Origin: Alloalcanivorax marinus
GTDB lineage: Bacteria > Pseudomonadota > Gammaproteobacteria > Pseudomonadales > Alcanivoracaceae
Assembly (NCBI RefSeq): GCF_016906305.1
Contig: NZ_JADDOL010000023.1
Coordinates: 1 to 59,102 of the forward strand
Direction: 5' to 3'
Length of the DNA: 59,102 nt
Part shown: in pieces, positions 1 through 59,102 of the stretch
How positions within the stretch are numbered: position 1 is the stretch's first letter
Layout of the letters: the number at the start of each line of letters is the position of its first letter
The notes under the pieces: model-generated
Seen by the model: only the letters and a program-made list of their open reading frames with translations
Databases searched by the model: none
What the model was told of the DNA's origin: nothing
Made by a program: the position numbers and the translations under genes

Positions 1-597
1 TGAGTTTGTCGGCCACCTTTCTCTCTCGCATACCAACCAGATAATCCGGATACCCAAGATTTTCAGGGAGACGTCGAATTCCGTGGTTTCTTCCTGCAGG
101 GCGATGTACGAGAAGCGCTTGAGCAGGGGCACCAGGTCCTCGATGTCGGCGGCCAGGTAGCGGTTGTCGGCGAAGCGGCGGGTGGCCAGTTCCACGAAGC
201 GGAAGGCCACCTGGTGGGCGCCGGGGAGGTCGTCGGCCTGAAAGTATCGCTCCAGTTCGGGCAGCATTTGCGCCAGGTCCTCGATCTGGCCGGGTTGCCA
301 GTCGCGGGCGGCGCGGGCGGCCATGTGGGAGAGCAGCAGGAAGAGAAAGTCGTACAGGTCGCGGACCTCGCTTTCCGTGACCTCGCAGACCCGCGCGCCG
401 CGCCGGGGTTGCAGTTCGATCAGGTGTCGCTTTTCCAGCAGCCTGAAAGCCTCTCGCAGTGAGTTAGTGCTCACATCCAGACTTTTCGCCAGTTCCGCTT
501 CGGGCAGTTTGGTGCCCGGGGCCAGTTCCCCGCGCACGATCCGTTCGCCCAGGTGATCGGCGATCTGTTCACTGAGACTGACGGCTTTCAACGACAT
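1..597 (-). CDS. GntR-family transcriptional regulator, partial (cut by left edge)
   Basis: The visible 199 residues begin at the ATG at 597-595 and run off the left edge without a stop. Residues 1-75 form a winged helix of the GntR type (SEQIADHLGERIVRGEL, then a recognition helix around SLREAFRLLEK); the rest is helical like an FCD ligand-binding domain. It is divergent from alkB with 129 bp between starts, the arrangement known for alkB2-type genes in Alcanivorax, so it is probably the local alkB regulator. Odd: from about position 66 toward 1 the frame reads an unconvincing tail (KILGIRIIW), while the neighbouring frame reads ENLGYPDYLVGMRERK, which looks like the true C-terminus. A one-base deletion near 64-66, real or from sequencing, is possible. 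Confidence 0.8.
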   Translation of the reverse strand, partial: MSLKAVSLSEQIADHLGERIVRGELAPGTKLPEAELAKSLDVSTNSLREAFRLLEKRHLIELQPRRGARVCEVTESEVRDLYDFLFLLLSHMAARAARDWQPGQIEDLAQMLPELERYFQADDLPGAHQVAFRFVELATRRFADNRYLAADIEDLVPLLKRFSYIALQEETTEFDVSLKILGIRIIWLVCERERWPTNS

Positions 598-653
598 CGT
601 TTCCTCCTGAGGGTGGCGGCCATTATCCGCCCGGGGCGGTCCTGTGTCACTAA

Positions 654-674
654 TTGAGTTGTTTGACAATTCAA
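654..674. promoter_or_regulatory. Candidate GntR operator overlapping the alkB promoter
   Basis: TTGAGTTG-N5-CAATTCAA is an imperfect dyad with 7 of 8 bases matching between arms, centred between the divergent gntR and alkB genes. It overlaps the predicted alkB -35 box, so a bound protein would block RNA polymerase. Assigning it to the adjacent GntR protein is inference. Confidence 0.6.
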
Positions 675-690
675 GAAAGGGTGCTAATGT
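663..690 (+). promoter_or_regulatory. Predicted sigma70 promoter of alkB
   Basis: A consensus -35 TTGACA (663-668) is followed after 16 bp by TAATGT (685-690), which is preceded by TG one base upstream (extended -10). It lies 37 bp upstream of the alkB start. Confidence 0.5.
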
Positions 691-726
691 TGCCATCGAG
701 GACTGACAACGTCACGGGAGACCATC

Positions 727-1875
727 ATGTTCGCCAACATGCATTCCGATACCATGCTGAAAATAAAAAAATGGGGGTATCTGGCCTTTTGGGCTCTGGT
801 GCTGCCGCTGTTGCCGATGAGTGCCTTTATCGGGCGCGAGGCCGGGACCCAGGATTACTGGGCCTGGTTCATCTACTTCGTGGTGTTCGGCATCATTCCG
901 GTGCTGGACTATCTGATCGGCAAGGACCCGTCCAACCCGGATGAGGAGGTGCAGGTGCCGTCGCTCAGCCAGGAGCGGCTTTACACCTATTCCCTGTTCC
1001 TCATGGGTTTCCTGTGGTTGGCGGTGTTGTTCTTCGCCGGCTGGGTGTTCGTGAACAACGACTATTCCTGGTTCGGCCAGTTGGGCTGGATCATTTCCAT
1101 CGGCACCGTGGGCGGCATCATCGCCATCAACCTGGGCCACGAGTTCGTGCACAAGGACCCCAAGCTGGAGAACTGGATGGGCGGGCTGCTGCTGTCGTCG
1201 GTGACCTACGCGGGCTTCAAGGTGGAGCATGTGCGCGGCCACCATGTGCACGTGTCCACGCCGGAGGACGCGTCGTCCTCCCAGTACAACCAGGGGCTCT
1301 ATGAATTCCTGCCCCATGCGTTCAAGCACAACTTCCTGAACGCCTGGAAGCTGGAGAAGCAGTACCTGGAGCGCAAGGGTAAGAAGAACCTGAGCGTCCA
1401 CAACGAGCTGATCTGGTGGTATGCCATTTCCGCGCTGTTCGCGGTGGCCTTTGGGCTGGCGTTCGGTTGGATGGGCGTGCTGTTCTTCGTGGCGCAGAGC
1501 TTCGTGGCCGCCTTCACCCTGGAAGTGATCAACTACATCGAGCACTACGGCCTGCATCGCCGGGTCAAGGACAACGGCCGCTACGAGCGGGTGACGCCGG
1601 CGCACAGCTGGAATTCCAACTACCTGCTCACCAACCTGGCCCTGTTCCAGCTGCAGCGGCACAGCGACCATCACGCCTACGCCAAGCGCCGCTATCAGGT
1701 GCTGCGTCATTACGACGAGAGCCCGCAGCTGCCGGGCGGGTACGCGGCCATGTACGTGCTGGCGTTGGTGCCGCCGCTGTGGAAGAAGGTGATGAACCCG
1801 CGGGTGGAAGCCTATTACGAGGGCGAGATGGATCAGCTGTTCCGCGATGGACGCCGGGTCAACAACATCGCCTGA
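727..1875 (+). CDS. alkB: Alkane 1-monooxygenase AlkB
   Basis: Integral-membrane non-haem di-iron hydroxylase that oxidises the terminal methyl of n-alkanes to 1-alkanols using electrons from rubredoxin. The 382-residue length is usual for the family. All diagnostic motifs are present: HEFVHK (138-143), EHVRGHH (167-173), NYIEHYGL (269-276) and LQRHSDHHA (309-317). Hydrophobic segments precede the first His box. The ATG at 727 follows a GGGAGA ribosome site. No rubredoxin, rubredoxin reductase or alcohol dehydrogenase gene lies nearby, so electron transfer partners must be encoded elsewhere; that and the adjacent GntR gene resemble the alkB2 locus rather than the alkBGHJ operon of Alcanivorax borkumensis. 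Confidence 0.97.
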   Translation: MFANMHSDTMLKIKKWGYLAFWALVLPLLPMSAFIGREAGTQDYWAWFIYFVVFGIIPVLDYLIGKDPSNPDEEVQVPSLSQERLYTYSLFLMGFLWLAVLFFAGWVFVNNDYSWFGQLGWIISIGTVGGIIAINLGHEFVHKDPKLENWMGGLLLSSVTYAGFKVEHVRGHHVHVSTPEDASSSQYNQGLYEFLPHAFKHNFLNAWKLEKQYLERKGKKNLSVHNELIWWYAISALFAVAFGLAFGWMGVLFFVAQSFVAAFTLEVINYIEHYGLHRRVKDNGRYERVTPAHSWNSNYLLTNLALFQLQRHSDHHAYAKRRYQVLRHYDESPQLPGGYAAMYVLALVPPLWKKVMNPRVEAYYEGEMDQLFRDGRRVNNIA

Positions 1876-1906
1876 GGGGCGTGGCGACGGCGCGGCCCAT
1901 GGGGCG

Positions 1907-1940
1907 CGCGCCGGATCGCGGCGGGACCGCCGCTCCTACG
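1907..1940 (-). repeat. REP-like palindromic element
   Basis: Between alkB and the MFS gene lies a short imperfect palindrome whose core is GCGGCGG-GA-CCGCCGC (1918-1933), flanked on the minus strand by GTAGGAGC. This resembles the REP units of Pseudomonas and relatives (GTAGGAGCGG-type head). It overlaps the stop codon of the MFS gene. I saw no second copy in the window. Confidence 0.5.
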
Positions 1941-3195
1941 GTTTGGTGGGGGGCGGGGCGTCCGCCGCCACGTCCTCGATGCGGTCCACCTTGCGCAGCG
2001 CCGGGAAGGCGCTCATCCACAGGCCCACCACCGCCAGGGTGCCCACCCCGCCGATCACCGCCGCCGGCACCGTGCCGAACCAGGACGCGGTGACCCCGGA
2101 TTCGAACTCGCCCAGCTCGTTAGAGGCGCCGATGAACAGCATGTTCACGGCGTTGACGCGGCCGCGCATGGCGTCCGGGGTGGCCAGCTGCAGCAGGGTC
2201 AGGCGCACGTACACGCTGATCATGTCGGCGGCGCCGGCCACGAACAGGGCCGCGAACGACAGCCAGAATTCCCGCGACAGGGCGAACACGATATTGGCCA
2301 CGCCGAACACCGCCACCGCCGCGAACATCACCAGGCCGGCCCGGCGCTGGATGGCGCGCATGCCCAGATAAAGCCCCATCACGAAGGCGCCGGCGGCGAT
2401 GGCGCTGCGCAGGGCGCCCAGCCCTTCCGGCCCCACGTTCAGCACTTCCTCGGCGTACACCGGCAGCAAGGCGGTGATGCCACCGAACAACACCGCGAAC
2501 AGGTCCAGGGAGATAATGCCCAGAATCACCGGCTTGTGGCGGATGTAGAGAATGCCGGCGGTAAAGCGCCGCCAGGCGCTGGCTTCCGCCGGTGCCGGAT
2601 CCCCCCGGTAACGCAGGCGCACCGCGAACAGCATCAGCACACCCAGCACGAACAGGCTCAGGGTGACGCAGTAGGCCACCACCGGGCCCAGCGGGTAGAG
2701 CAGACCGCCGGCCACCGGGCCGCCGATCACCGCGATCTTCATGATCGAGGAGTTCAGGGCGATGGCCTTGCCCAGCAGGCCGCGCGGCACGATCTGCGGC
2801 AGCAGGCTTTGCAGGGTGGGGCCGGTGAAGGCGCGGGCGGCGCCGAACAGCACCAGCACCGCATAGAACAGCCGGACGTCGGTGTCGGCGCGCCAGGACA
2901 GTACCATCAGCAGGGCGCTGCACAGCGCCTGCACGCCCCAGCTGAAATGCAGCAGCAGGCGCCGGTCGAGGCGGTCCACCAGGTCGCCGGCGGGCAGCAA
3001 CAGGACCACCATGGGCAGAAACTGGGCCAGCCCCACATAGCCCAACGACAGCGGGTCGCGGGTCAGGGCGTAGACCTGCCAGGCGACGATGATGGCCTGG
3101 ATCTGCATGGCCGCCGAGGCGAACAGCCGGGCGACCAGAAAGGGAACGAAACCGGGTTGGCGGTAGACGGCCGTGGCCGGATCGGAAACCGTCAT
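1936..3195 (-). CDS. MFS transporter (EntS/MFS_3-like)
   Basis: About 419 residues with the alternating hydrophobic segments of a 12-helix major facilitator and a loop 2-3 motif of the D-x-x-DRLDRR type (GDLVDRLDRRLLL). The sequence character (VARLFASAAMQIQAIIVAWQVY, then FTGPTLQSLLPQ) fits the MFS_3 group containing the enterobactin exporter EntS; the substrate is not deducible. I chose the ATG at 3195. An in-frame TTG at 3231 sits 4 bases after AAGGTGA and would add 12 residues, but a perfect inverted repeat lies there and is better read as an operator. The gene is downstream of trkH on the same strand, separated by about 80 bp. Confidence 0.82.
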   Translation of the reverse strand: MTVSDPATAVYRQPGFVPFLVARLFASAAMQIQAIIVAWQVYALTRDPLSLGYVGLAQFLPMVVLLLPAGDLVDRLDRRLLLHFSWGVQALCSALLMVLSWRADTDVRLFYAVLVLFGAARAFTGPTLQSLLPQIVPRGLLGKAIALNSSIMKIAVIGGPVAGGLLYPLGPVVAYCVTLSLFVLGVLMLFAVRLRYRGDPAPAEASAWRRFTAGILYIRHKPVILGIISLDLFAVLFGGITALLPVYAEEVLNVGPEGLGALRSAIAAGAFVMGLYLGMRAIQRRAGLVMFAAVAVFGVANIVFALSREFWLSFAALFVAGAADMISVYVRLTLLQLATPDAMRGRVNAVNMLFIGASNELGEFESGVTASWFGTVPAAVIGGVGTLAVVGLWMSAFPALRKVDRIEDVAADAPPPTKP

Positions 3196-3228
3196 GCGGG
3201 ACCTGTGGCGGGCGGAGGGCCGCTCAAT

Positions 3229-3248
3229 CAATCACCTTCCGGTGATTG
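3229..3248. promoter_or_regulatory. Perfect inverted repeat upstream of the MFS gene
   Basis: CAATCACC-TTCC-GGTGATTG is an 8-bp perfect inverted repeat with a 4-base spacer, 34 bp upstream of the chosen MFS start. On the minus strand TTGACC directly precedes it, so it would lie in a promoter spacer, a position typical of MerR-family operators. No T-run follows, so it is not a terminator for trkH. The cognate regulator is unknown. Confidence 0.45.
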
Positions 3249-3278
3249 GGTCAAGTTCCCGACCTACTGTTTCCAGGC

Positions 3279-4730
3279 CTACTGCTTCCAAAACAGCGGC
3301 GTGAACAGCACCAGGAAGGTAAAGATCTCCAGCCGGCCCAGCAGCATCAGCAGAGTCATCATCCACTTGGCTTCCGGGGTGATGTTGGCGAAGCCGGCGC
3401 CCACCTGGCCGATGCCCACGCCCAGGTTGTTGATGGAGGCGGCCACGGCGCTGACGGCGGTGGTCAGGTCCATGCCGGTGACGGTGAACAGCAGGGTAAA
3501 GATCACCGAGATGGTGATGTACACGCCGACGAAGCCCCACACCGCCTGCAGCACCCGGTCGTTGACCACGTGCTTGCCGAAGCGCAGCGCGAACACGCCA
3601 TTGGGATAGATCAGCCGGCGCAGCTCACGCAGGCTGTGGCGGGCCACCAGGGCGGCGCGCACCGCTTTCATGCCGCCGCCGGTGGAGCCGGCGCAACCGC
3701 CGATAAAGCTGATCAGCACCAGCAGATAGGGGATGTAGCCGGGCCAGGCGGCGGCATTGGTGCTGGTCAGCCCGGTGCCGGTGCCGAACGAGGCCACCTG
3801 GAAGGCGGCATGGCGGAACGCCTGGTCCGCCGGGTCGTGGACGTGGAACACCATCAGCCCGAACCCGACCAGCAGAATGTAGAGCAGCATCAGGCCCATG
3901 AAGAAGCGGAATTCCGGATCGCGCACGAAGGTCAGCAGCGAGCGGCTGCGCCAGGCGGCGAAGTGCAGCGCGAAGTTGACGCCGCCGATCAGGATGAACA
4001 CCGTCGCCACCCAGTCGATGGCGGCGTTGTCCCAGTAGGCCATGGAGGCGTCGTGGGTGGAAAAGCCACCGGTGGAGACGGTGCTGAAGCTGTGGCAGAT
4101 GGCGTCGAACAGGGTCATGCCGGCGGCCCAGTAGGCCAGCGCGCAGACCACGGTGATCGCCAGGTACACGTACCACAGGGCCTTGGCGGTCTCGGCGATG
4201 CGCGGGGTCAGCTTGGCCTCTTTCATGGGGCCGGGGATTTCCGCCTTGTAGAGCTGCATGCCACCGATGCCCAGCATGGGCAGAATCGCCACCGCCAGCA
4301 CGATCACGCCCATGCCGCCGAGCCATTGCAGCTGCTGGCGGTAGAACAATACCGACGGTGGCAGGTTGTCGATGCCGGACAGAATGGTGGCGCCGGTGGT
4401 GGTCAGCCCCGATACGGACTCGAACACCGCGTCGGTGAAGCCCACCGGCACCGCGTCGGAGATCAGCAGCGGCAGCGCACCGATCAGGCCCAGCACCGAC
4501 CAGAACAGGGTCACCACCAGAAAGCCGTCGCGGGTTTGCAGCTCGGCGCGGTGGCGGAAGAACGGCAGCCACAGGGTCAGGCCCAGCAGCAGGGAAATGC
4601 AGAACGAGGTCAGAAACGGCCCTTCGGTGCCGTCGCCGTAAAAAAACGCCACCGCCACCGGCGGCATCATGGTGAAGCTGAACACCACCAGCAGCAGACC
4701 GAGCACCTTGGAAATCAGCGCGAAATGCAT
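3279..4730 (-). CDS. trkH: Trk potassium transport protein TrkH
   Basis: Membrane pore subunit of the Trk K+ uptake system, 483 residues as usual. Its four pore-loop repeats are visible with the selectivity-filter glycines: TTTGAT (110-115), STGGFS (219-224), GTGTGL (316-321) and NNLGVGIG (434-441). ATG at 4730 follows an AGGG site and lies 9 bp after the trkA stop, so the two subunits are co-transcribed with def-fmt-rsmB upstream. TrkA gates the channel from the cytoplasmic side by nucleotide binding. Confidence 0.96.
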   Translation of the reverse strand: MHFALISKVLGLLLVVFSFTMMPPVAVAFFYGDGTEGPFLTSFCISLLLGLTLWLPFFRHRAELQTRDGFLVVTLFWSVLGLIGALPLLISDAVPVGFTDAVFESVSGLTTTGATILSGIDNLPPSVLFYRQQLQWLGGMGVIVLAVAILPMLGIGGMQLYKAEIPGPMKEAKLTPRIAETAKALWYVYLAITVVCALAYWAAGMTLFDAICHSFSTVSTGGFSTHDASMAYWDNAAIDWVATVFILIGGVNFALHFAAWRSRSLLTFVRDPEFRFFMGLMLLYILLVGFGLMVFHVHDPADQAFRHAAFQVASFGTGTGLTSTNAAAWPGYIPYLLVLISFIGGCAGSTGGGMKAVRAALVARHSLRELRRLIYPNGVFALRFGKHVVNDRVLQAVWGFVGVYITISVIFTLLFTVTGMDLTTAVSAVAASINNLGVGIGQVGAGFANITPEAKWMMTLLMLLGRLEIFTFLVLFTPLFWKQ

Positions 4731-4739
4731 CGGCCGGCC

Positions 4740-6116
4740 CTAGAAGAAGGTGAACCCGACCTGGAACAACTTCTCCACGTCGCGGGTCCGCCGTTTGTCG
4801 ATCAGGAACAGAATCACGTGGTCGTCCGGCTCAATCACCAGATCGTCGTGGGCGATCAGCACCTTTTCGCCGCGCACGATGGCGCCGATGGTGGTGCCCT
4901 CCGGCAGGTCGATGTCCTCGATGGCGCGGCCCACCACCTTGGACGACTTGGCGTCGCCGTGGGCGATGGCCTCGATGGCCTCCGCCGCGCCGCGGCGCAG
5001 GGAGTAAACGTTGACCACGTCGCCCCGCCGCACATGGGTAAGCAGGCTGCCGATGGTGGACTGCTGCGGCGAGATGGCGATGTCGATGTCGTGGCCCTGC
5101 ACCAGATCCACGTAGGCCGGGTTGGCGATCAGCGTCATCACCTTGCGCGCGCCCAACCGCTTGGCCAGCAGCGAGGCCATGATGTTGGCTTCGTCGTCGT
5201 TGGTCAGCGCGCAGAACACGTCGGTGTTTTCGATGTTGGCTTTGAGCAGCTCATCCCGGTCGGTGCCCAGGCCCTGCAGCACCACGGTGTGGTCCAGCTT
5301 CTCGCCAAGCCACTCGGCGCGCTGCGGCGAACGCTCGATCAGCTTCACGTTGTAGCGGTGTTGGATGCTCTTGGCCAGCCGGTAGCCGATGTTGCCGCCG
5401 CCGGCGATCAGCACCCGTTTGTAATTGTGCTCCAAGCGGCGCAGCTCGCTCATTACCGCGCGGATGTCGTTCTTGGCGGCGATGAAGAACACCTCGTCGT
5501 CCGCCTCGATCACCGTATTGCCTTCCGGAATGATCGGCCGGTTGCGGCGGAAGATCGCCGCCACCCGGGTGTCCACGTTGGGCATGTGCTTGCGCAGTTC
5601 GCGCAGCTCGTTGCCCACCAGCGGGCCACCGTAATAGGCGCGCACCGCCACCAACTGCACCCGGCCGCCGGCGAAGTTCACCACCTGCAACGCGCCCGGG
5701 TGTTCGATCAGCCGCTTGATGTAGTCGGTGACCACCTGCTCGGGGCTGATGATCACGTCGATGGGAATGGCGCTTTCGTTGAACAGCTTGTCGCCGCGGG
5801 CGGTGTAATTGGCGGAGCGGATACGGGCGATCTTGGTGGGGGTGCGGAACAGGGTGTAAGCGACCTGGCAGGCGACCATGTTCGCTTCGTCGGAATTGGT
5901 CACCGCGATCAGCATGTCGGCGTCTTCGGCGCCGGCATCCTTGAGCACCCAGGGGTAACAGCCCATCCCCTGCACGGTGCCGATGTCGAGGCGGTCGCCC
6001 AGCTCCCGCAACCGCTCGCCGTCGATATCGATGACGGTGATGTCGTTGCGTTCCCCCGCCAGGTTCTCCGCCAGGGTGCCGCCCACCTGGCCGGCACCGA
6101 GAATGATGATCTTCAT
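4740..6116 (-). CDS. trkA: Trk system potassium uptake regulator TrkA
   Basis: Cytoplasmic NAD(H)/ATP-binding peripheral subunit of the Trk K+ transporter, 458 residues as in E. coli. It has two tandem RCK units: the first begins with GAGQVGG (7-13) and ends its second strand with the acidic VIDID (28-32), the second starts at GGGNIG (239-244). Each is followed by a TrkA_C domain. The start overlaps the rsmB stop by 4 bp (ATGA), indicating translational coupling. Confidence 0.97.
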
Positions 6117-7456
6117 GATCCGGGATTGATCGCCTTCTTGTTGGGGCCGCCCTGGTCCGGACTCGCTTTATCCAGACAGGCCAGGTAGAAGCCGTCCGGG
6201 CCACCGTCGCGGGGCAGCAATTGCCAGCCCGCCGTTACCGCCACCGCCGTGTCCGGCCGTGGCGTGCGGTCCCGGGCGTCGTCGGTGCGCGCCAGAAACG
6301 CGTCCACCTGCTGGTCGTTCTCCGCGCGCAGCACCGAGCAGGTGGCGTACACCAGCCGGCCCCCGGGCCGTAGCAGCGGCCATAGTGCATCCAGCATCCG
6401 CGCTTGTAAATCCACCAGCGGCGGGATGTCCGCCCGGCGCCGGTGCCACTTCACGTCCGGCTGGCGGCGCAGGATGCCGGTGGCGGAACAGGGCGCGTCC
6501 AGCAGGATGGCGTCGAACGGTTCGCCGTCCCACCAGCCGCTCGGGTCGGCGGCGTCGCCCACGCGCGGGTCGGCCTCCACGCCCAGCCGCGCCAGGGTGT
6601 CGCGCACGCGGGCCAGGCGCCCTTCCGCCAGATCAAGAGCGGTGACCCGGGCGTCCGGGAACGCTTCCAGAATCTGGCCGGTCTTGCCGCCGGGCGCGGC
6701 GCAGGCGTCCAGCACCCGGCCGCCGGCGGGCACGTTCAGATATTCCGCCGGCAGTTGCGCGGCTTCGTCCTGCACCGAGAAAGCGCCGGTCTCGAAGTCC
6801 GGCAACGCCGTCACCGGGCGCGGCGGGCTCAGGTACAGACTCCAGGGCGCCAGTTCGCCGGGGCGGGCGCCGTCGCCCAGCAATGCCACGGCCTGCTCGC
6901 GAGTCTGCCGCCGGCGGTCCACGCGCAGCGTGAAGGGGGGCGGCGCCAGGCTGGCCTGGACCAGCTCATCGGCCTGCGCCGGCCAGTCTTCCTGGAGCTG
7001 GCGCCACAGCCAGTCCGGCAGGGAGCCGGCCACCGCCGGCGGGTAGTCGGCGAAGACGGTGGCGGCGTCGGTGCGGTCGGCCTTGCGCAGCACCGCGTTG
7101 GCCAGGCCGCTGGCCCAGCCGGCCTTGAGGCGCCGGCACAGTTCCGGGTAGGCGTTGACCACCGCGTGGGCCGGCCGCTCGCTGAACCACAGCTCATAGA
7201 TGCCGCACAGCAGCGCCAGCCGCACCGGCTGGGCCTTGGCCTTGAGGGGCTTGTCGAGCTGGTCGTTGAGCCACTGATTGAGCGGGCGCAGGTAGCGGCA
7301 CACGCCGAAGCACAGGTCGCGGGTGAGGCCGCCGGCGCTGCCGTCGGGGACGCCCCGGCGCAGCACTTCGCGCAGGCTGGCGCCATCGCCCTGGCCGGGC
7401 AGTACGCGGTTGAGGGCGCGCACCGCCGCCAGGCGGGGATCCGGGCTTTCAGCCAA
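6113..7456 (-). CDS. rsmB: 16S rRNA (cytosine(967)-C5)-methyltransferase RsmB
   Basis: Methylates C967 of 16S rRNA with S-adenosylmethionine. The N-terminal third is a NusB-like helical domain ([14 protein letters not shown] about 46-60). The catalytic domain carries the SAM motif [10 protein letters not shown] (251-260), the DAPCSATG motif with Cys323 and the ATCS motif with Cys373, the two cysteines used by m5C methyltransferases. The start is a TTG at 7456, supported by AGGAG 7 bases upstream, and overlaps the last 8 bp of fmt. The 447-residue length is normal. Confidence 0.96.
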
Positions 7457-8405
7457 GGAAGGCTCCTGGTTGGAACAGATCGGGATGGCCGCGGCGGATT
7501 TCCGCCACGGTCAGGGATTTCTTGCCGGGCAACTGCAGCCGGGTCAGGCGCACGGCGCCGTCGCCGCAGGCCACCAGCAGACCGTCGTCGCCGACGGTGA
7601 GAATGCGCCCCGGCTCGGCCTCGTCGTCGCCGGCTTCGGGGGCTTCTTCCGCGCCCCAGATGCGCAGCGGCTGGCCGTTCAGCTCGACCCAGGCCACCGG
7701 CCAGGGGTTGAAGGCGCGCACCCGGTTGACGATGCCCCGCGCCGGCAGACCGAAGTCGATGCGGGCGCCGGGCTTGCTCAGCTTGTGTGCATAGGTGACG
7801 CCGTCCTCGGGCTGGGGCTCGGCCCGTGCCAGGTGGCCGGGCAGATCGTCCAGCACGGTGGCCAGCAGGCGCGCGCCCTGGGCGGCCAGGCGGTCGTGCA
7901 GCTCGCCGCCGGTCTCCCGATCGCCGATGGTCAGCGCCTCGCCGAGCAGCATGGGACCGGTGTCCAGGCCCGCGTCCATCTTCATGATGGTGTTGCCGGT
8001 CTCGGTGTCGCCGGCCACGATCGCCCACTGGATCGGCGCCGCGCCGCGCCAGCGCGGCAGCAGCGAACCGTGCACGTTGACGCAAGCGAGACGAGGCAGG
8101 TCGAGCACCGCGCGGGGAATGATCAGGCCGTAGGCCACCACGATCAGGGCATCCAGGTCCAGGTCGGCGATCTGGCGCTGAATCTCATCGCCTTTCAGGG
8201 ATTCCGGCTGCAGCACCGGCAGGTCGTGGGCCAGCGCCAGCTGTTTCACCGGGCTTTGCACCACCTTCTTGCCGCGCCCGGCACCCCGGTCGGGCTGGGT
8301 GAGTACGGCGGCGATCTCATGGGGGCCGTCGATCAGCGCCTGCAGGCTGACGGCGGCGAAATCCGGGGTGCCGGCGAACGCGAGTCGGAGAGGGGAAGTG
8401 CTCAT
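7449..8405 (-). CDS. fmt: Methionyl-tRNA formyltransferase
   Basis: Transfers a formyl group from 10-formyl-tetrahydrofolate to Met-tRNA for translation initiation. The N-terminal Rossmann-like domain has the signature [17 protein letters not shown]; Asn110, His112 and Asp148 align with the catalytic triad (Asn106/His108/Asp144 in E. coli). The C-terminal oligonucleotide-binding domain follows from about residue 205. 318 residues. The ATG at 8405 overlaps the def stop by 4 bp, so formylation and deformylation genes are coupled, the near-universal bacterial pairing. Confidence 0.97.
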
Positions 8406-8911
8406 CCGGCGTTCTGGCGGTGGATTTTCTGGAGTTTCTTCTTGATCCGGTCGCGCTTCAGCCGCGACACGTAATCGACGAACAGCTTGCCGTCCAGATG
8501 GTCGATCTCGTGCTGGATGCAGGTGGCCAGGATGCCGTCGGTGACGATCTCGAAGGGCTCGCCGTTCCGGTCCAGGGCATTGATGCGCACCTTGGCCGGG
8601 CGCTGCACTTCCTCGTAGAAACCGGGCACCGACAGGCAGCCTTCCTCGTAGGGGGCCAGGTCCTCGGTAAGCGGGGTAATCTCCGGATTGATGAACACCA
8701 GGGGCTCGTCGCGGGCCTCGGACACGTCGATCACCAGCAGCCGCTGGTGCACGTTGACCTGGGTGGCCGCCAGGCCGATACCGGACGCGTCGTACATGGT
8801 CTCGATCATGTCGTCGATCAGTTTGCGAAGCGCGTCATCCACCTGCTCCACCGGTTTTGCTACGGTGCGAAGCCGTGGGTCGGGAAATTCCAGTATCTCC
8901 AGCTTTGCCAT
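8402..8911 (-). CDS. def: Peptide deformylase
   Basis: Metallohydrolase that removes the N-formyl group from nascent proteins. The three family motifs are intact: GIGLAATQ (44-51), EGCLS with metal-ligand Cys92 (90-94) and HEIDH (134-138). 169 residues, typical of type I enzymes. First gene of the leftward def-fmt-rsmB-trkA-trkH series, divergent from the LysM gene. Confidence 0.98.
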
Positions 8912-9031
8912 GGGGCTCCCGTGGGTCTCTTTTACGGACGAACAGCTACTTGCGAAGCTGCTTTAAATTCGGTTGCTAAATCTATGATCGCGTTGCTAAT
9001 ATCCGAGAACGACTGTGCTCGATCCGGGGGT

Positions 9032-9053
9032 GCGTCCGCCTTCTCGCGGACGC
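9032..9053 (+). repeat. Perfect hairpin in the leader of the LysM gene
   Basis: GCGTCCGC-CTTCTC-GCGGACGC is an 8-bp perfect stem with a 6-base loop, ending 25 bases before the start at 9079. No T-run follows on either strand, so it is not a standard terminator. It may affect leader mRNA stability or be a protein site. Confidence 0.5.
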
Positions 9054-9078
9054 CGATAATGATAAAAGGAATCCGCTG

Positions 9079-10167
9079 ATGATGAAATCGCTGCGGCGAA
9101 TCCTGTGTCTGGGGGTCCTGTGTCTGGGAATGGGGTCCATCGCCTCCGCGGTGGTGGCCGATACCGTCCAGTTGCGCGACGGGCATCCGGATGTCTACTA
9201 CGTCAAAAAGGGCGACACCCTGTGGGACATCAGTGCCCGCTTCCTGGAGAACCCCTGGCAGTGGCCGGAACTCTGGCACGACAACCCTCAGATCGACAAC
9301 CCGCATCTGATCTATCCCGGCGATGAAATCCGCCTGTTGTGGACCGATGGCGAGCCGCGCCTGACGGTGCGCCGCGACGGCAACAGCCGCACCGAACTGG
9401 CCGACGGCACCGTCAAACTGACGCCCCGGGCCCGGGAGCTGGACCGCGACAGCGCCATCCCCGCGATTCCCATGAACGCCATTCAGAGCTACCTGAAGGA
9501 AGCCCTGGTGGTAACGCGGGCCGAGATCAAGGACGCCCCCTATGTGGTGGGCGGCCAGGACCGCCGGGTGGTGTACGGCATGGGCGACACCGTCTACGCC
9601 CGTGATCCGGACGATCAGTTCGAAAACGCCCCGCCGCGCTTCGGCATCTACCGGGTCGGCGAGGAGTACGTGGACCCGGAAACCGACGAGGTGCTGGGCT
9701 ACGAGGCCCGCCAGATCGGCCTGGCCACCATCACCGCCCACGATGAGGACATGGTCACCATGAAGGTGGTGCGCTCGTCGGAGGACGTGCGCGTGGACGA
9801 CCGCCTGTTCCCGCAGCCGGACCGGCTGGTGCGGGCGGTGCTGTACCCGCACGCGCCGGCGGAGAAAACCACCGGCCACATCATCCGCTTCTTCGACCGC
9901 ATCAACAGTGTGGCCCGCAACGACGTGGTGGTGATCAACAAGGGCGAGCGCGACGGCATGGAGCCCGGTCACGTGCTGGACATCTTCCAGCAGGGCGAGC
10001 TGGTGCGCGACCGCCAGCGTGACGAAATGGTGCGCCTGCCCCGCTCCCGCTCCGGCACCCTGGTGCTGTTCCGGGTGTACGAAAAGGTCAGCTACGGCCT
10101 GATCATGGAATCGGTTCGGCCCATTTACATGAAAGACATCGTGGAAAGCCCGGAGGGCAGTTACTGA
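9079..10167 (+). CDS. LysM peptidoglycan-binding protein
   Basis: Secreted protein of 362 residues with an N-terminal signal peptide (hydrophobic 8-27) and one LysM domain at about 40-88 (VKKGDTLWDISARFL ... HLIYPGDEIRLLW). The remaining 270 residues form the domain seen in the conserved LysM gene located between def and dprA in many gammaproteobacteria. It should bind cell-wall glycan in the periplasm; no catalytic domain is evident. Start ATG at 9079 has AAAAGGA 8 bases upstream; a second ATG follows directly. Head of the rightward lysM-dprA-tsaC-hemF-aroE set. Confidence 0.9.
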   Translation: MMKSLRRILCLGVLCLGMGSIASAVVADTVQLRDGHPDVYYVKKGDTLWDISARFLENPWQWPELWHDNPQIDNPHLIYPGDEIRLLWTDGEPRLTVRRDGNSRTELADGTVKLTPRARELDRDSAIPAIPMNAIQSYLKEALVVTRAEIKDAPYVVGGQDRRVVYGMGDTVYARDPDDQFENAPPRFGIYRVGEEYVDPETDEVLGYEARQIGLATITAHDEDMVTMKVVRSSEDVRVDDRLFPQPDRLVRAVLYPHAPAEKTTGHIIRFFDRINSVARNDVVVINKGERDGMEPGHVLDIFQQGELVRDRQRDEMVRLPRSRSGTLVLFRVYEKVSYGLIMESVRPIYMKDIVESPEGSY

Positions 10168-10195
10168 CCTCCCGGCGCGCACAGGGAGGTGCGCG

Positions 10196-11263
10196 ATGGA
10201 CCCTCAACTCAAACGGCTGGCCCTGGCCGCCGCCTTTTCCCCCGCCTCCGGCCGGCTTGGCCGGGCGCTGCGGGAACGATCCCCGGACCGTCACCGGCCG
10301 CTCGATTATCTGAAACATCTGCCGCCGGCCGGCGACGCCCGTCTGTTGCGTGACCCCGAGACCCTGGCGCCGGTACTGCACGGCCTGGCCGCCCACGGCT
10401 GGCGCTGGCTGGCTTTGGGTGACGACGACTATCCGCCGCTGCTGGCGGACCTGGAGGACGCCCCCGGGGTGCTGGCGGTGCGCGGCGACCCGGCGGTGCT
10501 GTCGGCGCCGCAGCTGGCGCTGGTGGGCGCCCGTCACGCCAGCGCCGACGGCCTCGACAACGCGCACCGTTTCGCCCGCGCCTTCGCCGGGGCCGGCTTC
10601 ACGGTGACCAGCGGCCTGGCCCTGGGCGTGGACGGGGCGGCCCATCAGGGTGCTCTGGCCGGCGGCGGGACCACCGTGGCGGTGCTGGGCTGCGGGCCGG
10701 ACCGGATTTACCCGGCGCGCCATGCGGGCCTGGCGGAACGCATTGTCCAGGGCGGCGGTGCGCTGGTCACCGAGTTCGCTCCGGGTGCCGGGCCCCTGGG
10801 CCCGCATTTTCCCCTGCGCAACCGGGTGATCAGCGGCCTCAGCCTGGCCACGGTGGTGGTGGAAGCGGCCCTGCGCAGCGGCTCCCTGATCACCGCCCGC
10901 ACCGCCGCCGAGCAGGGCCGCGAGGTGTTCGCGGTGCCGGGCTCGCTGCACAACCCGCTCAGCAAGGGCTGCCACCGGCTGCTGCGGGACGGCGCCAACT
11001 GGCTGGAAAGCGTGGACGACGTGCTGGCCGCGTTCGGTGATTTTCGTCGCACCGTGGAACACAGCCCGGCGCTCAATACCACGCGCCCCGGCGGCTTGCT
11101 CCGGCACTTCACCGGTGGCGTCAACGACCTGGATGCCCTGTGCCGGCGCAGCGGCCTGGCCATGGCCGAGCTGGCCGATCAGCTGGCGGAACTGGAGCTG
11201 GAAGGCCGCGTGCAGCGAGTGGCCGGCGGTTACACGGCGCGCACCGCGCCGTCCCGGGACTGA
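10196..11263 (+). CDS. dprA: DNA-processing protein DprA
   Basis: Binds incoming single-stranded DNA during natural transformation and loads RecA. The Rossmann-fold core is clear: LVGARHAS, GLALGVDGAAHQGAL, GCGPDRIYP, FPLRNRVISGLS, SGSLITA and VPGSLHNPLSKGCHRLL. A C-terminal winged-helix (DML1-like) domain follows from about 295. 355 residues. ATG at 10196 follows a strong GGGAGG. Conserved neighbour order with tsaC, hemF and aroE supports the call; presence alone does not prove competence. Confidence 0.96.
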   Translation: MDPQLKRLALAAAFSPASGRLGRALRERSPDRHRPLDYLKHLPPAGDARLLRDPETLAPVLHGLAAHGWRWLALGDDDYPPLLADLEDAPGVLAVRGDPAVLSAPQLALVGARHASADGLDNAHRFARAFAGAGFTVTSGLALGVDGAAHQGALAGGGTTVAVLGCGPDRIYPARHAGLAERIVQGGGALVTEFAPGAGPLGPHFPLRNRVISGLSLATVVVEAALRSGSLITARTAAEQGREVFAVPGSLHNPLSKGCHRLLRDGANWLESVDDVLAAFGDFRRTVEHSPALNTTRPGGLLRHFTGGVNDLDALCRRSGLAMAELADQLAELELEGRVQRVAGGYTARTAPSRD

Positions 11264-11321
11264 CGTCGGCCACGGCAATCGGTATCCTTGCCCGGTCCCT
11301 GACTACCGATGCCCGCGACCC

Positions 11322-13614
<2,293 letters not shown>

Positions 13615-13699
13615 GCCCGCCCCGGGCGCCGCGCGGTTTTACAACTTTTGTCGTCGCGCCGCTGGTGGCGGCGGCAAGGACGCGGTGAAATATTCGCCG

Positions 13700-13725
13700 G
13701 CGGTCGCCGGGGCGGCCGCTTTTTT
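13700..13725 (+). terminator. Rho-independent terminator after aroE
   Basis: GCGGTCGC and GCGGCCGC (700-707 and 712-719 of the 13 kb line) form an 8-bp stem with one G-U pair and a 4-base loop, followed by six T at 13720-13725. Confidence 0.65.
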
Positions 13726-13798
13726 CGCCTGACTGATTTTGTTTTTCGCGCCGTTCGAGCGGTGTGCTTGCCCGTTTGCGTTTCGTGGAGATTCACCA

Positions 13799-14785
13799 AT
13801 GCGTGCACTGTTGGGTACGATGATGTTGGCCGGCCTGCTGGGTCCGACCTTCGGCCAGGCCGATACGCTCGGCTTCTCGTGGGACAACGACCTGTTTCTC
13901 GGCCAGGACAAGAACTACACCAACGGGGTGCGGTTCAGCTGGGTGGGCGACGGGCAGGACGATTGCGAGCACAACGGCGGCGCCACCTGCGCGGTGGCCC
14001 GTACCCTGGATCCGCTACCCGGCATTTCCGCCGCCGACGAACGCCATGCGCTGACCGTCAGCCTCGAGCAGATCATGATCACCCCCTCGGACATCGAGCG
14101 GACCACGCCGGACTACAACGACCTGCCCTATGTGGGTTACGCCAATCTGGAAGTGGGTCTGTTCAGCTGGGACCAGCGCAATCTGTACGGCTACGGTCTG
14201 CGCGTGGGTGTGGTCGGGCCGGATTCCGGCGCCGAGAACAGCCAGAAGTTCGTGCACCGGGTGGTCGGCTCCAACGAGCCCGAGGGCTGGGACAACCAGC
14301 TGGGACCGGACACCATCGGCGGCGCCTGGTTCATACAGGCCCACCGGCTGTTCCGGCACACCGGCGACCACGGCTATGAAACCGAGCTGGGCACCGCCTG
14401 GGGCATCGACGCCAACAACTTTGACGGCCATGCCCAGGCCGGCGGCTTCGTGCGCTTCGGGCGCAACCTGCCGGGCAATTTCATTCCCGACTACGCCGGC
14501 ATCGGCACCGCCGGCTCCCTGGTGGGCCTGTTCGACCGCCGCGGCTTCGGTTGGGAGCTTTTCCTGGGTCTGGCCGGTCAGTACACCGGTTACTCCTACA
14601 TCGAGGAGCACGCCGGGCCCTACGACATCGAAGCCCGCGACTTCACCGGCACCGCCATTGGTGGCTTCGGCCTGCGCAACGACGGCTTCAGCTTCACCAT
14701 GACGCTGCAGACCTCCACCTCGCCGCTGCGCGACAGCAACGACCCGCTCAGCTTCGGCAACCTGTCGTTTATGTGGGCGATCTAG
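13799..14785 (+). CDS. LpxR-family outer-membrane lipid A deacylase (DUF2219)
   Basis: 328 residues with a signal peptide (MRALLGTMMLAGLLGPTFGQA, cleavage near 20-22) followed directly by the LpxR family signature SWDNDLFLGQDKNYTNG, which contains the Asn-Asp and Thr residues of the active site, and later VHRVVGSNEPEGWDNQL with the candidate catalytic His. Alternating polar/hydrophobic strands and a C-terminal aromatic-hydrophobic ending (NLSFMWAI) fit an outer-membrane barrel. LpxR removes the 3'-acyloxyacyl group of lipid A; whether this homologue does is inferred from family. ATG 13799 has GTGGAGA upstream. Its 3' end overlaps the convergent carbonic-anhydrase gene by 17 bp. Confidence 0.87.
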   Translation: MRALLGTMMLAGLLGPTFGQADTLGFSWDNDLFLGQDKNYTNGVRFSWVGDGQDDCEHNGGATCAVARTLDPLPGISAADERHALTVSLEQIMITPSDIERTTPDYNDLPYVGYANLEVGLFSWDQRNLYGYGLRVGVVGPDSGAENSQKFVHRVVGSNEPEGWDNQLGPDTIGGAWFIQAHRLFRHTGDHGYETELGTAWGIDANNFDGHAQAGGFVRFGRNLPGNFIPDYAGIGTAGSLVGLFDRRGFGWELFLGLAGQYTGYSYIEEHAGPYDIEARDFTGTAIGGFGLRNDGFSFTMTLQTSTSPLRDSNDPLSFGNLSFMWAI

Positions 14786-15314
14786 CTTCCGCCCGGTAAT
14801 CGTCCTTGAGTTTGACGTAGTTGCCGGCCACGTAGGGCAGAAAACGCAACTCCTGCTCGGTGAGCTCGCGCACCGGGCGGGCCGGGCGACCCCGATACAG
14901 CCAGCCGGATTCCAGCCGTTTGCCCGGGCTCACCAGGCTGCCGGCGGCCAGCATCACGTCGCTTTCCACCACCGCGCCGTCCATGATCATGGTCTGCATG
15001 CCGATCATCACCCGGTCGCCCACGGTGCAGCCGTGCAGCATCGCCTGGTGGCCGATGGTCACGTCCTCGCCGATGTCCAGCGGGAAACCGCCAGGATTGA
15101 ACTCGGAGGCGTGTGTGATGTGCAGCACCGCGTTATCCTGCACGCTGGTGCGCGCGCCCACGCGGATGCGGTGCATGTCGCCGCGCACCACCGCGCCCGG
15201 CCACAGGGATACGTCGTCGGCCAGTTCCACCTCACCGATCACGGTGGCGGCCGGGTCCACCCAGACCCGTTCACCCAGGGTCGGCGCCTTGTCTTTGAAG
15301 GGGCGAATCCCCAT
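14769..15314 (-). CDS. Gamma-carbonic anhydrase family protein (YrdA-like)
   Basis: Left-handed beta-helix hexapeptide-repeat protein of 181 residues. The likely metal ligands are His68 (in LHITH), His89 and His94 (GHQAMLHGC), with the 5-residue spacing of the Cam/YrdA family. Many YrdA homologues lack demonstrated carbonic anhydrase activity, so catalysis is not certain. Start ATG at 15314 follows CAGGAG; the open frame extends far upstream but only as antisense of prlC. Divergent from prlC, 51 bp apart. Confidence 0.92.
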   Translation of the reverse strand: MGIRPFKDKAPTLGERVWVDPAATVIGEVELADDVSLWPGAVVRGDMHRIRVGARTSVQDNAVLHITHASEFNPGGFPLDIGEDVTIGHQAMLHGCTVGDRVMIGMQTMIMDGAVVESDVMLAAGSLVSPGKRLESGWLYRGRPARPVRELTEQELRFLPYVAGNYVKLKDDYRAEARSPT

Positions 15315-15365
15315 TTCACTACTCCTGAACGTTTCCGTTACCGCCCGTTTATACCGAGAGGTCCC

Positions 15366-17402
15366 ATGAGCCACAATCCGCTGATCGATTATCCGGATCT
15401 GCCGCCGTTTTCCGACATCCGCCCCGAGCACGTGCAGCCGGCGGTGGACGCGCTGGTGGCCGCCGGTCGCGAACGCATCCGCGAGGTGCTGGCCAAGGGC
15501 GACTTCAGCTACCGCGCCCTGGAGCAGACCCTGGCCGAGGAAGACGACCGCCTCGGCAAGGCGTTCGGTCCGGTGGGCCACCTCAACGCGGTGGCCCAGA
15601 ACGAGGCCCTGCGCGAGGCCTACAACGCCTGCCTGCCGCTGCTCAGTGAATACGGCACCGAGGTGGGCCAGAACGAAGCGCTGTTCGCCGCCTATCAGGC
15701 GCTGCGCGACAGCGACGAATTCCAGCAGCTCAGCCCGGCCCGGCGCAAGGACATCGACAATACCCTGCGTGATTTCCGCCTCTCCGGCGTGGCGCTGTCC
15801 GGCGAGCAGAAAAAGCAGTACATGGAGAACGCCAAGCGGCTCTCCGAGCTGACCACCCGCTTCGAGAACAACCTGCTCGACGCCACCCAGGCCTGGAGCA
15901 AGCTGGTCACCGACGAAGCCGAACTGGACGGCCTGCCGGAAACCGCCCTGGCCGGCACCGCCGACCGGGCCCGGGCCGAGGGCCATGAACAGGGCTGGCT
16001 GCTGACCCTGGACGTACCGGTGTTTATCGCCGTGATGAGCCATGCGCGCAACCGCGCCCTGCGCGAGGAAATGTACCGCGCCTTCACCACCCGGGCCTCC
16101 GACCAGGGGCCCCAGGCCGGCGAATACGACAACGCCGGGGTCATGGACGAGATTCTCAAACTGCGCCATGCCCAGGCCAGCCTGCTCGGGTTCGCCAATT
16201 ACGCCGAGGAATCCCTGGCCACCAAGATGGCCCGGGACGTGGACGAGGTGATGACCTTCCTGCACGACCTGGCGCGCCGCGCCAAACCCCAGGCGGAACA
16301 GGAGCTGGCGGACCTGAAGGCGTTTGCCGCCGAACAGGGCGCCGATGAGTTGCAACCCTGGGATCTGGGCTTCTGGAGCGAACGGCTGCGCGAAGCCCGC
16401 TACGACCTGTCCGAGGAGGCCCTGCGCCCCTGGTTCCCGGCGGAGACCGTCATCGACGGCATGTTCCAGGTGGTGGGCAAGCTGTTCGGCATCCGCTTCC
16501 GGCCCCGGGAGGACGTGGACACCTGGCACCCGGACGTGCGCTTCTACGAGCTGGTGGACGACGACGGCACCGTGCGCGCCGCCTTCTACCTGGATATGTA
16601 CGCGCGCACCGGCAAGCGGGGCGGCGCCTGGATGGACGATGCCCGCATCCGCCGCCGTCGTCTGGACGGCTCCCTGCAAACGCCGGTGGCCTACCTGACC
16701 TGCAACTTCGCGCCGCCGGCCGGCGGCAAGCCGGGGCTGCTGACCCACGACGAGGTGGTCACGCTGTTCCACGAGTTCGGCCACGGTCTGCACCATATGC
16801 TCACCGAACAGGACGTGCCCGGGATTTCCGGCATCAACGGCGTGGCCTGGGACGCGGTGGAGCTGCCCAGCCAGTTTCTGGAAAACTGGTGCTGGACCGA
16901 GGAAGGGCTGGCGCTGATCTCCGGCCACTATGAAACCGGCGAGCCGCTGCCCAAGGCGATGCTGGAAAAGATGCTCGCCGCCAAGAATTTTCAGAGCGCC
17001 ATGGGCATGATGCGGCAGCTGGAATTTTCCCTGTTCGACATGCGTCTGCACGCCGAATACCAAGATGGCATGAGCATCCAGAAGGTGCTCGACGAAGTGC
17101 GCGAGGAGGTATCGGTGGTGCGGCCGCCGGCCTTCAACCGCTTCCAGAACGGCTTCGCGCACATCTTCGCCGGCGGCTACGCGGCGGGCTATTACAGCTA
17201 CAAATGGGCGGAGGTACTGTCCTGCGACGCCTATTCCCGCTTCGAGGAAGAGGGCCCGTTCAACGCCGACACCGGTCGGGATTTCCGCGAGAAAATCCTG
17301 GCCCAGGGCGGCAGCCAGGAGCCCATGGAACTGTTCGTGGCGTTCCGTGGCCGCGAGCCGAGCGTGGAGCCGCTGCTGCGGCACAGCGGTATCGGAGCCT
17401 GA
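15366..17402 (+). CDS. prlC: Oligopeptidase A (M3 metallopeptidase)
   Basis: Cytoplasmic zinc peptidase that degrades signal peptides and other short peptides. 678 residues, close to E. coli PrlC (680). The HExxH zinc site appears as TLFHEFGHGLHHML in the last third, followed by ISGINGVAWDAVELPSQ which is typical of M3A enzymes. ATG 15366 follows AGAGG. yheV lies one base after the stop. Confidence 0.97.
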   Translation: MSHNPLIDYPDLPPFSDIRPEHVQPAVDALVAAGRERIREVLAKGDFSYRALEQTLAEEDDRLGKAFGPVGHLNAVAQNEALREAYNACLPLLSEYGTEVGQNEALFAAYQALRDSDEFQQLSPARRKDIDNTLRDFRLSGVALSGEQKKQYMENAKRLSELTTRFENNLLDATQAWSKLVTDEAELDGLPETALAGTADRARAEGHEQGWLLTLDVPVFIAVMSHARNRALREEMYRAFTTRASDQGPQAGEYDNAGVMDEILKLRHAQASLLGFANYAEESLATKMARDVDEVMTFLHDLARRAKPQAEQELADLKAFAAEQGADELQPWDLGFWSERLREARYDLSEEALRPWFPAETVIDGMFQVVGKLFGIRFRPREDVDTWHPDVRFYELVDDDGTVRAAFYLDMYARTGKRGGAWMDDARIRRRRLDGSLQTPVAYLTCNFAPPAGGKPGLLTHDEVVTLFHEFGHGLHHMLTEQDVPGISGINGVAWDAVELPSQFLENWCWTEEGLALISGHYETGEPLPKAMLEKMLAAKNFQSAMGMMRQLEFSLFDMRLHAEYQDGMSIQKVLDEVREEVSVVRPPAFNRFQNGFAHIFAGGYAAGYYSYKWAEVLSCDAYSRFEEEGPFNADTGRDFREKILAQGGSQEPMELFVAFRGREPSVEPLLRHSGIGA

Positions 17403-17403
17403 T

Positions 17404-17604
17404 ATGGCGGTAAAGCGTCAATTCATCGCCGGCGCCGCCTGCCCGTCCTGCGGCGCCCTTGATCGGGTCCAGCGCTGCCTGGACGGCGAACGCATCTGGA
17501 TGGAGTGCGTTGCCTGCGGCATGGTCCGCGATCTGGACCAGCAGCCCGCCGCCGTCGGCGCCAATGAACAACCGGTCGCTCTGCGAGGGCCCAAATCACG
17601 CTGA
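17404..17604 (+). CDS. yheV: YheV-family zinc-ribbon protein
   Basis: 66-residue protein with two CxxC pairs (CPSC and CVAC, 26 residues apart from first to last pair), the probable zinc ribbon of the YheV/DUF2387 family. It begins one base after the prlC stop; the prlC-yheV pairing is conserved in gammaproteobacteria. Function is not established. Confidence 0.88.
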   Translation: MAVKRQFIAGAACPSCGALDRVQRCLDGERIWMECVACGMVRDLDQQPAAVGANEQPVALRGPKSR

Positions 17605-17627
17605 CACGATGGGAGAAGGGAGGAAGG

Positions 17628-17903
17628 ATGGCACATCGTCGAGCCGATGACCCCTTGACGCTGCATATGGGGCACGAGGAGTTGGTGATCCGGCGGCGTT
17701 ACGAGACGCTGAGCATCATCAACGACTTTCTGATCGCCATCTGGTTTCTGGTGGGCAGCATTCTGTTTCTGTATCCCAGCCTGGCGGAGCCGGCGGCCTG
17801 GCTGTTCATCATCGGCAGTTTCCAGTTCCTGATCCGGCCCACCCTTCGATTGCTCAGCCATATTCACCTGCAGCGCGTGCCGGAAAGCGACTGGGAACGT
17901 TAG
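17628..17903 (+). CDS. YrhK-domain membrane protein
   Basis: 91 residues with a YrhK-like core: LVIRRRYETLSIINDFLIA followed by two hydrophobic helices (about 33-52 and 57-76) separated by a short loop, and RPTLRL after the second. ATG 17628 has GGGAGGAAGG upstream. Probably a small inner-membrane protein; role unknown. Likely co-transcribed with prlC-yheV. Confidence 0.82.
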   Translation: MAHRRADDPLTLHMGHEELVIRRRYETLSIINDFLIAIWFLVGSILFLYPSLAEPAAWLFIIGSFQFLIRPTLRLLSHIHLQRVPESDWER

Positions 17904-17933
17904 CGCCGTTCCCGGTCGCCGGTGGCGTCCGCT

Positions 17934-18527
17934 TCAGGGCATCCAACTGGTCGCGGACAGGCTGTAAAGAAGCAGGGCGGCGCTGATCAGCGCCAGCACC
18001 ATCAGCACGATGGCGATGATGCCCAGTACCATGCCGGCGGTGGTTTGCGGGCGGCCCCGCGGGTCCATGGCGCCGGCGTCCATGGCCGCCAGATCGCGAA
18101 TCCCCAGCACCATGGCGATCACCCCCAGGGGCGCGAAAATCGCCACCGACAGTATCCCCATGACCAGAATCGGCGCGCCCCGGTGAGGGCGGGCATCGGG
18201 CGCCACCTCCACGACCGGGGCGGCCCGTCCGGCGAATGCCGCCGTCAGCAACAGCGCGGAAGCGCTCAGCCCCAGTATGAAGTGCACCGCTGAAGCGATC
18301 AGGCTGTAGGTCTCCCAGGTGATCACGCCGTCGCTGGCCAGACGCACCAGGAACATGTTGGCCAGCATCATGAAGGCCCCCTGGAGCAGCATCAGGGCGC
18401 TGGCGATGATCACCATGATCGCCGGTTTGCGGTAGCGGGACAGAAACGCGCAGCCCAGAACGATGCCGATCAGAGCGGGTACGATCAGCGGAAAGACAGC
18501 CAGAAAATTACCAAACACTGCGGACAT
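17934..18527 (-). CDS. DUF4190-like membrane protein
   Basis: 197-residue protein with five or so hydrophobic helices. Three lie in the first half, and a C-terminal part (APILVMGILSVAIFAPLGVIAMVLGI ... TAGMVLGIIAIVLMVLALI) has the two-helix pattern of DUF4190 proteins. I chose ATG 18527 because AAGGAGC lies 9 bases upstream; a TTG at 18536 is too close to that site. No function can be assigned. Confidence 0.75.
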   Translation of the reverse strand: MSAVFGNFLAVFPLIVPALIGIVLGCAFLSRYRKPAIMVIIASALMLLQGAFMMLANMFLVRLASDGVITWETYSLIASAVHFILGLSASALLLTAAFAGRAAPVVEVAPDARPHRGAPILVMGILSVAIFAPLGVIAMVLGIRDLAAMDAGAMDPRGRPQTTAGMVLGIIAIVLMVLALISAALLLYSLSATSWMP

Positions 18528-18607
18528 ACCGGTCAAGCTCCTTGAAGGTTTATGCGCAGGACCATACCGGGGCGCGCCGCCGCTGTCAGGCGAGAGCGCG
18601 ATGAACC

Positions 18608-18635
18608 AAAAAAAAGCCCCGCCGGGCGGCGGGGC
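18608..18635 (-). terminator. Rho-independent terminator of fpr
   Basis: GCCCCGCC-GGGC-GGCGGGGC stem followed on the minus strand by eight T (A-tract at 18608-18615). It lies 25 bp beyond the fpr stop. Confidence 0.88.
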
Positions 18636-18659
18636 AGGTACTGAAGATTCAGCGCGGGC

Positions 18660-19436
18660 TTATTTCTCGACGAAAGCGCGCTCGATCACGTATTCGTGGG
18701 CGTGGCCGCCGCGGGACTCACGGAAGCCCCAACCGTCCAGAATGTCGGTGAGATCCTTGAGCATGGCCGGGCTGCCGCACAGCATGAAGCGGTCTTCGTC
18801 CAGATTCGGGGTCGGCAGGTTCAGATCCTCGAAGATCTTGCCGGAGGTCATCAGGTCGGTCAGGCGGCCCTTGTTGCGGTACGGCTCCCGGGTCACGGTG
18901 GGGTAGTACAGCAGCTGGTTGCGCACGTACTCGCCGAAGAATTCATTGTTCGGCAGTTCGTTCTCGATGATTTCCCGGTAGGCCAGCTCGGAGGTGTAGC
19001 GCACCCCGTGGGTGAGAATCACCTGGTCGAACTGGTCGTAGATTTCCGGGTCCTTGATGATGCTCATGAACGGCGCCAGGCCGGTGCCGGTGGACAGCAG
19101 CCACAGGCGCTTGCCGGGGCGCAGATGATCCGCCACCAGGGTGCCGGTGGGCTTGCGGCTCACGTAAATCTTGTCGCCGGGCTGAATTTTCTGCAGCTGG
19201 GAGGTGAGCGGGCCGTCCGGCACCTTGATGCTGAAGAACTCCAGCTCTTCCTCGTAATTGGCGCTGGCGATGGAATAGGCGCGCAGCAGCGGCCGGCCAC
19301 CCTCCTGCTCCAGGCCGATCATGGTGAAATGACCGTTCTTGAAGCGGAAACCCGGGTCCCGACTGGTGGTGAAGCTGAACAGCGTGTCGTTCCAATGGTG
19401 CACGCTGGTGACGGTTTCGGTATTCAAATTTGACAT
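18660..19436 (-). CDS. fpr: Ferredoxin--NADP+ reductase
   Basis: FAD flavoprotein exchanging electrons between NADPH and ferredoxin/flavodoxin, important in oxidative-stress defence. 258 residues, matching the Pseudomonas/Azotobacter FPR subclass. FAD motif RAYSIAS (52-58), NADP loop STGTGLAPF (115-123), CGSP and the C-terminal ending AFVEK are all present. Divergent from a FinR-like LysR gene with a 168-bp regulatory region. Confidence 0.96.
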   Translation of the reverse strand: MSNLNTETVTSVHHWNDTLFSFTTSRDPGFRFKNGHFTMIGLEQEGGRPLLRAYSIASANYEEELEFFSIKVPDGPLTSQLQKIQPGDKIYVSRKPTGTLVADHLRPGKRLWLLSTGTGLAPFMSIIKDPEIYDQFDQVILTHGVRYTSELAYREIIENELPNNEFFGEYVRNQLLYYPTVTREPYRNKGRLTDLMTSGKIFEDLNLPTPNLDEDRFMLCGSPAMLKDLTDILDGWGFRESRGGHAHEYVIERAFVEK

Positions 19437-19491
19437 AAGCTAATGCGCTTTTATTCCCAAATCTTCAGTTGGTGAGAATGTAACCACTTTT

Positions 19492-19544
19492 CCGATATCG
19501 GTAAAATGGGTAATTCCGATATTTGATATCGACGTTGCCGATAT
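19492..19544. promoter_or_regulatory. Cluster of CGATAT half-sites between fpr and finR
   Basis: Three dyads built from the same hexamer: CCGATATCGG (19492-19501), CGATAT-TTG-ATATCG (19517-19531), and the latter ATATCG paired with CGATAT (19526-19544, 7-base gap). Repeats recur about every 22-24 bp, i.e. two helical turns, as LysR tetramers require. FinR is the expected binder by analogy with Pseudomonas. Confidence 0.7.
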
Positions 19545-19604
19545 ATAAACGCTAATAGTTCGCATTTGTGCGCCGCGGGCGCATATATACACGGGATCGC
19601 CGCC

Positions 19605-20495
19605 ATGCGCTACACCCTGAGGCAGTTGGAAGTCTTTCTGGCCACCGCCCATTTCGAAAACGTGAGCCGCGCCGCCGCCCATCTCAGCATGTCCCAGTCC
19701 GCCGCCTCCGGGGCGCTCAAGGAGCTGGAATCCCAGTTCGAGGTGAAGCTGTTCGAACGCGCCGGCAAGCGGCTGCGCCTCAACGAACTGGGCCGTCAGC
19801 TCTGGCCCCGGGCCGAGGCGTTGCTGGCCCAGGCCCGGGACCTGGAGGCCGGCCTGCTGGCCCACCAGGAACTGGGTCAGCTCAAGGTGGGGGCGACCCT
19901 CACCATCGGCAACTACCTGGCGGTCAGCATCATGGCCCGCTATATGGCCGAGCAGCCCGGTGCCCGCGTGCAGCTGGAAGTGGCCAACACCCGCAACATT
20001 GTTGACCGGGTGTTGGGCTTCGACCTTGATCTGGGTCTGATCGAGGGTGAAATCAATCACCGGGACCTGGATCTGCTGCCCTGGCGGGACGACGAGCTGG
20101 TGGTGTTCTGCGCGCCGGACCATCCGCTGGCCGGACGCGAGCGCCTCGACGATGACGACCTCAAGGCCGCCACCTGGATCGTGCGCGAGCCCGGCTCCGG
20201 CACCCGCCAGACCTTCGAGCGCGGCATGCACGGCATTCTGCCGGATCTGCACCTGCTGCTGGAGCTGGAACACACCGAGGCGATCAAGCGCGCGGTGGAA
20301 ACCGGGCTCGGCATCAGTTGCCTGTCACGGGTGTCCCTGCGCGAGGCGTTCCGGCGTGGTTCCCTGGTGCCGCTGCCGGTGCCAGGGCGGGACTTCAGCC
20401 GCGCGTTCTATTTCGTGCTGCACCGGGAGAAGTACCGCAGCCCGGGGGTGGAGCGCTGGCTGGAGCTGTGCCGGGCGTCCACCGCGCCAGGCTGA
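19605..20495 (+). CDS. finR: LysR-family regulator, FinR-like
   Basis: 296 residues with an N-terminal LysR winged helix (LRQLEVFLATAHFENVSRAAAHLSMSQSAASGALKELE, residues 4-41) and a periplasmic-binding-like effector domain. In Pseudomonas the divergent LysR gene next to fpr is FinR, needed to induce fpr under superoxide and sulfur-related stress; position and sequence support orthology, but the effector is unknown. ATG at 19605. Confidence 0.85.
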   Translation: MRYTLRQLEVFLATAHFENVSRAAAHLSMSQSAASGALKELESQFEVKLFERAGKRLRLNELGRQLWPRAEALLAQARDLEAGLLAHQELGQLKVGATLTIGNYLAVSIMARYMAEQPGARVQLEVANTRNIVDRVLGFDLDLGLIEGEINHRDLDLLPWRDDELVVFCAPDHPLAGRERLDDDDLKAATWIVREPGSGTRQTFERGMHGILPDLHLLLELEHTEAIKRAVETGLGISCLSRVSLREAFRRGSLVPLPVPGRDFSRAFYFVLHREKYRSPGVERWLELCRASTAPG

Positions 20496-20501
20496 GGAGA
20501 A

Positions 20502-21371
20502 TCAATACGGCCGATAGGACGGCCGGATCACGCCGTCCAGAGCGCTCCAGGGCACCGTCAGCTGCGGCTGGCCCATGGCATAGGGCGCGATGCTGTAAAC
20601 GTCATAATGCAGCACCACCCCGTCCCGGGTGAGCCGGTAGGAATCGGTCTGCTGGAACGGCCAGTCTTCCCGGAAGCCATCGTCGGACGGCGCCTCTTTC
20701 TCCACCCAGCGGGCGTGGGCCTGCTCGGCGGCGTTCCAGAACGCCTCCTCCTGGCCGGATGCGATCAGCCGGCCCAGGGGCACGGCGTGGTTCTCCGCCA
20801 GATCCCAGTTCAGCCATTGAGTGATCGGCATGCCGTGGGCGCCGCCGGTGAATTCGTAGCTGTTGATGGCCACGGTAACCAGGTCGTGCCAGCGGCCGAT
20901 CTGCTTGGTGTCGCCGGACAGTTCCCAACCGTGGCTGCCTTCGGCGGCGACGCCGGCGGCGGTGGCCAGGAACTGGTCGGCGGCGGCCTCCAGGCTGTCC
21001 GGGGTGGTCGGGTTCTCGCCGGTCACCACCAGCTGGCCGGTCAGTTGCCGGCGTACGGCGGCGTTCAATGCCGGTTGCCCGTCGTAAACCTGCAGATGCA
21101 CTTCGAACACCGGGCAATCGTCCCCGTCACAGCCTTGCGGACGCCGTTCCAGGGTTTCCATTTGGTGGGTCAGCTTGGCCGGCACCGGTCGGGCCGACTG
21201 TTCGCCGCTGTCGCCGGTGTCATCGGATTTGGCGGGCTGCCCGCCGTCCGTGGCCGGGCCGGCTTCCTCCTTGGGCGGCGTATCGGTGCTGTTGTCGCAG
21301 GCGGCCAGGGACAAGGCCAGGGCCAGGGCGGAGGCGATCAGAAGGGGCGATTGCCCGGAGCGGCGCATCAT
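20502..21371 (-). CDS. Lipoprotein with DUF4163/DUF3298 (RsiV-like) domains
   Basis: 289 residues with a lipoprotein signal peptide (LALSLAAC, lipid-bearing Cys25) and a Pro/Glu/Asp-rich linker. The rest follows the DUF4163-DUF3298 pattern (FEVHLQVYDGQPALNAAVRRQL ... NSYEFTGGAHG ... NWDLAENHAVPLGRLI ... FQQTDSYRLTRDGVVLHYDVYSIAPYAMG). Family members are envelope proteins; the RsiV anti-sigma factor binds lysozyme with this fold, but no sigma-factor partner is next to this gene. Start at 21371 (ATGATG). Confidence 0.85.
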   Translation of the reverse strand: MMRRSGQSPLLIASALALALSLAACDNSTDTPPKEEAGPATDGGQPAKSDDTGDSGEQSARPVPAKLTHQMETLERRPQGCDGDDCPVFEVHLQVYDGQPALNAAVRRQLTGQLVVTGENPTTPDSLEAAADQFLATAAGVAAEGSHGWELSGDTKQIGRWHDLVTVAINSYEFTGGAHGMPITQWLNWDLAENHAVPLGRLIASGQEEAFWNAAEQAHARWVEKEAPSDDGFREDWPFQQTDSYRLTRDGVVLHYDVYSIAPYAMGQPQLTVPWSALDGVIRPSYRPY

Positions 21372-21474
21372 GGCGGGTTCCCGTCGGTTCCATCGAAAAA
21401 AGCGGCGCGGGCGAGCCGCGCCATGGTTCGGGAGCATGCCTTGATTGCCCGCCATCGGGCAAGTTCGGCCGCCC

Positions 21475-23181
21475 TCAGTCCATTTTTTCGAAGTAGCCGA
21501 GAATGCGCAGCGCCGCGACCTTGCCGCCACGGATATCCAGATCGCTGCCGGCCAACGCCATGGCCGGATTGCGCTGGCCGGCGGCGATCTGCTTCCAGAC
21601 CGGCTCGCGGGTGACCAGCACCGCCGCGGTGTCGTCGTCCAGGCCCTCGTGCACCACCGCCACGCCGTGGCGGATCGCCAGGGTGAAGGCACGGCCGGAA
21701 TCGCTGAACTCGAAGCCCAGCTTCTCCTCCGCGTCCAGGGTCTCCTCGGCCTTCAGGAAGGCGGGCATGGCGTGCAGGAAGTTGTCGATGGGCAGCGTCG
21801 CCAGAAAGCCGTCCGGCGGGGGGGCGCGGAAACCGGGCTTGAGGCCGTCGGCGGCCTCCCGGGCCACGGTGAAATAATAGTTGCGGGCGTTGGGGTTGGC
21901 CTCGCCCTCGGCCAGCCGGCGCAGGGCGGCGGCGCGCAGGTCGGCCACCTGATCGTCGTCCGGGCGCAGCACCGCGAGATCGTCACTCAGGCTCAGGGCC
22001 CACTGGGCGTCGCCCTGCTCCAGCGCCTCGCGGGCCTTGTCCAGCAGGGCGGCATCGCCGCCGGCCAGGTCCGCCATATGACGGGCCCGCTCACCTTCGG
22101 GCAGGGGTTGCAGGGTGCTCGGGTTGCCGTCGAACCAGCCCAGGTAACCGTCGAACACGGAACGGATCGACCAGCTGACCTTGCCATAGAACGGTTGCAG
22201 CCAGGGGTGCTCGGCCAGATGCGGCGGCAGGTGCACCCGCTCGACGATCTGGTCCGGCGTGTAGCCTTTGTTCATGTAGCGCAGGGTCTGGTCGTGCACG
22301 TACTGGATGGCGTCCCGGTAGGCGGTCAGCGTGTCTTCGATGGTGTCGGCGCCGGTGAGCGGCCGGGTATGGCTGGGCACCAGGTATTCGGCGCCCAGGG
22401 CGCGAATCCTGTCGAGGCTGGCCACCCATTGGCCGGTGTCCCGGTAAGGGGTGCCGCGAATGGTGTACAGGTTCGGGAACGCCTGATAGATGTTGTCGCC
22501 GGACAGCACCACTTTCTTGTCCGGCAGCCACACGAACAGCTGGTCGTTGGTCTCCCCCGGGGCGTGCACCAGTTGCAGGCGCAGGCCGGCGATGGTCACT
22601 TCCAGCCGCTCATCCACGGTATGGTCCGGCGGCAGCGCGAACAGCTCGCTGTCCTCGGCGACCCCCAGGAACGGACCGATGCCGTCGTTGATCAGCTCCC
22701 CTTCCGGCAGATGGTGGCCGAACATGCGCATGGAGCGGGCGGTGATGATCGGGCGGATCTGGTTGACCACCCGGTTGATGTAGTAGCCGGTGCTTTCGTG
22801 GGCGTACACCGGCACCTCGCCGGGGGCGGCGAAGGCACGGGCCCCGAACACATGGTCGGCGTGGTTGTGGGTGTAGATCAGCGCCTTGATCGGCTTGTCG
22901 GTGATCTCGCGGAATTCCGCCAGCACCCGGCGCCCTTCCGCCACCGTTTCCATGGTGTCGACGATGATGATGCCGTCGTCCCCTTCCAGCATAATGGAGT
23001 TCGCCAGGCCGTAGCCGATCGCCACATACACGCCGTCGGTGACTTCCACCACGCCTTGCTTGAACACCTGGGTGTGCGCTTTCAGGGCGTCCGGAGCGGG
23101 GGCTTCGGGGGCGGCGATGGTGGTCTCGTCGTCGCCGCAGGCGGCCAGCGCCAGCGTCATTAAAAGAAACAGGTATCGCAT
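21475..23181 (-). CDS. Alkyl sulfatase, SdsA1-type metallo-beta-lactamase (lipoprotein)
   Basis: 568 residues. The MBL zinc motif THNHADH is at 104-110, followed by the alkylsulfatase dimerisation region (GKVSWSIRSVFDGYLGWFDGNP) and a C-terminal SCP2-like domain. Family members hydrolyse primary or secondary alkyl sulfates such as SDS to alcohol plus sulfate. Unlike classic SdsA1 the N-terminus has a lipobox (LALAAC, Cys15), so the enzyme is probably membrane-anchored. The released fatty alcohol would feed the same oxidation route as AlkB products. Divergent from an AraC-family regulator. Confidence 0.92.
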   Translation of the reverse strand: MRYLFLLMTLALAACGDDETTIAAPEAPAPDALKAHTQVFKQGVVEVTDGVYVAIGYGLANSIMLEGDDGIIIVDTMETVAEGRRVLAEFREITDKPIKALIYTHNHADHVFGARAFAAPGEVPVYAHESTGYYINRVVNQIRPIITARSMRMFGHHLPEGELINDGIGPFLGVAEDSELFALPPDHTVDERLEVTIAGLRLQLVHAPGETNDQLFVWLPDKKVVLSGDNIYQAFPNLYTIRGTPYRDTGQWVASLDRIRALGAEYLVPSHTRPLTGADTIEDTLTAYRDAIQYVHDQTLRYMNKGYTPDQIVERVHLPPHLAEHPWLQPFYGKVSWSIRSVFDGYLGWFDGNPSTLQPLPEGERARHMADLAGGDAALLDKAREALEQGDAQWALSLSDDLAVLRPDDDQVADLRAAALRRLAEGEANPNARNYYFTVAREAADGLKPGFRAPPPDGFLATLPIDNFLHAMPAFLKAEETLDAEEKLGFEFSDSGRAFTLAIRHGVAVVHEGLDDDTAAVLVTREPVWKQIAAGQRNPAMALAGSDLDIRGGKVAALRILGYFEKMD

Positions 23182-23271
23182 GGAATCTTGTCCTTATTGG
23201 AATGCCTGGCAGCAGGCTAGCCCCGTGCCCGGGCCACACCAAGGTGGCAAACGGCCAGCGGGTGGTGGCCG

Positions 23272-24270
23272 GTGACCACCGCCACCACCGTGGCCGCCTG
23301 GCCGCTGGCGCTGGTAGGCACCCTGGAGCGTGGCGGCGTGTCGGCGGCGGCGCTGCTGGAGGCCGCCGGCCTGGAGCCGGCCCTGCTCGGCACCGAACCC
23401 GGCGGTCGGGTGCCGGTGGACGCCATGAGCCGGCTGTGGACGGCGGCGGAGCGGCTCAGTGGCGACCCGGCCATCGGCCTGCGCGTGGGCCAGGTGGCGC
23501 AGCCCATGCACCTGCGGCTGCTGGGCCTGCTGGTGCAGACCGCCCCGAGCCTGGACCGGGTGCTGGATCTGGTGGTGCGATTCCAGGCGCTGATTTCCAC
23601 CAGCGTCACGGTGTCCCGGCTGCACCGGCCCGGCGCCGAGGGCCTGGCGATCCAGGCCCTGCCCGGCGAGCCGGTGCACGCCTGCGCCCTGGACGCCTTT
23701 GTCGCCGTGCACGTGAAGCATCTGCAGCGGGTGGCGCGCCCTGGCGTGGTCCGCGATATCGAACTCAGCCGCCCGCGGCCCCCGGCGGCCACCCTGTGGC
23801 GGGAGCGCCTGGGCGTGGAAGTGCGTTTCGGCGCCGAGCGCAATGTGATCTGGCACGATGCCGGTGGCCTGCGTGATCCGCTGCCTCTGGGCGACGCGGC
23901 GCTGTGCCGCCAGCACGAGCAACTGGCGGAGCAGGCCCTGGCGGAACTGGACCGGGCGCCGCCGCTGATCCGCACCCTGCGCGGGCTGCTGCGGCTGCGC
24001 GCGGACAACCCGCCCTCCCTGGCCGAACTGGCCGCCTCCGTGAATCTCAGCGAGCGCTCACTGCGCCGTCATCTGGCGGACGCCGGCAGCGGCTATCGCA
24101 AGCTGATCGAGGAGCAACGGGCGGAGCAGGCCGCCGCCTTGCTGCGCCGCGACGGCCTGCCGGTGGGCGAAGTGGCGCGGCGGCTCGGCTTCTCCGATGC
24201 CAGCAATTTCGGCAAGGCCTTCAAACGCTGGTATGGCGTGAGTCCCGACCGTTTCCGACAAGATCGTTGA
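23272..24270 (+). CDS. AraC-family regulator (arabinose-binding-type N-domain)
   Basis: 332 residues: an N-terminal effector domain of the PF12625 type (GVSAAALLEAAGLEPALL ... MHLRLLGLLVQTAPSLDRVLDLVVRF) and a C-terminal double helix-turn-helix (SLAELAASVNLSERSLRRHL, VGEVARRLGFSDASNFGKAFKRWYGVSP). Starts at GTG 23272; no better start is in frame. Divergent from the alkylsulfatase, 90 bp apart, so it is a candidate activator of that gene. Regulators of this subclass in hydrocarbon degraders often respond to lipids or alcohols, but the effector is unknown. Confidence 0.85.
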   Translation: MTTATTVAAWPLALVGTLERGGVSAAALLEAAGLEPALLGTEPGGRVPVDAMSRLWTAAERLSGDPAIGLRVGQVAQPMHLRLLGLLVQTAPSLDRVLDLVVRFQALISTSVTVSRLHRPGAEGLAIQALPGEPVHACALDAFVAVHVKHLQRVARPGVVRDIELSRPRPPAATLWRERLGVEVRFGAERNVIWHDAGGLRDPLPLGDAALCRQHEQLAEQALAELDRAPPLIRTLRGLLRLRADNPPSLAELAASVNLSERSLRRHLADAGSGYRKLIEEQRAEQAAALLRRDGLPVGEVARRLGFSDASNFGKAFKRWYGVSPDRFRQDR

Positions 24271-24279
24271 ACTAACCCC

Positions 24280-24309
24280 TTGTTTTTCAGTGTTTTGCAC
24301 CCATATAGG
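24280..24309 (+). promoter_or_regulatory. Predicted promoter of the periplasmic helical protein
   Basis: TTGTTT (24280-24285), an 18-bp spacer and TATAGG (24304-24309), about 54 bp upstream of the ATG at 24363. Confidence 0.35.
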
Positions 24310-24362
24310 ACGGGTCAATCAATAATAGAGGAGTGTTAGTGCCTAATTCTCGGAGTGAACCG

Positions 24363-24839
24363 ATGCGACGACCGTCCCTTCTTCTTGCCGCGGCCCTGAT
24401 GATGGCCACCACCGCCAGCAGCTGGGCGCAGGACGCCACCGAAGGCGTGCCCAATGTGAAGCAGCCCGAGCAGGAAAACGTTCAGACCCAGATGCGCGAT
24501 ACCTGGGAAGCCATCAAGCAGTTTTCCGCCGAACAGAAGGATCAGGCGTTGGCCGCCCTGAGCCAGGCGATGACCGCGTTGGATGAAGACATCGACCAGG
24601 CCCGCGCCAATATCGACGAAAACTGGCAGGACATGTCCCAGGAAGCCCGCCTGCAGAAGCAGGAAGCGCTCGCCGACATGAAGGACAAGCGCCAGGACCT
24701 GGGCGAGCAATACCAGGAACTGAAAGCCGCTTCAGCGGATAATTGGGAAGTGGCCAAGGCCCGTTTTGGCGGTGCCTGGGAAGAGACCAAGGACGCCTGG
24801 GCGGAACTGACCGCGCCCCAGCCGAAAGCCGCCGACTGA
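24363..24839 (+). CDS. Small periplasmic helical protein, function unknown
   Basis: 158 residues with a signal peptide (MRRPSLLLAAALMMATTASSWAQ, cleavage after SWA-Q near 22-24). The mature part is highly charged and almost entirely amphipathic helix with Gln/Ala/Asp repeats (EDIDQARANIDENWQDMSQEARLQKQEALADMKDK), resembling apolipoprotein-like or ATPase-stalk-like coiled-coil proteins. ATG 24363 follows GGAGTG. Family not recognised. Convergent with recG, 4 bp apart. Confidence 0.75.
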   Translation: MRRPSLLLAAALMMATTASSWAQDATEGVPNVKQPEQENVQTQMRDTWEAIKQFSAEQKDQALAALSQAMTALDEDIDQARANIDENWQDMSQEARLQKQEALADMKDKRQDLGEQYQELKAASADNWEVAKARFGGAWEETKDAWAELTAPQPKAAD

Positions 24840-24843
24840 CCGC

Positions 24844-26922
24844 TCAGACGTCGGCGAAATCCTCGCCGCCGCGCAGCCAGCGCCGCAGTAGCCGCTCCAC
24901 CTGATGCGGATGGTGCGCCAGCAGCTCGGCGGCCACCTGCCGCGCCGGCGCCATCAACGCCTCGTCGCGGACCAGATCGGCGATGCGGAACGCCAGATCC
25001 CCGGTCTGGCGGGTACCCAGCCATTCGCCGGGCCCGCGCAGCTTCAGATCCTCCTCGGCGATCACGAAGCCGTCGCTGGTGTCGCGCATCACCGCCAGCC
25101 GCTTCTTGGCGGTCTGTGACAGCGGCGTCTGGTAGAGCAGCAGGCAGTAGCTCTGCGCGCCGCCCCGGCCCACCCGGCCGCGCAGCTGGTGTAACTGCGC
25201 CAGCCCCAGCCGTTCCGCGTTTTCCATCACCATCAGGGTGGCGTTGGGCACGTCCACGCCCACCTCAATCACCGTGGTGGCCACCAGCAGCTGCGCCTCG
25301 CCCCGGGAGAAGCGCCCCATCCGTTCCTGCTTTTCCTTTGCCTTCATGCGTCCGTGCACCAGCTCCACGGTCAGTTCCGGCAGCGCCTCGCGCAGGGTCT
25401 CGAAGGTGGCCTCGGCGGCCTGGGCCTGCAGCTCGTCGGATTCCTCGATCAGGGTGCACACCCAATAGGCCTGGGTGCCCTCCAGGCAGGCGGCGCGGAT
25501 GCGCGCCACCACGTCGTCGCGGCGCGAGGTGGGCAGCGCCAGGGTCTGGATCGGCTTGCGCCCCGGTGGCATCTCGTCGATCACCGAGGTGTCCAGATCG
25601 CCGTAGACGCTCATCGCCAGGGTGCGCGGAATCGGCGTGGCGGTGAGCGTCAGCTGGTGCGGCACCTGATTGCCGAAGCGGCCCTTCTCCCGTAACGCCA
25701 GGCGTTGCTGCACGCCGAAGCGGTGCTGCTCGTCGATGATGATCAGGCCCAGGCGCTGGAACGCCACCGCCTCCTGGAACAGGGCATGGGTGCCCACCAC
25801 CAGGGCGCCGCCGCCGTCGGCCAGGGCCGCCAGGGTCTCGCGCCGGGCCTTGACGCCGACGCTGCCCGCCAGCCACTGCACCTGGATGCCCAGGGGCGCC
25901 AACCATTGGCGGAAATTGTTCAGGTGCTGCTCGGCGAGCAGTTCGGTGGGCGCCATCAGCGCCACCTGATAGCCGGACTCCATGGCGACCAGGGCGGCGG
26001 CGGCGGCCACCAGGGTTTTGCCGGAACCCACGTCGCCCTGGATCAGGCGCAGCATGGGGTGGCGGCGGCGCAGGTCGGCGCGGATTTCGCCGATCACCCG
26101 CTGTTGGGCGCCGGTGAGCGCGAACGGCAGGCTCTTCAGCAACTGGCCGGTGAGCCGTTCCCCTTGCAGGGTGGGGGCTTCCAGGGCCTTCTGGCCGGCC
26201 CGTTTGGCCAGCATGCCGAGCTGGTGGGCCACCATTTCCTCCATCACCAGCCGTTTCACCGCCGGATGGTTGCCGTCCAGCAGCAGATCCACCGGATCGT
26301 CGGGCTGCGGGTGGTGGAGCTTGCTGAGCGCTTCCGCCAGACCGGGCAGGCCGCTCCGGTCCAGCAGGCTGGCGGGGATCAGTTCCTCCGGCTCGTGGGT
26401 GCGCAGCCATTGCAGGGCCTGGCCGGCCAGATTGCGCAGCAGCTTCTGGCTGACGCCGTCGGTGGTGGGGTAGACCGGGGTCAGGGATTTTTCCAGCGGC
26501 GGCAGATCCGGGCCGGTCTGGTATTCCGGGTGGTAGAACTCCAGGCCGGCGGCGCCGGGCCGGGGCTCGCCGTAGACGCGAATCGCCCGGCCCTTCTCCA
26601 GGGCGTTCTTCTGGGCGGCGCTGAAATGGTAGAAGCGCAGCACCACCAGACCGGTGCCGTCGCCCACCTTGCACAGCAGCGAGCGGCGCTTGCCGAACAC
26701 CACGTCCGCGGCCAGTACCTCGCCCTCGATCACCACCCCCTGTTCCGGGCGCAGGCCGCCGATGGGGGTGATGCGGGTGCGGTCCTCGTAGCGGAACGGC
26801 AGGTGGAAGAGCACGTCTTCCAGGGTGTGCAGGCCCAGTTTGGCGAGCCGCTCCGCCGCCCGGGGGCCGACCCCCTTGAGGCGGGTGATGTCGATGCGTT
26901 CCGGCGCGTCGGGCCGGCTCAT
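24844..26922 (-). CDS. recG: ATP-dependent DNA helicase RecG
   Basis: Branch-migrating helicase that rescues stalled forks and processes recombination intermediates. 692 residues: N-terminal wedge/OB domain (LKGVGPRAAERLAKLGLHTLEDVLFHLP), Walker A GDVGSGKT, the motif II DEQH in IIDEQHRFGVQQR, and a second helicase domain ending QLRGRVGRGGAQSYCLLLY. It starts 24 bp downstream of oxyR on the same strand, the oxyR-recG operon known in Pseudomonas. Confidence 0.97.
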   Translation of the reverse strand: MSRPDAPERIDITRLKGVGPRAAERLAKLGLHTLEDVLFHLPFRYEDRTRITPIGGLRPEQGVVIEGEVLAADVVFGKRRSLLCKVGDGTGLVVLRFYHFSAAQKNALEKGRAIRVYGEPRPGAAGLEFYHPEYQTGPDLPPLEKSLTPVYPTTDGVSQKLLRNLAGQALQWLRTHEPEELIPASLLDRSGLPGLAEALSKLHHPQPDDPVDLLLDGNHPAVKRLVMEEMVAHQLGMLAKRAGQKALEAPTLQGERLTGQLLKSLPFALTGAQQRVIGEIRADLRRRHPMLRLIQGDVGSGKTLVAAAAALVAMESGYQVALMAPTELLAEQHLNNFRQWLAPLGIQVQWLAGSVGVKARRETLAALADGGGALVVGTHALFQEAVAFQRLGLIIIDEQHRFGVQQRLALREKGRFGNQVPHQLTLTATPIPRTLAMSVYGDLDTSVIDEMPPGRKPIQTLALPTSRRDDVVARIRAACLEGTQAYWVCTLIEESDELQAQAAEATFETLREALPELTVELVHGRMKAKEKQERMGRFSRGEAQLLVATTVIEVGVDVPNATLMVMENAERLGLAQLHQLRGRVGRGGAQSYCLLLYQTPLSQTAKKRLAVMRDTSDGFVIAEEDLKLRGPGEWLGTRQTGDLAFRIADLVRDEALMAPARQVAAELLAHHPHQVERLLRRWLRGGEDFADV

Positions 26923-26946
26923 ACCGTGGCGCTCATCAGGATCGGA

Positions 26947-27849
26947 TCAGGCCGCCAACCCTTCACGGGGCACCGAGTGGCGCAGAACTTCGATGGCCTT
27001 CGGCCGCGGGAAGCTGTCGCGCCACACCAGGGCGATGGTGCGCGACGGCACCGGCGGCGCGAACGGGCGCACCGCGAAGGTGGATTTGTCGTAGCCGTGT
27101 TGGTGCAGGGCGGAGTCCGGCAGCACCGTGATGCCCAGGCCGGAGGCCACCATGTGCCGCAGGGTCTCCAGGGAGCCGCCCTCGATCTGCACCAGGTTGC
27201 GTTGCCGCTCGGAATCGATGGCCGGGCACAGCTCCAGCACCTGATCGCGGAAGCAGTGGCCCTCGCCGAGCAGCAGCAGGGTTTCTTCCAGCAGCTGCTC
27301 CGGGCGGATGTGCTTCTGTTTGGTCCAGGGGTGGTCGCCGGGCAGCAGCACCGAGAAGGATTCCTCGTACATTTTGGCGCGCACCAGGCCGCCGCCGGAG
27401 AACGGCAGCGCCACGATGATGGCGTCCAGCTCACCCCGGTCGAGCTTGCCGCGCAGCACGTGGGTGTAGTTCTCCTCGATGAACAGCGGCATCTCCGGCG
27501 CTTCCGCGCGCACCCGCGGCACCATGGTCGGGAACAGGTAGGGGGCCACGGTGAAGATGGCGCCCACCCGCAGCGGCGAGCCGAGCTGGTCGCGCTGGCT
27601 CATGGCCATCTGCTCCAGCAGGTCGGCCTGCTCCAGCACGCGCTGGGCCTGGGCGACGATGGGCTCGGCCTGGGGCGTGACCACCACCTCCCGGGGGCGT
27701 CGCTCGAACAGCGGCATGCCGAGCTGCTCTTCCAGTTTCTTGATCGCCGCGCTGAGCGTCGGCTGGCTCACGTTGCAAACCTGGGCGGCGTGCCCGAAAT
27801 GGCGTTCACGGGCGAGAGCGACCAGATAGCGAAGTTCTGTTAGGGTCAT
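26947..27849 (-). CDS. oxyR: Hydrogen-peroxide-sensing regulator OxyR
   Basis: 300-residue LysR regulator with an N-terminal winged helix (LRYLVALARERHFGHAAQVCNVSQPTLSAAIKKLE). The redox cysteines fall at Cys199 and Cys208 in GEGHCFRDQVLELC, exactly the spacing and numbering of E. coli OxyR, where they form a disulfide on H2O2 exposure. ATG at 27849; longer frames upstream are not supported. Operon with recG; divergent from the SDR gene by 51 bp. Confidence 0.96.
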   Translation of the reverse strand: MTLTELRYLVALARERHFGHAAQVCNVSQPTLSAAIKKLEEQLGMPLFERRPREVVVTPQAEPIVAQAQRVLEQADLLEQMAMSQRDQLGSPLRVGAIFTVAPYLFPTMVPRVRAEAPEMPLFIEENYTHVLRGKLDRGELDAIIVALPFSGGGLVRAKMYEESFSVLLPGDHPWTKQKHIRPEQLLEETLLLLGEGHCFRDQVLELCPAIDSERQRNLVQIEGGSLETLRHMVASGLGITVLPDSALHQHGYDKSTFAVRPFAPPVPSRTIALVWRDSFPRPKAIEVLRHSVPREGLAA

Positions 27850-27900
27850 AAGCGTCAGAAGTTTTTTCGATGATGCACCATTCTGCCGGACTGATACCCA

Positions 27901-28737
27901 ATGAGCCATATTCTGATTGCCGGTCTCGGTGACCTGGGCACCGGCCTGGCCGCGCGGCTGGGCGCCGACGGCCACCGCATCAGCGGCATTCGCCGCGGCC
28001 ACACCGCCCCCGCCGGGGTCGATCTGTACAGCCAGGACCTGCTCGACGGCGCGGCGCGCCTGCCGCCGGACCCGGTGGATCTGGTGGTGGTGATCATGAC
28101 GCCGTCGCGCTACGACGAGGAAGGCTACCTGCAAGCCTATGTGCGGGCGCCGCTGAACCTGCTCGATGGGCTGGCGGCGCGGCAGCCGCTACCGCCGGTG
28201 CTGTTCGTGTCGAGCACCGCGGTGTTCGGCGACCAGGACGGCGACGTGGACGAGGCCACCCCGCCCCGCCCGAGCCGCTACAACGGCAAGGTGGTGCTGG
28301 CGGCGGAAGAGGAAATCAGCGCCCGGGGCCTGGCCACGGCGGTGCGCTTCTCCGGGATTTACGGGCCCGGGCGGCATCGTTTGCTGAGCAAGGTGGAAAA
28401 GCTGGCGCGCGGTGAGGAGGCGCTGCCGGAGGCCGCCTGGAGCAACCGCATGCACCGGGACGACTGCGTCGGCCTGCTGCACGCCCTGGCGACGCGCTGG
28501 CTGGCCGGGGAGACGATGCCGCCGCTGGTGGTGGGCACCGACAACCATCCGGCCAGCAATCTGGAGGTGTACGCCTGGCTGGCGGAACGCATGGGGTTAT
28601 CGCTGGCGGTGCCGGATGCGGCCCCCACCGGCAAGCGTATCCACAGCCGCTTTATCGCCGAGGGCGGTTACAACCCGCGCTACGGCGATTATCGGGCGGG
28701 CTACGAAACGGTGCTGGCGGAGCGCCGGGCGGGGTGA
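27901..28737 (+). CDS. NAD-dependent epimerase/dehydratase (extended SDR, YeeZ-like)
   Basis: 278 residues with an N-terminal dinucleotide loop (GLGDLGTGLAARL, 8-20), the SSTAVFGDQ segment typical of extended SDRs, a Tyr in PSRYNGKVVL in the YxxxK position, and RFSGIYGPGRHRLL. This matches the YeeZ-like group whose substrate is unknown. ATG at 27901, divergent from oxyR. Confidence 0.85.
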   Translation: MSHILIAGLGDLGTGLAARLGADGHRISGIRRGHTAPAGVDLYSQDLLDGAARLPPDPVDLVVVIMTPSRYDEEGYLQAYVRAPLNLLDGLAARQPLPPVLFVSSTAVFGDQDGDVDEATPPRPSRYNGKVVLAAEEEISARGLATAVRFSGIYGPGRHRLLSKVEKLARGEEALPEAAWSNRMHRDDCVGLLHALATRWLAGETMPPLVVGTDNHPASNLEVYAWLAERMGLSLAVPDAAPTGKRIHSRFIAEGGYNPRYGDYRAGYETVLAERRAG

Positions 28738-28854
28738 CCGGTCCTGGGCCTGGAGGGCGCGCTGCGGTATCTTTACGCCCTTGTGCCCAGCCCTGGAATC
28801 GGTACAGTGTGCGCCTTTCAGAACGGGGCGACCGCCCAAGTGGAGAATCAAGCG

Positions 28855-29355
28855 ATGACGATACCGGTAGCCGTGGTAATGGGGTCCCAGTCCGATTGGG
28901 AGACCATGAAGGAAGCCTGTGACGCCCTCAGCCAGTTCGGCGTGGGCTGGAAGGCCGAGGTGGTGTCCGCCCACCGCACGCCGAAACGGCTGGTGGAATT
29001 CGCCGAGCAGGCGGTGGACGAGGGCTACCAGATCATCGTCGCCGGCGCCGGCGGCGCCGCTCACCTGCCCGGCATGATCGCGTCCCTGACGCCGCTGCCG
29101 GTGCTGGGCGTGCCGGTGAAAAGCCGCGCCCTGTCCGGCCTGGACAGCCTGCTGTCCATCGTGCAGATGCCCAAGGGCGTGGCCGTGGGCACCCTGGCCA
29201 TCGGCGCCTCCGGGGCCTGGAACGCGGGCCTGCTGGCCGCGCAGATGCTGGCCACCCGGGACCCGGACCTGCTCAAGCGCATCGCCGACTGGAAAGCCTC
29301 CCGCGCCGACGAGGTGCTGGCGAACGCCCAGCTGGGCCAGGAAAGCTTCGAATGA
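28855..29355 (+). CDS. purE: N5-carboxyaminoimidazole ribonucleotide mutase PurE
   Basis: 166 residues, class I PurE. Motifs: [10 protein letters not shown] (phosphate loop), SAHRTP with catalytic His, and [12 protein letters not shown]. Converts N5-CAIR to CAIR in purine synthesis. ATG 28855 has TGGAGA upstream and the stop overlaps the purK start by 4 bp. Confidence 0.98.
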
Positions 29356-30464
29356 ACCGGGTGCTGGTGCTCGGCGGCGGCCAGCTCGGCCTGATGATGG
29401 CGGAAGCGGCGGCCCGGCTCGGTCTGGTGGTGGATCGCTACGACCCGGAACGGGCGGTATTGTTGCCCGGCACCTCCGATCTGGCGGTACCGATCACCTG
29501 GGAAGAATGCCTGGAGCGCTACCCGGTGATCACCGTGGAGCGGGAGGCCTTTCCGGACACCGGCCTGTCCGCGCAACTGGCGGCCAGTGACCGCTGCGTG
29601 GCGCGCGGCGCCCTGGCCACCATCCCCGACCGCTTCGACCAGAAATCCATGCTCGACCGTCTGGGCATCCCCACCGCGCCCTGGCGCCTGCTGGACCGGG
29701 CCGACGACCTGGCGGCGGCGGTGGCGGACTTCGGCGGCGTGGTGGTCAAGGCACGCAGCGGCGGCTACGACGGCCGGGGCACCTGGATCGTCGGCGAAGG
29801 TGGCGACCTGGGCGCGGTGCCCGTCGACGAGCTGGCCGGTCGCGCCATCGTCGAGAAGAAGATTCCGTTCCGCCGCGAGCTGTCCATCGTCGGCGCCCGG
29901 GCGCTGTCCGGCGAGACCCTGTTCTACCCGCTGACCCGCAACTGGCACGTGGACGGCATCCTGCGCCTGAGCCTGGCGCCGGCCAATGCCAGCGCCGCGC
30001 TGCAGCCCCACGCCGAGAACACCCTGCGCCGCATCATGGAAGAACTGGACTTCGCCGGCGTGATGGCGGTGGAGTTCTTCGAGCAGGACGGCGAGCTGCT
30101 GGTCAACGAGATCGCCCCGCGGGTGCACAACTCCGGCCACTGGACCCACGAGGGCGCCGACTGGTCGCAGTTCGACCTGCACGTGCACGCCCTGGCGGGC
30201 GTGCCTCTGCACTCGCTCAACGTGCACGGCCCCACCGCCATGGTGAACCTGATCGGCACGCCCTTTGATCAGGCCTGGCTGCAGCATCCCGGCGTGATGC
30301 ACTGGTACGGCAAGTCGGTGCGCCCGGGTCGTAAGGTGGGCCACGCCAATCTGACCGCGCCGACCCTGGACACGCTGCGCGAGGACCTGCGCGCCTGGGC
30401 CGATGTGCTGCCGGAGGGGTTCGAGAAGGTGCTGGACTCGGAGCTGGACCTGGATCGCGGCTGA
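29352..30464 (+). CDS. purK: N5-carboxyaminoimidazole ribonucleotide synthase PurK
   Basis: 370-residue ATP-grasp enzyme making N5-CAIR from AIR, bicarbonate and ATP, the step before PurE. N-terminal [20 protein letters not shown]-grasp loop [13 protein letters not shown], and [14 protein letters not shown] near the active site. Coupled to purE (ATGA overlap) and followed by a terminator. Confidence 0.98.
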
Positions 30465-30481
30465 AGCGATCCCGCCCAATA

Positions 30482-30508
30482 AAAACGCCCCGCTCAGCGG
30501 GGCGTTTT
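30482..30508. terminator. Bidirectional terminator between purK and the hydrolase lipoprotein
   Basis: CGCCCCGC-TCA-GCGGGGCG with AAAA before and TTTT after, so it works on both strands for the convergent genes. Confidence 0.9.
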
Positions 30509-30534
30509 CGTTTCCGGTCGATGGAACCCGCCGG

Positions 30535-31974
30535 TTACGGAGGGGTACAGGACGGCAGACCGGCGCGGTCGCTGCTGAACTGACAACCGAAGTCGTCGTT
30601 GGCCACCGTGGCCGGGTCCAGGAAGTCGTCGCCGTCGGGCCGGATCGAATTCTGTTCCCATCTGATCATGTCGTCGAAAGCGGTTTCCTGCTCGTCCAGC
30701 GTGAAGTCGCAATGAGACAGGGACCGGATGGCCCGCTGCACCAGCCAATCGCCGTTGCCATTGGCTTCCGCCCGTTCGCGGTAGATTTTGCCGTGCTCGA
30801 ACGGTACGTACAGATCCCCAAGCCCCTGCAGGCTGACCACCGGCACGCTGAACTCGCCATTGATCACCGGAATCCAGCGCAGGCCGTCGCCGCGCGGGCC
30901 GTTGGCCGCCGGGTTCATCTCCACACGCAGGATGGTGTCATTGAAAGCCTGTTCCTCGCTGGTCAGCGCTGGATCGTTATCGAACTGATATTCCACGCCG
31001 GCGTTGCCGCTGAGATCGCGGGCGAGGATGCCGTTGACGGTACCGTCGCGGCCACCGGTGCCCATCACGGTGCCCCAGAGGGCGGTTCGGAAACCGAGGT
31101 CGGCCAGCGGGCGCTCGCCGCCGGTGAGGTGCCGGAACAACGCCTGGAGTTTTTCGCCCTCTTCAGTCAGCACCCCCAACGACGCGCCCTGGGGCACCGT
31201 GGTCCATACCACGTCATTGATGGCGGTCACATCGAAATTGGTGGCGGGAAACGCTTCCAGGGGCGGGGCAGCGGGATCGACGGTGTGGGCGAAGTGCTGT
31301 GCGGCCAAAGTGGCGCGGGTCAGATATTCGAACTCATAGGTGTCGCCCACCACGCCACAGATGGGCACGGCGCCGTTGTACTGCACCTTGTGGTTGGCGG
31401 TCTGATAGGTCTCTTCCTCGATGGCCGCGGCGGTGACGTGACCGCCCATGGAGTGGCCCATGATGTAGATTCTGTCCGGCGCGGCCAGGCCGCGGCCGTT
31501 GTCCTCGGCGATGTCGTTGAACGCCAGCGCCAGCTCGTTGGTGTCCTCCACGCCGGTGCGCACATCGTAGTAGTTGGTGGAGTAGCTGGAGGCGGCCCAG
31601 GCATAGCCCTCGTCGAGCAGATGCTGACGGATGCTCGGGTTGCCCACCGCCAGTTCCTGGCCCTCGCCCCGGTAGCCGTGGGCGTACATCACCAGCCGAC
31701 CGTTCCAGGTCTCCGGCACCTCGATGCGGTAGCCGGCGCCGCTGGGGCGCACGCCCCACCAGCGGCTGGCGTTGGCGTGGCCGGTGACACCGCTCTCATC
31801 GAACGGCAGGGTCGCCTCGTCCACCGCGAACGTGCGGCTGTCCTGCTGGCGTTGGGGCTCGGAGGGGCTTTCGGTGTAGTCGTTGTCGCTGTCGCCGCCG
31901 CAGGCGGTCAGCAGCCCGGCGGCCAGCAGGCCGGCGAGCAGGGATCGGGTGCGTATTCCGGATGGAAAATCCAC
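30535..31974 (-). CDS. Lipoprotein alpha/beta hydrolase
   Basis: About 479 residues. The N-terminus is a lipoprotein signal (LLAGLLAAGLLTAC, Cys25) then an acidic linker. The hydrolase domain has RLVMYAHGYRG (oxyanion strand) and the nucleophile elbow GHSMGG with Ser175; Asp and His are expected near GLGDLYVP and SLSHCDF. The substrate is unknown, perhaps an ester or polyester. I chose GTG 31974 because GGGAGA lies 7 bases upstream; a GTG at 32061 would add 29 residues before the signal peptide and lacks a site. Conserved Cys near the C-terminus may form disulfides. Confidence 0.82.
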   Translation of the reverse strand: MDFPSGIRTRSLLAGLLAAGLLTACGGDSDNDYTESPSEPQRQQDSRTFAVDEATLPFDESGVTGHANASRWWGVRPSGAGYRIEVPETWNGRLVMYAHGYRGEGQELAVGNPSIRQHLLDEGYAWAASSYSTNYYDVRTGVEDTNELALAFNDIAEDNGRGLAAPDRIYIMGHSMGGHVTAAAIEEETYQTANHKVQYNGAVPICGVVGDTYEFEYLTRATLAAQHFAHTVDPAAPPLEAFPATNFDVTAINDVVWTTVPQGASLGVLTEEGEKLQALFRHLTGGERPLADLGFRTALWGTVMGTGGRDGTVNGILARDLSGNAGVEYQFDNDPALTSEEQAFNDTILRVEMNPAANGPRGDGLRWIPVINGEFSVPVVSLQGLGDLYVPFEHGKIYRERAEANGNGDWLVQRAIRSLSHCDFTLDEQETAFDDMIRWEQNSIRPDGDDFLDPATVANDDFGCQFSSDRAGLPSCTPP

Positions 31975-32147
31975 GATAAGTCTCCCGTTATTCTTGGCGT
32001 TATGGGTTGGTTGTTCTTGCTGTCTTATCTGGTATTCCGCTCTGCGAAATAGCGTTTTCACAAAGCGTGGAGCTAATATCCGGCTCGGTCGGAGAGGGTG
32101 TCAAGGGGAGAAATGCGTTTTTGGCGGGGTGTTTCGCTGTGCGAAAT

Positions 32148-32173
32148 AAAAACGCCCCGGGCGGGGCGTTTTT
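32148..32173. terminator. Terminator after ridA
   Basis: CGCCCC-N4-GGGGCG stem flanked by AAAAA and TTTTT, 27 bp beyond the ridA stop. The symmetry means it could also stop plus-strand transcripts. Confidence 0.85.
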
Positions 32174-32199
32174 GTGAACCGGTCGGACGTGGGGCCGAC

Positions 32200-32586
32200 T
32201 CAGGCGATGTCCATGATGCCGTCCATTTCCACGCCGGCGCCCTTCGGCAGGGCCGCCACGCCGATGGCGGCGCGGGCCGGGTAGGGCTCCTGCAGGTAGC
32301 TGGCCATCACCTCGTTGACCAGGGCGAAGTGGCTCAGGTCGGTGAGGAAGATATTCAGTTTGACGATGTCCTTGAGGCCGCCGCCGGCCGCTTCGCAGAC
32401 CGCGGTGAGATTATCGAAAACCTGACGAATCTGGGCCTCCATGTCGCCGTCCACCAGCGTCATGGTGGCCGGATCCAGGGGGATTTGCCCGGACAGGTAG
32501 ACGGTGGCGCCGGCCTTGATGGCCTGGGAATAGGTGCCGATGGCGGCGGGCGCCCGGTCGGTGTTGATCACGGAACGATTGGACAT
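32200..32586 (-). CDS. ridA: RidA-family enamine/imine deaminase
   Basis: 128 residues. Family marks: [21 protein letters not shown], the conserved Arg in [21 protein letters not shown] that binds the substrate carboxylate. RidA hydrolyses reactive 2-aminoacrylate formed by PLP enzymes. ATG 32586 follows AGGAAAG. Downstream of spoT on the same strand, the usual spoT-ridA order. Confidence 0.96.
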
Positions 32587-32629
32587 GATTGTGCTTTCCT
32601 GCTGAATGAATGGCACCGGCCCGGCGGGC

Positions 32630-34747
32630 TCAGGCGCTGATACGGTGAATCCTCACAACATTATCCAGCGTACGCAAACGTTTGATGATGCGGGCCAGAT
32701 GAATGCGGTCCTTGACGGTGAGGGTGACGTTGATGACCGAGAGCGTGGGGTCCTTCTCGGCCATGTCGATGGTGTCGATGTTGGAGCCCAGCTCGGAGAC
32801 GCTGTTCGCCAGGGTGGCCAGCACGCCGCGCTTGTTGACCAGCTCGATGCGCAGGGCGGCGGTGAATTCCTGGCCCACTTCCTTATCCCAATCCAGCGAG
32901 ATGCATTTTTCCGGGGCGCTGCGCATTTCCGCCAGCAGGTTCTTGCAGGTGTCGCGGTGCACCACGATGCCGCGGCCGGCGCTCAGATGGCCGAGGATGG
33001 TGTCGCCGGGCAGCGGATAGCAGCATTTGGCGTAGGTCACCATCAGCCCTTCGCTGCCACGGATGGCCAGCGGGCGGCGGTCCCGGTCGCGGCTTTCCTC
33101 TTCATCCTCGCGGGCGCCGGCCAGCTTGCGCGCCACCAGCGGCGCCAACCGGTTGCCCATGCCGATGTCCTCGAGCAGGTCATCGAAGCTGGCGTAGTTG
33201 TTGTCCGCCAGTTCCACCGCCAGGGTCGCCTCGGACAGCCGGCTCAGTTCCATCTCATAGCCGCTCAGGGCTTTTTCCAGCAGGCGGCGGCCCAGCTCGG
33301 CGGCGTCCTCGCGGCGCTGCTGCTTGAGGAAATGGCGGATGTTGGAGCGTGCCTTGCCGGTGACCACGAAGTTGAGCCAGCCCGGGTTCGGCGTGGCGCT
33401 GGGGGCGGTGATGATCTTCACGGTCTGGCCGGACTCCAGCGGCGTGGAGAGCGCCGCCAGCTTGCCGTCGATGCGCGCCGCCACGCAGCGGTTGCCCACC
33501 TTGGTGTGCACCGCGTAGGCGAAGTCCACCGGGGTGGCGCCCGCGGGCAGTTCCTTGATGTCGCCCTTGGGCGTGAACACGTAGGCCTCGTCCGGGAACA
33601 GGTCCACCTTCACGTTTTCCAGGAACTCCATGGAGTTGCCCGCCTTCTGCTGGATTTCCAGCAGGCGCTGCATCCAGGACTGGGCGCGGGTGTGGGTGGG
33701 CGAGCCGGAGTCGTCGCTGGCCTTGTACAGCCAGTGGGCGGCGATGCCGTTGTTGGCCATCGCCTCCATTTCCTCGGTGCGGATCTGGATCTCCAGCGGA
33801 ATGCCGGAGTGGGCCTTCAGGGTGGTGTGCAGCGACTGGTAGCCGTTGGCCTTGGGAATCGCCACGTAGTCCTTGAAGCGCCCGGGAATCGGAATGAAGT
33901 GGTTGTGCACCGCTCCCAGCGCCCGGTAGCAGGTGTCCACCCGGTCGACGATGATGCGGAAGCCGAACACGTCCATGATTTCCGAGAACGGCTTATGCTG
34001 TTCCTTCATCTTCTGGTAGATGCTGTAGAGGTGCTTCTCGCGGCCCAGCACCCGCGCCTCGATGCCCTCCTCCCTGAGGCTGTGCTCGATGCTCGCCTTG
34101 ATCGAGGAGAGAATTTCCTTGCGGTTACCACGGGCCGCCTGCACCGCCTTGCCGATGCGCCGGGCGCGCATCGGGTAAATGTTGTGGAAGGCCAGGTCCT
34201 CGTATTCCACCCGCATGTTGTACATGCCCAGCCGGAAGGCGATGGGGGCGTAGATTTCCAGGGTCTCGGTGGCGATGCGGCGGCGTTTCTCCGGCTTCAT
34301 CACATGCAGGGTGCGCATGTTGTGGAGCCGGTCGGCCAGTTTCACCAGAATCACGCGGATGTCGCGGGTCATGGCCAGCATCATCTTGCGCAGGTTCTCG
34401 GCCTGCTGCTCGGCCTTGGACTCGAACTTGATCTGGGCGATCTTGGAGACGCCGTCCACCAGCTCGGCCACCTCCTCGCTGAATTCCTCGGCGATCTGCT
34501 CCTTGCTGTAGCCGGTGTCCTCGATCACGTCGTGCAACATGGCCGCCATCAGCGAGGCGTAGTCCATGTGCATGTCCACCAGGATGTTGGCCACCGCCAG
34601 CGGATGGGTGATGTAGGGGTCGCCGGTACGCCGGTACTGGCCCTGGTGAGCCTGCTCGGCGAAACGGTAGGCGCGCGTGACCTGGGCGATCTGGTCGTCC
34701 GTCAGGTAGCTGCGCAGCCGTTTTTCCAGGTTACGAATGGAGGGCAA
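32630..34747 (-). CDS. spoT: Bifunctional (p)ppGpp synthetase/hydrolase SpoT
   Basis: 705-residue stringent-response enzyme. The HD hydrolase domain is intact ([24 protein letters not shown] around 71-77). A synthetase domain ([29 protein letters not shown]), TGS ([26 protein letters not shown]) and C-terminal ACT domain follow. The start is a TTG at 34747: the N-terminus [11 protein letters not shown] aligns with SpoT of Pseudomonas and no in-frame ATG lies upstream; GAGG sits 5 bases before it. A terminator separates it from rpoZ, so it likely has its own promoter. Confidence 0.97.
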
Positions 34748-34879
34748 GGGGCCTCGCCGTGCCGCCAGGGCGTTGAAGGTTAACGTTGATTCCTAGCTTA
34801 GGAGTGGCGTGACAATTTGTCTACGATGAGGCTCGTGAGTGCTTGATAAAGCAGGGATTTCACCGGCGGGGCCACCACG

Positions 34880-34906
34880 AAAAAGCCCGCCTCGATGGGC
34901 GGGCTT
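34880..34906 (-). terminator. Terminator between rpoZ and spoT
   Basis: AAGCCCGCC-N6-GGCGGGCTT stem (34883-34906) followed on the minus strand by further T at 34880-34882, 26 bp beyond the rpoZ stop. Confidence 0.8.
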
Positions 34907-34931
34907 GTCCGAACGGCGCCGGCGCCGGCGA

Positions 34932-35195
34932 TTATTCGCCGAACGACTGGGTCAGCAGCGCCAGATCGTCCACCTCGGCGCCCTGGTCGGCCATCGGGTT
35001 TTCCACCGATTCGGCGGTCACGTGGCCTTCGGCGATCTCGCGCAGCGCCACCACGGTGGGCTTGTCGTTTTCCCAGGCCACCCGCGGCTCCTTGCCGCCG
35101 GTCTGCAGCTGGCGCGCGCGCCGGCTGGATACCAGAACCAGCTCGAAACGGTTGTCCAGTTTTTCCAGGCAGTCTTCTACGGTTACACGGGCCAT
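34932..35195 (-). CDS. rpoZ: RNA polymerase omega subunit
   Basis: 87 residues with the omega signature [30 protein letters not shown]. Promotes RNA polymerase assembly and forms part of the ppGpp site. ATG 35195 is preceded by AGGAG. Longer in-frame extension into gmk is antisense-free but out of the gmk frame and not used. Confidence 0.97.
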
Positions 35196-35224
35196 GGAGG
35201 TTCTCCTGTTGCGGGAGCGGGATT

Positions 35225-37052
<1,828 letters not shown>

Positions 37053-37075
37053 AAACCGACTGGGGAGACGGACCC

Positions 37076-38038
37076 GTGTCCTTTTCACTCTACGAAGACC
37101 TTGGCCACGACATCACCCGCATCGACACCGCCATGCTCCGCGAGGAACTGGCGGCCTGCTACCTGCTGCGCGGCGGCGACGAGTTCGCCATTATCGAGAC
37201 CGGCACCCACCACACGGTGCCGATCATTCTCGACCTGCTGGCGGAGCGGCGCATCGACCGGCGGCAGGTCAAGTATGTGATCCCCACCCATGTGCACCTG
37301 GACCACGCCGGCGGCGTGGGCGGACTGATGGCGGCGCTGCCCGAGGCGACCTTGCTGGTGCACCCGCGCGGGGCGCGGCACATGATCGAGCCGGCGAAGC
37401 TGGTGGCGGGCGCCACCGCCGTGTACGGCGAGGCGGCGTTCCGCGAAACCTATGGCGAGATCCTGCCCGTGCCGGCGTCCCGGGTGCGCACCCCCGGGGA
37501 CGGCGACGAGGTGAAGGTGGGGGATCGCCGGCTGGTGTTCCTGGATACGCCGGGCCACGCCAGGCACCATTTCTGCGTGTACGATCCGGCTTCCGCCGGG
37601 GTCTTCACCGGCGATACCTTCGGGCTCTCCTATCCACCGCTGACCACGGAGAAAGGCCCGTTCATTTTGCCCACCACCACGCCGGTACAGTTTGACCCGC
37701 CGGCGCTGCAGGCCTCCATCGGCAAACTGATGGCGCTGAATGCGGAACGCATGTATCTCACTCACTACGGCCCGGTGGGCAATCCCGGCACCCTGGGCGA
37801 ACGCCTGCGCGGCCAGGTGGACGACTACGTGGATCTGGCCGAGCGGGTGGCGGGCGAGGTTGGGGATGACGAGCTGGAGGCGGCCCTGCGCACCGCCCTG
37901 CGCGACTACCTGTTCCGCCAGGTGCGCGAGCACGGCGTCCGGATGGACGACGACCGGCTCGACGCGGTGCTGGGCATGGACCTGACGCTCAACAGCCAGG
38001 GGCTGGCGGTGTGGTTGCGCTCCCGGCGTGCGGCCTGA
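37076..38038 (+). CDS. MBL-fold metallohydrolase
   Basis: 320 residues with the zinc motif THVHLDH (71-77), a later TPGHARHHF and FTGDTFG, and a helical C-terminal region of about 75 residues (RGQVDDYVDLAERVAGEVGDDELEAALR). This resembles the glyoxalase-II-like MBL subgroup; the substrate may be a thioester or ester. Start is GTG 37076 with GGGAGA 8 bases upstream. Convergent with the TRAP large-subunit gene, 12 bp apart. Confidence 0.88.
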   Translation: MSFSLYEDLGHDITRIDTAMLREELAACYLLRGGDEFAIIETGTHHTVPIILDLLAERRIDRRQVKYVIPTHVHLDHAGGVGGLMAALPEATLLVHPRGARHMIEPAKLVAGATAVYGEAAFRETYGEILPVPASRVRTPGDGDEVKVGDRRLVFLDTPGHARHHFCVYDPASAGVFTGDTFGLSYPPLTTEKGPFILPTTTPVQFDPPALQASIGKLMALNAERMYLTHYGPVGNPGTLGERLRGQVDDYVDLAERVAGEVGDDELEAALRTALRDYLFRQVREHGVRMDDDRLDAVLGMDLTLNSQGLAVWLRSRRAA

Positions 38039-38050
38039 GCCGCGCGCCGA

Positions 38051-39358
38051 TCAGCCCAGCACGCGGGGCAGGAAAAGAATGATGTCCGGAAACGCCATCA
38101 GCACCGCCAGCACCAGAATGTCCATCACCAGGAACCAGAGCACGCCCTTGAAGATGGCGCCGGTGGCGACCAGATCGCCGACCACGCTTTTGATCACGAA
38201 GATGTTCATGCCGATGGGTGGCGTCACCATGCCGATCTCCAGCAGTTTGGTGAGCACCACCCCGAACCAGATCAGGCTGAGATCGACGCTGTCGATGATC
38301 GGCAGCACGATGGGCAGTGTCAGCAGCATGGCGCCAATGGGCTCCAGGAACATGCCCAGCAGCAGATAGATCAGCACGATGATCAGCAGTATCGCCAGGG
38401 TGCTGGCGCCGGCGTCGATCACCATCGACGACAGGAAATCGCCGGCGCCGGACAGCGACAGGAAGCGGGTCAGCAGGCTGGCGCCCATGGCGATGATCAG
38501 CAAGGTGCCGGTGGTGAGCAGGGTTTCCAGCACCGCGTCGCGGAAGCGGCCCCAGGTGAGTGTGCGTTTGCACAGCGCCACCACGCAGGCCAGGGCAGCG
38601 CCCACGGCGCCCGCTTCGGTGGGCGTGAACAGCCCGGCGAACAGACCGCCAAAGATGCCGACCATGATCGCCACCACCGGCCACACTTCCCACAGAGCTT
38701 TCCATTTCTCGGCGCGGTCGATGTGCTCCGTGGTGGAGGGCGCCAGGGCCGGATTCAGTTTCACCCGGGTCACCACCACGATGATGTAACCGAGCACCGT
38801 GATCAGGCCGGCGGCGATGCCGCCCAGGAACAGCTTGGTGATCGACTCCTGGGCGATGATGCCGTACAGAATCATGATGATCGACGGCGGCAGCAGCGCC
38901 CCGACCGTACCGGCAATGGCCACGGTGCTGGTGGCGAGACCGGGCTGGTAACGGTGCTCGATCATCTCCGGCACGGCTACCCGGCCCATGGCGGCGGAGC
39001 AGGCCACCGACGAACCGCACACCGCGGCGAAGCCGGTGGTGCCGAAAATGGACGCCACCGCCAGCCCGCCGGGAATACGGGTCAGCCACAGGCGCGCCGC
39101 CCGGAACAGGCCCTGGGTCAACTGTGCGTGGTAGCACACGTAGCCGAGCAACAAGAACATGGGCACCGAGCTCAGCACCCAGTTGGCGGAGAACTGATAG
39201 GGAATCAGACCCAGGGACCCCCAGGCGATGCCCCAGCCCATCATGTACCAGAGGCCGGCGAAGGAGACGCCGATCAGTGCCAGGGCCACCGGCAAACGCA
39301 GGGCGATCAACACGAACAGCACCGCCAGCCCGGACAGGCCGATTTGAACGTCACTCAC
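38051..39358 (-). CDS. TRAP transporter large permease DctM-type
   Basis: 435 residues, twelve or so hydrophobic helices in two halves, typical DctM segments such as ASIFGTTGFAAVCGSSVACSAAMGRVAVPEM and TPPIGMNIFVIKSV. Sodium-coupled carrier of the tripartite system. GTG start at 39358 overlaps the dctQ stop by 8 bp. Last gene of the leftward mevalonate cluster; together with dctP and dctQ it should import a carboxylic acid. Confidence 0.94.
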   Translation of the reverse strand: MSDVQIGLSGLAVLFVLIALRLPVALALIGVSFAGLWYMMGWGIAWGSLGLIPYQFSANWVLSSVPMFLLLGYVCYHAQLTQGLFRAARLWLTRIPGGLAVASIFGTTGFAAVCGSSVACSAAMGRVAVPEMIEHRYQPGLATSTVAIAGTVGALLPPSIIMILYGIIAQESITKLFLGGIAAGLITVLGYIIVVVTRVKLNPALAPSTTEHIDRAEKWKALWEVWPVVAIMVGIFGGLFAGLFTPTEAGAVGAALACVVALCKRTLTWGRFRDAVLETLLTTGTLLIIAMGASLLTRFLSLSGAGDFLSSMVIDAGASTLAILLIIVLIYLLLGMFLEPIGAMLLTLPIVLPIIDSVDLSLIWFGVVLTKLLEIGMVTPPIGMNIFVIKSVVGDLVATGAIFKGVLWFLVMDILVLAVLMAFPDIILFLPRVLG

Positions 39359-39929
39359 GGGGCGCGCCCTCCCCGCTGGCCTGGGGGCGCACGTCCGCCT
39401 CGCGGCGGCGCTCTTCGTCGCTGACACGCAGCCCGCTGCGGGCGCCGGTCAGATACACCAGGAATTTATAGGCCAGCACCAGCACCATCAGGCCCAGGCC
39501 AAGCGGCAGCATAAAGTAGCCCGGCCAGGTGATGATGGTGGTACCCCCTTCCACCAGGGCGGCGCCGCTTTGGTATTTGGTGACGGCTTCGTCCCAGGTC
39601 TTGACGGTCATGAAGCCGACCACGATGGCGCTCACCGGCAGCAGCCAGTGCGCCAGATGGCGCTGCAGCTTATCGGGCAGGCGCTCCACCACCACTTCCA
39701 CGCTGACATGGGCATCCAGCTTTTCCGCGTAGGCCAGCGGCACGAAGGCGGCGATCACCATGTAGTAGTTGGACACATAGGTGATGGTGCCGGGAGGCGG
39801 TGACGAAAACAGAAAGCGCAGCACCACATCGGCGGTGATGTGCAGCATCATCAGCGCGATGGCAAGCCCGCCGATCAGGGTGGTGAAATCCGTCAGGCCC
39901 GAAAGCCAACGTCCTAGCCGGTACATCAT
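39351..39929 (-). CDS. TRAP transporter small permease DctQ-type
   Basis: 192 residues with four hydrophobic helices and the family pattern ITADVVLRFLF and AYAEKLDAHVSVEVVVERLP. The C-terminal 30 residues are charged and cytoplasmic. ATG 39929 follows GGGAGA. Coupled to dctM. Confidence 0.92.
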   Translation of the reverse strand: MMYRLGRWLSGLTDFTTLIGGLAIALMMLHITADVVLRFLFSSPPPGTITYVSNYYMVIAAFVPLAYAEKLDAHVSVEVVVERLPDKLQRHLAHWLLPVSAIVVGFMTVKTWDEAVTKYQSGAALVEGGTTIITWPGYFMLPLGLGLMVLVLAYKFLVYLTGARSGLRVSDEERRREADVRPQASGEGAPRE

Positions 39930-39957
39930 GTTTTCTCCCGCATGCCCACGGGCCGGT

Positions 39958-40368
39958 TCAGGCGCGCGCCTGGAAGCGCACCCGGGCGGTGGCCACGGTG
40001 GTGGTTTTATCGTTCTGATTGTTCAGCGTCAGGCTGAGGGTGGCGCCCTGTTCATCGCACTCGGTGACCTGGCCGGCGCCGGTCAGCACGTCGCCGAGAT
40101 AGGCGGCCAGCCGGTTGCTGTAGGTAAACGAGGCCAGCACGCCATGCTCGCCGAGCCACTCCTCCACCATCTGTGTCAGCCAGTCGCCTTGCAAAGGGCC
40201 GTCGATCAGCAATTGTGGATGACCCTCGGCTTGCTGCGTGTAGGGCAGATCGTAATGAATGCGGTGCGGATTCCAGATCGCCGCGTTATAAAGAAAAAGC
40301 TGCACGCTGTCCGCTTCGAAGCGGCGCGTTTCCAGAGTGTCGCCAATGGCGATCGAAAGTCTGGACAT
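39958..40368 (-). CDS. MaoC/HTD2-type hotdog hydratase subunit (C-terminal-type half)
   Basis: 136-residue single hotdog protein. The active-site segment AAIWNPHRIHYDLPYT is the HTD2/mesaconyl-C4-CoA hydratase version (NxHRIHYD), followed by LLIDGPLQGDWL. These enzymes hydrate an acyl-CoA double bond or dehydrate a 3-hydroxyacyl-CoA. It is 5 bp from the next subunit gene, so the two probably form a heterodimer equivalent to a double-hotdog protein. In this operon the natural substrate could be 3-methylglutaconyl-CoA/HMG-CoA (inference). Confidence 0.85.
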   Translation of the reverse strand: MSRLSIAIGDTLETRRFEADSVQLFLYNAAIWNPHRIHYDLPYTQQAEGHPQLLIDGPLQGDWLTQMVEEWLGEHGVLASFTYSNRLAAYLGDVLTGAGQVTECDEQGATLSLTLNNQNDKTTTVATARVRFQARA

Positions 40369-40373
40369 GGCGG

Positions 40374-40829
40374 TTACCTCGCGATCCGGGTGAGATATTC
40401 GGTGACCACGGGTTCGCCGTCCCGGGTTTCGAAACGGTTTTCGAACACCATGAAAATCAGCGGTCCGGAGCCGCCTTGCTTTTCGTAAAGATCCGACAGC
40501 TTTTGCCGGCAGACCAGCACCTGGCCGGGCAGGATCCGGCCGTGAACGCGGTATTCGCTGCCGCCGGCCATGATGCGTTTCAATGGCAGCTCGGGAATCA
40601 GCGGGCTGTCCGGCTGGCGCCCGTCCGGCAGCAGCTCGGACAACGGAATCACCGGCATCATGGCGCTGAACAGGAACAACAATGGCGCCTCGTCACCGTT
40701 CAGATAGCGCTGCTGGCGCTGGCCGGTGGCCACTGCGTACTTACGGATGTCGTTGCGGCTGATCTCGAACTCGAACGGCGCCACCTCGGTGCCGATCAGC
40801 GCGCGCAGCTCGTCGGTCAGAATGCTCAT
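40374..40829 (-). CDS. FAS1-like dehydratase N-terminal-type hotdog subunit
   Basis: 151 residues matching the MaoC_dehydrat_N (PF13452) pattern: EFEISRNDIRKYAVATGQ, MAGGSEYRVHGRILPGQVLVCRQKLSDLYEKQGG and LIFMVFENRFETRDGEPV. This half usually contributes the substrate tunnel, the partner subunit the active-site His/Asp. ATG 40829 was chosen; the ribosome site is weak. The gene lies beyond an internal terminator after dctP. Confidence 0.83.
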   Translation of the reverse strand: MSILTDELRALIGTEVAPFEFEISRNDIRKYAVATGQRQQRYLNGDEAPLLFLFSAMMPVIPLSELLPDGRQPDSPLIPELPLKRIMAGGSEYRVHGRILPGQVLVCRQKLSDLYEKQGGSGPLIFMVFENRFETRDGEPVVTEYLTRIAR

Positions 40830-40872
40830 GTCTTTATCGCCATAACGGTGGCCGCCACGGGTTGCGGGCCAC

Positions 40873-40903
40873 AAAAAAGGGCGCGGCGAAAGGGGGCCGC
40901 GCC
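40873..40903 (-). terminator. Intra-cluster terminator after the TRAP binding-protein gene
   Basis: GGCGCGGC-N8-GCCGCGCC stem (40880-40903) followed on the minus strand by six T (40873-40878). It lies 7 bp beyond the dctP stop and before four genes of the same strand, so it likely attenuates rather than ends the transcript. Confidence 0.85.
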
Positions 40904-40909
40904 GTACTC

Positions 40910-42061
40910 TTAAAGACCGTGCTGGCTGACGTCCACTTTGGAGAAAATCTCCTGCCAGTAGAGGCCGGCCAGCGCTTCTTCGCTGTTCACGTCCTGGACC
41001 AGGCCGGTCCACTTTTCCAGCAGCGCGCGGAATTCCTTGATCAGGGCCTCGCCGTTCTCGACGCCATAGCGCGCTTTGTAATCCTCGGCGATATGTTGCA
41101 TGTCCTGTTCGATAAAGGCACGGTTCTTCTCGATCAGCGCCGCGTCGGCATGGTGGATTTTGACGCCACGCTCCTCGGCCTCGGACAGAATGCGATCTTC
41201 ATGCTGGTGGTAGATCCAGGGCACACCGGCGGAGAACACGCTGGCGGCGCGCAGCATCACGGTGCGCTGTTCCTCGGACAGATCCTTCCAGGTATCGGCG
41301 TTGATATTGGTGCCGGCGATCGGCATCGGGCCGCCGGGTACGTCCATGTTGATGTCGGTAACCACATCGGTGAGGCCGAAGTTATGGATTTCCGGTGATG
41401 CCAGCACGATGCAGGACACCACGCCCTGGCTCAGGGCCTCGAACATTTCGTTGGCGGACATGGTCACCGGCGAGGCGCCCACCGCCTCCGCCCAGCGTGA
41501 CCAGTTGGCCGCGCCGACGCGCAGGCGCATGCCTTTCAGGTCCGCTTCGGTTTCCACCGGTTTATTGCACACCAGACCGTAGGAGGTGCCGCCGGTGCTG
41601 CCGGTGTACACCTGGTTCTGCTTCTTGAACTCCTGGTTGCACTCCGGGCATTTGAAGAAGGTGAACTCGGAAAGCGCGCCCATGAAGATCATGCCCTCCC
41701 GGCCGCGTGCTTTTTCACCCAGCAGGCCCACCAGCATGGAGGCTTCCACCGCCACGTTGCTGTGCGGAAATTCGGACGGGAAATAGGAGGTCAGCACGAA
41801 ACCGATGTCGGCCATGCCGTCGCGCACGCCGCCGGAGGTTTCCGCGAAGTTCAGCAGTGACATGGGAAAGACACGCACCTTGAGATCACCGTCCGACTGT
41901 TCCTCGACGGTCTCGGCGTACTGCTTGGCCACATCGACCACGAAGGAACTGGGCGGATGACCGATGGCGTAGCGCAGGGTGCGCGCGTCGGCGGCGCCGC
42001 TCAGGGTGCCGAACAGGACGGTGCAGACCAGCGCCAGGCTGGCGAAATGTTTACCGTTCAT
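40910..42061 (-). CDS. TRAP transporter substrate-binding protein DctP-type
   Basis: 383-residue periplasmic receptor with a signal peptide ending near ADA (residue 26). The carboxylate-binding Arg motif is LKGMRLRV (Arg181), so the ligand is an organic acid. Unusual for the family: a CPEC pair (Cys138, Cys141) plus Cys165 and Cys217, which could form a disulfide or bind metal. ATG 42061 follows AAGG. Position inside mvaA-mvaB-CoA-transferase genes points to mevalonate or a related hydroxy/dicarboxylic acid as ligand. Confidence 0.92.
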   Translation of the reverse strand: MNGKHFASLALVCTVLFGTLSGAADARTLRYAIGHPPSSFVVDVAKQYAETVEEQSDGDLKVRVFPMSLLNFAETSGGVRDGMADIGFVLTSYFPSEFPHSNVAVEASMLVGLLGEKARGREGMIFMGALSEFTFFKCPECNQEFKKQNQVYTGSTGGTSYGLVCNKPVETEADLKGMRLRVGAANWSRWAEAVGASPVTMSANEMFEALSQGVVSCIVLASPEIHNFGLTDVVTDINMDVPGGPMPIAGTNINADTWKDLSEEQRTVMLRAASVFSAGVPWIYHQHEDRILSEAEERGVKIHHADAALIEKNRAFIEQDMQHIAEDYKARYGVENGEALIKEFRALLEKWTGLVQDVNSEEALAGLYWQEIFSKVDVSQHGL

Positions 42062-42111
42062 AGCGATACCTTATTTTGTTGTTTAATGGTTTCTTGCTCA
42101 GGGGCGCGGCG

Positions 42112-43341
42112 TTACACCACACCGTCCCGCCGCAGTGCTTCCAACTCTTGCTCGGAGCGGCCCAGCCAGCCCTGGTACACCGCCTGGTTGGACTCGCCCA
42201 CCATGGGTGCGCGGGCGCCCTGCTCGTTGGTGCCGCCGGACATCTTTACCGGGTTGCCGAACACCTCGAAGCGGGCGCCGCGGTAGTCCACCGGGATCAC
42301 CATGTTGCGCTCGCGCACATGGGGATCCTCGACCACCTCGTCGATGGTCTTGATCGGCGAAAGCGGGAATCGGGACCCGGTCATCTCTTCCAGCTCCGCC
42401 TTGGTGTAGGCGGCGCACCAGCGCTCCACCACCGGATGCACGCGGCGCTGGTACACCTCGTGGTCGAAACGCTTGGCCATGGTGTCGATTTCGGGGTCGC
42501 TGATCAGGGCTTCGTCGCCGAACACCAGGCAGGCTTCGCGCCAGAATTTGTCCGTGTAGGCGCCGAAGAACACGTAGCCGTCCTTGCAGGCGAAGCGGCC
42601 GTAGGGTTTGACGAACGGATGGCCGTTGCCTTCCGGCACCGCCACCTTGCCGGTGGCGGTGTAGTTGACCAGGGCGTTCTCGGTCAGCGAAATGATCGAG
42701 TCCTGCTGGGAAATATCCACGTGCTGGCCCTGCCCGCCGCGCTCCGCCTCGCGCAAGGCGCCCAGGGTGCCGATGGCGCCGTACAGCGCGGCGCTCAGAT
42801 CGCCGAGCACCGTGCCCACGCGCATCGGCTCTTCCACGGTGCCGTTCATGGACCAGAGCCCGCCGGACGCCTGGGCGCTGCTGTCGAAAGCGGGGCGCGG
42901 CGCGTTGGGTCCGTTTTGCCCGAAGCCGCTGATCGAGGTCATCACGATGGCCGGGTTGGTGGCCTTGAGTACCTCATAACCCAGGTCCAGTTTGTCCATG
43001 GTGCCGGGCCGGAAATTCTCCAGAACGATGTGCGCCTTGCCCACCATTTCCAGGAACAGGTCGCGGCCGGCGGCCGCTTTCAGGTCGAGGCTGATCGCCA
43101 TCTTGTTTCTGTTGTATTGCGCGAAGAAGCCGCTGATGGCTTCTTCGCTTCCGCCGAGGGCCGGAGGAAAAGCGCGGGTCAGGTCCGGGTCGCGAGGATG
43201 CTCGATCTTGATCACGGTGGCGCCCATGTCGGCCAGCAGCATGGCGCAGTACGGGCCGGCGACGACGCGCGTCAGGTCCAGAACGATAACGTCCTTGAGC
43301 GCGCCCTTGGGGGGCAGGGGCAGACCGGTGTTTTCGATCAT
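42112..43341 (-). CDS. CaiB/BaiF family (class III) CoA-transferase
   Basis: 409 residues with the family start VIVLDLTRVVAGPYCAMLLADMGATVIKIEHP, SLDLKAAAGRDLFLEMV, ENFRPG, and the catalytic Asp in AFDSSAQASGG (about Asp153). Moves CoA between two carboxylic acids. Human SUGCT, also class III, uses 3-hydroxy-3-methylglutarate as acceptor, so succinyl-CoA to HMG-CoA transfer is a reasonable guess here. ATG 43341 overlaps the mvaB stop (ATGA) and follows GGAGGAGAG. Confidence 0.92.
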   Translation of the reverse strand: MIENTGLPLPPKGALKDVIVLDLTRVVAGPYCAMLLADMGATVIKIEHPRDPDLTRAFPPALGGSEEAISGFFAQYNRNKMAISLDLKAAAGRDLFLEMVGKAHIVLENFRPGTMDKLDLGYEVLKATNPAIVMTSISGFGQNGPNAPRPAFDSSAQASGGLWSMNGTVEEPMRVGTVLGDLSAALYGAIGTLGALREAERGGQGQHVDISQQDSIISLTENALVNYTATGKVAVPEGNGHPFVKPYGRFACKDGYVFFGAYTDKFWREACLVFGDEALISDPEIDTMAKRFDHEVYQRRVHPVVERWCAAYTKAELEEMTGSRFPLSPIKTIDEVVEDPHVRERNMVIPVDYRGARFEVFGNPVKMSGGTNEQGARAPMVGESNQAVYQGWLGRSEQELEALRRDGVV

Positions 43342-44258
43342 CTCTCCTCCGGATTTTTTGTCGTATTGTTGGCGCGCTGGGCGCGGGCCACCCGGGATTG
43401 GGTGGCGCGACCCAGGTGCTGGTCCACGAAGCCGCCGGCGGCCACCAGCCGGTCCAGGTCCACGCCGGTGTCCAGGCCGAGGCCTTCGAACAGGTACACC
43501 AGCTCCTCGCTGGCCACGTTGCCGGTGGCGCCGGGCGAGTAGGGGCAGCCGCCCAGGCCGGACACCGAGCTGTCGAACACGCGCACGCCTTGTTCCAGGG
43601 CGGTCAGACAGTTGGCCACCGCCATGCCCCGGGTGTCATGAAAGTGCACCGCCAGCCGTTGCACCGGTATGTCCGTGGCGCAGGCGGTCAGCAGCGATTT
43701 CACCGCCGACGGCACGCCGGCGCCGATGGTGTCGCCCAGGCTGATTTCATGGCAGCCCAGCCGCGCCAGCGCCGAGGCGGTACGCACCACCTGGGCCACC
43801 GGCACCGCGCCGTCGTACGGGCAGCCGAGCACGCAGGATACATAACCCCGCACCGGCACACCGTGCTCGCGGGCCTGCGCCAGCACCGGTTCGAAGCGGG
43901 CCAGGCTGTCGGCGATGGAGCAATTGATATTGCGTTGGTTGAACGTTTCCGAGGCGGCGGTGAACACCGCCACCTCATCGGCGCCGGCGGCCAGCGCCGC
44001 GCTCATGCCGCGCTCGTTGGGCACCAGCACGCTGTAGGTCAGATCCGGCCGCTTCGGTAGCCGCGCCAGCACCTCGTCGGTGCTGGCCATTTGCGGCACC
44101 CAGCGCGGCGATACGAAGGCGCCGGCCTCGATATGCCGCAGCCCCGCCTCGACCAGACGCCCGATCAGCTCGGCGCGCACCGCCGGTGTCAGCGTGCGGG
44201 CTTCGTTCTGCAGCCCGTCGCGGGCGCCGACCTCCACCAGCCGGACCGCCTCGCTCAT
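43338..44258 (-). CDS. mvaB: Hydroxymethylglutaryl-CoA lyase MvaB
   Basis: 306-residue TIM-barrel lyase splitting HMG-CoA into acetyl-CoA and acetoacetate. Signature parts: [12 protein letters not shown] (8-19, metal and catalytic Asp14), [18 protein letters not shown] with metal-ligand His205 and His207, and the active-site loop [14 protein letters not shown] with Cys238, matching the essential Cys237 of Pseudomonas mevalonii. Overlaps both neighbours by 4 bp. Confidence 0.96.
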
Positions 44259-45541
44259 TGCTCGCGCAACGCTTTCAGCAGGGCTTCCGCGCGGTCCGCG
44301 CGCACGTCGTGGTTCTCCACCATTTGCCGCACCAGCTGATCCACCTCGGCGCCCCGGGCGCCGGCGGACAGCGCGATATTGCGGGCATGCAGCGCCATAT
44401 GACCGCGCTGAATGCCCTCGGTGGCGAGCGCGCGCAGGGCGCCCAGGTTCTGCGCCAGGCCCACCGCCACGGCGATCTCCGACAGCTCCTGGGAGGTCTT
44501 CACGCCCAGCAGCCGCAGGGACAATTGCGCCAGCGGATGGGTCTTGGTGGCGCCGCCCACCAGGCCCACCGGCATCGGCATCTCGATGGTGCCCACCAGG
44601 TGGCCGCGGGCGTCCTTCTCCCAGGTGGTCAGCGAGCCGTAATGGCCCTTGCGGCAGGCCCAGGCGTGGGCGCCGGCTTCCACCGCCCGCCAGTCGTTGC
44701 CGGTGGCGACGATCAGCGGATCGATGCCGTTCATGATGCCCTTATTGTGCGTGGCCGCGCGGTACGGATCGATGGCGGCGAACGTGTAGGCGTCGATGAT
44801 ACGGTCGATCACGTCCGCGCCACCAAAGGCATCTGTTTCAAAGTGTTCGGGAGCGATGGACACCTGGGCGCGGGCCAGCCGCAGGTCGGCCAGGTTGGAC
44901 AGAATACGCAGGCGCACCTTGCCGCCGGTGATCTCCTCCATCAGCGGTGCCACCGCTTCGGCCATGGTGTTAACGGTGTTGGCGCCCATCGCGTCGCGCA
45001 CGTCCACCACCAGGTGGGCCACCACCATGGGGCCGCGCGGGCTGTCGGTGAACAGATGCACCTCCAGGTCACGGCAGCCGCCACCCAGCTTGTTGAGCAG
45101 GGCGTCCTTGCTGTTCGCCAGCTCGATGATGCGCTGGCGATGGCGCAGCAGGCTCAGGCGGGCGTGGGCCGGATCGTCCAGGCCGATGATCTGAATCTGC
45201 GCGCGCATCAAGGGCGCGCTGCTGGAGGTCAGGAAGCCGCCCGCGGGGCGCGCCAGTTTGGCCATGTAGGACGCCGCCGCCACCACCGAGGGCTCTTCCA
45301 CCGCCATCGGCACCACCACCTCGCGACCGTTGATCATAAAGTTGCCGGCCAGCCCCAGGGGCAGCTCGAACTTGCCGATCACGTTCTCGATCATGCCGTC
45401 GGCGATTTCCATGGGCAGCGCGCCCTGGTCGCGCAGCAGGGCGGTGTCCTTCTCGCTCAGCCCGAACTGTCGGCGCAGCACCTCCAGGCGCTCGGACGGA
45501 GAAAGATTGCGGAAACCGGGGAGTTGGGAACTGGCAGTCAC
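44255..45541 (-). CDS. mvaA: Degradative (class II) HMG-CoA reductase MvaA
   Basis: 428 residues, the same length as the Pseudomonas mevalonii enzyme that oxidises mevalonate plus CoA to HMG-CoA. The catalytic residues fall at identical numbers: Glu83 (in VEEPS), Lys267 (THNKG), Asp283 (GND) and His381 (LHARNIA region). Dinucleotide motif [10 protein letters not shown] (183-192) and Asp146, which favours NAD over NADP, are present. The substrate loop [12 protein letters not shown] is intact. Start is GTG 45541 with AAGGGG 7 bases upstream. First gene of the leftward cluster, divergent from a MocR regulator. Confidence 0.96.
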
Positions 45542-45617
45542 TGAAGACCCCTTCTGGGCAGCGTTGTTGTTAGAGGGCGCGTGTGATCGCGCCGGTTTCG
45601 ATCTAACATATCGGCGC

Positions 45618-45640
45618 CTGTACCCATGAAAAAGGTACAG
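45618..45640. promoter_or_regulatory. Candidate MocR operator between mvaA and the regulator
   Basis: CTGTACC-N9-GGTACAG, a perfect 7-bp inverted repeat centred in the 134-bp region between the divergent mvaA and MocR genes, 36-58 bp upstream of the regulator start. The match to the adjacent regulator is inferred from position. Confidence 0.6.
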
Positions 45641-45675
45641 TTAGCACAAACAGTGGGGCGGACCAAAAGGACATC

Positions 45676-47052
45676 GTGACGATGCGGAGAATCACCCTGA
45701 CACAACGGATCGCGTCCGATATCGCGGGACAGATTGCCGAGGGTATCCTCCGCGAAGGGGACAAGCTGCCGTCTCTGCGGGAGTACATGCGGCTGCACGG
45801 TTACTCCAAGAACACCGTGATCACCGCCTACGAATACCTGGCCGCCGAGGGTCTGGTGGAGGCCCGCCACGGACGTGGCTTTTTCGTGCGCGCGGTGCCC
45901 GCCGCCGGCGACGGAGACCAGACGCCGCCGCCCTATGCCCGGGCTCTGGACACCATCTGGATGATGCGGCAGCAACTGGTGCGGGAGCCGGGGCACTCCC
46001 ATCTGGGCGAAGGCTTTCCGCCGGTGGATTGGCTGATGGACATGCGTCTGGACAAGTTTCATCGCCAGGTGGTGCGCGGTGGCGTCACTACCCTGTTCCG
46101 TTACGGCAACCGCTACGGCAACGCCAGCCTGCGCGAGCAACTGGTGAAAAAGCTGGCCGGCTACGGCATCAACGCCGGCCCCGGCCAGATGCTGACCACC
46201 TTCGGCGCCAACCACGGCATGGACCTGATCATCCGTCGCTTCGTCAAACCCGGCGACCCGGTGCTGGTGGAAAGCCCCGGCTATTACCCCCTGTTCGGCA
46301 AGCTGCAGCTGCACGGCGCGCGCATGCTGCCGGTGCCCCGTCGCATTGATGGCCCGGACCTGAACGCGCTGCAACGCTGGCTGGAACGGGAAAAGCCGGC
46401 CCTGTTCTTCATGCAATCGGTGGGGCACAACCCCACCGGCACCGACCTGTCCGAGGAAAAGGCCCGGCGCATTCTGGAACTGGCGGAGAAGCACAAACTG
46501 CTGGTGGTGGAAAACGACGCCATGGCCGACTTCAAGCTCAACACCTGCACCCGGCTGTCCACCCTGGACCAGTTCCGTCGCACCCTCTACGTGGGCAGCT
46601 TTTCAAAGCCGATCTCCGCGGCCCTGCGGGTGGGTTTTCTGGCCGGTGACGAAGGCCTGATCAGCGAGCTGGCGGACGTGAAAATGCTGCTGCACATCGG
46701 CGGCACCGAATACGCCGAACGCACCGTGGACGTGATTCTTCGGGAGGGGAATTATCTGCGCCATCTGTCCCGGCTGCAGGAAAAACTGCGCGCCGCCACC
46801 GTCACCGGCCTGCGCGTGCTCGACGAACTGGGCGCCGACGTCTTCCACCGCCCCGAGCAGAGCCTCTATCTCTGGGCTCGCTTCCCCGGCATCGGCGACG
46901 CCAACGACCTGACCCGCCGCTGCCTGGAACGGGGCGTCATGCTCGCCCCGGGTTCGATCTTCTCGGTGGACCGCCGCGACCGGGTGCCCTGGACCCGGCT
47001 CAACGTGGCCTATCTGGACGACCCGGCATTCCGCGCCAGCTTGCGGACCTGA
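45676..47052 (+). CDS. MocR-type regulator (GntR domain fused to PLP aminotransferase-like domain)
   Basis: 458 residues. Residues 4-75 are a GntR winged helix (LTQRIASDIAGQIAEGILREGDKLPSLREY ... SKNTVITAYEYL). The rest is a fold-type I aminotransferase domain with the PLP-binding Lys311 in GSFSKPISAALRVG and the Asn of GHNPTGTDLS. MocR proteins use PLP plus an amine/aldehyde effector. Start GTG 45676 (AAGG 5 bases upstream) or ATG 45682. Divergent from mvaA, so it is the probable regulator of the mevalonate cluster. Its 3' end overlaps the convergent LuxR-hydrolase gene by 43 bp. Confidence 0.9.
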   Translation: MTMRRITLTQRIASDIAGQIAEGILREGDKLPSLREYMRLHGYSKNTVITAYEYLAAEGLVEARHGRGFFVRAVPAAGDGDQTPPPYARALDTIWMMRQQLVREPGHSHLGEGFPPVDWLMDMRLDKFHRQVVRGGVTTLFRYGNRYGNASLREQLVKKLAGYGINAGPGQMLTTFGANHGMDLIIRRFVKPGDPVLVESPGYYPLFGKLQLHGARMLPVPRRIDGPDLNALQRWLEREKPALFFMQSVGHNPTGTDLSEEKARRILELAEKHKLLVVENDAMADFKLNTCTRLSTLDQFRRTLYVGSFSKPISAALRVGFLAGDEGLISELADVKMLLHIGGTEYAERTVDVILREGNYLRHLSRLQEKLRAATVTGLRVLDELGADVFHRPEQSLYLWARFPGIGDANDLTRRCLERGVMLAPGSIFSVDRRDRVPWTRLNVAYLDDPAFRASLRT

Positions 47053-48758
47053 GCGGCGGCTGGCGCCGTCAATCGATGGGGTGATTCCTCGCGGCAGGAA
47101 AGTTCGAGCAGTTCAGTTAGAAACGCCTTCCAGACCCTGTAGATCATAAAACGTCCCTGGCTCGGGAAACTGCGAAAGCTGACGTTGGGCAGGCCAGCGG
47201 CCAGGCCACGGGCGCTGCCGATGGAGATGATGCGGTCCTCCTCCCCGTGCCAGTAGGTGATAGGCACGCTGATCTGGCTGAGATCCACATGCCAGGGGTG
47301 CTGCATACGCAGATACTCATCAATGATGATGCGGGCGCCTTGGAAATGACTGAGCTTCATGCGCTCGATCAGCCGGGCCAGCAGGTCCGGGTCTCCGAGT
47401 ACGGCCTGGTCTTCGGGGCACAGGGATTTGGCCAGCCGTGAGAAATACTTTTCCGGCGAGCGCTGCATTCCGCGCAGGGCGAGCCGTCCGACCAAGACGA
47501 ACAGACGTGGATCCTTACGGAAGATACGCAGCAGCATGGCGTGGATAGGGTCAAGCTTGTCCAGCTCGAAGTGTTCGATCGGAACAGTACTGGATAGCAG
47601 CCCCAGTCGATCAAACAGATCCGGATCCATAGCGGCGGAGCACAGTGCATAGGGACCGCCGCCGCAATAGGCCGCCATCGGTGGTCGTTCGATGTCGAGA
47701 TGGCGGCATAGCGCGCGGATATCCGGACTGAAATCCCGGAACTCCATCTCCGGCCTTGCGGTTGAAAGGCCGTAACCGGGCCTTACGATCAGGATCATGC
47801 GCAGACCCTGTTCGCGATACCAGGTTTCGAACAGGCGGTGGTCTGGGAGTGCGCCACCGAGGTTATCCAATGTCAGGACCGGCCGCCCGGCTGGATCACC
47901 GTACTCGAACCAGCTCAATACCCGGCCGTCGGCCAGAGTCATGGTGCGCTCCGGTACCGGTGAGGTCGTCCCGGGCGGAGCGGTCTGCACCAGAGCATGC
48001 CCCATTGCCTGGCTTACCAGTTGTACCTGGCTGTTGACGTCCAGCTTTGCCATGGCGGACTTGATTTGAGCGCGAGCGGTATGAACGCTGATCGACAGCA
48101 ATGCCGCGCTTTGATTGAGATTTCCGATCTTACACAGCAGGTGAAGAAGGCGGGATTCCGCATGAGTGATGGGGAAGATGGCTTTCAAGGATTCGGGAGA
48201 GGGAGTCACCACATTCTGACCCGCCAATACCCAGATAATAGTCCGCACCCGGCTAATGGTCCCCGCGGCGTCGGACTTCTTCACTGGCAGACAGAGCAGG
48301 GTCACCGCGGCGTGTCGTGAAGTGAGCAGTTGGGTATGCCGGCCGGCCGCGCGGTTATTGACCCGCTTCAATGACTGCTTCAATTCCCGGTCGGCGATGC
48401 GTAGTTGCCCATCGGGGAGCAAGGTTACCGGCTCGCGGGTGAGCGTCTGACGCGCCGCCAGGTTGCATTCCACTACATGCATTTCCTGGTCGAGCATCAG
48501 CATTGGCCAGGGCATTTGGTCATACATGGTATTGAGGAGCTGTGTGCGGTCCTCAAGAGCATGTATATAGGAGCTGCCGCGTACCGCCCGCTCAAGGTGG
48601 CCGATCAAGCGTTCCACATGAACGGGCGCATCGGGGGTATCCCTTGACGGCGTGGTGTAGGTCCAGCCGGTAATGGTGTCCAGCAGTTCCACCCAATCGC
48701 CGGGGGACAAGGCTGTTTCATAGATCTTGCCAATCAGATCGTCATTATCATTCTGCAA
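47010..48758 (-). CDS. LuxR-type HTH protein fused to a degenerate alpha/beta-hydrolase domain
   Basis: 582 residues in three parts: a PAS-like N-terminus (about 75-180, QLLNTMYDQMPWPMLMLDQ), a LuxR-type helix-turn-helix (196-250, THAESRLLHLLCKIGNLNQSAALL) and an alpha/beta-hydrolase domain (270-560). The hydrolase keeps the RPGYGLS strand and acid Asp508 (HGEEDRI). However, the nucleophile elbow usually written G-W-S-G-G-G-P reads A-Y-C-G-G-G-P (Cys365), and the usual catalytic His position reads Arg536 (SQGRFMIY). It may therefore bind rather than turn over a ligand. Start is TTG 48758; no in-frame ATG is near and the ribosome site is poor. Downstream of a lipoprotein gene and its terminator. 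Confidence 0.8.
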   Translation of the reverse strand: MQNDNDDLIGKIYETALSPGDWVELLDTITGWTYTTPSRDTPDAPVHVERLIGHLERAVRGSSYIHALEDRTQLLNTMYDQMPWPMLMLDQEMHVVECNLAARQTLTREPVTLLPDGQLRIADRELKQSLKRVNNRAAGRHTQLLTSRHAAVTLLCLPVKKSDAAGTISRVRTIIWVLAGQNVVTPSPESLKAIFPITHAESRLLHLLCKIGNLNQSAALLSISVHTARAQIKSAMAKLDVNSQVQLVSQAMGHALVQTAPPGTTSPVPERTMTLADGRVLSWFEYGDPAGRPVLTLDNLGGALPDHRLFETWYREQGLRMILIVRPGYGLSTARPEMEFRDFSPDIRALCRHLDIERPPMAAYCGGGPYALCSAAMDPDLFDRLGLLSSTVPIEHFELDKLDPIHAMLLRIFRKDPRLFVLVGRLALRGMQRSPEKYFSRLAKSLCPEDQAVLGDPDLLARLIERMKLSHFQGARIIIDEYLRMQHPWHVDLSQISVPITYWHGEEDRIISIGSARGLAAGLPNVSFRSFPSQGRFMIYRVWKAFLTELLELSCREESPHRLTAPAAAQVRKLARNAGSSR

Positions 48759-48823
48759 GACAGAGGCCCCGGGCTCGGCGAAATATGACCTTGATCATAG
48801 AAAGCGTTTGCCGGGGGTGCAAC

Positions 48824-48850
48824 GAAAACGGCCCCGACGGAGCGGGGCCG
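48824..48850 (-). terminator. Terminator of the large lipoprotein gene
   Basis: CGGCCCC-N8-GGGGCCG stem followed on the minus strand by TTTT, 20 bp beyond the stop. Confidence 0.8.
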
Positions 48851-48869
48851 GAATTGGCCTGCGGATTTT

Positions 48870-50879
48870 TTACTGTATGTCGGGAGTGTCTTCCGTAACA
48901 TCGACCAGCACCACCAGGCCGAGTTCATTGGGATCGCCATCATCCGGTACCCAACGGGTGGTGAACACCCCCAGGCTGGCATCCTGGTTGAAGAACCCTT
49001 CCATGAGGTTATGACCGTCTTCGTCGTTGAGGGTCAGTGTTGTGGCGCCCTGGGCGTCGACGCTCACGGCCACGGGTTGATTGACGCTGTCCTGCTCCAC
49101 GGAAAGATCACCGCCGAGACCGCGTTTTTCCACCACGGTAAAGTTGCCGTCCAGGGTGCCGGCGGTGGCACTGCTCAGATTGATGTAGCTGTTGAACCGG
49201 CTGTTGATCATCTCAATATCACTGGTGCCGTTACCGACGCCTTCCAGTGACACGGACAACAACATCAAACGGTATCGCTTACCGGCGATATCCGGGGTGC
49301 TTTCCGGTAATTTCACCATCAGAGTTTTGTTGAATTCCGCCCAGAGAGTGTCGTTGTTTTCGGTTTCCGCGAAGGCGATGAAGTCGAAGTCGTCGTTGAT
49401 GAACCCATCGGTGGCCGTCGGCTGCCCTTGTTCGCTGCCCGCCGAAACAATATCCCCTTGGGCGGAAGTGACAATAGGCTCTCCCGTGGAGCCGTTTTCG
49501 GATAGGGCCATATAGGTGGCGCCGCTGCTTTCCAGTCCGACCCGGTGCCCGGTGCCGCCGCCTTGGTCGAAGGTGCCGTCGCCGTTAAAAGTGACGCGGC
49601 TGACTTCAGTCTGCAGCTCGATAACACCGGACTGCACGTAGGTCTCCATGAAAACCCGCCCGAAAGTGCCGTTAAGATCGGAGCTCTCCATGGACGAGGG
49701 GGTGCGTGCGAAGACCTCCAGGGCCCGAAACGCCTCGTCTCCTTTCCGGTCATTGGGGTTCAACGCATCCGGTTGCTGATCACCATTGGTGTCGGTGGTG
49801 CCATAGCGTACCGCGGCTTCCTGGGAAAGCAGGAAAAACAGGCCTTTCTCTTTCACTTTCTGCAGGTTGTAGACCATTGCGGGGTAGCGAAAGGCGTAAT
49901 CACCGTTCACGCTTTCTTCGAAGGGGCCCTCTATGGTGAGGAGGCCGGAATCACTCAAGGTACCCGAAAGGACTTCACTATCCTCGATGCCGGTTTCATA
50001 GAACAGTGAAGCGGTTGCCACACTGGGGCCGGAGAAGTTGGAATAGGCATTCTCTTCGGTCTCCAGCGTGATTGACACGACATTGTCACCGCCGTCGGCG
50101 AAACGGAATTCGCTTAACCAGAGATCATTGGCGAAGGTGCCGAAGTTTTCGTTGTCGCTGTCATGCAAGCCCAGGCCGAAGGCGGAGCTACGATAGTTGC
50201 CGGCAACGCCGCTGGCATCGCCCGGTTGACTATTGATGGCCGCGACCTGCTGTTCCACAAACTCACCCACTTCCAGGTCCAGTTTGGAAAGCATGTCACT
50301 GAGATCGTTGCCTGCGGTGAGGTCGAACGTATCCACCTTGCCTTTTAATGTCACCACTTCGGAGACGGTCAACTGGTCAAGATCCGCCCCTTGTTCAATA
50401 AATTTTCGCAGCACGAATTCGGATGCCGGATTGATGTCCACTGTCTGGTCGACCACCTGGGCGCGCATCTGAGCACCGGACCCGGTGATACGCACGAGCA
50501 GATTGCCCGCCAGGTTCACATCTTGTGGCAGGGGCAAAGTATAATCCCCGCTGATCGAGGTAACCGTTTCCGCAAGCACATCGCCCACCGGGTTGCCTTC
50601 GTCATCGACTCGCAGAAGTTGGACGGTGGCACCCGCCACCGGATCGAGACCGGTGATCGCCGCATTGGCGGAGGAAATCAGCAGGTTCAGGGCGATCTCC
50701 AGAAAGCCCGGTTGAGGGTGAATGGCCACCGCCCCGGCTGGAGCGGTGGCGGTACCGTTGATGCTCAGGCCGGCATCGCCATCCTCGGCGCCGCCGCCGG
50801 AAGAGGAGGAGCCGCCGCACCCGGAAAGAAGTGTGGCCGATGCCACCGAAGCAATGAGGAGTAAGGCCGTTTTTTTCAT
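48870..50879 (-). CDS. Large surface lipoprotein, function unknown
   Basis: 669 residues with a lipoprotein signal (LLSGCGGSSSSGGG, Cys21). After a short linker comes a beta-rich region like a carboxypeptidase-regulatory/Cna-B segment (GLDPVAGATVQLLRVDDEGNPVGDVLAETVTSISGDYTLPLP). A calcium-loop-like DTNGDQQPDALNPND follows near the middle, then a long beta-rich C-terminus. No enzyme motif is evident. GC is lower than the metabolic genes to the left. Preceded by a dyad near -42 and followed by its own terminator and the LuxR-hydrolase gene. Confidence 0.82.
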   Translation of the reverse strand: MKKTALLLIASVASATLLSGCGGSSSSGGGAEDGDAGLSINGTATAPAGAVAIHPQPGFLEIALNLLISSANAAITGLDPVAGATVQLLRVDDEGNPVGDVLAETVTSISGDYTLPLPQDVNLAGNLLVRITGSGAQMRAQVVDQTVDINPASEFVLRKFIEQGADLDQLTVSEVVTLKGKVDTFDLTAGNDLSDMLSKLDLEVGEFVEQQVAAINSQPGDASGVAGNYRSSAFGLGLHDSDNENFGTFANDLWLSEFRFADGGDNVVSITLETEENAYSNFSGPSVATASLFYETGIEDSEVLSGTLSDSGLLTIEGPFEESVNGDYAFRYPAMVYNLQKVKEKGLFFLLSQEAAVRYGTTDTNGDQQPDALNPNDRKGDEAFRALEVFARTPSSMESSDLNGTFGRVFMETYVQSGVIELQTEVSRVTFNGDGTFDQGGGTGHRVGLESSGATYMALSENGSTGEPIVTSAQGDIVSAGSEQGQPTATDGFINDDFDFIAFAETENNDTLWAEFNKTLMVKLPESTPDIAGKRYRLMLLSVSLEGVGNGTSDIEMINSRFNSYINLSSATAGTLDGNFTVVEKRGLGGDLSVEQDSVNQPVAVSVDAQGATTLTLNDEDGHNLMEGFFNQDASLGVFTTRWVPDDGDPNELGLVVLVDVTEDTPDIQ

Positions 50880-50906
50880 CGTCGTTCCACCAGTCCCAAA
50901 TCAAAG

Positions 50907-50958
50907 TTTCTTGAGTGTAGGGAGTAGGTAGAACGCGGACATACCCCATATGGGCTAT
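50907..50958 (-). promoter_or_regulatory. Activator-type promoter region of the lipoprotein gene with dyad
   Basis: On the minus strand a -10-like TACACT (50919-50914) lacks a good -35, but an 18-bp dyad ATA-C-CCCATATGGG-C-TAT (50941-50958) is centred about 42 bp before the predicted transcription start. LuxR-type activators commonly bind such TACCC-type dyads at this distance. Confidence 0.5.
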
Positions 50959-51038
50959 CCGTGGATTCCACCGGGGCCAGAGCCTGTGCCCCGGGCCTTT
51001 CTTTTCTTTATTACTTCGGCTTGAAATCGGGCCTGGAT

Positions 51039-51078
51039 GCCCACCAGGTTGCCCACCTTTTATGGTGGGCAGTGGTGG
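51039..51078. repeat. Nested GCCCACC/GGTGGGC hairpin
   Basis: GCCCACC occurs at 51039 and 51051; the second pairs perfectly with GGTGGGC at 51064-51070 across a 6-base TTTTAT loop, and GGTGG recurs at 51074. No T-run follows, so it is not a clear terminator. Confidence 0.6.
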
Positions 51079-51258
51079 ATATGCTCGGACTGGCTGGTAA
51101 GGGAATTCGTGCGAAAGTGCAGCTAAAAACAGGGATTTAAGGATTGATTGAAATATCCTGAGACTTTATTCGATATTCTGCACCTGCTCAAAGAATAATA
51201 AATTAAAATCCTTTAAAAACAGATGTTTGATTTAGATTTTTCATCGATCTTCGCCAAG

Positions 51259-51325
51259 TACTACCCATTTTACTACCCATGGATAGAAATTTTATCTCTG
51301 ATTGGCCCAATCGGTTACTACCCAT
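51259..51325. repeat. Three direct repeats of TACTACCCAT
   Basis: Exact 10-bp copies at 51259-51268, 51271-51280 and 51316-51325; the first two are 12 bp apart. On the minus strand each reads ATGGGTAGTA. Possible recombinase arm sites or iterons. Confidence 0.7.
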
Positions 51326-51465
51326 GATTATAAACTGGGATAAGTGGGAAACTGGGAATTTCTGATCCTTTTCCGATTTACCAACACCTTGTCTCAACCG
51401 AAAAAACCTGCTGGCAAGTCTAACAAGAGCGGCACTCCCGATGCACCACCGCTGATACACCGAAG

Positions 51466-51484
51466 TTTGTACTGTCAGTACAAA
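51466..51484. promoter_or_regulatory. 19-bp perfect palindrome TTTGTACTG-T-CAGTACAAA
   Basis: A 9-bp perfect inverted repeat with a 1-base centre, 87 bp upstream of the lipoprotein gene at 51571 and next to an AT-rich segment. Its length and symmetry fit a repressor operator. Confidence 0.5.
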
Positions 51485-51570
51485 ATATTGATTTTATTAA
51501 TTATTTTTCCGTTTTGCTCTTGCGTATTTGCAACTTCGTGCGAGTATTTTAGAAAACGCAGGAGTTCAAA

Positions 51571-52419
51571 ATGACCAAGTTGAAGACCATTTGTTTTGCT
51601 GTAACTACAGCCGCGCTCGCGGGTTGCGCTGCCACGCCTCGACACTATGACGACGAATCATCCCGCGCACTGAATCTGGCCCGTGCCGGCGGCGTCTACG
51701 ATCAGGACCTGCGGGATTCACCAGACGGGACGCGCTCGTATCGAAAGGGTTTGTTGGTAAGCGCCCTCAACCTGGCCAGTCTGGCTACCTCATTAGATGC
51801 GCCGCTTCGTCATCTTACCGGCACCCAGACGCTGCTCCTCAACGCCACTGACATCATGATGACGCCGGACAACCCTTCGGCGCGACCCAGCCTGATGGGC
51901 TGGATGCCGGAATCACAGGCGGCGAGCGAGGATGACGCCTATGACCACTATGCCGCAGTCGTAGATGAGGCCATCACACAGGCCGCCAAATCGATGGCAA
52001 TTACGGCAACGAAACTCACAGACGTGAAGACGCCGGAGATTGACGGGCACCCGCTCATGCTATGGTCGGTAACAGCAGAGCAATATGGCTGTGCCGATAG
52101 CAACTGCATCATCGCCTACAACATCCAACAGCCGAATCACTGGAAGACACCACGCTATGTCATCGGTGGTGAAGCTGCCAGTTACAACATCGCTGCCAAC
52201 CACCCCGAGAAATATTCCCGACTGGTATTTCGGCAGTCCGGCCATGAACGTACCTTTCCAGTAGATGAGTTCTATGGCGCTGTCAGCGCCGACATGCCTC
52301 CCTGGATAGTGATGTACTTTCCACCGAACACCGTGATCCAGGACGGCGTGCCGCTCCCCTATCCGGTGTTGTATGAACAGGGCCAACAGCTGATGTTCAG
52401 GGAGCCCGGCCATGAGTGA
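51571..52419 (+). CDS. Accessory lipoprotein, function unknown
   Basis: 282 residues. Signal peptide with lipobox (AALAGC, Cys19 in TTAALAGCAATP). The mature part has an alpha-helical first half (TSLDAPLRHLTGTQTLLLNATDIMM) and a later beta-rich part ending near MYFPPNTVIQDGVPLPYP. ATG 51571 has AGGAG 8 bases upstream. Overlaps the next gene by 8 bp, so the two are co-transcribed. I do not recognise the family; composition differs from the core genome. Confidence 0.78.
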   Translation: MTKLKTICFAVTTAALAGCAATPRHYDDESSRALNLARAGGVYDQDLRDSPDGTRSYRKGLLVSALNLASLATSLDAPLRHLTGTQTLLLNATDIMMTPDNPSARPSLMGWMPESQAASEDDAYDHYAAVVDEAITQAAKSMAITATKLTDVKTPEIDGHPLMLWSVTAEQYGCADSNCIIAYNIQQPNHWKTPRYVIGGEAASYNIAANHPEKYSRLVFRQSGHERTFPVDEFYGAVSADMPPWIVMYFPPNTVIQDGVPLPYPVLYEQGQQLMFREPGHE

Positions 52420-52825
52420 CTGGCACGATGAACTTGAGTTGGCACTGCTGCCGCTGGAGGACCTGAGAGTCGATAGCGTCTACATGACTTTTGTGATCAG
52501 CAATGCCCTGAGCGAGCGAGGCATCTTCCATCAATGCCGTATCGGATACGCGGAGGACCGACTGAGCCGAATGACCACCGCTCCCCATTGCTGGATCGAG
52601 CTCGAACAGGGCTGGTGTATCGATCTCCGGCTCAGACAGTGGCTGGGCGATGAGGACGACCTCCCTCATGGCGTATTCCAGCCAACCAACTACCCGCGAG
52701 CTCGATACCAAGGCACTGCGTTGGTGGTTCCACACCTGGACGTGGAAGATTTGAGGGCGATGACGAACGATGCCTACAGCAAGGTGAAACTGCCGTGGCT
52801 GGCCGGGCAAGCCGCAGCGGCCTGA
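52412..52825 (+). CDS. Small protein with transglutaminase-like His/Asp motif
   Basis: 137 residues. The segment APHCWIELEQGWCIDLRLRQWLG (57-79) resembles the His and Asp strands of transglutaminase-fold proteins (HxWxE ... xxID), but the only upstream Cys (Cys42) is too close to serve as the usual helix-borne nucleophile. It may be an inactive relative. Similar proteins, as far as I recall, are carried by integrative elements. Start ATG 52412 overlaps the lipoprotein gene. Confidence 0.7.
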   Translation: MSDWHDELELALLPLEDLRVDSVYMTFVISNALSERGIFHQCRIGYAEDRLSRMTTAPHCWIELEQGWCIDLRLRQWLGDEDDLPHGVFQPTNYPRARYQGTALVVPHLDVEDLRAMTNDAYSKVKLPWLAGQAAAA

Positions 52826-52895
52826 CGCCGGGCAAAACTTGCATTTTCTCAGGTTCTGGTAGCTTCAGTGTAAAGAACTATCGGGGACTGAGGCC

Positions 52896-53285
52896 GTGGT
52901 GAGAGTGGCAAAACTCGTAGCAGTGGGGCTCGCCGGAATCGGCGTTGTGGAGATCGCCTTTAGGGGCGCTGATGCTGCGCTTTACGCATGGTATCTATTG
53001 TTCGCGCTCTGGATGGTCGCACTGCTCACTCGCTTCGCACTGGCCGCAGTCGATGCTTACAAGACGGTTTTCGCCAAGGGACCCGATGGGGAAATGACAT
53101 TTCCTGAATTCGAGAAAAAGATGGCGTCGTTTAGTCGAAGCAGTGATAGGGAAGAAAGCGGTCCGAGCAGCAGGACAACTTCCGGCACCGGGAGCCAAGA
53201 CGGCACTGGCGATCTTTCCGATGACTTCAGAGTCAATCCGATCCTCCGGGAAGATGATCCGTTCGGGGAGTTCTTTGACTCTTGA
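52896..53285 (+). CDS. Small membrane protein with disordered tail
   Basis: 129 residues; two hydrophobic helices (about 5-22 and 28-50) then a Ser/Gly/Asp-rich cytoplasmic or periplasmic tail ending DDPFGEFFDS. Starts at GTG 52896 or GTG 52899; the ribosome site is weak. Family not recognised. Confidence 0.6.
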   Translation: MVRVAKLVAVGLAGIGVVEIAFRGADAALYAWYLLFALWMVALLTRFALAAVDAYKTVFAKGPDGEMTFPEFEKKMASFSRSSDREESGPSSRTTSGTGSQDGTGDLSDDFRVNPILREDDPFGEFFDS

Positions 53286-53405
53286 GGCGGTTCCTTATGG
53301 GTACAGATCAGAGAAACCAGAGGTTCGAACCCGGTAACGGCCAACAGAACCACCTAAACCAGACCGGCCAGAGAGAACCACTTATAACAGACTGAGGAAC
53401 CGACA

Positions 53406-54038
53406 ATGTTTATTCGAGCCTACCTTCGGGCATCCACGCAGGAACAGAATGCGGAGCGAGCCCGGGACTCACTGGTACAGTTCGCAGCCAACCACGGTCA
53501 GCGCATTGCGGCTTTCTATGTGGAGAACGTATCCGGAGCCACCTTGCACCGCCCCGAGCTAATGAAGCTGATTGCGGATTCGGGCGACGGTGACATTGTG
53601 CTGGTCGAACAGATCGACCGGCTAGCCCGCCTCAAACAGAGTGACTGGGACTCTCTCAAGCAAAAGCTGGCCGCCAAACGACTGGCCATTGTTTCCCCGG
53701 AATTGCCGACCAGTTGGCTCGCCCTGGAGAAGAAAGACAACACCGGCTTCACGGACTCTATTCTTCAGGCAGTCAACGCCATGATGCTCGACATGCTGGC
53801 TGCGGTGGCCCGAAAAGACTACGAAGATCGCCGGCGCCGCCAGTTCCAAGGCATCAACAAAGCCAAAACGGAGGGTAAGTATCAAGGGCGGCAGCGAGAC
53901 CTGAAGCGCAGGCAACACATCGCCAGCCTTCTCAAGAGCGGCCACAGCTACAGCGAAATCCAGGAGATGCTGAGCTGCTCGCGGCACTTGATCGCGTCTG
54001 TCGCCAAAGAACAAAGACAGGCCGATGCTGCGGCCTGA
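53406..54038 (+). CDS. Serine recombinase (resolvase/invertase family)
   Basis: 210 residues. The catalytic N-domain has RAYLRASTQEQ with Arg8 and Ser10, and EQIDRLAR carrying the second conserved Arg pair. A C-terminal helix-turn-helix follows (RRQHIASLLKSGHSYSEIQEMLSCSRHLIASV, about 172-203). Size and layout match small resolvases/invertases rather than large integrases. No transposase or invertible gene is adjacent, so its target is unknown. It is the only mobility gene in the region. Confidence 0.92.
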   Translation: MFIRAYLRASTQEQNAERARDSLVQFAANHGQRIAAFYVENVSGATLHRPELMKLIADSGDGDIVLVEQIDRLARLKQSDWDSLKQKLAAKRLAIVSPELPTSWLALEKKDNTGFTDSILQAVNAMMLDMLAAVARKDYEDRRRRQFQGINKAKTEGKYQGRQRDLKRRQHIASLLKSGHSYSEIQEMLSCSRHLIASVAKEQRQADAAA

Positions 54039-54049
54039 AACCAACAAAG

Positions 54050-54064
54050 TGCCCTGACAGGGCA
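54050..54064. repeat. Short palindrome after the recombinase gene
   Basis: GCCCTG-A-CAGGGC flanked by T and A, 12 bp beyond the recombinase stop and 23 bp before the next small gene. Could be a weak transcript-end hairpin or a crossover site. Confidence 0.4.
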
Positions 54065-54086
54065 ATCAACTATTGGAGACCTGAAT

Positions 54087-54245
54087 ATGCTGAATCTATA
54101 TGCCACCCTGATTGCATTCCTGAGCTTTGTCGCGGTCGTACTTTTTATCTGCGTTATGGCCTACCGCAACGCCGATCGGCTGGAAGTGTTCCTGGAGCGA
54201 AAGTTCCGAAAAAGATCACCCCGACACAATGGCGATCTGAAATAA
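54087..54245 (+). CDS. 52-residue single-span membrane protein
   Basis: MLNLYATLIAFLSFVAVVLF begins a protein with one transmembrane helix (about 4-26) and a basic tail (ERKFRKRSPRHNGDLK). A GGAGA site lies 9 bases upstream of ATG 54087. The coding potential is supported only by the ribosome site and protein-like composition. Confidence 0.6.
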   Translation: MLNLYATLIAFLSFVAVVLFICVMAYRNADRLEVFLERKFRKRSPRHNGDLK

Positions 54246-54350
54246 ATTCGGGGCAAACCGGTGTTCTTGCCCAAAACGGGCAGTTTGAGAGCCGTGCCTA
54301 CTGCGTCGTCCATGGCAGCATAATCGTGAAGTCGATATGAGGTTATGCAC

Positions 54351-54701
54351 ATGACGGACAAAACAGCCATGCTTCCCGAAGGCTTTCTATATTTGCTAGA
54401 ACAGGAAGAAAAGCGGAGGCAGCAGCGGGAGGAGACGGGGCTTCCGGCTCTCACAATACTGATCGACGCCGCTCATAGTGGAGGCGGCCAGGCCCGGCAT
54501 ATCCGGCGATTCCTGCTTGGCCTTTATAACGCGAGCCACTGGCCATTCGAGTTGAACCGGTTGAGGGCCTTGGATACCGAACTGCAACAGGCAGCCTTGC
54601 AGGTTCTGGCGCTGGATTGGAATGGCCGGGAGGTTCACACCTATTTGCCGCATGGTGATGAGTTATTTCAGTCCTGGTGGGAGCGGGAATCGGAAACTTG
54701 A
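54351..54701 (+). CDS. DUF7673-like accessory protein
   Basis: About 116 residues. The pattern GQARHIRRFLLGLYNASHWPFELNRLRALDTELQQAALQVLALDWNGREVHTYL matches small proteins of unknown function that travel on integrative elements of Pseudomonas-like bacteria (DUF7673, from memory). ATG 54351 is favoured because GAGG lies 9 bases upstream; ATG 54345 is alternative. Confidence 0.68.
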   Translation: MTDKTAMLPEGFLYLLEQEEKRRQQREETGLPALTILIDAAHSGGGQARHIRRFLLGLYNASHWPFELNRLRALDTELQQAALQVLALDWNGREVHTYLPHGDELFQSWWERESET

Positions 54702-55121
54702 TAGCTGCTGGCCTACGTGGTTTGAAATTTACCCAACCAAACAATAGGCGTTACCTCACAGCACTGGGCTGAGCGCAGAGAAACTGGAAGGGGTTTCTCC
54801 CTAGTCGTCGCGACGTGGCGGTTGAAACTGAGGGTGTCGGGACGGCGACTACGCAAGCCTTTCGCGGTGCGTTCGCCACGAGAACACTATTTCTAGGTAT
54901 CGATTGCCAAGTTGCTTTTCCATCATACGGAACATGGCATTATGTCCGTCAGTATAGGCCCCGATCAGGATCAAGGACGCAGAGCGGTACTGGCTCAGCC
55001 CGCTCATACTATACGGCACTACCATTGCCGGTGGATGACCTTCACTCCAGCTGATCAACTCAGAGCTTTCCGAAATGTTATCCTGGGTGTTTGGGGTATC
55101 GCCTGTTGATTCATTTTCAAG
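54702..55121. other. Stretch without a supported gene before sbcC
   Basis: About 420 bp. Short frames exist on both strands (for example minus 55058-54849) but none has a ribosome site or recognisable family. Nothing else was seen. Confidence 0.5.
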
Positions 55122-58100
55122 TTAACCTGCCTCTACGGCCCGTTCCGTAGCGCTCAACCCGCTGCATCCCGGCCCCGATATCTGGCTTCTGCCTCCCGTC
55201 TGAGGCGTTACCTGGATCTGCGTACTGATGCGCTCCTTTAAAGCAGGCACGTGTGAAATAACACCGATCAGCTTGCCGTCCTGCTGCAGGCCTCCAAGAG
55301 TTTCCAGGGCGGTATCGAGGGCTTCATCGTCCAGCGTGCCAAAGCCTTCATCCAGGAACAGCGAGTCCACACGGACATTCTTGCTGGCCATATGGGACAG
55401 ACCCAGAGCCAGGGAGAGACTGACGATAAAGCTTTCACCACCGGAAAGATTCTTCGTGGGCCGAATCTCCCCAGCCTGGTAGTTGTCAACCACGTTGAGC
55501 TCCAGGGGCTGAGCATCATGACGGACCAGCAAGTAGCGGTCGGTCATTTTTTGCAGTTGTCTGTTGGCGTGGCCAATCATCATTTCGAAGGTCAACCCCT
55601 GGGCAAAGTTTCTATACTTTTTACCGTCTGCGGATCCGATCAATTCGTGCAGGTTTTCCCACCTGCGACACTCTTTGCCCTGGGCCTCAATAGCCGCTTG
55701 TTTCTCTTTTATCCTCTCTTTGGCGGCCGTATTTTCGCTCAGCTTGTGCTTAAGACCGGCAATGATGTCCCGCAACTCCCTCAGAGACTCCTCGTACTCC
55801 TTGAATTGGGGTTCGAGCTCTTCCAGAGATTTGTCGGTCACTTTTCGGGCCATCTCTGTGGCCAAGCGCGTCTCCCGATCCTTTTGCCTGGCTTTCAGAT
55901 CTGTTTGACGCTCATCCAGTTCATTGGCCTTAACCGCGAGCTCACCTCTCCGCTCAGAGGTCAATCTGGCTCCCAGAAACTGTTCTTCATCTGAAAAACC
56001 AACTGGCGTAAGTGCTTCGGAGAAATCAGTTTCCATCCTTCCCAGTTCCGGCTCTCGCTGGTCGATCCGCTTTCTCAGGGATTCGACATGGGCCTTTGCG
56101 GTATGCCACCTTTGCTGTAGTTGATTATGCTGATCTCTGGCCTGCCTCTCGGCAACTTCGGCGTCAAATACCGTCTTATTCAAACCGCGCTCTTCTTCGT
56201 CGGGATTCCTGTCGTCGTAAAGTGCTTTGCGCTCATCATTTCCTGCGGCAAATTCCGTTTTCAGTGTTTCCAGGCGCTCCCGTTTTTCGGCAAGGGAAGT
56301 GCTTTGGGTTTCGATAACCGCATCCAGTCTCTTGATCTCACTGTCGAGGTCGGCAACCTGTTTCTCGATGTCTGCCTTCTTCTTGACTTGGGCCTGCCAT
56401 TCCTTCAGCCGTGCTTTGAGGGTCTCGAGCAGCGATGAAATGTCCGTTTCAGGGATGTTCTCAATACCAAGCGGCAGGAGCCTGGAGGAAACGGCGTGCC
56501 TGCGTTCGGCAAAGTCTGCACGGAGCTTTTCCAAGCTGCCCTTTACCTCGGCAAGTGTTCTTTCGGCTGCCTTTTTGTCATTAGCCGCCGCTGACTCCAG
56601 CTTTTCAGCCTCCGTCAGGTTTTTACGGGCCAAGCTTTCAGCTACTTCGAGCTTCTTGATGGCGGCTTCCTGATCCTCGGCTTTGTTGATCAGTTTGGTC
56701 AGCGCTTCAATCTTCTGTTCGGTTTCATCAGAGGCAGGCACATTCCCTTCCGCGAAGGGATGCTCGGTGGCCCCACAAAGTGGGCAGGGCTTGCCGTCTT
56801 CCAGTTTCGCCCGGTGATCTTCAAGCTCCGCTATTTTCGTCAGGAAGGCCATTTCACGCAGCAGAGTTTCCTTCTCCGTGCGATATTCGCGCAGCAAGCG
56901 GCCCCCCAGTAGCTGGCTCAAAACATCTTTGCCTTGCTGAAGCTGCTTTGATGCGTCCTCCAGCTCCTGCTTCCGAATGCCGGATTGCTTCTGACAGTCG
57001 TCGAGTGACGTTGTCGCCTGTTTCAAAGCGTTCTCGGCCGTTTCTTGATCGCTCTCTTTTTGAAGGGCTTCGCTTTGCCTAAAGAGCAGGCCTCTCAACT
57101 GCTCTTCAACACCAGCCAGGCCGCCGATCAGCCATTCATCCCGGGCATGCTCCTTGAGATACCCTTCAACAAGCTCCAATGCCTGTTGGGCCTTAATACG
57201 CTTCTCCTGTTCCTTGAGCCGGGTTTGTGTATCTGCGTCAATCTTTGCCGAATCCTTCTTGCAGGCCTCATCACCCGCCGTAACTGCCTTTTCCTGATCG
57301 GCAAGCTTCTGATCGAGGGAGCGAACCTTTTGCAATATCGGTGCGGCCGCTTTCAGCTCTTCTTTGGCCCGAGCGGTTTGTTGCTCAGCCGCGCTCATCG
57401 TCTCGGCTTGCTCCTTGGCGGAGGATTCCAATCCAGGGAGCGCCTCCTCCTCAGTTTTCAATGCCTCTCTGTCATCTGCCTGCTGTTTGCGGGTGGCCAT
57501 AAGCGTTGCATATACGCCATCAAGCGAGGAGGCACTCAAAGCCCGGTTGAGCCTTTCACGATCGGGCTTGAACGCCCTAATATCAACATGCAGCTTGCTA
57601 TCCTCATCGGCAAGATTGACGATTTCCTTCTTTAATCCATCGATGATGGAGAGCCAGGCAATGGCCTTTCCGGCCTCGGCGGACTTGGCGGCGAGGTCTG
57701 TTTCCTCCTTCTGCCTTGTCTCGAGTGTCTGCGCAATCTCTTGTTCCTGCTCCGGCTCGAGAATCGCGATGCCTGCTGTTTCAGCCTGCAGTAGGCTCAG
57801 CTTTTCTCGCTCTTCTCGCTGTCGCTCATGGACGCGAACGGATATCTGGCTGTAGATCTCTGTGCCCGTGATCTGCTCCAGGATCGGAGCCCGATCATCC
57901 GGTGCCGCCTGAAGGAACGCGGCGAAGCCGCCCTGGGCAAGCAACATGGAACGGGTAAAACGATCAAAGTCCATACCGGTAGCCGACTCGATCTGGTCGG
58001 CTACACCTCTCATCTTGGATTCGAAGATCTCGCCGGAATCAGCATTGGCAATTTCATGTTTCGGAGCCTGGAGCTCGCCATCCGGCTTCTTGCGTGCCCG

Positions 58101-58397
58101 ATGTTGGCTCCAATGACAGCGGTAACGCCCACTCTGGGTTTCGAAGGTCACCTCGGCAAAACATTCGCCGGTCTGCCGGGACATGATTTCGTTTCCGCTC
58201 TTGGTAACCTTGTTCAGGCGAGGCGTCCGCCCATAGAGGGCAAGACAGATAGCATCGAGGATCGTAGTCTTACCCGCGCCGGTCGGGCCGGTAATGGCGA
58301 AGATGCCGTCAGACGCGAAGGCTGGGTGCATCAGGTCGATTTCCCACTCGCCTACCAGGGAGTTCAGGTTTTTGAAGCGTACCTGCAGTATTCTCAT
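55122..58397 (-). CDS. sbcC: Exonuclease subunit SbcC (SMC/Rad50-like ATPase)
   Basis: 1091 residues. Walker A GPTGAGKT (37-44), Q-loop LLAQGGFAAFL, a long coiled coil with the zinc hook CPLC at 538-541, a second coil, and the ABC signature LSGGES (984-989) followed by the Walker B segment LFLDEGFGTLD. With SbcD it cleaves hairpins and protein-blocked DNA ends. ATG 58397 lies 11 bp after the sbcD stop. GC is lower than the core genes on the left. Confidence 0.96.
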   Translation of the reverse strand: MRILQVRFKNLNSLVGEWEIDLMHPAFASDGIFAITGPTGAGKTTILDAICLALYGRTPRLNKVTKSGNEIMSRQTGECFAEVTFETQSGRYRCHWSQHRARKKPDGELQAPKHEIANADSGEIFESKMRGVADQIESATGMDFDRFTRSMLLAQGGFAAFLQAAPDDRAPILEQITGTEIYSQISVRVHERQREEREKLSLLQAETAGIAILEPEQEQEIAQTLETRQKEETDLAAKSAEAGKAIAWLSIIDGLKKEIVNLADEDSKLHVDIRAFKPDRERLNRALSASSLDGVYATLMATRKQQADDREALKTEEEALPGLESSAKEQAETMSAAEQQTARAKEELKAAAPILQKVRSLDQKLADQEKAVTAGDEACKKDSAKIDADTQTRLKEQEKRIKAQQALELVEGYLKEHARDEWLIGGLAGVEEQLRGLLFRQSEALQKESDQETAENALKQATTSLDDCQKQSGIRKQELEDASKQLQQGKDVLSQLLGGRLLREYRTEKETLLREMAFLTKIAELEDHRAKLEDGKPCPLCGATEHPFAEGNVPASDETEQKIEALTKLINKAEDQEAAIKKLEVAESLARKNLTEAEKLESAAANDKKAAERTLAEVKGSLEKLRADFAERRHAVSSRLLPLGIENIPETDISSLLETLKARLKEWQAQVKKKADIEKQVADLDSEIKRLDAVIETQSTSLAEKRERLETLKTEFAAGNDERKALYDDRNPDEEERGLNKTVFDAEVAERQARDQHNQLQQRWHTAKAHVESLRKRIDQREPELGRMETDFSEALTPVGFSDEEQFLGARLTSERRGELAVKANELDERQTDLKARQKDRETRLATEMARKVTDKSLEELEPQFKEYEESLRELRDIIAGLKHKLSENTAAKERIKEKQAAIEAQGKECRRWENLHELIGSADGKKYRNFAQGLTFEMMIGHANRQLQKMTDRYLLVRHDAQPLELNVVDNYQAGEIRPTKNLSGGESFIVSLSLALGLSHMASKNVRVDSLFLDEGFGTLDDEALDTALETLGGLQQDGKLIGVISHVPALKERISTQIQVTPQTGGRSQISGPGCSGLSATERAVEAG

Positions 58398-58408
58398 CGA
58401 CAGCCCCT

Positions 58409-59102
58409 CTATTCCGCTTTCACGTCGTCTTCATAGAGAGACGAAACAGTTTCCTGGTAGGCCCGTAGCAGTTCAGGCCGCTGGTCTTCAGGCACTTCAT
58501 GAACGGCTAGGCAGCGCTCGAACACGTCGTTCACATCCAGGTCGTCGAGTGTCTCCTCTTCATGGATTTGTCCCAGCACATGGTCGATGATGCGGTTGTT
58601 TTTGATCCGGAGGATCTCCACTCCAGTGCCAGAGACGGCGGTCTCCAGACGTTCGCGCAGGTCGCCAATGACCTCCTCACCTTCGTAGATGACTTCGACC
58701 CAGCCTTGAAAGTCTGTTGCCGACAGCTCGAGCATACGGCTTGAGATGCTCTCCCAGTCTCCCTTAACGCGCTCCAGCTTTTGAAACACTGGCACGTCGA
58801 TCAGTTGCACGGATGGCGGCTTGCCCTGGCCCTCTTCATGATTAAAAACAACCAGGCAAACGCTCTTTTGCTGTTTTGCCTCCCCGAACCCCATGGGCAG
58901 AGGGGAGCCACTGTACCTGATGGTCTCTAGGCCATTCACCTTCTGAGGGACGTGGAGGTGTCCAAGCGCCAGATAGTCAAAGCTCGCTGGAAAAATCCCG
59001 GCCGTCACATGAGCCAGGGAGCCAACGTAGAGTTCGCGTACACCATCTGACCTTTCCCCCAAGTTAGCACCATCTGATCGATGAGATTTCATCAGATTAC
59101 GC
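58409..59102 (-). CDS. sbcD: Exonuclease subunit SbcD, partial (N-terminus beyond right edge)
   Basis: About 231 C-terminal residues are visible; the frame stays open to the right edge on the minus strand. The nuclease metal-ligand motif GHLHVPQ and RYSGSPLPMGFGEAKQQKSV mark the Mre11-like domain, followed by the C-terminal capping region. The N-terminal metal-binding part is outside the window. Confidence 0.95.
   Translation of the reverse strand, partial: RNLMKSHRSDGANLGERSDGVRELYVGSLAHVTAGIFPASFDYLALGHLHVPQKVNGLETIRYSGSPLPMGFGEAKQQKSVCLVVFNHEEGQGKPPSVQLIDVPVFQKLERVKGDWESISSRMLELSATDFQGWVEVIYEGEEVIGDLRERLETAVSGTGVEILRIKNNRIIDHVLGQIHEEETLDDLDVNDVFERCLAVHEVPEDQRPELLRAYQETVSSLYEDDVKAE

What the first reader, a model, noticed from the sequence alone, without database searches (positions are those of the whole stretch)
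38051..47052. Mevalonate/HMG catabolic cluster with CoA-transferase, split hydratase and TRAP uptake
mvaA and mvaB match the Pseudomonas mevalonii enzymes residue for residue at the catalytic sites. But the cluster adds a class III CoA-transferase, two half-size hotdog hydratase subunits, a full TRAP system and a MocR regulator. I propose that mevalonate, 3-hydroxy-3-methylglutarate (via CoA transfer) and 3-methylglutaconate (via CoA transfer and hydration) all converge on HMG-CoA. I do not know of a described cluster with exactly this content.
Basis: partly seen in the sequence, partly recalled or inferred. Interest (0 to 1): 0.85.

Follow-up and report, generated by a model that had tools for sequence, protein, structure and literature searches.

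The report
Mevalonate-eating operon with CoA-transfer module
This bacterium carries a gene cluster for eating mevalonate, with an extra enzyme pair that probably turns a related unsaturated acid, perhaps one found in fungal iron-carriers, into the same food.

Summary
The cluster is real and at the stated coordinates: a minus-strand operon mvaA-mvaB-CoA-transferase-DctP-hdA-hdB-DctQ-DctM with a divergent MocR gene, in an Alloalcanivorax-like genome. Mevalonate catabolism by mvaA and mvaB is well supported. hdA and hdB resemble the separated N and C halves of itaconyl-CoA hydratase.

New here: the CoA-transferase and the hydratase form one module. All 30 loci seen with this transferase (about 28 genomes) have mvaA within 3.3 kb and one downstream hydratase, hdA-hdB (14) or an unrelated crotonase (16). 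Ten of the 30 were found with mvaA as bait; with the transferase itself as bait, 11 of 11 genomes show the same. mvaB is nearby in 13 of 30. One switch of hydratase type suffices on the trees.

The module therefore probably hydrates an unsaturated acid with recycling of CoA, as itaconate CoA-transferase plus hydratase do. Its constant partner is mvaA. No substrate is shown.

The parts
44255..45541 (-). mvaA, degradative class II HMG-CoA reductase (mevalonate + CoA + 2 NAD+ -> HMG-CoA)
43338..44258 (-). mvaB, HMG-CoA lyase
42112..43341 (-). coaT, class III CoA-transferase; Asp181, at the class III catalytic position (recalled), is invariant in 14 of 14 aligned
40910..42061 (-). DctP, TRAP solute-binding protein
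40880..40903 (-). terminator-like hairpin between dctP and hdA; would raise DctP over the distal genes (inference)
   Evidence: 8 such sites found in the region, 4.6 expected; this one has 8 G-C pairs
40374..40829 (-). hdA, like the N-terminal half of itaconyl-CoA hydratase (two-hotdog hydratase)
39958..40368 (-). hdB, like the C-terminal half of the same hydratase, with NPHRIHYD motif
39351..39929 (-). DctQ, TRAP small permease
38051..39427 (-). DctM, TRAP large permease
45676..47052 (+). MocR-type regulator (GntR + aminotransferase-like domain), divergent from mvaA
   Evidence: a homologue (33% identity or more) lies divergently within 1 kb of mvaA in 37 of 80 named mvaA loci
45618..45640 (.). 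palindrome CTGTACC-N9-GGTACAG between mocR and mvaA; probable operator (inference)

Best explanation
A mevalonate catabolic operon with an accessory feeder module. TRAP uptake brings in mevalonate-type acids, MvaA oxidises mevalonate to HMG-CoA, and MvaB (or another lyase of the genome) splits it to acetyl-CoA and acetoacetate. The class III CoA-transferase puts CoA on an alpha,beta-unsaturated C6 acid. The hydratase (hdA-hdB here, a crotonase elsewhere) adds water at C3, and the transferase hands the CoA from the hydroxy product to the next unsaturated acid. I commit to anhydromevalonate (5-hydroxy-3-methylpent-2-enoate) as the main substrate, giving free mevalonate for MvaA; this is the reverse of fungal SidI/SidH. 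Shown by sequence: families, gene order, linkage, and replacement of one hydratase type by the other. Inferred: every reaction, the CoA cycle and the substrate.
For: mvaA and mvaB identity. In 30 of 30 loci with the transferase (50% identity or more; 112 stretches scanned) mvaA is within 3.3 kb and one hydratase lies downstream on the same strand, hdAB 14 and crotonase 16, none with both. Baits: hdA 10 loci, mvaA 10, transferase 9, the window 1. With the transferase as bait, 11 of 11 genomes found show mvaA and a hydratase (searches; contexts 53, 67, 112). Of 72 named mvaA loci without the transferase, none has hdA or hdB at 30% identity or more, nor the crotonase at 45% (two, L074 and L077, have a crotonase at 30% or more). 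One switch of hydratase type suffices in the transferase and mvaA trees. hdA and hdB match the two halves of itaconyl-CoA hydratase (107 for hdA). For the P. aeruginosa itaconate enzymes, CoA transfer from citramalyl-CoA to itaconate, making conversion independent of the starting succinyl-CoA, is reported (PMC12290011, passages). Anhydromevalonyl is the acyl group of fusarinine C, TAFC and coprogen, made from mevalonate by SidI and SidH (PMC10500206, passages). A leucine-type gene group with its own crotonase is elsewhere in the genome. One locus (L185) has a double FecCD permease gene nearby.
Against: No substrate is shown. hdA's nearest solved relative and the transferase's nearest NCBIfam equivalogs (mesaconate, glutarate) act on dicarboxylates, which favours the HMG/3-methylglutaconate route. 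mvaA presence is by construction in the 10 mvaA-bait loci, and the transferase bait was itself built from mvaA-linked genes with a strict cut-off (1e-130), so more distant uses would be missed. mvaB is no rarer with the module (13 of 30) than without it (18 of 72). HMG-CoA lyase is common (51 of 57 relatives), so a missing local mvaB says little. The FecCD neighbour occurs at 1 of 30 module loci, runs convergently, and may be chance. SidH ranks only 40th among PDB matches of the crotonase profile. No link of Alloalcanivorax to fungi is known to me.
Confidence: 0.4

Rival explanations
1. One reading: the transferase activates 3-hydroxy-3-methylglutarate and 3-methylglutaconate, and hdA-hdB hydrates 3-methylglutaconyl-CoA to HMG-CoA, so all substrates meet at HMG-CoA and are split by MvaB.
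For: hdAB resembles itaconyl-CoA hydratase, which makes a beta-hydroxy-beta-methyl dicarboxylyl-CoA one carbon shorter. The transferase profile matches human succinate-hydroxymethylglutarate CoA-transferase 9BR6 (253 bits). Growth of a bacterium on HMG is reported for Snodgrassella alvi (PMC11343714, passages). In the window mvaB is in the operon, and methylglutaconyl also occurs as a siderophore acyl group (PMC10500206, passages).
Against: The module's constant partner is mvaA (30 of 30), with mvaB in 13 of 30. It was not found without mvaA in the 11 transferase-bait genomes. A leucine-type gene group with its own crotonase is in the genome.
Confidence: 0.32
2. The transferase and hydratase act on an unrelated C5 dicarboxylate such as itaconate or mesaconate, and sit in the operon for shared uptake or regulation only.
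For: Closest NCBIfam model of the transferase is succinyl-CoA:mesaconate CoA-transferase (315 of 700 bits); hdAB resembles itaconyl-CoA hydratase.
Against: Far below that family's cut-off. mvaA linkage holds across several proteobacterial families. No CitE-type citramalyl-CoA lyase among the 10 window proteins scanned.
Confidence: 0.08
3. The module acts on some other 3-hydroxy or 2,3-unsaturated acid of mevalonate or isoprenoid chemistry not considered here, or on mevalonate itself, for example interconverting its enantiomers through the dehydrated CoA ester.
For: Linkage shows only that substrate or product concerns MvaA or its regulator.
Against: No specific support.
Confidence: 0.2

Closest known systems
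Pseudomonas mevalonii mevalonate catabolism (mvaA-mvaB)
   Same: Degradative HMG-CoA reductase aligned without gaps to 1QAX, followed by HMG-CoA lyase; growth on mevalonate is reported for P. mevalonii (PMC7503714 passage). The mvaAB operon of P. mevalonii is recalled.
   Different: Adds a class III CoA-transferase, a split hydratase, a TRAP system and a divergent MocR gene. Whether P. mevalonii has any of these was not tested here.
Itaconate degradation (Ict-Ich-Ccl) of Pseudomonas aeruginosa
   Same: CoA-transferase, hydratase and lyase logic (PMC12290011, passages); hdA and hdB match the two halves of Ich.
   Different: Hydratase split in two genes; lyase is HMG-CoA lyase; linked to HMG-CoA reductase. 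The transferase was not compared with Ict itself.
SUGCT, succinate-hydroxymethylglutarate CoA-transferase (human)
   Same: Class III CoA-transferase (profile of 14 transferases against 9BR6: 253 bits).
   Different: YfdE, 10UH and 4ED9 score higher; substrate not tested.
SidI/SidH of Aspergillus (mevalonate to anhydromevalonyl-CoA)
   Same: Same proposed intermediates, reverse direction; the crotonase variant belongs to the same superfamily as SidH.
   Different: SidI is called a ligase, not a transferase (PMC10500206, passages); SidH is only the 40th match of the crotonase profile; hdAB is of another fold family.
CaiB/CaiD carnitine system
   Same: Class III CoA-transferase and crotonase cycling CoA between unsaturated and hydroxy acid (recalled).
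   Different: Distant transferase (137 bits against 1XK6), different substrate.

Membership tests
Mevalonate catabolic operon (mvaAB type) | Degradative class II HMG-CoA reductase | tested here: met
   TIGR00532 425.7 bits over cut-off 260; 1QAX alignment
Mevalonate catabolic operon (mvaAB type) | HMG-CoA lyase in the same operon | tested here: met
   NF004283 430.8 bits over 246; 4-base overlap with mvaA
Mevalonate catabolic operon (mvaAB type) | Growth on mevalonate | not testable with these tools
   needs culture
Itaconyl-CoA hydratase (Ich) | Two hotdog halves of Ich type | tested here: met
   A4 profile 30.9 bits to 8HUC residues 11-128; A3 profile 55 bits to 8HUC residues 168-212. Foldseek: hdA finds 8KHG first; hdB finds ChsH1-ChsH2 and R-hydratases first and Ich is not among the 50 rows shown
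Itaconyl-CoA hydratase (Ich) | Single fused chain (as in 8HUC/8KHG, 275 residues) | tested here: not met
   two separate genes 5 bases apart
Itaconyl-CoA hydratase (Ich) | Neighbouring citramalyl-CoA lyase | tested here: not met
   the lyase in the operon is HMG-CoA lyase
Succinyl-CoA:mesaconate CoA-transferase (NF041294) | Curated score cut-off 700 | tested here: not met
   315.2 bits
Succinate--glutarate CoA-transferase (NF052585) | Curated score cut-off 750 | tested here: not met
   234.4 bits
Class III CoA-transferase (PF02515) | Family match and conserved Asp | tested here: met
   383.8 bits; Asp181 invariant in 14 of 14 and aligned with Asp in the solved relatives printed; that this Asp is catalytic is recalled
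TRAP transporter | DctP, DctQ and DctM together | tested here: met
TRAP transporter | Ligand mevalonate, HMG or anhydromevalonate | not testable with these tools
   best solved relative 4P56, 79.7 bits, too distant to infer a ligand

The most novel reading that the evidence does not exclude
A bacterial pathway for anhydromevalonate, the acyl group of fungal hydroxamate siderophores: a self-priming CoA-transferase/hydratase pair hydrates it to mevalonate, which enters catabolism through MvaA. The two unrelated hydratases (crotonase and split hotdog) may serve the trans and cis isomers, since the two superfamilies usually attack opposite faces (recalled) while MvaA needs one mevalonate enantiomer (recalled).
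Probability: 0.37. Interest if true: 0.72.

Novelty: new variant of a known kind. Interest (0 to 1): 0.52.

Why it matters
Bacterial mevalonate catabolism has been worked out in few organisms (recalled), and a CoA-transferase/hydratase module tied to it was not met in the searches made here. If the module feeds on anhydromevalonate or 3-methylglutaconate, it would give siderophore-derived or host-derived acids a defined metabolic fate. The choice of one of two unrelated hydratases beside the same transferase is a natural case of enzyme replacement, and it makes the substrate question directly testable with two small sets of proteins.

Tried and rejected
Stereo-inversion idea (transferase moving CoA between the two arms of HMG): chemically possible but gives no reason for the mvaA tie; dropped. 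DoeB and metallo-beta-lactamase-fold neighbours (36039-38038, plus strand) as part of the pathway: the first meets the ectoine DoeB equivalog (466 bits, cut-off 403) and both converge on the operon; set aside. Siderophore uptake as a general neighbour: the L185 FecCD permease has no second match in 109 stretches, which include all 30 module loci; kept as a lead only. hdAB homologues without mvaA (L031, L032, L033) sit among genes that look like acyl-CoA dehydrogenases, a ligase and thiolases (named by eye, no family scan), so hdAB alone does not mark the pathway. One within-genus search (25 genomes of an unnamed genus that I took to be Pseudomonas) found no transferase; the tool notes that an empty answer without a positive control shows nothing. 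The class-wide search (369 genomes) found only the window's own genome. Outgroup rooting of the transferase tree failed: the outgroup row had a branch of length 10. In that tree the G014/G028 transferases group with L097 and not beside the hdAB group, unlike in the mvaA tree. Paper searches gave no direct precedent (listings and abstract starts seen, showing 20 of 49, showing 15 of 35), on SUGCT structures, gave nothing used.

Full report
OBSERVATION. The window is one whole contig (G000:C16) of a 4.05 Mb genome. Same-genus genome G006 carries the same DNA as L099, a locus of Alloalcanivorax balearicus (4 kb identical), so the host is Alloalcanivorax-like (inference). The eight minus-strand genes and the divergent MocR gene are present as described. 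mvaA passes the degradative HMG-CoA reductase equivalog, aligns without gaps to 1QAX, and keeps Glu83, Lys267, Asp283 and His381. mvaB passes the HMG-CoA lyase subfamily. The transferase is class III but far below the cut-off of every NCBIfam equivalog listed (best 315 of 700 bits).

THE SPLIT HYDRATASE. hdA (151 aa, likely start 40829) matches FAS1_DH_region. hdB has no Pfam match at 1e-3. Profiles of 11 and 12 relatives match the N half (residues 11-128, 30.9 bits) and the C half (residues 168-212, 55 bits) of itaconyl-CoA hydratase 8HUC/8KHG. The predicted models are hotdog-like. hdA (pLDDT 86) finds 8KHG first. hdB (pLDDT 81.5; the segment 33-37, inside the NPHRIHYD motif, is below 50) finds ChsH1-ChsH2 and an R-hydratase first, and Ich is not among the 50 rows shown. 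So hdA-hdB is a split two-hotdog hydratase, nearest to Ich by sequence, substrate unknown.

CONSERVATION AND LINKAGE. Of 57 relatives searched, 13 have a strong mvaA match (E below 1e-190). Eleven of these have hdA at E below 1e-70, and all eleven have coaT, hdA and hdB together (for ten relatives; the window for G000). The other two (G014, G028) have mocR, mvaA and coaT without hdAB or this TRAP system, and a crotonase after coaT. A scan of named genomes with the mvaA alignment gave 80 loci (the 80 best of 588 confirmed, itself a capped list); 8 of the 80 carry the transferase. With the transferase as bait, seven searches (398, 369, 249, 25, 289, 18 and 12 genomes; 1,360 look-ups with repeats; the last two aimed at families already known to hold it) found it at E below 1e-130 in 11 genomes, two of them the window's own genus. 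It is rare: 5 of 398 genomes in the phylum-wide draw.

In a tally of 112 stretches, 30 carry the transferase at 50% identity or more. L096/L184 and L028/L099 are the same DNA, so about 28 genomes are distinct. Ten of the 30 came by hdA bait, ten by mvaA bait, nine by transferase bait, one is the window. All 30 have mvaA within 3.3 kb (by construction for the mvaA-bait ten). Fourteen have hdA and hdB (40% identity or more), 16 have the crotonase (45% or more), none has both. Thirteen have mvaB (45% or more) within the stretch, one of them 7.8 kb off on the other strand. Of 72 named mvaA loci without the transferase, which include archaeal and Chloroflexi genes and some short contigs, none has hdA or hdB even at 30%, and none the crotonase at 45%; two (L074, L077) have a crotonase at 30% or more; 18 have mvaB. 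mvaB is thus no rarer with the module than without it. Both crotonase glutamates of the usual active site are invariant in 15 of 15 (their role is recalled).

REPLACEMENT. The trees of the transferase and of mvaA each need one change between hydratase types (100% and 88% of 200 bootstrap trees), but the separating branch is not strongly supported (92/50 and 87/86). In the midpoint-rooted mvaA tree the hdAB group is nested among crotonase types (starred branch 99/98 joining it to G014 and G028), so the crotonase may be the older partner. The transferase tree does not show this: there G014 and G028 group with L097 (97/90), and its outgroup was too distant to root it.

MECHANISM. A class III CoA-transferase fixed beside a hydratase suggests hydration of an unsaturated acid with recycling of CoA. 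The itaconate enzymes of P. [quoted passage not shown] The product should matter to mvaA, the constant partner. If it were HMG-CoA, presence with mvaB and without mvaA would be expected at least sometimes; in the 11 bait genomes it was not seen, though bait and cut-off favour mvaA-linked copies. The own genome also has an acyl-CoA dehydrogenase, carboxyltransferase and crotonase group that looks like leucine or isovalerate degradation (L209; best NCBIfam match of the crotonase is gamma-carboxygeranoyl-CoA hydratase, below cut-off). A crotonase homologue lies beside such a carboxyltransferase in 5 of 5 genomes checked. A second 3-methylglutaconyl-CoA hydratase would then be partly redundant. 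Anhydromevalonate removes the difficulty: its hydration gives mevalonate. It is the acyl group of fusarinine C, TAFC and coprogen, made from mevalonate through SidI and SidH (PMC10500206, passages). Methylglutaconyl also occurs in fungal siderophores (same passages), so both readings have a natural source. At L185 a double-length FecCD permease gene, followed by genes that by eye look like a binding protein, an ATPase, an esterase and an outer-membrane receptor, lies next to mvaA-coaT-crotonase-mvaB. Only the FecCD protein was family-tested, and it is the only such case.

TRANSPORT AND CONTROL. The uptake system is interchangeable: this TRAP in Alloalcanivorax and G025; a TctA-like protein with a small partner in L071 and L072; a sugar-type ABC system whose permease is fused to a strictosidine-synthase/SMP-30-like domain in L067, L068, L105 and L186; a lone-looking Peripla_BP_6 protein in others. 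The fused domain could be a lactonase for mevalonolactone (speculation). A mocR homologue stands divergently within 1 kb of mvaA in 37 of 80 named loci. The mocR-mvaA gap holds a palindrome CTGTACC-N9-GGTACAG at 45618-45640. A 14-mer from it occurs in 35 of 229 loci, which are overlapping loci of 11 genomes of the window's family plus five Pseudomonas and one Cupriavidus locus; it was not found at the other mvaA loci. The pattern was read from the same alignment, so only its single place in the window and its spread are informative.

VERDICT. Mevalonate catabolism: about 0.9. Transferase plus hydratase acting as one hydration module: about 0.75. Anhydromevalonate as substrate: about 0.4. HMG/3-methylglutaconate: about 0.32. 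On recheck I moved these last two slightly (from 0.42 and 0.30), because mvaB proved no rarer with the module than without it. No enzyme activity has been shown. Paper searches (listings and abstract starts) met no description of the module, in a library that lacks most subscription papers.

Noticed in passing
L185:12274-19271: Convergent with mvaA-coaT-crotonase-mvaB: a double-length FecCD permease (Pfam), then genes that by eye resemble a binding protein, ATPase, esterase and TonB-type receptor. Possible siderophore uptake beside the module.
   Followed up: partly
L067:14368-16491, L186:13516-15633: ABC permease (BPD_transp_2) fused to a strictosidine-synthase/SMP-30-like domain next to mvaA; possibly a transporter with a built-in lactonase.
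   Followed up: partly
window 41639-41650 (in DctP): A CxxC motif (CPEC or CSEC) in the solute-binding protein is kept in the window and all 10 relatives aligned; unexplained.
   Followed up: partly
window 36039-38038: DoeB-type deacetylase (ectoine) and a metallo-beta-lactamase-fold protein converge on the operon; the DoeB homologue lies beside mocR instead in L027, L028 and L029.
   Followed up: partly
L202:9267-11450: The own genome has another pair, a class III CoA-transferase-like gene next to an HMG-CoA-lyase-like gene (lyase also matched), beside two large oxidoreductase-like genes (named by eye); substrate unknown.
   Followed up: no
L185:5690-7642, also L127, L139, L192, L193, L200: A regulator with GAF and PucR-type HTH domains (tested in L185) lies beside mvaA, with no mocR match in the stretch in five of these six loci; L192 has both.
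   Followed up: partly
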